DNA of 64,000 nt, from assembly GCA_947179485.1 (NCBI GenBank), contig OX359250.1, forward strand, positions 36,548,783 to 36,612,782, read 5' to 3'. How positions within the stretch are numbered: the stretch's first letter is position 1; each line of letters begins with the position of its first letter. Positions 1-64,000 of the stretch are shown here, piece after piece. Both the position numbers and the translations under genes were made by a program. The stretch is from Allacma fusca. Lineage: Eukaryota; Arthropoda; Collembola; Symphypleona; Sminthuridae. The notes under the pieces were generated by a model. That model was not told where the DNA came from. It ran no database searches and worked only from the letters and a program-made list of their open reading frames with translations.

Positions 1-65
1 GGGCAAAACGTTTGCGTATCCTAAATCCTACATACATTTTATAGTTTACGAAGAGCATACATTTT

Positions 66-185
66 GCATACATAAATTTGTCCAGAAATGCAATCATACA
101 TATATGCATACATAAATTTGTCCAGAAATGCAATCATACATATATGCATACATAAATTTGTCCCGAAATGTAATCATACATACAT
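66..185. repeat. 40-bp tandem repeat, three copies
   Basis: A 40-bp unit beginning gcatacataaatttgtcc starts at 66, 106 and 146. The first two copies are identical over the unit and the third has a few substitutions. The surrounding 1-650 region is rich in catacat-type motifs and contains no gene I can support. Confidence 0.85.
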
Positions 186-675
186 ATATTCATCATATAA
201 ATAAATTTATGCATAAATATATGTACACGTGCCTATAATTGTGCATGTAGAACGTTCTGAACCTTTATAAAAACAATAAAGCATGGCTTCGCGCGTGTAT
301 ATTGTTAATTAGTTAAGCTTAAAATTATTAATTTCTAGTTTCGTAGGTTTCAGTCACAAGTATAGAAATCGTTTGCATTGCAGCAGGAAATAATAAATGC
401 GAATACACCAATAAACACAGACCGTGCCAAGAAAATACAGATGGAGCTCGCTGAACATACACGGTGCATACATAATACATACCAAAATCTCCCCGGCCTT
501 TTAAACATACATACTCGTAAATACAGTATTCATACCATACATATATCATACATTTTTTTAGTGGAAACACGCAGCCTACATAAAATACATACAAATATTC
601 GGAAAATGTGCGAACATACATAAAAAACTGCATATATTTATGCATAAATGTAGGATATGTGCCCAGCTTTGCTAT

Positions 676-868
676 GACCAGGGTAAAAAATGTTACGACT
701 ACGACCAGGGTGAACAATTGAATAACCAGGATGCAAAATTTCATGACCAGGGTAAAATATTTCATGATCAGGGTAAAATATTTCATGATCAGGGTAAAAT
801 ATTTCATGATCAGGGTAAAATATTTCATGACCAGGATAAAATATTTCATGACCAGGGTAAAAAAACAA
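676..868. repeat. 21-bp minisatellite
   Basis: The unit tttcatgaccagggtaaaat(a) is repeated about six to seven times with few changes between about 739 and 868, and continues in degenerate form back to 676. Because 21 is divisible by three, several frames on both strands stay open. I treat those reading frames as repeat artefacts, not genes. Confidence 0.85.
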
Positions 869-2289
869 CAAAGGCCCAAGTTTGCACTTGGCAAGGCCAC
901 CCATCTATTTTGAGGCTTAGGACCATTTTAAAAATTATTTTGCTATTCCACACCTGGACGTACATAGGTCAGTATAAAATATTCTAAAGCAAATTAATAA
1001 AATTTTCCGACCACACAAGGACACAGGTATCAAAAAAGTGTAACGCAAAAGACGAGATTTTTGTAAACCTAAAATCCTTCAAATTCTGACATTATCCATA
1101 ACCTCACGTCACATTCCAGGCTCCGGTGCCCGCAATTTTGTCTTGGGCTCATTAAACAGGAGAGGACAACATACGTTGCATAAACCGATATTGTTCCTGC
1201 TACACACGGGAGCAAAATTTACTGAAAATAATTAAACAGTGGAATTTCTATAGCAACAACAAAAATGTTTTCAAAAAAATAAGAGAATTTCGACGAGACG
1301 TGTAAAAAAAATGAGGGCTTTGTGGAACAGGGTTTGGTCGCCCTCTTGAGAGCAGAAGGAGAGACTGGACTTGGAGGATTTTTCCCCCTCGTTTGATTTA
1401 CATCTGATTCCCTTCCCGGCAACTTGAGAAAATATTGTGGAGAAAACCTTGTCTTGTCTTGTCTACACAAATTTTAATACTTATTTTATTCTACATTATT
1501 AAACACAGTCTCCTGTCACAGTTTTGAAGGTTTTTTTCTGCAGTGTTTACTTCAGTCTTGGGATTCTGACCTATTGTTTTGAGAACCATGAAATAAAGTT
1601 TGAGTCAAGTTCTAAAAATCGCAAGAGTCTCTATTGTAATATTTATAGTTGAGTGACTGTTTGTTTTTGTTATACTAGATTTTTGTATTTATTTGAATTT
1701 AAAGGTACTCAGCATTAAAACTGTGAAGTGGATGGAATAAGCGATAAATTTAAGACAAATGGTTCCGCTGACATCAAAAATACATTTTTAAATACGAAGG
1801 ACTTGAGAGCACAATTATTTATTTTTAGTGGTCTGCACTCCTTACCGTCACTTGACTCGAGTGGGACTTCATTGTAAGTAAATAATTTAAAATTTTGAAG
1901 GACATAATTATTTACTATTGGGGACTGGTTTCGTGGTCTTGAGTAGTTGGTTGGAGTTTGTGACATTTGTTTTGTAGGAATTCTTCGAGGGGAGAATGTA
2001 TTGACGGAGTGAGTTTTTAGAAGTGGTTGCAAATTGTATGTATGAATATCAACACGGAACTTGTGCAGCTTTGAGTGTGAAAGTAGTTTGGCTTTGTTGT
2101 TGCGAAGGTTGCAGGATGTTTTGATGTGAGGCTGGAGATGTTCGGTTTTGGGAGTTTGGAGAAATCGAATTTTTTGGAGTAGAATTTTTGGTGTGTGTTT
2201 TGAATTTGAATGTACTGGCGTGTACCCTGACTGAGGGTTACAGTTTGGACAAATGTATACTGGGTTTAATTTTAACATGTTTTTTACAG
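869..2289. other. no coding gene seen; 5' flank of zinc-finger gene
   Basis: This A+T-rich stretch precedes the zinc-finger gene. A clear acceptor (tttttacag) ends at 2289, so the start codon at 2346 lies in a second or later transcribed exon and an upstream non-coding exon probably lies in this stretch. Reading frames on the minus strand at 1715-2335 have no recognisable protein features. Confidence 0.5.
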
Positions 2290-2345
2290 GTTTTTGTGAG
2301 AAGAGGAACGAAAGCGTGGGCTGAACTAACAACATTTTGTCCGGA

Positions 2346-4466
2346 ATGTCGCGACCGGATTCAAACTCAGCCTACTCAGGAAACACGAGCAGTAATGCGG
2401 CTGCTATACAACAATATCAAATGGCAAGTATGCAGTACTACTCGGGGAACCTTCCTACTTATGCGAATTCAGGAGGGACGGATGCTTGGAACTACTCAAA
2501 TTATGGGTATGGGTCGTCAGCGGGGTCAGCTAGTCAGTACTCTGGCCCGAGTCAGGCTGGAAGGACTGTTGGGAACCAAGGAAATAATGGAGGAGTACCT
2601 GTGGCATCGCAACAACAGTACTATAACATGTCAACTCCGGCACAGTATCCTCAACAAATCAATTACTCGTGCCCACCACCGCCCCCTCCTCCTCCACCTC
2701 CTCAAGGGGGTAACTCTTTCCAAAAAACTTCCAGTGGTCCTTCGTCTGGACACCGCCAACCCTCAGGTGGTCTTCCTCCCTTGATGCATCAACCCCCTCC
2801 AACTTCAAGAAACCAACCTCTAGCTCCGACCTTACCACCGCCGCCGCCTCCACCACCACCTCCTGAAGTAACTGCTGAAGAAGATGAACCAATAACTCTT
2901 TCGTGTCCTCCAATGCCTCCAACATTTCCTTGGATGTGTCCTTCAATGTTTGCTCCTCTTGCCGCGATTGAACTTAACAGTCCTCCTGAATCTGAACGTC
3001 CTCCTTCCATAACGCACTCCAACTATGGAATAGATCAACCCATGAAGAAGATTTTCCCGAAAGAAGATCAACAACCTACGAAGCCTTTACATATGCAATG
3101 GACTGACCCCATTGATCCTGCTCTTCCGCAAGTTTTGAAAAATATGTTTCAGCCTCTCTTCTGTAAATTATGCAATTTATCTGTAAGTTTCATCGACTAG
3201 CATGTACGGTAAACATGATTGACATTTATAAATAATTACGTTTAATACATTTTTACAACTCCTTGTTTTAGCTTTCATCCGCGATCGTTGCAAGTGATCA
3301 TTACAAGGGGAAGAGACACAAAAAGTGTATAGAGGTCTGGTTAGCAGACCATCCTGATGTTTCGCTTAAGAGAAATAAGGTTCAAGTTGATGAAACTCGA
3401 AATATACAAAATTCAGCACCGATAAAACGAACCTCTCTGGGCAGCGAGTCTTCGAAATCTAGTTTTGAATCGTTTAGAAATGGACCCATTAAGAATAATT
3501 CCCTACTTAAAAATTTTTCTAGAAACACGTTTGGTCAAGAGAATCCTTCTAATGATAAACGTAATATAGGCAAATTTAGTGATAATCAGTCGAGCAAAAA
3601 TTCAAATTTTGGTGTAACCCAATGGATTAGAAATGATGAATGGAATAGAAATGATGACGGAAATGTTGGTGGTATAATTGATTTTGCTGGCATTGAAAGA
3701 AATACCACTGGCCAGTCGATGCTTAACGGGGAATCTTCAGAACACAATCCTAGTCGAGGTGGAAATAAACGTTGGAACTCGAATAATTCTCAGACTTCAT
3801 TTCGCTCTGGATCACCTGCATCTGATAATGGGGGTCCTACTAGGGTGGGTGATAACTGGAATAATTCAGGAAGGCAAAATCGTGACGGTGATTTTGGTGG
3901 ATGGTCAAATCCTCCTGAAGATTCTCGCAGACCTTTACCGCTAATGTCTGTAGATATGGGAGCCCAACGTGAAAATGCATCCAGATTTCCTCTTGGTAAG
4001 GGTGGTTTTAAGGGAAAAGCTAACCCACAAGAGGGAAATGATTCCAGGAAGTCATTTCTGGGTAACAGGCCCTTTCAAGGAAAGGGGCGTTCATTTCAGG
4101 ATACAGAACCTTCATTTACAGAGAAAGGGCCTCCATTTCAACAAAATCTCAAACGAAACGGAGCTAATGCAAATCAAGTTCCACCAGCCAAAAAAGAAAA
4201 AACTGACTGTAAGTTATGATTCTTCCACTGGTTCATCCTTACGTTTTGCATCACGAATGTCTCTAAGGATCATCAGTTCTTATTAACTGGACGTGGGATT
4301 CTATAAAAACAAAAATGCTTTAATCTAATTTGCAGATAAAGGCGCCTTCTCTAAATGTGAAGTTTGTAATATCGTTTTGAATTCCAAACCATCTGCAGAT
4401 CAACATTATGCAGGGAAAAGACATAGAGATAACCTTCTAAATCACCAAAAAACCGGACAGTTGTAA
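2346..4466 (+). CDS. proline-rich matrin/U1-type zinc-finger protein
   Basis: Three coding exons, 2346-3182, 3272-4208 and 4336-4466, join in frame to about 634 residues. The first ATG after the acceptor at 2289 is used as start. The N-terminal half is low-complexity (Ser, Gly, Tyr, Gln) with two polyproline runs near residues 110 and 165. A first zinc finger (CKLC, then H-x5-H in a DHYKGKRHKK context) is split by intron 1. A second (CEVC, then HYAGKRH) lies at the C-terminus in exon 3. Paired fingers of this matrin/U1 type, as in the ZNF385/ZNF346/ZMAT group, usually bind RNA, often double-stranded; that function is inferred. The middle is rich in Asn, Gly, Arg and Ser and looks disordered. 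The stop codon overlaps a strong donor (gtaagt at 4463), so a longer spliced form is possible. Confidence 0.85.
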
Positions 4467-5354
4467 GTAAAATTACATATTAATTGCCTCCTCTCCTTAT
4501 ATTACAGAAGTTGTATCAGTAAGACTGAAAATCAATGTCCTGTAATCCAGGGAAACTCGATAAATGTAAATTGACTTTATAATGCACAGTGACCATGTGG
4601 ATAGAACTTTCGATATTGGAGCATCATTCCGGGAAAAGAGCAACCGGGCTGACACAAATCAGTTTACTCCCTCAGCTGATGCGGAGATAGCCAAGTCATA
4701 ACAACTTATAACATATTTTGTATCACACGTTAAACCTAAATTTTGGGTTGGCGTTCATTTGACTGGTAATTAATTCTTATTTGTGCGTCACAAGGTGGTG
4801 CCAAGAACGAGAACGCAAAATATTCACATATACATATACCAATATTCAATAATTTCACTTAATAACTGTTAAATTGTATGTACATTACGTATGTCTGATA
4901 TAGTTATTTGATTTGAAGTAGTTTTTATACAAATATTATTTGTTAGTTATCGCGTTATACCCAAATTAGGGTTTGACTGTTCATCGATTTTCCAGCTTGT
5001 ATTTACATCGTTAATTCTCGTGTGGATTAAAGCTTCACTGAACTGCTTGCTGATTTTGGTGGGCACTTTCAGAAAATTTTATGCTCACTTTAATTCACTT
5101 GTTCGGAGGAAAAATCTAAAGGTATTTCGTTATTATGCTGATCAAATGAGACGTAAATTAAATGTTTATGGTAGTATGAAAGGCAACAATACGTGATTAT
5201 TAACTGGCTGTAATTTGTACTAACCATAATACTACATGTAAAATCATCCCCAGGAAGGGTTAACATAGTATGAACAGTGTTGTACCAGTATCTACGTACA
5301 TATACTGGGTATTACAAACTGAATGTAAATATTATAATTAACTAGATTGAAAAA
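4467..5354. other. intergenic; possible alternative last exon of zinc-finger gene
   Basis: If the donor at 4463 is used with the acceptor ending at 4507 (tatattacag), the frame continues from 4508 to a stop at 4572-4574, replacing the last residue with a short tail. Otherwise nothing coding is seen. The stretch should hold the 3' ends of the zinc-finger gene and of the minus-strand gene that follows; the two are convergent. Confidence 0.4.
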
Positions 5355-8317
5355 TTATTCTTCAAAAGATTCGACTTCGCCGGTCTGCTCTGCATCAGAA
5401 CCCTGTTGGTCCGCATCTATCGTCTCTATATCCGTAGCCTCTGCGTCTGTAGCATCTCCATCTGTTGCCCCTGTGTCTGCTGCCTTTTCTTCCGCCCCTT
5501 TACTGTCTTCAAATTCCGACTCCCCTCCGGCGTCTACTGTGACCGGCGTTGCCTCCGTGTCATCAGTTTCATATTCTGTGTCTCTAGGATCTTTGGAAAC
5601 ATCATCAGACTTGCTTGTTGCGGGTTGCTCTGATGCTCCTGTGATATCAGAGGGAGGAGGAGTAGATTCCCCTTTTTTCCGTTCGGAGTCTGGTATTGGT
5701 TTTATTGGAGGTCCGAATTTGGGCTTTGTCGGGATTGATGTCACCGATTCTAACTGCAGGTTGGAGGCTGCCTCGTCCAGGTCCGTTGCGAGCGGTGCTG
5801 GTTGTGTCTCTAACATCTTCGACTTGTAAAATTCCTTTATTTCTTGGTAGGTCATAGGTCTCATGCTCAGTTGCTTCTCGGATTCCTCATCGTCATCGTC
5901 AACATCCCTACATTAGTTAGTAACTTTTTGAAATGCAACTTCTGTAATAATTTATAAGTAAATAAAAAAGACATACCCTGCAAGTTGACCCGTTAGGATA
6001 ACCTTAGGCTTGAATGGCCCACCTGTCGGAGGGGGCTTTTTCCCTGGAGACCACAGCCCTTGTTTGACTGGAAGCTGCATTCTATCAACGATAATAGCCT
6101 TTTTCACCTCAAGTAATCCCTTGTTATGTTGCAATTCCAATATTCTATGCTCCAACACCTTGAGACATAAACATAAGTTCCTGGGTAGAATCCCGGAGCG
6201 ATTTCCTGCAACCTCAAGGTAACGTGACGATTATGCCCATATTACTCACAAACCTAATGATTGTAGTTTTTGAAACTAAACGCAGTAGGAGTTACCTCCA
6301 GGAAGAAAGTATGGCTTACAGATAAAATAGTAGTTTTAAAAATATTTTGATATTTTATGATTACAGAGTTGCGCTCAAGTTTAAGTACTTTTTGATTTAA
6401 ATACTCCAGTGGGGATTACCAGACTTACACGCAGCTCATTGTAATACAAAATGTAGGTTACCTAAAAGTTGTATAACTGGGGCATTCTGGCAACCAGCGA
6501 GGTCAAAGATAACATCCACACCATGTATGATTTTATTCATATGATCCTCCGTATCATCCCAAGCGACTAGCAAGTCGCCTAATTTGTTATGACTTTTTTC
6601 AAACTCCTTGTTCAGACTTCTTAAGGATTTATCTTGTTCTTTCCTGGTCTTCTTGGCTTTCTGAGCAGCTTCCTCAATTTCATGCTTTAGCTTCCTGATA
6701 GCATCTTCCAGAACGCAAGCCTTACGAGAGTATCATACGTTTGATATTTTAATAGCCCGTTTTGAATTTTTTCCCCATATTAAAAATTTTTAAGAAAGGC
6801 TAACTATACCTCATTATTTAAATCCGTAATGTATTTAAAGCTCGTGAAATTGGACTGCTCTTGAGTCAAGTACTGGTTTAACAGTGTCTCCACATCTTTC
6901 GTCTGGGCCAGGTTGAGGAGCTGGGCAAAACTTTTCTTGTACTGTCGGATCAAGTCATCCAACTGCTTCTCTTTTTCCAGTGTGATTCGACACTTCCTAT
7001 CCTCACTTCGTTCCACCACTTCCCGAACCCTGTTTTTCACTTCCATAAATGCCCGTAATTTCTGGTCATGATGGAACACCCGTTGGTACTCCTTTATTTC
7101 CAGGACGTGTTGCTGCGACTCCTTGTCATTTCTTTCACGGAGCATATGGATTTTCATGACGGCTTCTTCTCTAAATGATACCGGGTCATATAGTTTGTAT
7201 TCGTTTTAAAATTGAAAAATAAAGTACAAAAAAAAATATTTTTTTACGAATCTAAAAGCACACATTAGGAATAGTTATTTGTTTTTTTAATATATGTACG
7301 CTGGGATGATTACCTGCCCTCGTATGTTGTAAGGGCGTTGTCTACTACAATTAACATTTTATGCTTCACAGCTGCTATCTGCTTTTTCAGTTTTCGGTAC
7401 CGTTCGTGAAACCGCCCTCTTTCCATTAACGACAAATTAATGTCTGCCCGTAGGAGACCGTTCTCTGTGACTTTGGAGTCAAATAATGTTGTGGCCTAAA
7501 AATGGTTCAATTATTGTATAAATTATTCCAAATTATTTTATAGTATCAAGCGAATTTCTAGTGCATGAAATTTAAGTGACATTTTACAGAACCTCCAATC
7601 ATAACGCATATATTAGTATGTATCTTGCAAGTTTACAAAATTACAATCTGTCCTGTAAGGTACAGACATGAATATCTACAATATGTAACTGTTATAAACA
7701 AAGGTACTTATTTTTCCTTCGTCAACATTTTCCACTTAAAAATGAGGGGCAAGCAGAGACTTTTTTAAAAATATTTGTATGATTTTTTTTCTATCTCATA
7801 TAGTGAAAGAATCCTAAAGATTTCTAATTATAGGGAATGTGGAACTTCATACATGATATTTACGATTTTCCAGAATTCGCAACCTTTTTCTGGACTGTGC
7901 GACTGTCATGGACCGACCGAACACTGCCTGGGCTTTTAGCCTCTGTGCAATCACATGCTTGGTTGTTTTATCAACTTGGGCCTCCATCTCCGTAATTTCC
8001 TCTAATTGGGCTTGAATCTCTTCCACACATCTGAAATAAGCCTGGAGTATGCCGACAATGATGTTCTCACTCTCTTTATCCTTCCTCACATTTGCGATGG
8101 AGAGGGCATTGCTGATGTCCACAATTAAGTCCTCCCGTTCGTTCCTCAAGTACTCCAGCATTTTCCCTTGTCGGTTGGCATTTCTCCCTTTACCCTGGAT
8201 GTAAGTCTGTCGATCGGTTTCCATGACCCGGTACTGTCGCTGGAGCTGGGCCAGCTCCTTGCGAGCCAGGATTTCGAAGTTTACTTCGGATTCGGAATCC
8301 GCAGCTTTCTTTGCCAT
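5355..8317 (-). CDS. ODAD1: outer dynein arm docking complex subunit (ODAD1/CCDC63 family)
   Basis: Six exons on the minus strand, 8317-7853, 7495-7314, 7170-6810, 6720-6462, 6205-5977 and 5907-5355, join in frame to 682 residues. The first 500 residues are almost continuous coiled coil. Recognisable landmarks are the N-terminal ELAQLQRQYRVMETDR stretch, the RLRILENR motif that precedes the second exon, and FKYITDLNNE at the end of exon 3, all characteristic of the CCDC114/CCDC63 docking family. The last 110 residues are acidic and rich in Asp, Glu and Thr, low-complexity as in vertebrate homologues. In this family the protein anchors outer dynein arms to axonemal doublets, so expression in cells with motile axonemes such as sperm is expected. 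The symbol is a family assignment: CCDC63 and CCDC114 co-orthologues cannot be separated by eye. Confidence 0.85.
6364..6390 (+). repeat. relic terminus of the hAT family found at 25.2 kb
   Basis: Inside the fourth intron of the ODAD1-like gene, the stretch starting cagagttgcgctcaagt closely matches the left terminus of the complete hAT element at 25213, with about four or five differences over 27 bases. A weak opposite end (cacgcagctcattg) lies about 70 bp away, which suggests a very short decayed non-autonomous copy. No clear target duplication was found. Confidence 0.55.
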
Positions 8318-9433
8318 TGTGATGTTTGCTATTCCTTTCCTTTACTAGACAAGTAATTTTTTTGGGTATATCTAACTAAATAAGTGTACCCTACAAACTT
8401 CCAAGAGTCTAAAGTTAAAATGGAAAAAGAATAATAGAAGGAGACCCTGTTAGCTAAAAAAAATAAGCTCTCAAAAGCTATTTGTACGAGTCAGTATTTC
8501 TGTACAAGAGGAATAATTTTCTACAGAGCTTCACGTACATTATAGGTACATACGGAGGTAATAATTTCAAAATTAATTAATTATGTCTAAGTCTGGAAGA
8601 CGCATTTCAAAAGGTACTATTTAGTTTAGTATTTAATAATCTCAAGGGAGCTGAGGTATGTATTAAATAGTAATAGTAATGTTGAATGTATCTTACAGAT
8701 TATTTATTGTTACTTTTTTCCCTATCTTCACAGAAAGCATTGGCTTGTTACAATAGGTTTGAATTTGTGTAAAAAATCAGCCATCCCTTATTATCGCTAG
8801 TGGTTATAATTATTTTACATTTTGGTTGGAATAATTTTTCGTACTTAAAATTTAAATTTAAATAATATCTTATCCACGTTATGCTTAATTTCCTTTTTTA
8901 CGAAAACACTACTACTTTTTCTTGATGAATTTATTTTTGCCTGAGTTTTGGTTTCGTTTTGTTGACCTTCAGAAAAATATGCGAAAGTCCCTGGATACCC
9001 TCGAATCCTCATATCAATACTTAATTATGTGCCTAGTTAAATGTAAATTGTGTACTTTTTATTATGTTGTTTTCCCTTTGGACCTAGTATGTACAAAGTA
9101 TATTACGTGAACAACAACATTATGTGACGACAGCTAGTTCTTCATACTATGAAATAATTATCAACCGCGGAAAGAAATTCTCTCAAAGAAAGACACCAAT
9201 AATTCATTCCAGATTTATAGTCCCTGTCACTTGTCATTTATTTCTGCTGTGCGGTTCATGTTTTCCTACCCATTCATTTCCCATTTCCCTAACATTGGTT
9301 TTAGCGATTGCGATCCTTAACTTGCACTTGAATTTTATCCCCTTGATTGGCTTTTGGGCTTCAATACATTCAAGTCGGCCAACTTCCAAGTCAATTCATG
9401 CTGTCATTGTTGATAAGGCATTGGAACTCAAGT
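8318..9433. other. no gene seen
   Basis: A+T-rich intergenic DNA upstream of the ODAD1-like gene, whose promoter is expected in its first few hundred bases. Only short open frames without recognisable features are present. Confidence 0.5.
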
Positions 9434-9441
9434 ATGCAAAT

Positions 9442-10527
9442 CAAAGATGCTAAACTGATTTTGCCTATCCTACATCCTACCTATACATTCAGTTTAGGAG
9501 GGGCCTTCCTTCTTGCCTATTTGTGCAATTGCTAGGCCTATATCCTTGCCTACAAGTAGGCATTTGCCGCTGCCTACATTTCTGCCTATATAGGGTAACG
9601 GAAAGTGTAAGCCCCTTCCTACATGGGACCCTATACTGTAGAATTAAATTATATTTTGATTAAAATTCATAATTACATTTGCTGTCTTTATTTTAGCAAA
9701 TTTATGATGGACATATTGCATTAGTTTAAAAAACAATTAGGCTATCCCTCATATGCAACAATTATTCAGCAAACACTCACAATTGTTTGTTACTTTCTTA
9801 TGTATCATATTTTTAAACAAACTGCTTGTGAGTACTTCTTCAAAATTAATGTTACTCGTGCATTATGTGAAAACTCCTATTGATTGGTCGTATTGCACGT
9901 TACAGTAAGTATATAAGCATCGAGCAATCACATACAATGTATGTATATGTACTTAGTTATGTATGGATATTATTTTGAATGGGAAATCTCACATGTCCCT
10001 ACAGTAGCCTGATGTTCCAACGTAGCCAACGTTCAAAAATCGTTTTGGTTAGCATTGAGATAACTTATTCCATAACTAGTAGCAGCCCTGTGCTTCACAG
10101 GAACAATTACTTGGAGAGGTGGTAGTGTGAGCGTAGAGGCTTAACCGCTTACAAATCAAGCCCAGTCGTGGAGACTTACTCTATGCCTAAATCTGGCGCG
10201 CTGATCTTCAGAGTAGAGCGCGAAATTTTAATAGCCACAAACTCCATCCCTAGGTCATTAATTTATAAGGATTATAAGGATGAGCAAATAGTTATGTACA
10301 TACATATGTACATCCTACATATTTGCCTTCATACAAGCGCGTTTTCGTGCTGCCTACATATATGCCTATATGACCGCGTGTATGCAGGCGTGCATTCCTA
10401 TTTTATAGGCATTTTTTCTGAGAAAACCAGTGCACCCTATTTTGCCTATAATTTTTTCTGCAAATAGCTCGCACCCTATAAATAGGCCTACATGTAGGCC
10501 TACATGTAGGATAGGCTAGCATCTTTG
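9442..10527. mobile_element. non-autonomous hAT-like DNA transposon (MITE-type)
   Basis: The left end (caaagatgcta at 9442) is the inverted complement of the right end (tagcatctttg ending 10527). Just inside, both ends carry gcctatcctacat in inverted orientation. The element is flanked by a perfect 8-bp direct repeat, atgcaaat, at 9434-9441 and 10528-10535. Eight-bp target duplications are the hallmark of hAT transposons. The interior has repeated tgcctacat/cctatat motifs and no transposase frame, so the copy is non-autonomous. Its ends differ from those of the element at 25.2 kb, so a different hAT subfamily would have to mobilise it. Confidence 0.8.
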
Positions 10528-10535
10528 ATGCAAAT

Positions 10536-13500
10536 TAATAACAATATAGCTTATTGTCCTTTCCTCGTTCAACACTGCCCTGCAGAAGTGCAGACTATAC
10601 AAATGACAAAAAATACAGTAAAAAAGCATGCAGACGAATTTTTCCAATCCTGTGATAAGTCCTTAACCGCACACGCTTCAGTCATGCATGAGTTGAGCTG
10701 AACTAATATAGCCTAGTTTCCAAATTATTACGCACGATCTAAAGCTAATATACAAGTACTTAATGGAAATTAGGGTTGTAAAAATTACAGTATCACTATG
10801 CTCTCAGAATTTCGTACGTGGGTCCACACACGCAAATACGTTTTTACTCCTTGACATCTTTTTAGTAACATAATATTTCCCTCGTCAGAATTTACCTTTA
10901 AAAAGTCTCTGACATCACACATTATTACTGATCCGTAAAAACAAAATTTATTCCAAAATGTTGTAACTTCCTCAGAAGTTATTGACATTCTACAAGTGTG
11001 ACACGTGTGTGTACAAATAAAGTTAAAAAGGAGAAATAGGATCACAGTACCAAAAAAATTATTACCATTATTGAATAATATTTTTGTTTTTGTGTTTCAA
11101 AGCAAGGACTTATTTCTTGTTGAATGTTTTGGGATTGTCCAAAAAGCATCAACAATCAATAAGCCATTACCATCATCTAACTTGAACGCAAATGTTTCTA
11201 GTCCTCAATATGAGAGCCTCACACGTTGAATTAAGCATTAGAATCTTGTTCCTGTTTATTTCATGAAAATGGTAAATTACCATCAGATGAAAAAAAGGTT
11301 CCTGGGACTGTAACAAAAACTTTCCATGAAATACAAGCCGGAAGGATGAAAATTGATTGGATGCAGTGCATTTTGTGCTTTGTAATCTTTTTAATATAAA
11401 CGATAAAATGAGAATGTCGTTAAGTAACCCTGCAACATTAAAAAATATCTGTGATACAATGGTTGTTATTCACGTATTTTTTCCCACAGCCTACAGTTAC
11501 AAGTTTCAAAGGCATACAGTATAAATACTATTGTGCATTAGTAATTGATACGTTCAACACAAGACTCACAAATATTTTTAAAATGCATAAAAGTTATGAA
11601 TATTAATTTAGCGTTACCCTATCTCTCCCAGCTTTGCCTCTGCCGTGTGAAAATAATAGTTTTTACTCACACGTTCACTTCTCCCAAGAATAAATGACTT
11701 ACATTTACAATAATATGCGTTTCAAAAATTAAAAAATGTAATTTCACGAGAAATAATAATTCTTACTGTGATTTTTATGAGTACTTCTACATCACATGAT
11801 GTTTTTTAAAGTTCCGATATACCTTCGAAACCCTTGCACTTTTTAGAGAGTAAGCGTTAGAGAGTACTTATAAAATTTACTACTAAAGTTGAAATTTATT
11901 CCCTTTGGTCAAAAATAAAGTACTCTTTGAGCACACGATCCCCTCCATTTAAATGATTTAAGAAATTACATTTCATGTCGAGATCGAGAGGTCGAGGGCT
12001 TTTTTCCCAACCGAACTTTCACTTTCTAAACGAATCGAGCCCAGAGTCAGGAAAAAAACACTCAAATGAACAACATTTCAAAAAATCCTGGTCTCGTAAT
12101 TAAGTTTATAAATTTATGACGTGCATAGGAATACCAAGAAAATTTAGTTTGATGGGTAAATCATAAAATAATTCTAAGAATCCTGAAAGTTCCGAGTATT
12201 TTAATTCAAATACATGTGCCACTATAGGTGAGAACATTCCCTTTTAATATTTTACGAGCTAAAGTTTAGTTGTGAGAAGACACCTTTTTGATTCGATGCT
12301 AATTTGATTGAGGTTCAAGCTAAACACTAATAACTCCACGCGAATAGTATTTTTTAGAATTAAAGGTTACTTAATTGCGGGAACATAATTTTTCCACGAG
12401 ATTCCATATAAAGATTATTATATCCCAATGTAATTAGCATTGACCAGTATTTATGTACATGTACAGGCTCTCGTACATTTTTCCTCGTCAATTCAATTTC
12501 CTTATTTTCTGTGACCTGACTCATCCCTTCCCTTGTCATTGGTTTATCAGTGCGTTCAACTCATTACTAATAATGTCACTATGAGGTTTTAGGTACTCAA
12601 TTTAATGACGTAAGTAATAATTAGGCTTAATTGCAAATGTACATAGATTATAGAAAAAAATAAATGGGTGGTTTAAACTCCGATTCTAGTGAAGGACTTA
12701 TGGATTTTTATTCGTACACTAAACAATATGTACGTGTAGGACTTTAAGTGGGTAAGATTAGATTTTTTGCAGGCGCAAAGATTGAAGCAGGCGGACATTA
12801 AAGTCTTATTGCAATTCTGGCTAATTCTTTACTCACATCCGCTTTCTCTAAAAAGAACTTGCCGATGGAGATCCACAGTAATTGCCGGAATTACAGACCA
12901 TAACCTTTATGTTCAGAAGTGATTGTGAGTCAGATGTTTTCTGTCTAATTAAGGAACATGTGTACTATAATAAACCAGCTTGACAGGAATTAAGGAAAGA
13001 AGGACGGTCGGGGAAGACACCTGTAATTTCCTCACTTGTTTGTACTTGGCAACTCACTCTCCGTTCTTGCCCCCTTCATTATTCTCGTCATCAGTGTCTT
13101 CATCAAGGAGTTTCTAATTTCGTTTGATAAGATTTAAGCGTCAAGAGTCGAGACAGGGTTATATGATCGGGAAGCACGAAAGGATTCGATCAAGTAAGTA
13201 GGTACACAGAATTCTCACGTCGCCCCAAAACCAAAATTACTTCTTTAAGAGTGTCACATTCAACATATAAATAGTTACTTACTGGGTTACATATGTATAT
13301 TAGTCCTTCAATAGCGAGATGCTCGTCCATACTATATTTAATCTTTATTTTGAAGATGTCTCCCTCGTAAAGAAAATTCCTATTCCTAGTGTAATGTGAG
13401 CATACGATGTCGTCATTTTTTGTACAATTTGTCACACTGTAGTATTAATTAAATAGCATATTTCCCTACTACAAATTACAACTAAAATCATATGACTCCT

Positions 13501-16500
13501 TGAATGTTGTGACTGTCACTATCAAGGTCATATTCTCCATGCTATGATGCCATGGTGCTATGATTCAGATTATCAAAATGAAACTACACCTTTTTCAATT
13601 ATGAGAAGTCACAGTGTAACCATTGATGTCATGCATGAGGGTTTCATCATTTTTGCAGGAAAAACACTCAAAGCTTCGATGGGGCCCCAGGTAGATAAAA
13701 CATGGGCCTCAGGAGGTTCTTCAATATTCGATGATTTATCTCCGTCCTATTGTGATTCATTGTCAGTGTGTCTATTAGTAATTATTTATTATTTGTGAAG
13801 TACGATCTGCGTACATTATGACAGGAATGCTAAATTATGTCACATTAGGCCAGAGTCATGAGAAATGTATTACCTTGGTAATAGTTGGCTAAAGAATGTT
13901 AATGCTATTCAGCTACTATTTGATATTATAGCCCTCGCGATTAAATTATCATTATTTGTAGATTAATAGATTCATAAATCACCTTGAATGAAGCACATTT
14001 TATTTTAATTCCGCCGCATCTCAACACTCTGAATTTCGTGTGGATTTTATATGAGGGGAGACGGCGAGAGCTGGAGATTTTTGTATAGGTTCGGCACGAG
14101 CCCTCCATTTGAGCCCATTGGGAATGTGGATGCCTGCGAAATGTCCCATATTAGTTCGGGGTATTTTAATATCAGACCAAAATACGTTTATCCTGAAAAG
14201 ATAAGCGTTTATCAGCTAAATGAGTATGACTCGTTGATTAAAAAATGTCAGGATGAGAAGCCCCTCTCGTCTGAAGTACGCTTTGTGGGATGTGAGTCAT
14301 TGTCATTGATAGTAATCAGAACCAGTCTAGTAAAGTTACATGTCCAAGTCGATTTAAGAATTTAGAGACGAACGCCAGCGTATTTGTATGGACGTAAAGT
14401 CAGTCATGAGCTTCCTTCCAGCCGCATTTGGGATTGTGGGTGAGGATAGCCAACTATAAAATATTGTTAACTCTACTATTGTATACAGTGTTCTGAAGCC
14501 AGAGTTAATTCAGATAAAAGTCTATGAAACCCCACCAACATTCCTATATATAAAGTCAACCCCAAACCAAAGTATGCCATCGACTTCGCCACCAATCCAG
14601 AGCTCTGAACCCACCCTACACAAATAAAAGGCTCGAAGTCAACGAACTTAGTTCCCCACAAAATCAATCACTACTAACGGCAGATATCCCTCAATTCTAG
14701 ACCCGACATCTCAGCCCAACAAACTTGTTACGCCCAGCTTATAATAATTCCAATACTGGTCTTCTATAAGCTCTAAAAACTGATTGATTTTCAATTAAAT
14801 TTCAATGAAGAAAATTATCCTGGTAACATTGAAGATGTTTAATTTTTTTAAAATAAAGTTACGTCAATCCAATATAAATTTCCTTTACAACCACATTAGT
14901 AACACTACCACTCACACAAAGTACGCTAGCAGTAAGGATGCCTGAATTTTTGATGTAGGAAGCTGAATTTAGACTTAAACGAATCCCCTTGAAATTTACT
15001 ACAAAAGCAGCCTTTCAAATATTTTTGTAAATTCTAGTCCGGCCATGAAAAAATCCCAAGGTCAGGAATTCCTTTTTCTCATCTTTGCTCTTACAGGTGA
15101 ATTCCTCAACATATATCTGGTTTAACGGGCCATGCCCACAATTCTCAAGGACTTGCTGGATGTCCCCCTGGAAAGCCCATAAAATTTTCTAGTCAGTGGC
15201 GTCAAAATATATTTCTAACATAATTTGAATGGGAAATTGAGAATCCCAGTTCTTCTATAATAAATCCGACCTTGCTTTCCTTATTCTCAAAGCTGTGACC
15301 AAAATTTTGAGCGAACAGTTTTGACAGTATTTTTGAAAAATTTGAAAAATATGTACTAACTCTTGGGAGAATTTAATAATCTGTTATTGTACTATAATAC
15401 GGATGCTCTGTACTATACTATTAGTGTTCCGGGAGTTCACGTTGGGGCCTTGAGTTCAACTCGCCCCTAAAAATGAATCTCTTCAGGGTAGGTACTGCTC
15501 AGTGGGGCAGGTTTGTTCAGCAGCAGTGCATATAAAGTAGTACACTCGATCATTACATGTTATACACAACGGTCGCATGGTACTGCATTGGAGCACACTG
15601 CATTAACTGCACTGCACGAGTGCTGAGACTGCAGTCAAGGATTGCTCACGCTCCTGTGAGGTATGGTGAGACAGTGTGAGGTGTCCAATTCCAAAGCAGT
15701 AGTGACCGCCGCTCAGAGTGCCACACGTTAAATAATATCAACTTCTTGGGCGGAAGTTTGCATGTACGAAAGGGAGAGAGCCTTCTATATGGACGTTCCA
15801 CTTTATATACATACTGTATTTAGCACATCTCTTGTTGGGACTAAATAGGATTGGCAATCTGCAAAGTTGCAAGGAATTTTGCCCTCACGAAAAAAAAATC
15901 CTCCTGTCACCTGTGCCTCAGCGTGTCTTCAATAAAAGTTACATTCCCAATCCGTGGCTGGTGGCAGTCGGCGAGTGGCCTTAATAGGAACAAATTAAAT
16001 CTGAGGTCAGTCCTTTGTAACTAGATTTTGGGTTAGGGCTTAAATTGAAACTATTATATAAACAGGGGAGTGTGGGAGAAAGATTTTTTAATTGACGCCA
16101 CAACTTTAATCTTCTCACTTCAATTTGTTGAATGTGTGGGAAAAGGAGTAAGTATGGAGCTTTTGTACTTTTTATTTAGTTTCTGTAAATTAAATAATAG
16201 GATTACAAATATATTTGGAACATTAGTAAGTTTGGAAGTGCGAAAGTTGTGTGTGAATAAGTGAGGATTTAATGGAGCTCAAGGGAGGGGATCGTGCAAT
16301 TTAGGAGCATTTCTGGTTTGGAGCTGTTCTTACGTAAATTAGAATTTGCAGGGATATGGTATGTGGAATTACTAGTTATAGATTGAATTTGGAAACGTTA
16401 CATAACATCTACCGGCTTTGGAGGAATTCATTCTGGGTGCAATATTTGGAATTATTGTGGAAGATTTCTGGATTGATTGGAAAGAGATGTTTGTTTGTGG

Positions 16501-17297
16501 ATTGAATTTTGAATTTAAGGATACTGAATTCTGAATTTGAAGGATGGTGAATAGAATTATTGTAGGATACTGAATTCTGAATTGGAGGATGCTATTCGAA
16601 ATTACTGTTTGAAGGAAATAGAATGGAGAGTGATGGTGGTAGTGATTAATAATATTAGTTGAATAAAATTGCTTTTTAAATAATAATATTATTATTAAAT
16701 TTTTGATCCTCTTAGCTGGCAGGAACAAGTTTGATTAAGAGAAGCCGTAGGAATAATTACTCAAGGGCATACTACTCGGTCGTTTTTGCGGAGTGTACTT
16801 ACTTACTATTGACCTTTCAGTTTTTCAGACACTGTTTGGTAACATTGGTAACCTACTGTTTGTCAGACGTGGTGCTTGATCTTGATGTTAACATTGTTAA
16901 CACGCCTTGGGCTTTGATGGTCGTATGTTTGATAAAACAGGAGTAATTATGTTTCATTCCGGTTGAGAGGTTTTTGTTGGAGTATGTAGTGTTTTAAAGA
17001 ACTTGTATTTGTGTAGTGACGGGTTTGGAAGAATCAAGTAGTTTGTTTGTTATTAAGAGCAGGGAGCAGATATGGAGTCAGTTAAAATATTTGCAGTGTT
17101 TATGGGTACATACTTGACAATATTAGTGTTGTAATATATAGATGTGTAGGTTAGTTATTTCAAAAACAGAGTGTGGATTGGAAGATTAAAATGGGCTCGC
17201 AAGACTGATTATTTTGAAATGATTAGTGAGTGGTGTAATTGTTGAGACTTGGAAAAATAGGATGGTAATGAATGTTGGTCTCTGTATTTTTTTGCAG
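10536..17297. other. 6.8 kb without a recognised gene
   Basis: I find no exon chain here with splice sites and recognisable protein. Open frames of 60-104 codons (for example 14051-14365) have no family features. Around 16500-16600 an imperfect repeat of ggatactgaattctgaatt is visible. The stretch probably contains the promoter and one or more non-coding first exons of the S1P phosphatase gene, whose first visible acceptor ends at 17297. Confidence 0.45.
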
Positions 17298-17429
17298 GTA
17301 ACACGGATAGAAATGGATTACGTGTGAATTTGGGTCAAGCTCTGATGCCGGTAGGAAATAAATTCTGACCCACCGTCCACCTAAAATTTCCACTTGAAGA
17401 ACTGCCAGTTCAGGAATAATTCGTACAAA

Positions 17430-19805
17430 ATGAGTATAGCATCCTCAGTAAGCAAATGTATTGAGTACCTTAAGGACCCCCTTTTAGTAGCCAAGTTTCA
17501 GAAGAAATGCGGCATCGGGTTTAACCCCTTGGACACCTTAAACAAAGTAAATGAAAATGGAGTCCAACTTGAGAGCGAGTACTGTGAATACAAACAAAAT
17601 GAAACAGAACCTCCGAGTGAACAGGAAAGGAGTGAAATTTACATGCGTCGGAGGGTTGGTGATAATTTGAAAAGTGCAAATCTTGATAGCAGTGAGCGGC
17701 CGGCTAAACATTTAAAGACTGAACAGCTAAAATGCGATGGAGGAGATGAAAATAATCTTTTGAATAGAAAACCTTCAGAGAATGACGACGGTCCAGATCT
17801 TTTTAACAAAGTCGTGAGGAATAAATTCTGGTATTACCTTTTCCAGTTTGGGACTGCTCTTGGCGACGAAGTGTTTTATGCATCATTTTTTTCCTTTTGG
17901 TTTTGGAATGTTGATGGAGCTGTGGGAAGACGAGTGGTGCTTGTGTGGGCCCTTGTGATGTATATAGGTGAGTTTATGGTAGTGGAGTGACCTATGTTAG
18001 GCAGTTATCAAAAGAATAAAAGCATATAACATAAAGAAATGTGAGTCTGATGTGAAACTGAAGACTGAATTTTGTAGGACAAGGATTAAAGGATATTATA
18101 TGTTGGCCCAGACCAGCATCCCCACCTGTGATTCGCCTGGAGAAAAAGTGGGAACTGGAATACGGAATGCCCGTTAGTTTTAAAATCATACGTTAGAATT
18201 TTCTTTTCATGTCTAATGTGTTTCGAGCAAAATGTTTTAATTTTGTTACATCTGTATTTTGCAGTCCACCCATGCCATGACTGGTGCTGCTGTGCCATTT
18301 TCAATTCTTATTTTTACATCATGCCGCTACGAAGTACGTCACTTTGCTATTCTTAAATAATCAAAACAGATTTATTGGTACTTGTTTTATATGTTTTATT
18401 TTTCACTTTCCTAGTATCCTTTCCTATTGGGGGTATTTTTTTCTTTGCTTTGGTGTGCCCTCGTATGTTCCAGCCGGATTTACTTGGGAATGCATTCTGT
18501 CCTGGTAAGTTAAAAAAAGAATATTCCGATTTCCTAGTCTTAGGTTTAATTTAGATCAGTATCAGGAAATACTGCTTGCTAGCTAATATTCAACATTCTC
18601 TGCCGGTTCATTGACATGACAATACAAAATTATACATACTTTACTTACCATATAGTCGTCCATGGGAACCTGAATTGAATTCGTTGATTATCACGATCAG
18701 AATTCAGCAGTTCTGACTAGCTTGACTTATTTCTTAATATACAATTAAATCGTATTAAAAAAATTAACTTTAACGACTATCTTTTCAGTCAGTTTGATTT
18801 GTCGTTGCGCAATTTCGTCCAGTTCATGAACCTGTCACTGATACCAACATCGCTGGTTCTGTGGCATTCAAATGGGTGTTAATGATAGTATTTTTCCTTA
18901 GCTGGGATGAATAGCTACTGTATGTAAAGCCAACGCAGTAACTAATTTTAATCTTCTTTTTTTTATATTAGGACGTGGTTGCCGGTCTCTCACTTGTAGC
19001 TTTGTTGTTTCTTTGGGTCATCCCTGTCGTTGACTGGTTGGATCCCATTATTTTGACTGATGAATTTGGAGCTCTATACATGTTAAGTGGTGCCATACTT
19101 CTTGCCTTATGTTCTCCGGGTGGGGATCGCTGGACACCGGCAAGGTAATTAAACATGTCATTTGCAAACTTATAACTGAACATTTTTATTGTCCTAACGG
19201 TGCATTAATGTGATAAGCTTGAACAGTATGGGTAAATGTTTTGAAGTAAAATATATGAAACGCAATTATTTGTATGTTCATATAGAGGAGATACAGTCGT
19301 CATACTTGGAAGTGCTGTTGGTCTGATTACTGGAGCTTGGATGAATTACCAGTTGGGCATCATTAGCTCAAATGGTCCAGCCATCGATATGCCGTTTCCA
19401 GTAATGTGGCCATCATATAAAATGTTGGGGTTGTCGCTACTTCGTCTGGTTATAGGATTATGCATCGTTTTAATTACCAGACAAATAGCTAAGTCCACCA
19501 CGAAAACATTCTTTGCTGGTCTTGTGCAGTCGAAAAATATATCTTGCGTTGTAAGTTTTGGTTTGATTTATGCTTTGCATTAATCATGCTCGTAAAACGC
19601 GAATTGGCCTGGAATTTCTACTTTTCAGCTAAATTAATTTTTACATTTTTATTTCCAGTCAAATCCAACCTCAAGGGAAATATTCGTGGAACTTTCCAAC
19701 AAATTTGTCACGTACCTTATTGTGGGATTCAACATTGTTTTCTTAGCTCCAAGTGTGTTCCGTCTAATTGGAATCGAACGTCCTACCTTTCACACAGAAG
19801 TTTAG
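17430..19805 (+). CDS. SGPP: sphingosine-1-phosphate phosphatase
   Basis: Seven coding exons, 17430-17967, 18078-18172, 18265-18333, 18415-18504, 18972-19144, 19286-19550 and 19659-19805, join in frame to 458 residues (vertebrate SGPP1 and SGPP2 are about 400-440). A hydrophilic N-terminus of about 140 residues precedes a multi-pass membrane core. The three PAP2/lipid phosphatase motifs are all present: K-x6-RP (K184 to P192), PSTH (P211-H214, across an intron) and SR-x5-H-x3-D (S254, R255, H261, D265). The enzyme dephosphorylates sphingosine-1-phosphate in the endoplasmic reticulum and feeds sphingosine back to ceramide synthesis. The 5' untranslated exon begins at 17298; ATG 17430 is the first in frame with the motifs. 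The gene is convergent with the DHRS7-like gene downstream. Confidence 0.95.
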
Positions 19806-20005
19806 GCATGTACAGCATTTTGCTAACTTATACTTTTAGGAAGTACAGGTTCATCACGTTCGCAATTGAAACGAGTACAGTACCTAATGTATTTGGCATA
19901 TTTTTTTAATAATTTTCTGAATGTATGCTTCGTTTATCTTTTTTGATTTCTTCCTAATATTAGTAGATACGCCTGGCCTGTATCGTAGAATTCCACCGGT
20001 TATTT

Positions 20006-20011
20006 AATAAA
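20006..20011 (+). promoter_or_regulatory. candidate poly(A) signal of SGPP
   Basis: AATAAA lies 200 bp downstream of the S1P phosphatase stop codon and is the first such hexamer in a sensible position. The assignment is by position only. Confidence 0.45.
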
Positions 20012-20257
20012 GTCGCTGAATTTATCGACTAGAACATAGTTTTTAAAATATGTGATGAAAGATCCAATCAATAAAATGTGAATGCACGTGTGTACCTAAT
20101 ACACAACAATAGCTGTTTAAATTACTACAGCCTATTTATTATTGTACATTGTACTGCCACCATCCTTGACTGGATGCTCAACAATGAGATTTAAATGAAA
20201 TCATCGTTATCGACTGTAGAGAAAAGTATTTTCTACTGAAGAGTTGATTTTTAGTGC

Positions 20258-20307
20258 CTGAGGATGACAGTCTGTTAGATGTCGAAAGCTTGCATATAAT
20301 TTAGCTT
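20258..20307 (+). other. hammerhead-ribozyme-like motif (degenerate)
   Basis: The order of conserved hammerhead core blocks is present: CTGAGGA (20258-20264), a stem GACA/TGTC (20266-20269 with 20280-20283), GAAA (20284-20287), and a short stem AGCT/AGCT (20287-20290 with 20303-20306) followed by T20307 as the possible cleavage position. Stem I pairs poorly (one C-G, then wobble and mismatches). Similar minimal hammerheads occur in Penelope-like retroelements. No such element body is visible here, so this is at best a relic. Confidence 0.25.
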
Positions 20308-20521
20308 GTTTAATAAAGAATAACCACGTAAACCAAAGATATGGATACGATTATGAAGAGTTAATTTTTTTCCCCATAACTAGGAGATGTTTCTTGAAAT
20401 TAATAAAAATTCTCCAGCCAACAAGTTTGTAGAATCTGCAGCAATTAAAAAAATCAATAATAATTATTTAAAATGTTAGTTTTAAAACAAAAATATACAT
20501 TTTCGTTATACATGAGTCTGA

Positions 20522-20630
20522 ACTTAGGCCGTCAAGCAACTTTTTGAGTTGCTATTCCTTACCGACAATGTTAAAGTATGTACATATAAAAAGTTGCCAA
20601 CAACTCAAAAAATTGCTTGACGGCCTAAGT
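20522..20630. repeat. long inverted repeat, hairpin or MITE
   Basis: A 30-bp arm at 20522-20551 (acttaggccgtcaagcaact and on) is the inverted complement of 20601-20630 with one mismatch, separated by a 49-bp spacer. It lies between two convergent genes. It could be a foldback MITE or transcribe into a hairpin. No target duplication was identified. Confidence 0.8.
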
Positions 20631-20649
20631 CATGTAACATGGTTACAAC

Positions 20650-22259
20650 TTACACAAAAAAGATCACTGGGCAGTAATTTTGCATGTAGGCTAAGGGAAT
20701 AAAAGGAAGTTTTGATATCCAGCTTTCATTAAGTCGATTTGCCATAGAAACCAAAGTTAAGTAAGCACACCGTTCCACTGACATAATGGGGTAGCCCTTT
20801 GGGAGAATAACAATCCCAACCTACAGTCAAGTAGTAACCAAATCTTCAGTCTAAAATATTATATATGTAGACATTACGTTTTTTAAAGTCAGTATTTACC
20901 TCCCCTGGTTCCTTGGTAACGCATTTTGTAAAAATTGGAGTGTCAGTAAATCCTGGACAAATTAAAGTGACGCTGATGTTATTCCCACAGGTTTCCATTC
21001 GCAAGGCATTGAAATATCCCTATTGAATTTTAGGAGTATGTAATAATTAATATTCATTATAGTAATCCATCCAGTATGCAAAATTCAGGAAATTATTTTA
21101 GGATTTTTGAATGTTACTTGAAACAAATCATATCCTCTACAAATTTAATTCACAGCGCACTATTAATAAGAATGAAGAGTAGTTTTTTCAAACAAACGAT
21201 GTTATCCTTAATAAAACCTTAAACCTAAAAACATGCGAATCCTCTCCGTCTGTGCGAGTGAAGATTTGCTTCATTTAAAACTAATTTTCATACAAAATTA
21301 CATCCATTAAAAGTACAAACGTGAATTGCGTGTTTAGAAGCCTCATATGTTGATATTAAGGGTACAACTGCCCTTCCGCCAATACTTGATATCACAACCA
21401 CCTGTCCTCCGCCGTTTTGTAAAAAATAGTTTGCAACTAGTCGGTTCATGTTGACAACAGAGAATACATTAACCTCAAAAATCTGCCTGTCAACCACCAT
21501 GTCCGTTTTCACAAACTCTGCCTGCTGGGTCTGTCCAGCATTGCTTACGAACACGTCCAGCTGCATACAAATATTTTGTAATATAAATTAATTGTATGCT
21601 TATACACTGAGATTTAACTGACACTAAATACTTAAATATTATGGGATGTCATAAGTTGCATTTACTTTTCCGAAATGTTTTAAAACATTTGTCAAAGCCA
21701 GTTCATGAGATTCCAGCTTAGTGACGTCCAGAGGCAGAACCAGAATGTCCTTTTCAGTTAGACTGGAGCCATCTATGTACATGCAGTTGGTTTTAAAACC
21801 AAGTGAGAGCCAACAATATGGGGTCCACACAAATTTTGATTACTGATAATATTTTGCTTATGTGAATAATGGTTGATTTTGTTGACCTTACTGAAACATT
21901 CCCGTTTGACCCTGTCAAGTTCCTCTCCTCTTCTGGCTGACAAAATCAGGCGGGCACCAGCCTTCGCAAGCTGTTTTGCAATGGCTTCCCCAATCCCACT
22001 GGATGCTCCAGTTATCCATATAACCTTCCCTTTGTATTCCGCTAAATCCAATTACTATAGTAATTAGTTACCTGGATGCATTCCCACTTGAACCGATTAA
22101 TTAATTACTGTTCAATGTTTTGATTTAAAATTTACATGGTTGTTTGCCGAAATGGGTACACAGGAGAGTGAGAATGTCACAATCGGCAGCAACGAGAGTG
22201 ACTACAAAAATAACTGAGAAAAACAGCACAAATAATTCCAGTAAATAAAAAAATTCCAT
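20650..22259 (-). CDS. DHRS7: short-chain dehydrogenase/reductase, DHRS7-like
   Basis: Six minus-strand exons, 22259-22136, 22041-21892, 21772-21666, 21560-21321, 21019-20900 and 20820-20650, join in frame to 303 residues. The N-terminus has a hydrophobic signal-anchor (about residues 5-28). The Rossmann cofactor motif TGASSGIG follows at 52-59, then a catalytic-type set: N158, S186, Y199 and K203 in YEASK. The C-terminal segment ([19 protein letters not shown]) resembles the membrane-proximal end of DHRS7. Family members are endoplasmic-reticulum NAD(P)(H)-dependent oxidoreductases acting on retinoids, steroids or other carbonyl compounds; the substrate here is unknown. All cofactor and catalytic residues are present, so the enzyme looks active. 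The exact paralogue (DHRS7, DHRS7B or an insect-type relative) is less certain than the family. Confidence 0.88.
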
Positions 22260-23195
22260 ATTGTTAACACTGTCGTCCTTAAACATGGAAGTACAGAATA
22301 GACATAATATGAGAAATATTAAGGAGATACAGCTGTGAGCTTGGGAATTTTCCCAATAGTTTCTGAAACGCTGAACTATCCCAAATATCTGGTAAGATAG
22401 TGCAAGTGTACTTCCTATGTGGCACATTAAACAAGAATAATTACTTGATTGCATATTAGCATGAAGAGCACATAAAATTTACACACATCCAGATGTAATG
22501 AGTTTAGTTCAATATTTACTTTTGTAAAAGTGACATACATTTTTCCATAAAATCGGCTTCCATTGTTCCTCCTAAAATCGCGGGTGCTATGTAAGTACAA
22601 GCGACGCGGTAGTTATTTCAAAACAAAGGCTGTCAAACTGGTTGAGGTTGAAGAAAGTTATTGGTACTAAAATTCTTACAAATGGAAACTAATTACCCGA
22701 ATTCCCTTGCGAAAACACTGAACGTCCCTAATAATATTCCGAACTGTGGATAGATGTCATTACAAATACGATGAGAGGGAGTTAACTTATTTTTGCTTCC
22801 AAAATGTTTCTTCAAAAATCTGAAGGAGGGGGAAGTTCTGGGGCTACCATGTGTCTTGTTCAGAAATATTTTCATATGCCTAATTGTATGTCAAAAATAA
22901 GCTCCAGGACATTATACCAGAGGCATATAAATTGTACACACTCAGGGAGTAGGTTTTTATTCCTTCATACGAATTTAATTGACTTTATTTTATTAATAAA
23001 TGCATGACCACGAGAAAAAATTCCTCTCCATAATATACAATGTTCGTGTGCTATAAGAAAGGGACTCGCCAGCCTTTGAAAAACGAGGACTGAAACAAAA
23101 CCAAAATACAAATCTGTTACTATATACTTGAATTATATAGGATCAATAATCAAGTGTCTAAATCAGCTCTTCAGATTTAGTCTCATTGCTCACTT
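22260..23195. other. intergenic, no gene seen
   Basis: This stretch holds the 5' flank of the DHRS7-like gene and the 3' flank of the Ig-like gene that follows. It has no recognisable exons; several A+T-rich hexamers on the minus strand could be poly(A) signals. Confidence 0.5.
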
Positions 23196-24518
23196 CTAAG
23201 AATCAATCTTATCCCCACTTGCAGCGGCTATGGCTGAATTCTTGGCAGGAGGTTGAGGTGATTTTGGCTCCTCACTCGGTTTACTGTTTTGGGGTTTGGA
23301 CGACTTCGGCAACTCTCCAGGGTCGTCAAAAGACTTTGAATCGAAGTCAGTACATTGTTTACAGAAGCAAATGCAAAAGATAGTAATCAGGAGCAGACCA
23401 GCGGACACCCCCAGGGGAATGCCAATAGCCAAGGACAAATCCTTCACGTGTATAAATACGATCCCTCGAGAAGTTGCTTCCAAGAGAGGCGCGGTGTCTA
23501 TGGGGTGAGACGATACCCCGAATTTGTCATAAACTATACATCTCCACTCTCCATTGTGATCTACCGCTGCCTTTTTTATCGTAAGCGTTGACTTAGTCAT
23601 TCCATTGGTACCACTTCGTTTGAAAGTTATCTGCAATAAAAAGCATATTTTTGTGAATTAGGAATTTCACAAAATCACATAAGTAACTCTAATGAAGAAA
23701 TAACAATGGCGGCGGAGCAATAACAACAACGGTAATGGAGCAACAACAACTGCAACAGGGCAAAAACACATGCAACGGAGCAAAAACAAAACAAAACAAC
23801 ATACAAAAAAAATGGTTACCTTTGTGTCCTTGTAAAGCTTTTTGTTGAGAGAGACCTCACATTTTTTCCCGCATTTATCCACTGTTCCATTAAAGAAGTA
23901 CCGCTTGCACTTGTCGGGGTTATGTGAATTCCAATGGGGTTCCTTACAGTCCTTGGGACCCGTCCATTCCATCACAAACGGTGGTTGGTAATTTCTGATA
24001 TGGAAGTTGTTACGTTTGTCATCCATGAACGCCGTAACGGAGCAATCAATATTTTTCTCATCACCAGTGTAAACTTGAACGGGGAAATCCGGCCTTGCAA
24101 TAGGACGTAGGATGATGTTGTAGTGCTGGACGCACTTATCACTTTCGCAAGAAAGTAGGTGAACGTATCTCCGAGCATTTAAACCATCGGCACGAATTGT
24201 TCTTCCACTGTAAAACTTCGAGTTGAACTTTTTTTGCTCATCGCTTATGTTGGATCTCAATTTCCATATACAATTCACACCTTTAGGGGCTGTTAGTTTG
24301 AGACGGGCGTCCTGCCAAGATACGAAATGTAGGGTCCCGAGCCGGCCATTTGTAAGCTTGTCATTTTGGAGGAATTCTTTCAGACCTGGGTAATTCTTCA
24401 GCTCTTTCTCTCGCTCCATATCCGTTTTAGGGTTACAGTGTTTAATCAGGCCGTCGGAAGTGTGAAAACTCGTAAGTATCACTGCAAGAATTGTCATCAG
24501 TAGCTTGCAGCGAATCAT
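23196..24518 (-). CDS. single-pass membrane protein with Ig-like domain, paralogue A
   Basis: Two exons, 24518-23820 and 23640-region acceptor with coding 23630-23196, join in frame to 377 residues. I do not recognise the family. Visible parts: a signal peptide (about 1-23), a cysteine-containing N-terminal region starting LIKHCNP, an Ig-like domain with C159, W185 (EWTGPKDCKE) and C264 in the D-x-N-G-x-W-x-C context typical of Ig strand F, a transmembrane helix (about 299-321) ending in a cysteine cluster CFCKQCTDFD, and a short Pro/Ser/Lys-rich cytoplasmic tail. It shares this entire plan and many motifs with the divergent gene at 32359, so the two are a duplicate pair. The likely place is the cell surface, with the Ig-like part outside. 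A role as receptor or adhesion molecule is only a guess. Confidence 0.75.
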
Positions 24519-25204
24519 TGTCTCTGCCGAATGAGGTCACCTTCTTTGATAATTGGTTTTACTTTTTTTATACCAATTCTGATTGTGAGGCTAGCAATAC
24601 TTGGAACTGTAAATTTGGCACTGCGCAGACATGAAAGATGAAATTAAATGCATGAGGCATTTGTCTTTACACAAATGCATGTAAATGTAATGTTGAATGG
24701 TACATCTTAAATTAATGAGCGTTTGTCATTTTTTGCTGATGTTGGGAAAGTAATTATTTGTTAGATGTATTAGTGTAATAAGAATAGGTACTGCGGCATA
24801 GGAAGATAAAGTATCTTGAATCTTATTCAACAGTTATAGGTATCAGTGTCATAATGACATGTGTCATTTCATGAGATGTGAGAGCTCAGGTGAAAGCTTA
24901 GCTTGAATTTTATTACTTGTCTTGTCTGGCGTAGTTGAAGGTTTGAGATTTGAATAATTGAAATTGAGAAAATTATTTAAAAAAAATATAATACAAAGAA
25001 AATTTAATCTTTGACCTGTTGTACTTCAAATATCAAACAAGGCTATCACTTTTCCGTAGCTATGCATACATAATAGCCAGTATTCTAAAAATAGCTTCCC
25101 AAAGATGATAATTTCATACTTCGATCACTGACAGTCGAATTACAAATAAATGGTTCTAAATTAGGAAGCCTAGAAAGAGAATCAGCTTCATGAAGAATCC
25201 AAAT
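24519..25204. other. upstream flank of paralogue A
   Basis: A+T-rich DNA between the start of paralogue A and the hAT insertion, with no exon seen. It should contain the promoter of paralogue A. Confidence 0.45.
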
Positions 25205-25212
25205 AATATAAA
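25205..25212. repeat. target-site duplication of hAT element, left copy
   Basis: The 8 bases aatataaa directly precede the left terminus and are repeated exactly at 31609-31616 directly after the right terminus. Confidence 0.9.
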
Positions 25213-25251
25213 CAGAGCTGCGCTCAAGTACAAGTATTACTTGACACGTAC

Positions 25252-25284
25252 CAAGTCGGGTCAAGTTCGGGTCAAGTTCGGGTT
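25252..25284 (+). repeat. left subterminal repeats of hAT element
   Basis: Three consecutive copies of caagt(t)cgggt lie about 40 bp inside the left end. Matching copies near the right end begin at 31370. Confidence 0.75.
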
Positions 25285-25700
25285 GAGCTTTTAAATGTAC
25301 GTGATGAATCGGGTCAGGTACAAGTTAAAGGGGAATCCGAACTTGGTAATTCAAGTCGGGTAAATTGCAAGTGCAGGTTGAGAAACCATACTTGCATAAA
25401 AATATCTTGCAAGTGCGGATCTGAGCTCATGAAATACCTGCTCCCGAACGTGTACATGCAAGTATTATTTCAAGTATTTTGATTCTCAATAAAACGATTA
25501 TTCAAATGCCGCCTCGGTTCAGTCATACTTTCTCCCGAGAACGAGTTGATTTCGCGCTCATAATGAAAACGTTACCGACCCGTTAAGTGCATGCATTACG
25601 CACACCGCAATTTTTGGAGAACTAGGCGAGGGTTTAGTTTGCTTTCGGATTCACACTTCATAGCACCGACATTGTAAGTGTAATTATTTTTTATATACAA

Positions 25701-28700
25701 ATGAGTTCCTCGTGCCCAGAAATTGTAGAATTAACCGAAAATGATTATTCTGCAAAACCGGAGATTGAGAGGAAACGTTCAATTGCCCATCAACATTTTA
25801 CATTACTGGAAGGAGAGAATTACTATGAATGTAATTACTGCAAGTAAGTACTTATAATTTTTGTCGTTTTTATAAATATTGTTCGCTTCAAATATCAAAT
25901 CTACTAATATTTTTTCCTCACATTGGAAATCCTACTTAACATTGTATCTACGTCATTTTGAATACTGTGGTCTGGAAAAAATTCCTTGCTTTTCTCTTTG
26001 TATCGGCAATAAAGAATTTAAAAAGTTCGTCCACTGCATTTTTGTTAGTAATTTGTTTTTTAAGAGCAAATTAACATTATAATGTCTATATGTTACTCTG
26101 TTCCAGGAAGAAATTTAAACGCGAGTTGCGTTCTGGTACTGGAAATTTATTAAAGCATCTAAGAGGCAAGCATCCTAACAAGATGCCGCAAAACGCAACC
26201 GATCCTATCATTTCGTCGAAAGGAACTATTCCGAATTGTTTCAGCAAAATGGTATGCGATGATATTAACACTAGCAGTAATATTATGTTCAATGAAAACA
26301 TCACCTTTTAATATACAACATTTCAGACTCAAAAGCTTGCCGACGGAGATCTGGATCATATGCTTGTGGAGTTCATTATTATGACCGATCAGCCGTTTAC
26401 AATAGTCGAGGACGAGTCATTTCTGAACTTAATTCGTCATGTCAAACAGAATTCCGTACAAATTCCGAAACGGGACGCTATGAAGCGAAAAATTGAAGCC
26501 ATGTTTCACATCGAAAAGCAACTAGTTTTGGAAACGCTACAAGTAAAAATTGTCAAACCTATCGTTTGACTAATTTCAAGTTCATTTATCATATTTGATA
26601 AATCCCTTTCTCATAATTTCCATGGTCGTCAGGTGTACAAAACGATTGTTCCCCTTCCTGTTCCCATTCCATGGGTACTTCGTTTAAGTTTTCCCAAACC
26701 CAGACCCGTTTCCGTGATAGTGGGAACAGTATTTAAGGTACTCAGGTTTTTCAGTTAAAAAATATTTACCCGAACCCGGTTGAATTCCCGCACCCAGAAA
26801 TTAAAAATGTTGTGGAACCGTTCCGACAGCTGCTGGTCCCGGTCCCGTTCCCGGGACCAAGTCGTGTTGAACTTATATGTGGTAAAAATTATTATCCGGA
26901 TTTCTGTAAGTATAAGACCCTTCACTGTGCAGATAAAAAGCAGACAATATGGAGGGGCGCTAATCGCACCCATATAGCGAAACGCAGCAGCGTAATAACT
27001 GAGCCATTATTCAGAGAATATGTATAGAGTAGAACAAATATCAAACACGTTAAATGCCATAGTAATGAAGGATACAACAATGAATGGAACATTGATGTTC
27101 CAATAATAAAATTGATTGTTAATGATGGTTTTAAAATGTTAAAATTAAAGATTGATATTTATGATTAATTTCTGGCCCAAATATAATTGTTTGCATATAC
27201 AAGATATATGTAAAATATATGCCAGTATGGAATAATTTCCATTTGTTTGTCGTGAAAAAACTAATAATTCAAACAATCAATTTTTCAAGGGTATAAATTG
27301 CATTAAAAGTATAAACTAATAATAATTATTGTTGCAAATTGGCATTATGGTTGCAAATAATTATTATTGCAAGTTTTCCAAGATCAATTTTGAATGTGTT
27401 TCCAAAGGATGATAAAAGTACCCACTGAATCCCGGGAACAACAGGTATGGGAACATGAACATATTGATAATCTCCGTTCGTGTTCCCACTTCTGTTCCTT
27501 CTCCCTATATTCGGGTCCACTTGAATGTGCTCCTGTTCCCGTACCCAAAACTGGCTGGGAACAAAATGTTTGTTACCGTTTGCATGTACCCGGGTTTTAC
27601 CCGTTGCTGTGCCGACCACCGTTCCATTTCATCTCATTTTCAAATTGTATATGTAATCGCCTAATTATGCAGAAATGTCCTGGGAAAATATCTTTGGTGG
27701 TGGATTGCTGGACCACTAGAAGCGGAAAGTCTTTTCATGGAATTTTGGCTACTTTCGTTGATGCGGACTGGAAATACCAACAGTTGTTGCTAGATTTTGA
27801 TATTATGAAGGGATCACACACGGGGAAAAAATTAGCCGAATCTGTTTTTAAAACACTAACCGAATTTCAAGCTTGTGATAAACTTTTGGCTGTCACTTCT
27901 GACAATGCGTCCAATATGCATACCATGTTTGAAGAACTGGGATTTCTGATAAACCCTGGGGTAAATCCTTGTATATAATAATTATATTTAATTAATTCCT
28001 TGTTCAGAACGTTCCAATGCTCAGTAACGTACCTCATAGTTCGCCTAACCTCGTTTTGAAAATTGTTTATTATGTTATGCAAATAATTCAATTCAATATG
28101 GTGAAATTATTTATTAGCGGAAATTTGGTTTGCAATTTTCATTGTATCTTGTTACGTCAATATTTTTAAAATAATTCACCTGATATAGTTCTTCAGTAAA
28201 TCGTAGAAGCACTCGCTGTTGTTGGATACACCCATAATTTCAATCCATAAGTAATTTCCTTTGTTCTAAATTATAATTTTTGTAGTTTGCTCCCGAATTT
28301 GAATTTAAAGAACATCGCATCCGCTGCCTTGCGCACATTATTAATTTAGCGTGTCAAGCAGCATTAACAGTGCTTAAGAGGACCGAAACAAAAGATATTG
28401 CTGAAGAATATTTGTCTATGTCTGACTCAAGTGACACTGATGAAAATGCTGACGACAAATCTCTGCGCATTGGAAATAAACTTTCACTATATACCAGGGT
28501 AAATATATTCGTTCTTAAGCAGTACTATTTAATAATGATAAATAATCAAAATTTCCGCATGTGTATGCAGAAGCCGAAGTAGAGTAACCCCAAATAAGTG
28601 TAAACTTGCTGTGCGCCAAATTAAATTTAAGCATTTTGGTTCAGCCTGACAACTATTTTGCCCAATGGAAAACCGGCTCTAGCTTATATTTAAACGGGGT

Positions 28701-31182
28701 GGTTTAGATCCAATCGCCAAATTTAATCCTCTTCCATTTGCATTTTAGCTAAAAAGAGCCATTGTCAAAATTCGCAAATCTACTATTCTCGGGGATTCCA
28801 TGGTACACTTTTGCGACACTTTGCAAGTTCCAAAACTTCAGCTCTTAAAGGACATGAACGTTCGTTGGAACTCAACGCTTAAGATGCTACAAAGATGTTT
28901 GCTACTAAGACATGTAAGTAGTTATCTGTTCAGTCATTTGTATAAAACGTAACCAATTATCGTCATTGTGCATGTGTTACAAACGACCGAAATAGTACTT
29001 CCTTTAAAACTAGTGGTACAGGTCTACGGTAAAAACATTCAAACCCCCCATTTTGGAGCAATTTTTTTTCCAGATTTTACAAAGTAAGTACTCTGGCCGC
29101 GAATATTTCAGAAACAAAGTTAACGGAAATGGGTCAAAACGAGAAATGTTTTGAAAAAACGGACAATTTGAAGGTTTTTACTTAATAAAACGGAATTTGA
29201 CATTTGTAGACAATTTCAACAGAATTTAGGCTAGTAAACCTTCAGGACTCTAGGATAAATACGTTAGACAGACCGCAAAACTATAAACCAATATTTGCGA
29301 TCAAAATTTATAAATCAGCTTCATCAAATCGCAGAATAAAAGATACAATTGAAGTAAATAAAATTAAATCGTTCACTGATTCAATGTTTGCCTCAAGTTT
29401 ACATACAAAAAACGTAACACTAAGCTCAATTGGAGTAGAACCAAAATTGTTAACATTAGCCGTGATTTGAGTCGTCACAAAAATATTATTTTCCTCCGTT
29501 GGATTGGTAACAAATTTGACATTTTCCTGAATTAGGTATCAAATTTTATATTTTGCGAAATTTTTAAACTTCGAAAAAATTCTCGCCTTGCCCCACTTCC
29601 TTCCCAACTCTGTATCCAGAGTATTTGAGCCACGCGAATGGGGCGTATTTTGTAAAATACACAAGAAAACTTGCAACAAAATGGGGGATTAAATATTTTC
29701 TACCGTTGCCTCTTTTATGGTCTAGAGCCATAAAAATGATGTAACATCCTGTACCAGATGTGCTTGGACTTCCTAGAAAAAGCAAATTATTATAATGAAT
29801 GGTGCATTTAATCTGACTCCAAGTTGATCAAATTATTGTACCTATTATTACGTATTGCTTCCGTTTCCCCTGTTTCATGTGTGTAACGTCTGCTCTGGAG
29901 TGATTTATTATTAAACAAATCGAACAATAAAAGTGATCCTCATTTGTTTTTAAATGGTTTCAGGCATTAGATGCAACTATGATGAGCGATAAAACTTTAC
30001 GAGATTTAGTTTTGTCTGACGCGGAATGGGAAATAATTGAAGAAATGGTACAGTTCCTAGAGGTATTCATACAACGCCTAATTTGTTCATATAAAAGTTG
30101 ATTTTCACTAAATATTGGCACATATTTACTTGCAGCCTTTCAGTCAAATAACTGATAGAATGTCCAAACAGCATGTTCCCTTAATGTCACTATCAGCCGC
30201 AAGCTACGTTGACCTTTACGATCATTTAGAATCTTATACGGTATAATTTAAAATTATTGCATTAAGTTTGTTTCAAATTACAGCAATATATGTTGGCATT
30301 TTATACTATTTTGTAATAACTAATTCAGGACGAAACAAAATGCCATTCAGCTATTCTTTCTGCAGCAAAAAAAGCGTGCGAAAAATTGAATGATTACTAC
30401 CCAAAATCTGACGGTCTGGTATACGTAGTTGGAATAGGTACATGTCAGGAATATTAATATACACAGCTTGCGAACTTCCAGAACAATGTAATTAATTCTA
30501 AACCTATTGTTGCAGTACTGGATCCCAGGTGTAAACTAGACTGGCACAAGTCTGTGGGTTACAAGAATATGGTACCGAGTTATAAAGCGTAAGGCGTAAA
30601 TGATATTATTATTGTTATAAAAAATTTAATTATTATCAGCATGTAGTAAAATGTTGCGTGTTTATAGCCTTGTGACCAAGTGTTGGCGATCATTCTACAA
30701 ATCAACCGAGGAGTCTCCTAAGGATGATGACGTTGTTCTAGATGTATTTGAGCGGCAAATGAAACGAGCCAAATATGATTCTCGGGATGAACTGGAGAAA
30801 TATCTTTCTGATGGTCCTGTTAAATCAAGTGATCTTCCAAATGGCGTTCTCTCGTGGTGGAAGGTTTAGCACTTCATTATAATCGTTAAAATTAATGCAC
30901 ACTATTTTTATGATTTCCGGTATTTTTCAGGATCACGAAAACATATACCCGAACCTATCAAAAATGGCGCGCGATTTTCTGGGAGTCTCGGCCACGGGCG
31001 TTCCAGTGGAGTGTCTTTTTTGTATGGGAACGGATTTGCTCACTCCAAAACGTCTGTCAATGTTATCAGACACTATTCGTACTTGTCTTTGCCTCAAGGG
31101 TTGGTTGAAATTTAAGAAACGTGAGGATTATCTCAAGCTGAGAGCTACAGCGGTAGTGCAACGAATACTTGGGGAGGCGTAA
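25701..31182 (+). CDS. hAT family transposase with BED zinc finger, 12 exons
   Basis: Twelve exons join in frame to 674 residues: 25701-25843, 26107-26251, 26327-26542, 27673-27960, 28286-28498, 28749-28913, 29964-30062, 30136-30240, 30329-30437, 30516-30588, 30647-30863 and 30931-31182. The N-terminal BED finger uses C44, C47, H65 and H70. The RNase-H-like core shows DCWTT (D179), SDNASNM (D245), the CLAH motif (from C278) and RWNST (R374-W375). The C-terminal hAT dimerisation region includes YPNLSKMARDFLGVSATGVP in exon 12. It catalyses cut-and-paste transposition in the nucleus. No stop or frameshift was found across any exon, so it is probably functional. A poly(A) hexamer lies at 31221-31226. 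The number of introns is high for a DNA transposon. Confidence 0.9.
26620..27620. repeat. nested gttccc-rich repeat in transposase intron 3
   Basis: The third intron (26543-27672) is far longer than most others in the gene, and its interior is dominated by gttcccgttcc/gggaac motifs in both orientations, dense near both edges. This looks like a second element nested in the first. The sequence tggtcg near 26630 and cgacca near 27620 may be its ends, but I could not fix termini or a target duplication. Confidence 0.5.
28914..29963. other. long sixth intron of the transposase gene
   Basis: A 1.05-kb intron, again longer than its neighbours. The short inverted motifs ggtacagg (about 29014) and cctgtacc (about 29750) suggest a further nested insertion, but without a target duplication this stays unproven. 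Confidence 0.3.
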
Positions 31183-31369
31183 TAATAGCTGCAACAATCA
31201 ATTTGTTTGTACTTATATAGAATAAATGTGACCACTTCACTATAACTTAACGAAAAATTATTGTATTATTAAAGTAGTCACCAAAACTTGTTCCGTAAAA
31301 TTTAATTTTCGTTGTGTCACAGAAATTATTGCACTAAGTTAAAAAATTACTTGAGTTGTACTTGCAATT

Positions 31370-31405
31370 CAAGTTCGGGTTCAAGTTCGGGTTCAAGTTC
31401 GGGTT
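31370..31405 (+). repeat. right subterminal repeats of hAT element
   Basis: Three consecutive copies of caagttcgggtt, in the same orientation as those near the left end, followed by scattered caagt motifs up to the right terminus. Confidence 0.75.
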
Positions 31406-31608
31406 ACACAATTTCGGAATCGAATTGCAGGTAATATTTCAAGTTCAGGTACGTCAAAATATACTTGGTTAAAATTACTTGAATGATCAAGTACTCTCGA
31501 AGATTCAAAATACCAAGTTCGTGTCCATGCAAATTTATACTTGCTAGTTCAAGTGCAGGTCAAGTTCAAGTTCGGATCCTGAACTTACTTGACCCGAACG
31601 CAGCTCTG

Positions 31609-31616
31609 AATATAAA
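31609..31616. repeat. target-site duplication of hAT element, right copy
   Basis: aatataaa, identical to 25205-25212. Confidence 0.9.
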
Positions 31617-32358
31617 CAACTTGAACAATTATTATTATATCAATCAGTTTTAAAATTTATCAGGAGGCTCGCAACAACAACAACAGTTGATTTAATTGGT
31701 TTTTTAAATGAGTATACTTAGTAAATCGCTATTATAAATTGTAACGATCAGCTACAGAAACACATTTGCTAGTAAGGAGTTATAATTTGGAGAATTAAGT
31801 TGCCAGGGCTCATTACCATCAAATATTTTTAGTATTTTTAAATTTGAATAATTGTTCTAACTACAAAGTTCTGTTTTGAATGCACAGCACAAAAATAATG
31901 GGAAACATAAATTACACGAAAGTAAATCCTTTCAATTTTGCTGTCATATTATCCCAATCCATGCAATATAAAGCAATGTCAATAAATACCAATGTTGTGT
32001 CTCATTTCAGTAAAGGGGTTCAGTAAGATGGACTATTATTAATACAATATGCGGTGAATGGTAAAAAACTGGAACAACTATAATTTGACATGAATGAGTT
32101 ACAAAGTATTCAACACAGGTAATATACCTGCCTCTCTGCGGGCAATGTTAGTTATCCCGGGCATGTAGCTTTCAGCAGCAGCAAGGTATTCGCACGTCAA
32201 GGTATAGTCCAGAAATTCCAGAATTATCCGTACAATTAGTGACAAATGACCACGTGAGGCTTTCAAATTTACTATCTAACTCACAATTTGAATCCATTTG
32301 AAATCCTGCCATATCCTTTAGTTACTGCCCCTTGCATGTAATTCAAAATCAAGATAAG

Positions 32359-33942
32359 ATGAACAACTTGCGGATCACACTCACGGCGCTTGTATTACTC
32401 AATTGTACTTATAAATACTGGTGTCTGATTAAACACTGTGACCCAGATACGGACGAGAAGAGGGAAAAAATGCTAGAAGCAGGGGATTATGGTAACTTAA
32501 AAAAATACCTCCAGGCCGATACTACCACGAATGGTCGCATTGGATTCATAATGTTTGCCAACTGGCAAGACCAGCTCCTTCACATTGAAGCCCCTAAACA
32601 TATCTTGGGTGACTGTTTGTGGAAGATGAAACCCGAGGGGAAGAACGACAAGGAGGCCAATGAGTTCAACGATAAGGGATACGTGGGAAAGCATCTTTAT
32701 GCGGGTGCCTTAATGAAAAATTTTTACCTGCGAACCATCTCCTGCGAGACGGACCATTGTGTCCAGTACTACAACGTCGTGTCAAGACCTATAACAAAAC
32801 CGGACTTTCCCGTCCAAGTCTACGTGACCTACGACGTTGATGTATATTGCAATTTGGATTTAATGGATACGCACAGTAGGGACCTATTCAAGCCCCCATT
32901 TCAGTTTATATGGACAGGACCGAAAGATTGTAAGGAGGAAAATTGGGATACAGCAAGTTGCAAAAAGTACGTACACTCGCCAATTGATGAGGACAAATGC
33001 GCCAGTCACGCAGGTTGTGATGTCCAAGTCGAGACAACTGGGCCCTATAAAAAAACAAAGGTTACTCAATTATTCCAGAATTTATTTTTTCCTCACAAAT
33101 GATCACATACAATGAATGAGTTACAGCTCTAGGCTTCGCGGTATCTTCTAGGGGGTTGTTTCCCATACATTTATATGACAGCAAATAGGAATACCATTCC
33201 TTAGAAATTCCCACGAAGTCATAGGAAACAAGGGGAAGAATTCAGAAAATTATTGTTAAAAATTGCAAGTAAACATCTGAGAAATTTCGAAAATTCCAAA
33301 GGGATCCAATCTGGGATATTTTTAAAGATCTCTTCACTTCCCAACCTTAAAATTTTGCTAATTTTGCATTTTACTCCCAGAGGAAAAGTCGTCTTTTTAT
33401 AGAGAACATTTAAATGGGGTATGAGAAAAGGCTACCTCAATGTTTTGCAGATTAGAATCACCGGGAAAACTATCGGTGGGGAAAAAAGTCAAATCAAGTC
33501 AGTGTTACAAATTAAAGACGCTGCCATGGAACATAATGGGAAATGGAGGTGCATTGTTGTGGATGCCAACGGAGTCTCTTCCGATCCTGGACTTAAAGAT
33601 CACAAATCCTTTGAAGATCAGGGCATCATCCACAGAGGGACCATCCAGATTCACGTGAAAACTATTTGGTTTGCAATTGGAGTTCCTCTGGCAATCATAT
33701 GTGGAGTAATTATCATGTCATTGCTTTGCATCCTCTTGTGCAAGCAATGTACGGACTTTGATGTTACCCCGGATCAAGATCCTGCAGAAGGTGCTATTGA
33801 AAATGATTTGCCAAGAGTGGAGAATACTAAGACTGTGAAGTCCTTGGCTGTAACAGCTGCGCCAACTGTCGCCCCCGGAGGCCTAGCCACAGCAAGCATT
33901 GCAAATGTTAAACCAGGTACAATTGTTGCCTTTTTACCCTAA
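32359..33942 (+). CDS. single-pass membrane protein with Ig-like domain, paralogue B
   Basis: Two exons, 32359-33060 and 33451-33942, join in frame to 397 residues. The intron falls at the same position and phase as in paralogue A (after the TK residues). The layout is the same: signal peptide (about 1-22), LIKHCDP start of the mature protein, NGR-containing N-terminal region, PDFPVQVY, Ig-like part with C164, W185 (IWTGPKDCKE) and C268 in an HNGKWRC context, a transmembrane helix (about 306-329) and the juxtamembrane LLCKQCTDFD. The cytoplasmic tails of A and B differ, B being Ala/Thr/Val-rich. I do not recognise the family. The first ATG giving a signal peptide was chosen as start. A donor-like gtacaa at about 33917 leaves open a longer spliced tail. 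Confidence 0.75.
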
Positions 33943-35574
33943 GCCCATTTTTTGTGTCTGTCCTTCTCAGATCGAAGGTGGTAATTTCTCTTCGCACGTC
34001 TATATTTACAGGGAACGAATAAAATAATCACGCCAGGTGGCAGTGCGCGGGAGTTTTGCAGAACCAGCACGGACGGTTACTCCATCTGTGTCCTCTGCGT
34101 GGGATTTGATTTGATACACCGTATAATTACCTATACAACTTCTTTTTAGTTGCTATAAGTATAATTGAATTAAATATTTTAAGCATCGTCGTCGAAACGT
34201 TCCCGATGACTTTACCAGTTCTCCCTGTAACCTTTTTCTCAGTGGTTTATATGTAAGCAGCTACATATGATATGATAGTCTTTTATAAATTCTTACCAAA
34301 TTCCATCTCTATCTCCTCAATTGATGGTCCACGTCCACACTGCCTTGAATATGGAACTGTATTACTTTTTCCAATTTTGCCTCCTCCGCCTTTGGAAGTC
34401 CTCCTCCATAAATATCCAAGCCAGAAGTCATTAGTCCTCTGAGATATTTTTGGCCACCTCTCAGCTACACCAATATTTGTATCCAAGCCCCTATATAACC
34501 GCAAATCTATGTTGCACTCTTACTATAAAGTGGTTGAAATTTGATGAACGTATACATATGACATGTATTTATTGTGCCAAGACAATTGTCACATACTTAT
34601 ACACAGAAATTTTGCAAAGCTTTAGTTCCTTTAGGATGTGGGTCTGACTCAACCAGGACTTCTATATTTTGTTTGAATAAAATCAAAGCTTTCTTCAATT
34701 TCCTGTCCTGACTCTGTACCTGTCACACAAATATTTAGCCAGTCACTCATTCTCAGTATGGATTTTGATCGTACCTAATCTACCATCCATTTCGTCCCAG
34801 TACTTTGATACCAAAGTGTACGCTTGTCTTTAAAAATCCACTCTACGATTTAAAAAGGGATGCCTGCCCTTTTGTATCCTGGGGATAAAAAGATTCCGTG
34901 GAGGATTATTATTCCCGTACTATTTTCCATATCAATAGATCGTAGCCTGTTGAATTGAAACTGCTATTGTAATTGTCGTGGTATCTGGTTGTCTGTCGCC
35001 GCGATAATTGGCGAACCGAACACCATCAAATTTTGTGTAGGAATAAATTAGGTAAAAAGTAAAACCCTCTAGTTTTGAAGGAGATCGAGTCATCCATTTG
35101 GCCTCACAATTGGATGATCACGACCTCACTCGCAAAATTAAAGTAGTTCACATATAAACACATGAAATACATATGTGTCGAATGTTGTTTGCTTGCGCCA
35201 TCTCTAATGTTGCTTACATTAAATTGTCTCTCATATCGACCGGTAGATGTGGCACGAAACTTGCACAAGCGCAATTTGAATATGAGTGTTAACGTTTTTT
35301 CAAAATTTGTGTACGCGTACTGCTCACGATTATTTTACGGAATTTTAATTATTCGTTAGAACACTATAGTATCTACAGTGCAAAAGAATTTACATGTATG
35401 TACGTTAGTCAGCTTACAATTAGTATGCTGTTTGTGAGTGTGATTCCACACACTCACCTCAAAGTAATCACTCGGGCACTACACACTAAATTTTAAACGG
35501 GATTTACCATAGGGATTTCGAAGTCTCACATACACCTGGCCTACCTTGTAAAATTTCCAATTTTTCAGAAGAGA
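33943..35574. other. no gene seen
   Basis: A 1.6-kb interval after paralogue B. Short open frames on both strands lack recognisable features and convincing splice partners. Confidence 0.45.
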
Positions 35575-36173
35575 GCACATTGAATAGAAATTCCGATTTG
35601 AATCGACATTCTGATTTGCATCGAAATTCAGATTTGAATCAAAATACAGGTTTGAATCAAAATACAGGTTTGAATCGAAATGCAGGTTTGAATCGAAATA
35701 CAGATTTGAATCGAAATTCAGATTTGAATCGAAATTCAGATTTGAATCGAAATTCAGATTTGAATCGAAATTCAAATTTGAATCGAAATTCAGGTTTGAA
35801 TCGAAATTCAGATTTGAATCGACATTCAGATTTGAATCAAAACACAGGTTTGAATCAAAATACAGGTTTGAATCGAAATGCAGGTTTGAATCGAAATACA
35901 GATATGAATCGAAATTCAGATTTGAATCGAAATTCAGATTTGAATCGAAATTCAGATTTGAATCAAAATACAGGTTTGAATCAAAATACAGGTTTGAATC
36001 GAAATGCAGGTTTGAATCGAAATACAGATTTGAATCGAAATTCAGATTTGAATCAAAATTTAGATTTAAATCGAAATTCAGATTTGAATCGACATTCAAA
36101 TTTGAATCGACATTCAAATTTGAATCGAAATTCATATTTGAATCGAAATTCAGATTTGAATCGAATTACAGGT
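35575..36173. repeat. 18-bp minisatellite with higher-order repeats
   Basis: The unit gatttgaatcgaaattca is repeated about 33 times. Variant units (aatacaggtttgaatcaa, aatgcaggtttgaatcga) recur in the same order beginning near 35638, 35836 and 35962, that is 11 and then 7 units apart, so blocks of several units were duplicated. Since 18 is divisible by three, both strands carry long open frames (about 210 residues of N-x-D/G-L-N repeats). I regard them as artefacts. Confidence 0.9.
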
Positions 36174-37285
36174 TTAATCGATAACTGTCGCATGAACTCG
36201 CCCATGCGTTAATTTGAATAATATTGTAAACGTTTTTCAAATTTAGGGAATACGTACTCATTATAATTAGACGCGGGAATTTTAAATTATTTTTTAAAAT
36301 TATAATAAGCTCATTGGTATATGTATATGCATATACCTTTTAAAGTATTTGTAGGAGAACCGGAGAACGGATACCTCTCTCTATAAGGGATACCCTTATT
36401 AGGGATTGTTATTTTAAGAACCGAGTCCCGATTCCCATTGAGAATCCCTTATATTGCGAGAGTTGACTGTAAAGGTACCAGCAATTAGCTAGTGCTGTTA
36501 CATCCTATGGAGGCGCTTCGCCCCTTAGTGACTCACGTAGTACCGTAGTGAGTAGTGCTGACCACAGATAATTTTGTTACGTACACGACACAAAGTCGTT
36601 GCATATCGAAGTGCCCCTCAAAATACCAGCAAGTACTTATCAGACGCCGAAGGTTTCCTGACAAGAACATTAATTTTAGTGGACGTTATATCGGTGAGAT
36701 AACGTTTTTTCTTTCACTTCAAAATTCATTGTAGAAATAATAAGAGTGGATAGTTTTGTGGAACGTTTTAGTGGAATTTACAATAGGACTCGTGTAAATG
36801 ACCTCCTCGTAAGTGCACTATTTGCTATTTTTGCATAAACGCAAAGTAGCTTACGGTGTGCGGCTTGGGTTTGGAGTTTACGAAGTTCTTTTGGAAGATC
36901 AGCTTTAGCAAGGTCGTTCCTGTACGGGGACATGTGTCTGTAAATGAGCCATTCGACCAATAGGCCACCAGAAGATCAATATTAATATTATTTGTAAGTA
37001 AGTACATTCATATTTATAATAAAAAACTAAATATAATGTTTTATTTTTATATTATTATTTTAAATATTTATTTTGTTGAGCAAGTATTTGTTATAAGGGC
37101 TACGGGGGACCGTTATATATTGTTGATGCGATATCGTGTAATTCTTATGGTGGATAATTATATACACTTTTGTGGCATTTCTTCTTGGCGACGTTATTTA
37201 ACCTTATGGGAAGGAATGTAATTTAATTAATTATCAATATTCAGCTGGTGTAAACTGATAATTTATATTTGTAATGTAAATTATA
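36174..37285. other. no gene seen
   Basis: A+T-rich DNA with a block around 36355-36460 of short direct and inverted copies of aaggga/tcccttat. It has no recognisable exon. An acceptor (aaattatag) ends at 37285, so a non-coding exon of the next gene may lie here. Confidence 0.4.
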
Positions 37286-37291
37286 GTTGCG

Positions 37292-38115
37292 ATGATGATG
37301 GTCCAAACAATGAGCAGTGTAAATGATCATTATATGGATTCAGCTGACAGAAGTTACCCGTCGACATCGAGGAATGAGTCTGGTGAAGGAACTCCGCATC
37401 CGAGCAAGCGAAAGCGGTATGAATATGAATCCATGGACACACCATGTCGACCCAGATCTACGACTAGTGCAAGGGATTCAAAAATAAATTTAGAGGGTAA
37501 TTTTTTATGTATGGGGATCTTTGGATCAGACATTAACGGTTGTAACAATTGTTTGGGTTATGAAGTTTGTTGGGATTGCTATAAAAATATTTCAGATGTG
37601 TGGGTTTGAGAGAACTTGTGTATACAATTTTGAATTGGGTAGATGACTGGATTATTGAAGAACGCAGTCAGATTAATCCCGTGGCACTGCCGGAGAATGT
37701 GGTGGAATTGTTCCGAAGACCCCATGTGTTCCCTAAAGACTCCTACCACGAGCTGTTGAAGGCTAACGGTGTGTCTCCGAAATTTTATTTCAAAACATCC
37801 AGCAATACTGCTGCATTTTCAAAGGACTCAGAAATCACTCCGGATGTGATTGCGCGGAGGTTACAAAAGAAGGCGAAGAGATCTTCGATTGATGAGCAAC
37901 TGCAAAGTGTGGAACGCACCGTTGAGGATTTACCTGATTTCCCAGCTGAGTTAATGAGGGAGAAAGGGAAGGGTTCGTCGATATTTGTTAGATCCGATGG
38001 AACATATGTGGTTGATGTGAAAGGTCATCATATTGAGTTCGCTCAAGTGGGTGTCAATTTACAACAGCTAAGGAGTTCCTGTGAAAATGTCAGTGAGAGC
38101 AGCATTTTTCCATAA
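37292..38115 (+). CDS. unrecognised protein with basic N-terminus
   Basis: I do not recognise this gene. A first coding exon starts at ATG 37292 and contains a Ser/Thr-rich region with a basic cluster (PSKRKRYEYE) that could be a nuclear localisation signal. It ends at a donor near 37496 (phase 1). The second exon carries about 155 residues with WIIEERSQINPVALPENVVE and FRRPHVFPKDSYHELLKANG, then a Lys/Arg-rich helix-like segment, and stops at 38115. The good-looking acceptor at 37595 is in the wrong phase for that donor; the weaker acceptor at 37642 restores the frame and gives about 226 residues. An alternative is an unseen small exon or a donor at about 37416. Hydrophilic, no signal peptide or membrane segment. 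Confidence 0.55.
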
Positions 38116-39032
38116 AAAAGTAATTGAGAGACAAGGAAGAAATATGGAACTTTAAAATCGGAAGTCCTTCCGGAAGTTTCTGCTTTTATTTTGGCAGTGT
38201 CCAAGATGTACTTGGAGAGTTGATGTCTTGTATATCTGTGTCGAATAGGTGGGTATTCATCATTAGTTTACTATGTAGTATGTAGAAGAAATTATTTTTA
38301 AGTAGTTTGAACATAGGTTCATTTTTTCACATGATTACAAATTAACGGAATCTATAGGGATTTTTATAGATGTAACTTTTTGTCAAATGGTGCAATAATT
38401 AATATTTGGTACCATCACGCTTTGGAGGGTTAATAAATGAATCCTACCTACTGAAATTAAGAACGTAAGGATCCTCACTATGTATATGCAGTATTAGCAC
38501 AAGCATAGGTTTTGTTCGTCACGTAATTTGAGCTTGTTGTGAGTTAATATTATCAAAGCCAAACTAAAACATTTTTTAAATTAGTACAGATATGTATAAC
38601 ACTCATCTGCCTATTAATATGAATCCTATTTTAATTATGGTATAAGTTTAGCGTTAATAAAATATGACAGCTTAATTATTCACGTAGTAGTAGCAAAATT
38701 ACTTCTTTTCAGCATGATATCATACCCTTGAAGCAATCCCCTTGAGAATATGAAGAGCAAGCAGACCTTTAATAATTATTACTAACTAGAAACAGGAAAT
38801 CCACCAGGGCCTGAGAGTCTGTAACCATGGTTACAGTAAAGCAAACACGATTATTGATTAACCACACCACATGGATACCCGGTGGGCGGCATACAAACAT
38901 AAACCAAGAGATCTTTTTCTATCCGCTTATGCAGCACGACTAAAACTATGTGCAACTTTGTATTAAAGTTAAGATCAACAAGTTACAGTAGAATCATCAT
39001 TCTTAAGTAACTCCGTCGAGTTCTGAGTAGAC
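38116..39032. other. intergenic, no gene seen
   Basis: A+T-rich interval between the unrecognised gene and MKS1. It should hold the MKS1 promoter, and possibly missing N-terminal exons of MKS1, though I found none with the expected sequence. Confidence 0.4.
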
Positions 39033-40606
39033 ATGGACAGTCCTGCCACCGACTTAACTAGAGATTCCGAATCTGACAGTTCATTGAAAGACAATGGGTC
39101 TAGGGGTAAGTTGATTCCAATATTATAATTATAAAATTGTATATCTTCGGATTTCCAGGTTTATTTATAAAAGATATGTTAATTGTGTTTGAATACACAC
39201 TGGTAAAGAATATAGCATGCAACCATGGATGTTATTCGAGAACATGAACTATAATTATTAGGGATGGTAAAATAATACGTTTTATATGTTTAGGGGGCTT
39301 TCATGAGGATTATTACACGGACGTCATTGAGGAGAATGCAGAGACAAAAGTGCGAAAGAAACGATTCCTTGATGATCACATGGACGATGTCTTTGAGGTA
39401 ACGTTTTTAGTTGCATACATCTGATGCTTTTATTTTCAAATGTTCTATATTGAATTGGAATTTGGAATTGCAATTATTTCCGGGTTGTTGTCATGTGCGT
39501 TTAATTGGAAATTAATGTAATATTTTTTCTTTTAATTTCTGTAGCCTGTTCATCTCAATGAATTGAAGTTAATTTTGCTGGGTGAAATAGTTTCAGCGGA
39601 AGGGTTTGATGCGTCTCCTATATGTGTTCATTATTTATTCGAACTACCTAAAGGTAATCTTATTAGTCACGATTTCCCATGTGTTTTAATAGCTTTAACA
39701 CTTGGGTTTTATGAAATAGGAATACTAAGGTTTTGATTTATTTGCAGGTTGGAGAAATGACAGCGTTGTGAGCAATTTGCAAGGCATAACTAACAGTTGC
39801 TACTCCACAACAGAAGGAATGAGTCACTTCTCTTTCAGCTTCTTCACCCAGCTCATATTTTCTCTGGATACGGTGGAAGAGAACGAAACGAGTAAATTAA
39901 TCACGTTTAATGTGTATATACGTACTGGTTATATGTGTGTTAAAAGAAACAGGCATTTCCATTATTTTGTTTAGTATCCCGCCCCATAATCCTGATTTCA
40001 GTGGCCTCCATGCTGGATTCTACTCGAGTGAAATTTGATGGCTATGGTTATATTTCCTTGCCATCTAATCCAGGAACTTACAATTTTAAAATTCAGACGT
40101 GGAAGCCAAAACCGAGAACAATCGAGGAAAAAATGGCTGAATGCTTTGTGGATGTTGCGCCTTCATTGCAGGATATTCGTGCTGCCCACATACCATATTT
40201 TGAGGGCGAGGTATATTCAGACACAAAATTAAAATTATTGCAGCGAATTCAAAATTTTTCTAGTTTATGTAGTTGGTAAGAGTTTTGAATTTGAATCTTT
40301 ATCTGCCAAATTTTGTCTAATGGAAGTTCTCAAAATAATTTATAATTGCAATTATTGCAGGAATGCCGACGGGCAAATAGATTGGGTTTACAAACAGAGC
40401 CATCAGGCTTTGTCACATTGAGATTTCATGTCTTTCATCAAGTGCCTACTGACATCCGAGCTCAGTCCAGCAAATTAATTCTCATGGAGAAAATGAGTTC
40501 TGCTACAATCGTTAAGAGCGTTCAAACAGTTATAGATGCATTTCAACGAGCAAGAAAAAGAGCTGAGAATGCAAAGCTGGGAAAGAACACCAAACTGACA
40601 CCTTGA
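39033..40606 (+). CDS. MKS1: Meckel syndrome type 1 protein, B9-domain half
   Basis: Six exons, 39033-39105, 39294-39397, 39545-39653, 39748-39891, 39975-40210 and 40361-40606, join in frame to 303 residues. The B9-type C2 domain runs from about residue 63 (LKLILLGEIVSAEGFD) through VRVKFDGYGYISLPS-like sequence to the QTEPSGFVTLRFHVF strand. The tail (QTVIDAFQRARKRAENAK) matches the MKS1 C-terminus. MKS1 works with B9D1 and B9D2 at the ciliary transition zone, gating membrane proteins. Vertebrate MKS1 is about 560 residues, so roughly 250 N-terminal residues are absent here: the gene is short, or further exons were missed. The start ATG opens an acidic, Ser-rich first exon. The exon-5 donor at 40211 was chosen because reading past it gives no MKS1 similarity. 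BBS4 follows on the same strand 0.8 kb away. Confidence 0.85.
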
Positions 40607-41184
40607 TGTGTTCAAGTTTTATTTTATGTACTGGGAAACTACAAGGAAAACACTGAAGGGTTTTGAAAGTATATCTATATATTTTGACACAAAAGTTGCA
40701 CATAAATAAAAGTTATTTTTCTTTTTGTCAATCCGTGCTTGTCTATATCCATGATGATTTTGTAACTAAAAGGAAATAAACTCTTGAAAGAGCAAGGTTT
40801 GTTGCCATCCCCTATTTTAAATCGTACGGAATTGTGGAAATCATTAGAAGAAACTGACATACCTAACAACAAGTATCAAGGCACTCATTCATCCTCAACT
40901 GGAGCATACTTCAGTTTGCTATTAACTCTGTAATTTAAATTCAATTATGAAATATTTTTGATTGAAACACCTTTGTACTGAAATAATACATGTATCCTTG
41001 TGCATAGACGGCTACACCTTCTTTCAAGGTCTTTGGATAGTATTTCAGAAAATATAGATATCCACAGAATGTTATATTGTATTGCAAAAACAAACTAAAG
41101 TAAGTAAATAGACGCGTGACTCACATTTATTCATGTATATTTGATTAGATTACATCACATACACTCGTTAAACCACCAGCATTT

Positions 41185-41307
41185 ATGGGAGGCACCGTGC
41201 CGGAGAAAGTCGGAGCAAAACAAGTCGTCACCATGGAATCTGGACAAATTGACAACCCGCTAAAAATTAATCAGCTCCTGAAGAGATTCATTGTGTTGTG
41301 TTGTTAG
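41185..41307 (+). CDS. small upstream ORF, 40 codons
   Basis: An ATG-initiated frame of 40 residues (starting MGGTVPEKVG) ends 73 bp before the BBS4 start codon, probably inside the BBS4 leader. It contains no recognisable domain. It could be a regulatory upstream ORF, a separate microprotein or chance. Confidence 0.25.
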   Translation: MGGTVPEKVGAKQVVTMESGQIDNPLKINQLLKRFIVLCC

Positions 41308-41380
41308 AGCCATTTTGGCAGAGATACTCCTGTCTTTGACTACATATTTGAGAAGTATTAATTTATAATAAAAAAATTCA

Positions 41381-44010
41381 ATGGACACAAAAAGGAACGT
41401 GATAGAGAACTCCAAACGGGGTGAAGTCCAAGGATCCACTTCTGTAAATGCAAACAACAGCAACAGTACTCATGTCAATAACATTCCACAAAGCAACTTG
41501 CGTTCCTTACATAAAAAAGGTAATAAACCCTTACCATTGCATTCAGGTGTTTTGCTTCCACTATATAATAATTGCTTTCTATTTAGTTTCCCCAACTAAG
41601 TGGACATACTTTCCAGAAAAAACAGCACCACTCTTTGCACGCACCCACATAATAGCCTCACATCACATCTCTGCCTATGGTGAAAGTTTTATAGACAGCA
41701 AAAAATGTCGTCAACATTACGTAAATATTTGAACTGCCCATTTCCGAATTTTAGCATTTTACTATAATTTTTTACGACATTAATGACCCACTTTGAATTT
41801 TTTTTAGTGGATCTAAAGCATCCCTGTAGCAAGAACTGGCTCATCCATTTACACTATGTTCGACGTGAGTTTGAGACCTGCAAATCTGTTATTCACGAGG
41901 AGTTGGCCCGACTTAATGGCAATTCCGAATACGCAAATTACATCCTGGTAAGAACCTATCAAATTCTAAAAATAAGCTGAACAGTTTTTAGAAATAACGT
42001 GGAAAAAATTCCCCAGTGACACATTCATATGCGTGAGAATTATATTATATATTATTGGTCATCCCTTTATTTTCTCCTGCACAGGCACTTGTCCTACGGA
42101 GCGAAGGAAGAATGCAGGAATCCCTTGATCGACTCCAAGTATGCCATGAGCTGGAGCCCATGAATGCCAACACAGTAAATCAGATCGCGAGATCATTGTA
42201 AGTCGTTGAAATTATTATTATTTGGAAATTAGTGTTTAATTTTCCAGCTGAATAATTTCCAGATTCCTGCTCGGACGGCATAGACTAGCAGTGGATGCGT
42301 ATCAAAAGGCCCAGCTCCTGAGTGATGACTCAGACTCCGAGACTCATTACAATATGGGAATGTGCTACTTGTTCATGAAGGATCTGGATAAAGCGAAGGA
42401 GCACATGAGTCTGTCCCTCCAAGCAAGAGTTTCCTACGACGCTTTTGAAATACTAGCTCAAATTTCTTTAGCCAAAGACAACATTCCAGAGGCGATCAGT
42501 GTTTATGAGAAAGCACTTAAGTACTTACTTTCATATAACTTTTTTTCATAAACGTTTTGTAAACATCCCTTGAAATTAATGATGCTCACTATATAATTGA
42601 ACATTTTGAGCACAATTCCATGCCATTATACATTTAACATGACATATATGTACAATAAATAAATAATATCGTGCCTACATAGGACCTTCCCCGAAAATCC
42701 AGCATTGTTGAGCAGCGTAGGTATTTTGTACATGAAGGTAGGAAAGGACCAGTTGTCTTTCATGAAACTCGGATCTGCCCTTGCTTATGACCCAACGAGT
42801 CCAAAGGCTCTGGTTGCCATTGCGTCCATGATACAGGTAAAAAAAATGAATTAAGTATGTGCTTATAGGAATAAGAACTTTCATTTCAAGTCTTTTCGTT
42901 TTTCATAACTGTTATCAAGTAGAGTAAATAATTACAAAATCCAGTTACAACTATGTACAAATACTTTATTACCCCAGACTTACGAAGACTACGATTTCGC
43001 CCTTGCAAAGTACAAAATAGCAATGCAAAAAATCCCGGATTCCTCCTCCCTATGGAATAATATTGGAATGTGCTTTTTCGGGAAGCGAAAATTTGTGGCT
43101 GTAAGTCTCTTTGAAATTTAAATCGGGAATTGCATAGATGTAGTAATTGTAAGGGTAATAAAAATTGTCATTTTTGTTCCTAGGCTATTAGCTGCCTCAA
43201 GAGAGCTTGCTACTTGTCCCCTTTTGACTGGAAAATTCTACACAATCTCGGACTTGTTCATTTGCATATGCAGCAATACGCTTCAGCGTTCCATTTCCTC
43301 ACGGCAGCGATCAATCTGAAACCTGATCAAAGTCAAAACTTTGTCTTGCTCGCAGGTAAAATTAGATATTTAAAAGTCTAAAAAGATTAGGGATTTATGG
43401 TTGAGTAAGTTGATACAGTGAATGTGTAGCAAGATTTAATATAATTTCTATACGTGCATGTATAGTTGCCATCAGTCATTTGGAGAGTGCAGAACAAGTT
43501 CGTCTGTCCTATGAGCAAGCCTTAAGACTAAATGCTACTGCTAGTGGGACCATTCATCCGTTTTTACTCTACATTAATTATGCCATTTCCATGTTCAATC
43601 ACAAGTTCAAAGATGAAGCAATTGAGAAGCTGCAAGCCGCCGAAAAGCTGGCACTGGAAGGGGACACTGTATTTGATGATGAGGTCAGAAGTGTGACTAG
43701 ACATTGTGATGACACTAATCAAATTTACTATTATGGATAGAAATACATACACATGCATATATCTATGCTATTCATTACCCATGCTTTGAACCACTTGATA
43801 TTCATTCAACAGATAAGGGACATTTTACACCGTCTAAAATCCGCCTTGAAAATAAATGACGAAAAAACAAAACTGGAAGATACGGACATACGGAATACCC
43901 GAGAAAAAGAAGATGCTCAGGTCCAGAGGAAACGCTTCGCCAGGTCAGGTCAGGAAAGCCTAGACCTGGATCAAGCGCAATTACAGGACAGCACAGAAGA
44001 TTTAGTTTAG
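41381..44010 (+). CDS. BBS4: Bardet-Biedl syndrome 4 protein (BBSome TPR subunit)
   Basis: Nine exons, 41381-41519, 41808-41947, 42085-42197, 42263-42520, 42683-42836, 42978-43100, 43184-43355, 43466-43683 and 43813-44010, join in frame to 504 residues (human BBS4 is 519). After a disordered, Asn/Ser-rich N-terminus the protein is a run of tetratricopeptide repeats. Highly conserved BBS4 stretches include [34 protein letters not shown] and [20 protein letters not shown]. The C-terminal 65 residues are charged and poorly conserved, as in other BBS4 proteins. BBS4 is part of the BBSome coat that moves membrane proteins into and out of cilia and binds centriolar satellites. The first exon joins directly to the exon at 41808; a possible exon with an acceptor at about 41587 would end at a stop and was left out. 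Confidence 0.96.
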
Positions 44011-44126
44011 CTGTGAATACTGTCTGGGAGAATTATTCATTAGTATGTTGTAATTACAAGGATTTGTGTGGTGTTGCCAAAAATAAGCACTTGAATGTTG
44101 TTAACGCTTGCAAGCTAAAAGCTATA

Positions 44127-44132
44127 AATAAA
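44127..44132 (+). promoter_or_regulatory. candidate poly(A) signal of BBS4
   Basis: AATAAA about 117 bp after the BBS4 stop codon, the first good hexamer downstream. Placed by position only. Confidence 0.5.
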
Positions 44133-46455
44133 TAACTATTATTTTTGGTTCATCCACCCAGATCGCCAAGATGTAATATGTCCTGAAAGTATTTTTTTAA
44201 ATTGAGGCACAAATTGCATAATATTCCTGAAGTGCATGTCATGTTACGTTGTTGGTTCTTCCATGTTTGACCATGTGGTTTTCATTTCTTTCAATTTATT
44301 TGTCAAAAATACCAATTTGGCTTATTATAGCACGTACACCATTTCATATACAAATTAAAAAAACTAGCTGAAAAACCTTCATTACAAAAGGCATTAGACA
44401 TAGCGTATGTGGCACTACATACACAATTACAATTTACCAGGTCTCTCATTGTCCGGCTCTGCCCGGCCCCCACGGTTCTGCTAGTGGACATTTAAATTCC
44501 TATAATAATTACATAAATAAACTGTTAGATCGATGCTCCTCATAACTATTACTCGTAAAATATATGTCATAAAAGATATCCAGCGCACACAAATTAATTA
44601 ACTAAATTAAGTGTATTCCCGCTATACGATATCGATTAGCCCCATTTAAAAGGCATTGTCTCTGCAGGGGCAGACAAATTCCCATTTATCACAATTGATC
44701 TCATTATAAGTTCCAAAAAATTTATAAAGAGCATGACACTGTACTGTAAGAACCATGTTGGGCTCCTTTATGAGGAGTGTTCTTAAAGCCAACTTTTTCA
44801 GTTTAGGGAATCTCCATAAAAATAACGGATTTTTGCATTACTATTACATTATTTCTCATCACAAAGACTTTCCCCTTACAATGCCTTTCTCCTTCTAAGG
44901 AATTTCGGATTACAAGGGATTTTAAATGCGACATTAGGAATTTCCCATTCCAAGGGATTTTTCCGTATAAATGTCGGATTCGTTAATGTGAGACTCGTCA
45001 TTCGCCTTCCATTTATATAATGTTGAAGACGGAGCGGAAGAGTTTTTTAGTAGGAACAAAAATACCTTCTAAGGTCCATGGATCCCGTCTAATTTTTTAA
45101 ATTATATTAATACATCATAATTAATGTGGATTTTACTCTATTATATTTTACCTCAGCATATATATACTATAACAATAATATTAAGTCTACAAAAATAAAA
45201 ATCCCATTGAGCATTTTTTAACGGCATTGTAGAAACCATAGAGTGATGAACACTCAATGACAGTCTAAAAATTCCCTCGCTCCTGTTAACGAATAACATT
45301 GGAAGGGACATTGCGGGAAACAGACGTTAGCTCTTAGCTTTGGCACTTTGGCAGCTTTAGCATGGATTTCGATATTCTCGTCCAAATCAAGCTATCGACT
45401 ATCGGATCTCTCTGCGGCTCACTGTCAAGTAAGTACGTAACACAGTAATTTATTTAAAACATTTTAAATTTACAGGAATTAATTCTCCTTTGAATACTTT
45501 CAAACAGATGTGACCCCCACAAAAAAAGACCTTCGGAATTGGATTAGGACTGAACCTTTATTGCCTTGTTGAGGGACTGAAAACTACATATATTCTAAAA
45601 ATAAGATATTTTGGTGGTGAGTAAATTTGAAAGGTTCGATTTTAAGATGTTTTATTTCGATTGTGGAAGATCTACAAATGTGCTTGCTGCTACAAATTGC
45701 TTTTAGCGTGTGCTAGATAATTTCTGAGATTTGTGTAAATATTGGGAGTTTGTAGAAGTTTGGAGGAGAGGTTTCTTTGATGGGAGGTGAAGGTTGAGGT
45801 TGAGGTGTTTTTGATAGAATTTGTTGAACTTTGCAGAGGTGTTGAAGGAGCTGAGGAGAGCTGAGGACTGTCGGGAAGAGTTGATATCCGGAAGGGAACT
45901 GGATCGTGTAAAGTGAGAGGGCTGACTGTGAGCAAAAGTGAAATTAATGAAATGATAATTGATAGCCTGGTGCGGAGCAGCTCTGTCCGATTATTGATCA
46001 AAGTGTTTACTTTTAGTCTGGGATGTTCGTAGAGTACAGTAGTGTAGGGAGGTCTGATGGTACTCTGAGTAGGGGATTTTTATTGTGAATTAATAAATGG
46101 AGGCTTCGTGAGAGGTATGTATTAGTAAGATTGTAAGTGTGGGGGAAGTAAATTGTGGGATATATATCCCTTCGGGGTACGCGTTTGACTAATGAAATAT
46201 GAAGTGGAGCCAGGCTCGACATGGTGCGGGTGTTGTGAAGGAAAGTAGTGGAGGAGAGTATCGCTGATAAATGACCATTCTTTTTACTTAAATCGGAGAT
46301 AAATCACTGGGTGTACTTATATGTGTGTAATGTATAGTTTGATTTATTGATTGCTTAGGCAAGTAAAACTGTTGTTACCCGGGACTGGGCGTGTGGATGG
46401 AGTTGGAAGTTGGGGAGGGACGTACATGTATTTGGGAATGCAGTAATAAGTGGAA
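44133..46455. other. intergenic; possible first exon for rotatin
   Basis: Mostly A+T-rich non-coding DNA. At 45362-45428 an ATG opens a 22-codon frame that ends exactly at a strong donor (gtaagt). It could be a leader exon or alternative first exon of the rotatin gene, but no acceptor gives a clean in-frame join to the exon at 46456, which has its own in-frame upstream stop. Nothing else is seen. Confidence 0.35.
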
Positions 46456-49400
46456 ATGGAGTCCAATGCGAACATGGATATGGGCCGTAAATTTTCCACA
46501 TCTGAGTCCCAGGAACTACTATTTCGTGACCTGGAAGCGGACACAGACTTTTGGACGGCAACAAATCAACTAATAGCTAATCTAGGTAATACAGCCCGAG
46601 ATTTTCTCAAATGTTTAGTCGATTGAGTAAATAGTATGTATAGTTTTCCCTCGTTATCTCCGTCGTGGTCTTGACGGATTGTTCCATTAGCATCTCGTGA
46701 CAAGAACCAACTACCGGGACGGTTACAGACTTCCAGAGTTAAGAGAATTAATTCGGGTGTAAAAAAAGCGTGGGCTTCTTTCTGTTCCTTACAGGCCATG
46801 ACCTTAGAGATGTTCGTCTCAGAGCTTTAAAATGTCTCTGGAGGAAAATTGACTGTGGACTTGTGTCAACGGATACGCTTAGCGGACGGACGGATTTAAT
46901 AAATCGATTAACTCTGTGGATTCGAGCAGATGATCCCCGTGATGAAAACTATGAAGGCTTTCAACTCGTCATTCGACTTTTTACCAGTTTGTCTCAGGTG
47001 TGTTGGTCAGACATCCTTCTATTGATTCTTACGTCTTGGTATGAAAGGTGTATTGTTTTGTTTATTATTTTTGTATATTTTCTTGTAGCACGATGACTTC
47101 CGGAAACTTTTTATCGGCAATCACTTAGATACGCTGCTGTCAAAACGACGTTTAGAATTCGGAGGTGAGATCCGGAGCTCCATTAATAGGCTTTTAGACC
47201 GAGTGGGAAGCTTCTACATTCATTGCGAGGGCCCTGCCGATGATACATGGTTGGGGAATAAAAGCGTTCCATCGATAAGCAGCGCAGTTTCTTCGAAACC
47301 TTCGCCTAAAAACATAGCACTTGCATCCTTCCACAAAATGGAAAGTGAAGAAAAGTATCCTGACGCTGATATACCTATACAAGATTTCTTTCCCCAGTTT
47401 TCCAAAACACGTAACCCTCCAATTAATAACGATTACTACACACCACCTTGGAAGAAAAACAAAGTAATTCAAGTAGTGAGTATTAAAAACATAAGACTCG
47501 GACCATCCGATAAACGAGTACTTGCCTCAACGTTTGAATCTTTGAATTCGAAAAATGAGGCACTGGTTTTAATGACGTGCAGCTTTATTCGGGACGTTCT
47601 CTTAAATGACTTCCCACCTGAAGTATTCGTTCAAGAGTCTGCTGTTAGCTTGGTAAAACAATATTGGTTCCTTGGGACTTCTTTACAGTTATATTTTAAA
47701 GTAAAACCCGCATTCAATCTTATATTGTAACTTTTATTTATCATTTGGACAGAGCTTAGCTCAAATAGTTCAAGATACGTGGATGGATGAAGGAGTAAAT
47801 TTTGTGGCATACCAAGCACTTATCAAGCTTGCACAGTTGCTTCGATTTCGCTTTTCACAGCTTAACACCAGCGATTATCACATTTCCGAAGGAGACTATA
47901 TATCGGAGGTACACCAACAATCATTTGTTTAAGTTTTGAAGTATCTTTTAAATTTTTGCTTATTTATTAATTTGTTTTATTTTATTGCCAGAACAAAGGT
48001 CCTCAGGGGTATTATGGAGAGTCATTCCCACTAACGGCAACGGATCTCTCTGCATCATCTACTGAATATTTCATTTCAAATATATGCAAAATCCTGCGTG
48101 TATTGTCTCGTTCTATTCTTTACGACTCCAACCGAGTGACTCGTTGGGTTCTGCTTTATGAATTTACTATTACCTTCCAAAAATGTGTTCAGATATTTCC
48201 AAATGTAAATACCAAAAGCCTCATGATGCTCCTCCAAGAAATTTTGTATGACTTGAAAAGTTCTGGTGATACTTACTCTAATTCGTACTCAAGTCGCCCT
48301 TTGGCACCATACCTTCCCACCGGTGATGAGGAAGTTATCTATGGAAATTTTCTAATGGAGTCAGTGGCATATGCATACCAAGGTCGCCTTAAGGATGGTA
48401 GTTGGGAAGAACCGCACAAGGCAATAATCAGTTTCTTGGTCGACATTCAAAATTCAAGTGGACACAAAGGTGTTTTCGATGCAATTCAACGTCTTAAAGA
48501 ATTTTCTTTAGTATTGTTGCTAAAATCTCAAACCAGAGGACGAGATCATGGTGAAGGAAATATGAAAGGGAGACTTAGTCATAGTTCTTCGAAAGATGCG
48601 GACAAGGAGTCTGTGTTTCGGAATCCACATTGGCGAGATGCATTTTACCGGTTCTTGTCGGTGGAACCAACAAGTCAAGAGGACGAGGACTTGCTGGTAC
48701 GAGTTTTGGACTTAATTGAGTTTATACTTACTCATGTAGAAGGATCACATCCTCTCCTGGAATGGGTCGTGCCTTTGTGTGGTGCTAAAGGATGTGCTGG
48801 ATTTCGTTTGTTGCTTCAACACTGTAACAAAAATGAGTCTGACTCTTCTGGAACTACTTTATCGTCAATCTTGAGAACTTTATTCGATTTTTATCAATGT
48901 CTTTTATCCAAAGAATCAACTTCATCTGATCAGTTAACTTTATTATGGGAACTGTTTAGTTCCTTCTCGCAAGTCATGAGTGAAGCTGCTGAAGAGGGAT
49001 ACGGGTCATCAGGTATAAAAGAATCAAAATTTATGTTTTTTAAGTGATAACAGTCAAGTTTTTCCGATTTCAATGTAAAATCTGGCTATCATTTAATTTC
49101 AGCCACACTTCATGGAGTATTATATGGCATCGCCTATTTAAGTGTTGTACCCTGTGTCAAAGAGAAGTTACTCAAGAACAAGCAGTATCTGACCGCGCTG
49201 CTTCATAAGGTCAGTGAGTCACTGTCCGCATTTGCTGAACGGAGTAGCGGCGATTCATTCAGAAATCGTGGTCCTATTTACTACGCTTCACTTTCTATGT
49301 TGCACTTAATCATCACTATGAGCAAAGTTGCTAATGAAAAAGAGTCCACTTGGGAATGGATTGGAAAATGTATTGAGATAATACCATTTCTTTGGTCATC

Positions 49401-52400
49401 GGAAGATCTGCGGGCCAGAGCTGCCGGATTTCAGGTCAGAAAATCGCAACTTTACAAGTCAAGAATTTGTGTGTGTTATAAAAACCAAGCCGAGGTTTGA
49501 ATCATTCAACCATAGTATTACAATTTATTGGTTCGTCTTCTAGATTTGCCAGACTTTGTGCGCCTCAACTAATGGAGCTATGTCCCTTCTATCCGGGCTA
49601 GACAATCCAGCTCTTGCATGGGGAATTTGTTACCGGTCCTTGCATTTTCTTTAAATACTTCTTAAAAGACAGGCATACGGTATCTCTTTATTGGCACGAA
49701 CTTATTTATGTGTTTCATTGCAGACATTTGGCGAATCCTCTTGAAGCTCCAATTGTTCAGCACGCCGCGTCAGCTGTTTTAGTTAATTTGTTTAACAATT
49801 GGGCAGACATTGGGAAACATTCAGGATATTCTCAAAAAGATTTCCCTTTGGAAGTTAACAATTATCTAGAAGATATGCTTAAGTTGATTTCTAATGTATA
49901 CTGGCACAATAAATTAAATCGATGCGAAAAATCTTCAAAATCTCGTACCTCCAGGGATGGTAGCGAAAGCAGTGATGACTCTGCATCGTTGTACTCATAC
50001 TCGGGGTCGGGAAGGTCTGGTGGAGATAATATCATGCTAGGATTTACAAAAGGTAAGTGTTAAAACTATTTCAGGTAAATTCTGCAGTTCAAAAAATTTA
50101 CATTTAATTCGAACCCTGAACTGTTCTTAGGCGACGCACCTGAAATGCAGTCTTTCATTACGCCGAATGTGTTATCCTGTTTGTGCAAGCTTTTCCTAAG
50201 TCTTGTCAAGAATCAAACAGCACTTGGACTGATTGAAGAACAAAAATCCAATTCCAAATCCTATTTTGTACAAACAGTCATTAACTCTGGTATAAGCTCG
50301 TTGCTCTTCAGGTAAATTACTACGCACTGAAAGAACCAGCGCGACATTATGTACACCTCGTTTGAGTTATCTTGTATATTTCGTGATTTTTTTCCTACGC
50401 AGGTTACTTTCAAATCACGAAAAGATGAAAGCAACGGATATGAATGAGATATCTTGGCTTCGTTGCTGCTCTGCCCTCACTAGCATTCTAGAAGTTCTGA
50501 TTTCCATTTCAAATCTTGATAGAAGTTCGTCAGTGATTCTTATTGGTGACAAACGTGGTTTGTCCCATTTAATTCAATTGCTGCTCATCAGGCCTCCGTT
50601 AAATCCTTCGGATAAAACGCAAGAAATGCTGTCTTTTGTATGGATAAATGTGTTCACTCTCCTATCCACTTTATGTACGGATGCTGGAAATAATTTTGAG
50701 GATTTAGAACGAAATGTGTGGAGTCACTGGCCAATAATTTTTCCCAAGATAATCAGCTGGTTGAAAAACGGTGCTCCAGTCAAGTGCCGACAAACAGTTT
50801 TAACATTTTCATGCAGTTATTTAAGCATGTTGACCAAACACCAGTCAGAAAAGGACATGAGGGAAAGTCATCAAGTTCTTTGCCTTGGACTTTGGAAAGA
50901 CGAGCAGTGCTCTTATGGACGGGCTTGGTGCAAGAGTCTGATGGAAATATGGTCAGAGTCCTTGGATGTGGATGAAAGAGTTACTGTCTTACACGCTATT
51001 GCCGCTTTGTTAAGTTTGTCACCCGACGCAAAAATGTTTGCAATAGAGAAAAAATTGGTGGTTTCGCTAATTGAAAAGATCCGTTCATTCGGTGTGAAGT
51101 ACTTTGATCCTACGGAGTCACAGTCGAAGAAAAAGAATCTAGACCAGTGGCATGACGAAACATTTTGGGTGCTGGCTGTTCTCACTTCTCTTTTGTATGA
51201 CTGCAAAGATGGAAGAGAAACTGCTTTGGAGAGCAATTTGGCAGACAACATACATAAGATATTCAAATGGTGGACCTGGAGCCCTGACAGGGCTCTCCTG
51301 CATGCTTTTATTGAGTGTCTCTTAAATTTTACTGAGGAATATTCTCTAGGTATTGTAATATAATAACCTAAATAGTGATATATATTTATTGCACTGTATA
51401 TTTTTTTACTTTCCACGACGCTTTATTTTATTCGCATTTTTAATTCAGTGCCGTAAATTATAAACTGTAATCTAGGATCTCATTCACTAACTGTAACCAC
51501 CAGCCTGGTAGGCGTTGCTCCTCGAAAAGTTTCAACGCCACAATCACTTTTGGTCGAGTTGTTGAGCATTCTGCAAAGTGAACTGGACGTGATTGACAAG
51601 CAGCCTTGTTTGAAAACGGTGGATTTATGTTTCTCTTTACTTCGAAATTGCTCTTTTGCAGTTGAGTGCAGGACTATCATGGCGAAGGTAAAAAAAAGGG
51701 GAAGCTTCAAATTATTACTGATTACTTAAACTCGAATTAAAGCATTTACTAATATAAATGATTGCCTTTACTACTAGACTGCAATACTATCATTTATACG
51801 AAGGCTTCATCCAAACGAAACGAAACGTTGGGGCACTAAACAAGCTCACGTCAAGGAAGAATTTTTGAAGTTTTTGGTTCATGTAACTATTAACAACGAC
51901 ATGCAAGTTCTTGTAGCGAAGGTACTATTGCTGATAAGCTATAAAATTATTGTAGTTCAGGTATAATGAAACTCCTGGAATTTTAATGACTGTTTCTGGT
52001 TAGGTACCTGAATGCATAGAAATTTTGCTCAACCTAACGGGAGACCCGGCTCCGGTTTCGCTGCTAGCTTTACAAGTACTTAGAAATTTGTGCTTTAATG
52101 CCTCAAACCGTCCCAGGTTTTTGTGTGATGGTAGGTTGGACTGTTGACCTTGTAATTTGCATGCTAATTATAAGTCTCATCATTAACATTTGTTGTAAAC
52201 ATCCACAGCTACATTCATTCCAACCATTGTCGCCAAACTGCGAGTATCAAAAGATCCAGGAGAATTAGAAAGTGCTGGTGTTACACTGTGGGCAATAATA
52301 GCTAATTCCGAAAAGGGCAAACTGCTAGCCAAACAAGCTTCTTCTAGTTCTGGTGTGACGATAGCCATTCAACATCTTCTTCAGCTTCAGAAATCGTCAA

Positions 52401-52498
52401 ATGACTTATCTCAAGAGAAACAGGATTTCACTGATCTAGTTACTGTTTTAAGTAAGGTCAATTCTATTTTAGGCGAAACTCGAGTGTCTTCTCATTAA
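46456..52498 (+). CDS. RTTN: rotatin (centriole/basal body armadillo-repeat protein)
   Basis: Fourteen exons join in frame to 1575 residues: 46456-46585, 46795-46997, 47089-47652, 47753-47908, 47992-49012, 49103-49434, 49544-49635, 49724-50052, 50131-50311, 50403-51349, 51476-51687, 51778-51921, 52004-52130 and 52209-52498. The N-terminus has the rotatin signature (LGHDLRDVRLRALKCLWRKID after an acidic leader) and the rest is helical armadillo-like repeat. The C-terminus (AGVTLWAIIANSEKGKLLAK) also fits rotatin. Rotatin, called Ana3 in Drosophila, is needed for centriole assembly and length and for basal bodies. At 1575 residues it is shorter than the vertebrate protein (about 2200) and Ana3 (about 1950), so either the protein is reduced or small exons were missed in the middle. 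The exon-7 donor (gtcctt at 49636) is weak and chosen for frame. Confidence 0.88.
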
Positions 52499-52812
52499 TA
52501 TCGTGTTTGAGTAGTTCGTTTGTAGGATTGTTTATTTAATAGTCAAAAATTATTTATTCGTTTCGCGGTAACTTTGTTAGGTAAGGTGAATTTTACTCCA
52601 TGTGAATCTCAAATGTTTTTCGTTGGAGATGAGGGCAGTTTGTCAGAAATATTGTGGTTATTTTATATTCGAATATTCTTCATTTATTCCTTAGTCACTA
52701 CAAGTTCAAATTGTGCAATAAAAAATGATAGCCAGTATTACCGTCCAAAAGGAATACAAGAAAATTCACCCGGTCATATATCATCCATTTGTAATTTGTA
52801 AAATAAATAGCT

Positions 52813-53112
52813 TCAGTCGTACATGTATGTACTTTTAACCGTGTTCCTCAAAAAGGTAGTGTTGCGATTCCCTGACTTGTAATTATAACATCTGTTACTG
52901 GAAGCAACCAAATTCTTGCGTTTCTCTTTTGAGTGAAAGTCATTAAATTTGTCTATCATGTAATACCAATGCTGAATACATTTACGACCGCACAAAGTTA
53001 AGGTGGAATAACTTGCGAATTGGTCATCTAGTCCATGAATTTCCTTGTTGTGGACCTGTCCTAAACAAATGCTAAGAGCAAAGAAGCTGCAAAAATGTTT
53101 TACCTTACTCAT
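52813..53112 (-). CDS. hypothetical small secreted protein
   Basis: A single unspliced ATG frame of 99 residues on the opposite strand, between rotatin and INCENP. It opens with a possible signal peptide (MSKVKHFCSFFALSICLG) and leaves a basic mature part with cysteines at 41, 45 and 75. The odd cysteine number and lack of similarity to anything I know make it doubtful. It may be chance. Confidence 0.25.
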   Translation of the reverse strand: MSKVKHFCSFFALSICLGQVHNKEIHGLDDQFASYSTLTLCGRKCIQHWYYMIDKFNDFHSKEKRKNLVASSNRCYNYKSGNRNTTFLRNTVKSTYMYD

Positions 53113-53385
53113 TTGTGTAGGTAACCTTACATGCTTTGAATTATGCCTACAACATTATGCTAATACAAACCGAAACTGAAGCATTTAGTTTGACACTTGC
53201 CATGTAGACATTCTGTTCAGACCATCGTCTGTGTCTTCTTGAAACAGTCTGTAGCTTCGGTAAAGTCAGGGTAGCTGCCAAACAAATTCAGGTTACACAT
53301 ATATAGAAATAAATAAACAGAGTGAAAGGAAATTTTAGATTAACTTGTACAAGTTTTATTTTTTAATTGGAAAAGTCTCATCATA

Positions 53386-56300
53386 ATGTCCAGTCGTAAA
53401 GTAAAAACATGTGAACCAAAGACACCAAAGTCTTTCTTCAGTAAAACTTGCTCAACTTCAAAGAAAGCTCAGCTACAAGAGGCAACCTCATGTAAAGACA
53501 CTGACCGGCAGCCCAGGGATATGCTCCCATTCCGAAATTATTATAAGGCGCTAGGAGAAGTGTTCCAGGCAGCGTTCGCCCAAGATGAAGAACTGGATGC
53601 ACTATATAGCGTAAGAATAAATATTTGCTTCTACAATCTATGTATACAGCCTTTCAACTTCATATGTATTACGGTCAGTTTTGAACCCAAGTGGTGTTTC
53701 ATATTTGAAAATGATATCTTTTGGCTGAACAAATCGAGATATTTTACCCCTTTAGAAAGTACGGGAGAAAACGGAAACCGGGCTTAAGAATTTAATGCAT
53801 ATCAAGTCTCAAACGAAGGGCAATCCAGGAACCGCTATATTGCATACTACTGTAGGGCAAAAAGTGAATGAGTCAAGAAAACGTTTAAACGGTATGAATT
53901 TAATATATTTTTCTATTATAATTACAGGTAACTCGGATAAACGGTTAGCCAAACCTTTTTTATTATGGACTGATTTGCTTGTTCACAGTCCCATCCAAAC
54001 AATCTTAAAGACTTCATTTGAAGGGTAGTTTTTATAGCCGTAAAAATTCGGTTGTCCCGAAAGAAAAAATTATAGCGAGAGTTGCCTGTATGTATACTGT
54101 CTTAACTTGGCTGATTTAAAATATTGACCAAAGATCGTACCTAAGAAGTTCCAACTGTACTAGCATTCAAGTACGCTAAAATACTTTCTCTAGTTTTGCA
54201 GGAAATCTTCCAAGTTCCTACTACAGTGCACTCTCTTCGAAGAGCCAAAGTTCGCTTGGTTTAAGGGTGCTATTATATCGACATGCTCTTATGCGAAAGG
54301 ATAAAAATGACCAGTGTGGTAAACAAGAATGCCAAAATACTATTGCTCATACACAAGAGATTTCTTATTGCGAGAGCACATTGTGTTTACTTCACTGGTT
54401 GAGTCCACCATTTGAGTCTGCATTGTGAGGGAAAAAATGTCCTTCCTTTTGAGACATCGTTACAACTTACAACGAGATTTTACTTTATTGTGTTTCCTCT
54501 CGAGGCAGAAAGATCCATGACTTATTTCTCTCGCCCTGTATTAGAATTTTACTGGCACTCGTGAGGAGTATCTTGTTACCCTGATAAGGGCAGCAAGTGC
54601 ACTCAAAGCTTTTGTGATGATATGGCAATTAGCTACGTCCTCATACAAATAATACTAGTCTCTGCCCTATCTACAATAGGAAGTAATAAGTGCTCTCTTG
54701 TTTTGTCTGTCAGTCCAAATTTGCATACTGGAGATTCCAGCCTTCTTATGATGCATTCTACCTAAATTCAGTGGGGCAAAACCCACACGCACTAGTAATC
54801 CTGCATCAGCAATATTAAATAAGCAATGGTTGGAGGAACAAAAGCCAACGTGTTACGTAAGAGTGAATAAATGAAACTACCCTAAAAATTGCTTGGTGTG
54901 CGTGTTCTGTAGCGAATTCGCTTTAATAATTTTCAACATTTCGTTCAAGATTTACAGTTAGTGTCACACATGCGAAAATCAAATGCAATGTTTGTAAGGA
55001 AATATGAACTTGTTTACAATAATAGTGCATTATTTGCGTTAAATGCTTATTACATTGCATCAAGTATCACTGCAGACCAGGGTACATTTGCAATAGTTTG
55101 TTATAGCTAAATAATAAATTCATGTGTTAACACGAGATACCTCATGTCACTGATTTTTCAGGCAATGACATAAACAATTTGGTTGGGTCAACAACGAGTT
55201 GGCAGGGTCAAGGGTCAGTTCCACCTTTCACTCCATAGCTTACAATTAGTGAGTTTTATTCTCAGCCTCTGAAACTGTAATCTGCAGTTTTTCACCAATG
55301 TTGTAGAAGTAAGAAAATGCTTCATAAGATTCGATTCATAATGGGGCACAAAGATACTTCTATCTTTTACTTACTGATACGCCTTTATCAGATACAGGGG
55401 AGAAAAATGTTTTAAAGAACCGTTCACCTTAGCAATGATAACAAAATTTGGCTTTATTTACTTTTTCAGAATGTACTACCCGAGGTGAACGTAAACCACC
55501 GCGGCCTTTGCAGAGGACACTTGGTTTAAAGGTTCAACAAGAATCAGGGACATTCGACCCTGAGGTGGCTACCACTTCTCACGTAACCCCATATTGTCAT
55601 GCAGTAAGTAATTTTCAAGGTTGTGAGGCAGAAATTTTGCCTTATTTATTATATGACACTCTATATTTTCAGTGTATGTATATTTTTCTATATTATTTAT
55701 TTCTTGGTCCTCCGCAGAAATCTGCTCCATCAGTGCCGATGGCGAGTCTGGAGGCGGAACGTCAACCGAAAAGAAAACTTCTACTTACAAATTATCCTAC
55801 TTTTCGGGAAGAAATGTTAGATGTTCCCGTGGCTTTCGATTTTGTCTATCAACAGAAACCAAACTCTCCAGCTAAGAAGAAGCGGATTTTAGACCTGCAC
55901 ACTTCGAGTCCGAATTCAAAGCTAGAGCACATTAGTGAACCTGAAAGTAGCTGTATAGAGCCCGTGTCAGAAGAAGTCACAGCAAAGTTCAGGGAATTAG
56001 CAGTGAAGCCTAAAAGTTTGAAGTCCGTTATTCCAACGCTTATACGTTCAAGTCCAAACACAATTGCAAGCAGTTTAACGGAAACCCACAAGCGGAAGGA
56101 GGTTCAGCTTCAAGAAAGACAAATGGAGGAGAACATTTCCAGAAGCCCCTCAGCCGTCAAAGTGTCAAGTGCTGCTGAGCACCTTATCACAAGGAATGAA
56201 GACAGTCAGAATGCTCATTCAGTTTTGGGAAAGGAAAGTGTAGAAGGGCTGGGTGAATTTTCAAACTTTAATCTAACAACATTCGTTGTTGATGAGTTCT

Positions 56301-58102
56301 CGAAATTATCTGTCGTTGAAGATGAATCTCAAACGAGGAAGGGTTCAGTGAGCAATGTCAACCAAGCAGGAAGTCATATTTTCTCGGTATTACAAGAGAG
56401 CTCCAATACTACCGAAAATGAAACTACTTTTGTAACTGCAGTAGCAGATTCATTTCTATCTAATGAAATTTCTATTGCCAGTGAGTATAACAGTCCCGAA
56501 TTGAAAATAACCAAGGATTTTCCGGATCCAAAGAAACTATCCAACTCCTCTGCTCACACGAAAACTCTCGGTACTATTGCAAAATTTTGGTCAAAGAACA
56601 AGATTAAAAGAGATGACAGTACTCAGAGTGACATTCCGTCTGAAGCTTTAGACCACAATGGTAATACTGTCTTAAAGAAGTGGTCTCCACTAGCACAATC
56701 CCCTACAGCTGGGTCAGCAAAACCTGGATTTAGTGGGGTGAGATTCAAGGGAGGCTTACAAGAGAAGGCTGTTCTTAAGACTAAATTCAACAAGGCGTCA
56801 TCTTCAAGCAGTTTATACTCAAGCTGCAGTAGCATTTCAGTAGCAGAAACTGTTATCAACAAAACTATCAAGTTACCCAAAAATTTGGCGAGTTCCAGAG
56901 AACGATTGGGATCAAGTAGTCCAAGCTCAAACAAATGCCTGAACGATCCTGAGGAGCACCTAAAGAAGGAAGAAGAAATCCGCCGTTTGCAGGAGAAGCA
57001 AAAGGAAGTTCTTCGGAAGAAGCAAATGTATATTCAGCAAAAGCAAGAAATGCAAAGAAAGTAGGAGATTAATTTTTCTTTGAATTCCTCTTCTATGTAA
57101 TAAAATTGATAATTTATTTTGTACGTTGAATCATATGTACTTCTCATAATTTCAAGGGTAGTTGAATACGCTGGCATTTCAATTTTAAATAGGAAAAACG
57201 CTGCATGGAAGTCTAAGGTTCAGAGGAAAAAACAGGAAGCTGAGGAGGAACAAGTAACTTTGGAGGAACTGAAGGCAAATCTGGCAGGTTTAGACGGAAA
57301 GAACGCTATGGACAAGTACGAGTCTCTTATGAAGGGTAGATTAAATCCCAAGCTGTTCAGTGTTGTTCAGAAGCATTTTAGGGAACCTATGATGGCTGCG
57401 GCATCCTCATGCCCTGACATCAATGCAGCAATGTTGAAGAAGGAAGCTTATGCGAAAGTAACATAATAAATGCAATAATACATAACAAAGGGAAAATTAC
57501 ATTGCATTTTATGCTAATGAAGTGCAATAGTTTTTACTAACAAGTTTTGTTTATATGTCCCAAGTTTGTTTTATTTTCTGCACAGCCTCGATTAATGTCA
57601 CAAGCTGAAAATAGCGCTGCCGCGTCTACGTTTCAGAATCTTGAAAACCCCAAGAACATTGTACCACCTCAACTGGGAAGAAACTTTGTTAGTCAACAAA
57701 ATCTAGGTAATAAAATGTTTGCTGATGAGCCGGAAGATGATGATACTTTCGAGAATGATACTAATCAAGACCCGGAGTGCTGTAGTGAGATCAACACTTA
57801 TGATATCACGGTTTACGAGGACTATGATGAGAGCCTGGAATATCGGGAAAATAAACGTATCCCCGAATGGGCTAGCAATCGTAAGTAGTTTCACTTCTAA
57901 CAAACTCCCACAACGGGAGCAACCTTATCCTTCAGGTTCATGCGTGACTCAAGTTGTTACTTTGTTGGTTTTGGTTTTAGTACTACAACTGAAGCAGAGT
58001 TTGTTTCGCCAACAACCGAAACTCATGGAACTGATTCCTAAATCAAAGAGTATATTCCCGAAGAAAAATTTTGGAGAGAAAATGTTTCCTAATATCCCGT
58101 AG
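53386..58102 (+). CDS. INCENP: inner centromere protein (chromosomal passenger complex scaffold)
   Basis: Seven exons, 53386-53610, 53756-53891, 55470-55603, 55718-57060, 57193-57457, 57586-57880 and 57981-58102, join in frame to 839 residues (human about 918). The large fourth exon codes for a Ser/Thr-rich disordered region. A long charged helix follows (about 570-650, EEHLKKEEEIRRLQEKQKEV and on), the single-alpha-helix/coiled-coil of INCENP. The C-terminal IN-box is split by the last intron: acidic stretch, KRIPEWASN, then LQLKQSLFRQQPKLMELIPK and KSIF. The IN-box binds and activates Aurora B kinase at centromeres and the spindle midzone. The usual TSS phosphorylation motif at the very end is not seen. 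The N-terminal exon is assigned by frame and position; its similarity to the CEN box is weak. Confidence 0.8.
53892..55469. other. 1.6-kb second intron of INCENP
   Basis: Non-coding by my reading. It is bounded by a donor gtatga at 53892 and an acceptor ctttttcag ending 55469, and the frame is kept across it. No mobile element was recognised inside. Confidence 0.5.
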
Positions 58103-59093
58103 TAAACTTTTTTGGAGGGAACAAAGCTTTCGCATATGTACTGAGCTCGCAGTATTTTATTAGGTTATAGAGGCTGTCTACATTATATTGCTTTACTATG
58201 TAGAACATGATGTAGCCGATCTCCCAAAATTTATAATACCTTTAAAGGATAAATTTTATATCCATCTTTACGTAGTCTCTCATCAGAATCGTTTGCGCTA
58301 TTTTAAATTTTATCCAGATTTATATTGAACCTCGAATAATTACAAATCAGTTTTAATTCCATCGGTGCTACTACAGCTTTAAATAAATTAAGCGAAATGT
58401 AATTATGCTATAGTAACAATGCTATAGTAATGCCATGCTCATGAAAATAGTCAAACCATTTTAAGTAATTATCAATTACCTGATCCGCATTAATTATGAA
58501 TTCAATAAACACATTACACCAAAGCCTCTTAAATTTTTCTCAGGGTGCCCCTTTTACATGGAAGCCGCATTTTGCTGGCAAGCGAAAATTTTAATTGGAT
58601 TTCCTTGGTACAGCTCATGGAATGAAATCAATGTAATGAAGTCAAAGGATCCATATTTGCACAAAGTAGCTTTCATGTTTTTGACACACAAAGGTATCAA
58701 AACTAATCCAATGCAACATGCAACATTAACCGAATTCATACTACAGTAAAATGAATCTGCTCAGACCAGGCACAGTTCCAATCAAAAGAAAGTATTTTAA
58801 TTTTCAAAATGAGCATACATTGCTAACGAGTATTACTTGAGATGAAACCATTCTCGTTTCTTCGCTACACATCCACCTCTCAAAAATAGATTATATCTCT
58901 GTTCACAATCATCAGATCCTGTGAGATAGATTAATAATAGTTCTAACCATTGAGATGATAAAGATTGACTACGAACGTCAGGTGCTCACTTTTAGCAAAC
59001 GAAAAAATTCTTGTGGAAATGTCATGATTTTCAAAAAAAAAGTGCAATGAGTAAAACAAAATAAAGTAAAGCCAGCGTCCCACAGCCTGGTAT
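58103..59093. other. intergenic between convergent INCENP and SEC14-like genes
   Basis: A strong acceptor-like site (aaatttttctcag ending 58543) is followed by an open frame to 58749, which could be an alternative last exon of INCENP. Its translation does not resemble the end of an IN-box, so I did not include it. Confidence 0.35.
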
Positions 59094-62000
59094 CTACTCC
59101 TCATCTTCTCCACTGCCAGGGGGGTAGACAGCAACCATGTAGCTGAGGGTGCATGAGCGGAGACGATTTTCACGGTTGTTAAAGCACAGAGTGTCTGGAA
59201 AGAAAGAATATTTTAAAATACAGTTACATCCTGCAATTAAATCTTCAAATCATTAAAGGACAATCTCAGTTATAATATATCTCACATTTCCCCGGCTTCT
59301 GACAGTACACCGAACTGGTCTGAAGAGTCAGCTTTTCAAACTTTTGGTAAGGAACGATCGTTTCCTCCTTCTCTCCCAAATACACAGTGAATTCAATTTC
59401 ACGGTCATCAGTTTGGAAACTCCAGCTATTGATTTATTTATTTAAAAAATTAGGAGTTGTAAACAAGCTATCATAATGTACAATGAATTTTTTCAAATTT
59501 TTTAAATATGAATAATTGCATTTGTATTTGCGTACCAAATTTGAGTATTGGGTTGTTCCACCTGGTATTCCAACTTGAGTTTCTTTCCAGGTCCGAGTTT
59601 TGTCTCTACCATGTCGTCGTTCTCATCCAAGTCTTCAGGGTTGCCACTGCCCTCCTCATCGTCACTGATCTTCTCTGGAATCTGAATTGAAATATTCCGA
59701 AGATATCATTAGTAAAGGGCTCACTTTGTTCCTGTGATATTATATGAACCGGACTAGAGCAGAGTTTTTATACCAGAGTGGCGACTTTCTTAGTGCCCCC
59801 ATATTTCTCTGGGAGTTGATCAGCTTCGATACGCTCCAGCAAAAATTTCTTGACTTTATTGTTCATTTTTGGGAAGATCTTGACTTTGGCCAGTTCCCTC
59901 TCAGAAACGACGGTCTTGGCGATTTTGTAAGCCAACTTGGCTACCTTCGGGGCTGAAATTATGAGCAAGATAATTGTGGGTTAGTAAGGCTTCCCACAAT
60001 TGGACGGGGGAAATATCTGAGGACGTTGTAATTACACATTCAAACTCAGTTGGACTTACCGTTGACCACAACGAGCAATTTTAGAGTATCAGGGTAATGA
60101 TTTTGAGAACGCTTCAAGCCATCCAAGGCCAGATCCATGGCTGTGAATAGAAAAATAGTAATTTTACATATCCTCGCACATAATAATACATCCCAAGTAT
60201 TTTAAATTCTCACGAATTAAAATCTCTGCATGTTACTTCGCTTGAGCTGATTTAAACTCCGACGAGAAAGTGCACGCAGGGAAATATCATGTTACGAAAT
60301 GGTATTACATTTGAATGGAAAAAATATGCTACTGCTAAAGTAGGGTAAAACAATGTAAAAGGGAAATTCGGACGGAATATTGCTCAAGTTTTTCACAAAT
60401 TAGAGTGTGATTGTAGGGATCATTAAGGTCGACCTAGATGAAGGTAAATAGTCAACATAAATAAATAAAAAACGTGGACAACATTTTGGGAAATTAATTT
60501 CCCACAGAAGTTAGAACACGTCATTTCTGATAGTCTCACGCATAAAAACACTATCAGAGGACTACGATTACGAGATTATGTGTACAAAACATTGCATGAT
60601 CTCCGTACTTTTGTCTTCTTATCAACCATTTCACATTTTTAATGACAGTTGAGAAGTTAGTTTTTACAACAGTTACAGGTCTCACCTCCAGGTGAAGTCA
60701 TTTGCTTGAAAGTGAATTTTTTTGCGTCGATGATAGCCACAGATTGTTGGACGGGCCTTTCAAGTGTAGATTTCTCTCTCATCAATTTCATCAACTTCTC
60801 CGCTTCCCAGTGAGCATGTCTCACTATGAGTTCCTTTCCGAACTTGTCAATGATTTTCTTCGGATTGTGCTTCTGATGCTCATGGATCACCACTGCGTCA
60901 AAATCATTACTCTTAATGTCATAATTCCAAGGGAAAAATCCCAACGTGTAATTACTCCTCAAGTCTTACGCAATTTACATTGTTATTTTTTTTCAATCCT
61001 AGCTCTTTCACACTCTACAATATAAAGTACACCCAATTAACAATAAGTAGTCCTACTCTAGCATAAAATGTCATTTCCTGGGTTCATCCTATTTTTTTCC
61101 AACACCATTTAACCACATAATGTGAAAGCATGGATTTATCCAATATTCTAAACATTATTTCCTAGGCCATGAGATAATTACTTTAATCAAACAAGAGTTT
61201 TCATTGAATGCCGAAGCACACACATGCTTTCCGACAATATTTAAGTACATGAAAGGCTAGGCCTCCCATTTGAAAAACGACTCAATGGTTTGTGCATACT
61301 TATCTCATTATCTGATAAAGTTATTTTTTTTCACCATCAGATCTAGATAGAAACTTCACCATTCATTTTATTGTTCTGACCTTGATATCTAGATTTGAAA
61401 TTTTTCTCAAAAGGATTTACCAAAAGAAGTAAAAAAAACTAGGAGGTGGAAAAAATCCAAAGAATCCTTTGGCTTTAGAGACTAAGTACTAAAGCCACTG
61501 AGGCATGATTACGTGAAATATTTTCATTTACTTACTCCATCATGCCGTGTGTGTGAGTCTGTCTATTGAGTACAAAGCTTGCACAAATTCACATGAACTC
61601 CCTCAACGTACATAATATGAGCGACTCAACTGTACTAGTACAGATTATCTCTCTTTCTCTCTCTCCTAGCTGTGTTGTTATTGTTGGATGTACATATGAC
61701 CGTGGCGTAGTTTTTTCTCATTTGCCATCTCTTTCAGAGCACGTCCACAAGATGCTTAATTAAAAAAGGTTTTTCCGTAAGTGGGAATTGTTTCTGTCAA
61801 TGCTCATGTGTGCTAGGACTTATGGTGAGGGAGAAGAATTGCCGGGATGAAGGTAAGTACTAATTTGAACCTCTCAATTTTTCACCCTCCTTTCATTATG
61901 TATAATGGGAATGAGACTTGAAAGGTCGAGGATTTTTCCATGACCTTTCACATGCACACACACACACACACCAGGAATTTTTTTCTCCAACTGCTATTTC

Positions 62001-63788
62001 CCTGACTGTCTTAATTGCAACCTACTGAACACAGTCCTAATCAATTTTCTATCAGGACGGGTAAGAACCGTGACGAGGGTTGGGAAGGGCCAAAATGCAT
62101 CTGTAGAGTACTCACCAGGGCAATTGTCTTTGTCCACTCCACTGAGCTCATATGGGTACAATTTGATCAGCTCCTCATTAGGTTTGTATGTTTCCCCAAT
62201 CCTATTGATTCCTTCGTCCTGACGGTACTTGTAAGTCTGAAAAGAAATGTGAGGTGTAAAAGTAAGTAAACTGCAATGTACATAAAAATTAAGTGGGCAA
62301 GTTTTTCTCATTTTCTTCTTGATGATATTTGAACTCCGCAAAAACTCCTCTGTCAGACTCCCCTCTCTATACATTTGTTCCACTCTTCCCAAAAACAAAA
62401 TGACATACGTCAGAAAAGTACAGTCGCAGGTTGAAGGACAGAGACTGACTTTGTAGCTCGTAATACAATACTACTTTGCAGAATTCCATGCGAAACTTGA
62501 CAATGCAGACTGCAGCTCTTTCTCAAGAACAGACGGATGAGTTGGACGTTCCAACAGATAAGCATTTGTAGTCAGTCAGTGGTTATAATCCGCCAAGAGA
62601 CCCATTACAGAACATATTACAATACACTAGCATGCAGCTTAATGAGTTCAAATCTAAAAGATCCCTCAGACTCTGCAGCCAGTCCTAGCGCCCCTCATCA
62701 TACAACAAGACTGTAATAATACGGAATTCCATGGAGAAAAAAAAAGCTTTCCCTCATTCCCAATCTACCACAAATCTTTGAAACATCAAAAAATAAAAGA
62801 GTCACATAAGAAAAATTACTTACGGCGAGCAAGCCCTCTTTAGTCTTTTCCACATCCATGTCTTTCACTGCAATCACATGAAAAAAAATGTTTTCAGGTA
62901 CAGAGAGACTCATCGTTATCATAAAAACGTGCTACCAAGTGCTATTCTTTTCTGTGAAACCGGATTTTCAGGCTTGGTCCCAACAACAATAATTCAAACT
63001 ACTATTAAGCATTTTGCCCGGGGGGTTTATTTGAAAGCAGTAAAAATTGGAGGATTTAAATAAACTACTAATTTAAGACCGTATTTTCCTACATTCTCAA
63101 AACAGTGACGAACACATATTTGACGGAGAGTCTGCCCTAATGTATTTTTTTGAAATTAATGTTTTCCGTCGACTCCTCATTGAGCATACACAGCTCGGCT
63201 CACGCCAAGCTCAGGTAGTGTATCTCTCTGTGTGTGAGTGAGTGAGTGAGTGAGTACGCTAAGTGAGAAAATAAAGATGCAGTGGCTTATTTAATATTCA
63301 TGAGGGACTTTGCACTACTGGGACGAGCAGAGAGAAAAAAAAATCTTACCTCTCAACCAACGGAACAAGAAAATGTCATCGTTGATGTCTGGCCATTCGT
63401 TCGCGTCAATGTCCACAAGTTGGTCACGAAGCTAAAGTAAACACATGTTAGCAATTATTATCCTTTGATTCTTAAATCACGAGATGGAAAAGTTGAGCAT
63501 GACAGGACTGTCAAGCTCGTTGGGGCCTTTTAACTTTGACGCCGTGACAAAAAAAATAGTGTTTTTCCTCCAGGAATTAAAAAAATTATTGTCAAATAAG
63601 GACTTATACAATTTCTGGCGGAGAAATGACACATGATCTCTTGGGAGAATTCCTATGGGAAATTTGCACACAATCCAGCATTGGACCTGCTCTACCATTA
63701 GGAGTGACAGTTGTCAGAAAAGAATGGAAATAAGATATACCTTGGCAACAGTAGCCAGTTGATCAGCAGTTGGAGGAGGGATGCTCAT
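59094..63788 (-). CDS. SEC14L2: SEC14-like lipid-binding protein, CRAL-TRIO plus GOLD
   Basis: Ten minus-strand exons join in frame to 406 residues (human SEC14L2 is 403): 63788-63741, 63431-63350, 62867-62824, 62236-62116, 60964-60686, 60140-60060, 59952-59774, 59681-59536, 59425-59286 and 59194-59094. An N-terminal CRAL-TRIO-N helix bundle (DDIFLFRWLR, then DMDVEKTKEGLLA) precedes the CRAL-TRIO lipid pocket (about residues 75-250, with PDTLKLLVVVNAPKVAK and IFPKMNNKVKKFLLERI). A GOLD domain follows (about 280-400, WSFQTDDREIEFTVYL to the closing YMVAVYPPG). Such proteins carry phosphoinositides, tocopherol or squalene between membranes. The start is the first ATG, with the IPPPTADQLATVAK helix directly after it. 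The acceptor of exon 5 has a poor pyrimidine tract. The symbol marks the subfamily, not a proven orthologue. Confidence 0.9.
61955..61970. repeat. (CA)n microsatellite
   Basis: Eight CA units in an intron of the SEC14-like gene. Confidence 0.85.
63233..63255. repeat. (GTGA)n microsatellite
   Basis: About five to six GTGA units in the second intron of the SEC14-like gene. Confidence 0.8.
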
Positions 63789-64000
63789 GATGGAGACTTG
63801 ATTAGAATCTCAAAACAGGTATAAAATAATTATGTGGGGGAAAAATTATAATTTCCTCAGGAATTTCAACACCAGGGACTGTGTGTAGATCTATTAGTAT
63901 CTATAGGAACTTTTGATGAAGCAAAAATTCAGTTGAGCAGACTTGTGAGAGTGTTGAGTGTAAATGTAGGAATACTGTGAGTGTGTTGAGGAGCACAGGT

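Follow-up and report, generated by a model that had tools for sequence, protein, structure and literature searches.

Can a hAT transposon whose transposase gene is divided among twelve exons be complete and still mobile? The question is raised by a locus of the springtail Allacma fusca, where an element of 6,396 bp lies inside 8-bp duplications (25205–31616, duplications included) in a 64-kb stretch of DNA, the whole of which was analysed and is referred to here as the window. An earlier note on this DNA had described an intact hAT transposon, had suggested recent activity and had proposed a possible autonomous master copy. The sequence comparisons of the present study indicate that the element is complete and probably self-mobile (autonomous), and that the hAT family to which it belongs has moved recently.

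Element Termini and Chromosomal Setting

The features of the element are collected in Table 1. Both the inverted ends and the target duplication reported in the earlier note are perfect, and CAGAGCTGCG occurs exactly twice in the whole 64 kb, as the two ends of the element. These short inverted ends match at 10 of 10 bp; PMC3942097 gives 10–25 bp for hAT terminal inverted repeats. The combination of a perfect 8-bp duplication and a perfect 10-bp inverted repeat, 200–12,000 bp apart, was found three times in the window: at this element, at a second element (9434–10535) and, as an artefact, in an 18-bp satellite at 35764. Sixty Markov shuffles yielded the combination once in total, and a chance origin of the duplication and ends of the window element was thereby ruled out. 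The matching subterminal repeats were also recovered: AAGTTCGGGT is present twice in the left 308 bp and three times in the right 308 bp, in identical and not inverted orientation at the two ends, and is absent from the interior and from window positions 1–25204, and CAAGT reaches 45–49 per kb at the element ends against about 3 per kb elsewhere. Neither blastn nor tblastn found further copies within the 64-kb window, Rfam gave no matches there at gathering scores, and the search for relatives gave no pattern matches in viral contigs and 11 pattern matches, none of them a relative, in prokaryote genome contigs.

Table 1. Features of the hAT element, in window coordinates.
Feature	Position	Strand	Basis
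Left target-site duplication, AATATAAA	25205..25212	.	perfect 8 bp
Left terminal inverted repeat, CAGAGCTGCG	25213..25222	+	perfect 10 bp
Left subterminal region, rich in CAAGT / AAGTTCGGGT; possible site of transposase binding	25223..25520	+	repeat counts
Exon 1: start codon, beginning of BED finger	25701..25843	+	gene model, Pfam
Exon 2: remainder of BED finger	26107..26251	+	gene model, Pfam
Exon 3	26327..26542	+	gene model
Intron 3: enlarged by old dispersed repeat of ~1 kb (roughly 26630–27640)	26543..27672	+	
Exon 4: DCWTT with D179, TSDNASN with D245	27673..27960	+	gene model, translation
Exon 5: CLAH motif	28286..28498	+	gene model, translation
Exon 6: RWN motif	28749..28913	+	gene model, translation
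Intron 6: enlarged by old repeat with 61-bp inverted arms (29026–29086 / 29646–29706)	28914..29963	+	
Exon 7	29964..30062	+	gene model
Exon 8	30136..30240	+	gene model
Exon 9	30329..30437	+	gene model
Exon 10: LDPRCKL	30516..30588	+	gene model, translation
Exon 11: start of dimerisation domain	30668..30863	+	gene model, Pfam
Exon 12: dimerisation domain, candidate catalytic E611, stop	30931..31182	+	gene model, Pfam, Hermes match
AATAAA, possible polyadenylation signal, 39 bp past stop	31221..31226	+	
Right subterminal region, dense in CAAGT / AAGTTCGGGT	31301..31598	+	repeat counts
Right terminal inverted repeat, CAGAGCTGCG inverted	31599..31608	-	perfect 10 bp
Right target-site duplication, AATATAAA	31609..31616	.	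perfect 8 bp

The chromosome that carries the window matches X2 of Allacma fusca, one copy of which is lost early in the development of males, as stated in PMC10427803 and PMC9630974. The element lies between head-to-head reading frames at 23199–24536 (-) and 32302–33939 (+), which look paralogous, with LIKHC and WTGPKDCKE in both, and it could affect their shared upstream region. The second element has an 8-bp duplication ATGCAAAT, ends CAAAGATGCTA and internal TAGGCCTACATG repeats, and is abundant, the best 40 of 424 candidates matching it at 97–100% over the left 259 bp. The 18-bp satellite (35580–36181) comprises 33.5 copies and is open in several frames.

Transposase Gene

The twelve exons, all with GT–AG borders, join in frame to 667 codons, so that the open frame claimed earlier is upheld but its stated length of 674 residues is corrected. 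By this model, which rests on comparison with related genes, a complete open transposase gene lies between intact ends. Both the BED finger and the C-terminal dimerisation domain that had been proposed score above their Pfam cut-offs, as zf-BED (PF02892; 2.2e-8, 34.4 bits against a cut-off of 20.6) and Dimer_Tnp_hAT (PF05699; 6.5e-17, 61.5 bits against 21.4); hAT-like_RNase-H (PF14372) reaches 20.9 bits, under the 27-bit cut-off. DCWTT, SDN, CLAH and RWN are all present in the translation, as had been said, their names as motifs being those of the earlier note and presumed here to be correct, and the choice of D245 as a candidate catalytic residue depends on TSDNASN, which is likewise presumed to be the relevant motif. 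Hermes is the best relative with a solved structure (PDB; phmmer, 8.4e-6), the match being significant in the C-terminal domain only; E611 is aligned to a Hermes Glu within this significant match, and D179 is aligned only in a non-significant stretch. The AATAAA past the stop codon is weak as a signal, since 168 such hexamers occur in the window.

Conservation of Introns among Related Elements

The sister element L067 (4,238 bp) has CAGAGCTGC ends and its own perfect 8-bp duplication. Spliced at GT–AG borders picked with the window gene as guide, its gene is open over 660 codons and has 11 introns with the positions and phases of those of the window gene (2,0,0,0,0,0,0,0,1,2,0); the predicted protein is 60.5% identical to the window transposase. 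Synonymous sites are saturated between the two genes (pS 0.82, pN 0.26), no sequence similarity was found in the 11 pairs of introns, and introns 3 and 6 of L067 are just 79 and 77 bp. Three other places (C10:54.5M, C10:58.9M and C8:61.7M) equal the exon 12 score of L067, and this second intron-rich family may therefore also be young. The twelve exon peptides likewise match two further elements, L065 and L066, as 12 separate blocks in conserved order, some of them partial; L065 carries CAGAGCTGC ends and a perfect 8-bp duplication, and a perfect right end was not found for L066.

Relatives with few introns (L035, L036, L040 and L046) specify transposases that are 31–36% identical to the window protein. 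Their frames are continuous, with small gaps near most junctions, across junctions 2–8 in L035 and L036, 3–8 in L040 and 4–11 in L046. GT–AG introns lie at the matching place at two junctions of L035 and L036 (9 and 11) and at one each of L040 (9) and L046 (3). At junction 1, L046 has a break at or near the site (imprecisely placed) and L035 shows the acceptor side only. At least introns 3, 9 and 11 are therefore also found outside the intron-rich clade, and the others may have been gained in this clade or lost in the rest; the loss of contiguous blocks of introns would fit recombination with cDNA. Read-through in these relatives, together with the open gene of L067 and its pS and pN values, rules out that the exons are random open stretches. 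A sister gene with the same introns and read-through in intron-poor relatives therefore support the splice model, and the in-frame joining of the exons predicted by the earlier note is supported by this comparison, in that L067, too, has an open frame once these 11 introns are taken out.

Introns 3 and 6 of the window gene are enlarged by inserted repeats. The intron 3 repeat is present in the five long copies of the element (see below) and, among the best 40 of 517 candidates, at 35 other places at 73–77%; the intron 6 repeat is likewise found in 5 of 5 long copies, and elsewhere as short degenerate matches. Because all five share them, the inserts predate the divergence of the long copies and are not recent disruptions of the window copy, whose frame survived both. 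A search for the precise ends of the inserts gave no convincing target duplication.

Why so many introns should be retained invites a more speculative reading, regarded here as rather doubtful: an intron-rich hAT lineage may have kept 11 fixed introns to the point of synonymous saturation, still jumping, and used them as a brake on its transposase, with full splicing confined to certain tissues, for example the germ line. In the P element, intron retention limits transposase. If such a brake exists, the families without blocks of introns would document how a mobile gene has lost or gained introns. Since introns are shared by some of these related elements and missing from others within a single genome, their turnover in a transposon gene can be tested directly.

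Copies in the Genome

Copies were sought in the window's own assembly (392,743,791 bases in 91 contigs), which as deposited represents one haplotype of one male, according to PMC10427803. Among the best 40 of 485 candidates for the left 200 bp, 9 (the window copy included) match at 99–100% and 31 at 95–97%; for the right 200 bp, the best 40 of 417 candidates were scored. Exon 4 was found at six places (four full at 98–100%, one partial, one at 72%), and the best 40 of 84 candidates for exon 12 comprise 4 full matches at 97–100% and 36 with its last part only, at 87–93%. The 31-bp left end has 56 exact copies in the genome, and the reversed control has none. The 54 exact left ends that lie on six chromosomes are unevenly spread (chi-square p 7e-4), with 22 on contig C8 (chromosome 2) against 10.6 expected and 1 on contig C5 (X1) against 7.8 expected, which could reflect local hopping or selection on X1. 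The transposase-like frame of another hAT element contains, at position 2842 of L059, a left end of this type (CAGAGCTGCGCTCAAG), the right end of which is outside the stretch examined.

Twenty elements chosen from the search lists were extracted and added to the window copy. Every one of the 21 carries the two exact 10-bp ends. In 19 of them the 8-bp duplications are perfect and differ from element to element, and in the other two they match at 7/8 and 3/8 as extracted. Five are long (6,396, 6,339, 6,403, 5,845 and 5,548 bp), one is of 3.8 kb and 15 are of 1.02–1.33 kb. The 19 targets have T at position 2 in 15 cases (p 3e-5), A at position 7 also in 15 (p 2e-5), and both in 12; the Buster consensus, which is taken to be nnnTAnnn, fits two. 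The preference of the family is thus of the nTnnnnAn type described for Hermes in PMC10368747, and the window copy's own target, AATATAAA, has A at position 7 without T at position 2. Two empty sites were also detected: the flanks of L026, joined with a single copy of the duplication, align gap-free across the junction to the repeat in intron 3 of the window element (145/206, 70%), and those of the long copy L017 align to sequence near L020 (57/75, 76%). These sites are paralogous repeats and not alleles of the same locus, and as alignments they lend support to precise insertion.

Recent Mobility

Eleven derivatives of about 1.28 kb differ from one another by 0–3.4% (median 2.1%), and include two pairs that are identical letter for letter, L024/L031 (1,283 bp) and L032/L034 (1,282 bp), with different duplications and flanks. 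Identical pairs at unrelated sites mean that the family moved very recently, and therefore that transposase was needed in the very recent past. Copies of the element are accordingly not all old, and the recent activity suggested earlier holds at the level of the family, as is also seen from the nine places that match the left 200 bp almost perfectly. From the ends of the window copy, the 11 derivatives differ by 10–11% substitutions, and L024, the one derivative compared in full, matches the window element at 86–87% with gaps, in left and right parts of 684 and 558 bp. The window copy therefore need not be their parent, and the derivatives descend from a related lineage.

Among the five long copies found, an open frame is present only in the window copy. 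In L015 exon 4 is frameshifted; L017 has an early stop and an altered acceptor; exon 1 is missing from L016, which also has frame changes; and L018 lacks exons 11 and 12 entirely, as well as portions of exons 4 and 10. For this reason the window copy stands as a candidate autonomous master copy, as the earlier note had proposed.

Divergence of Exons and Introns

Substitutions relative to the window copy are fewer in exons than in introns in L015 (0.65 vs. 2.99%, Fisher p 5e-10), L017 (2.70 vs. 6.99%, p 2e-12) and L016 (1.94 vs. 6.99%, p 1e-16), and the difference is not significant in L018, the closest long copy (0.73 vs. 1.15%, p 0.26). The expectation that hAT elements decay quickly, voiced in the earlier note, is too simple here, since copies that are 7% apart in their introns still have fewer changes in exons. 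Nonsynonymous changes are below expectation in all four pairs with the window copy (one-sided p 0.014–0.040, the pairs not being independent), with dN/dS of 0.23–0.51. Synonymous distance is smaller than intron distance in three of the four pairs (e.g., 0.014 vs. 0.032 for L015), and selection on the protein therefore does not by itself account for the exon effect, to which recombination among the copies or some other constraint may also contribute. The outer regions of the other four long copies are 0.55–1.74% different from those of the window copy, and positions 25213–25520 of the latter differ by 0.3–1.0% substitutions.

Proposed Mechanism and Alternatives

It is very likely that the window element is a complete cut-and-paste hAT transposon that works as follows. 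The host would transcribe the gene and splice its twelve exons, giving a 667-residue transposase whose BED finger, by analogy with Hermes, may bind the CAAGT-rich subterminal repeats. The RNase-H-like core, with the candidate residues D179, D245 and E611, would cut at CAGAGCTGCG, and the element would have been inserted at an 8-bp target of the nTnnnnAn-like type, which was duplicated in the process. The same transposase probably moves the short, internally deleted derivatives, with the window copy as the putative source of movement.

The strongest alternative, possible if somewhat unlikely, is that the window copy, though complete, is silenced or carries a subtle defect, and that recent movement came from a transposase copy absent from the assembly, be it on the other haplotype, in other individuals, or in an element since lost. 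An assembly of one haplotype from one male leaves room for such a copy (PMC10427803), the 1.28-kb derivatives are about 10% off the window copy, and none of the six places found with exon 4 DNA is a coding copy that stands nearer to the lineage of the derivatives; against it, the window copy is intact in its frame, its splice sites, its two ends and its duplication. It is quite unlikely that the derivatives were moved mainly by the transposase of a sister family, such as that of L067, with the window family a bystander. L065 and L067 do share the CAGAGCTGC ends, and the gene of L067 is open, with three other places equal to it in exon 12 score, but L024, the derivative compared, matches the window element at 86–87% at each end (over 710 and 574 of its bases), as opposed to just 258 bases of the right end of L067 (67%) and about 250 bases at each end of L065 (67–70%). 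Domestication of a hAT transposase as a host gene, with a retained cellular function, would account for slowly changing exons and for introns as numerous as is familiar from host genes, but is very improbable given that five long copies, each with exact ends, occupy five sites, that four have perfect duplications and four are broken, and that there are sister elements (L065, L067) that likewise have inverted ends and perfect duplications.

Comparison with Known hAT Systems

On the cut-and-paste reading preferred here, a candidate for an active hAT system would exist in a springtail in which males eliminate chromosomes and, probably, the genome inherited from the father. The system comprises a single autonomous candidate with an open gene, identical derivatives whose sites are known, and at least one sister element whose gene is also open. 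If the element works, it could become a genetic tool for the springtail group. No report of a 12-exon hAT or of Allacma hAT elements was found among the titles and abstract openings listed for open-licence papers, and since that scope is narrow the evidence for novelty is weak and no first report is claimed.

The element is an intron-rich new member of the known hAT superfamily. Among described elements, BuT2 of Drosophila (hAT, Tip group; PMC3942097) is similar in having a multi-exon gene with a product of 643 aa, near the length of the window protein, short inverted ends, duplications of 8 bp, short copies that arose by deletion and show signs of having been mobilised recently, and secondary insertions, one within an intron; it differs in having five exons, 2,775 bp and 12-bp ends, compared with twelve exons and 6,396 bp. 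Hermes of Musca (PMC10368747) shares the BED finger, the dimerisation domain, subterminal repeats and the 8-bp nTnnnnAn preference, but is about 3 kb long, with 17-bp ends and a 612-aa protein. The class and the mechanism are thus known, and the unusual part is the eleven conserved introns.
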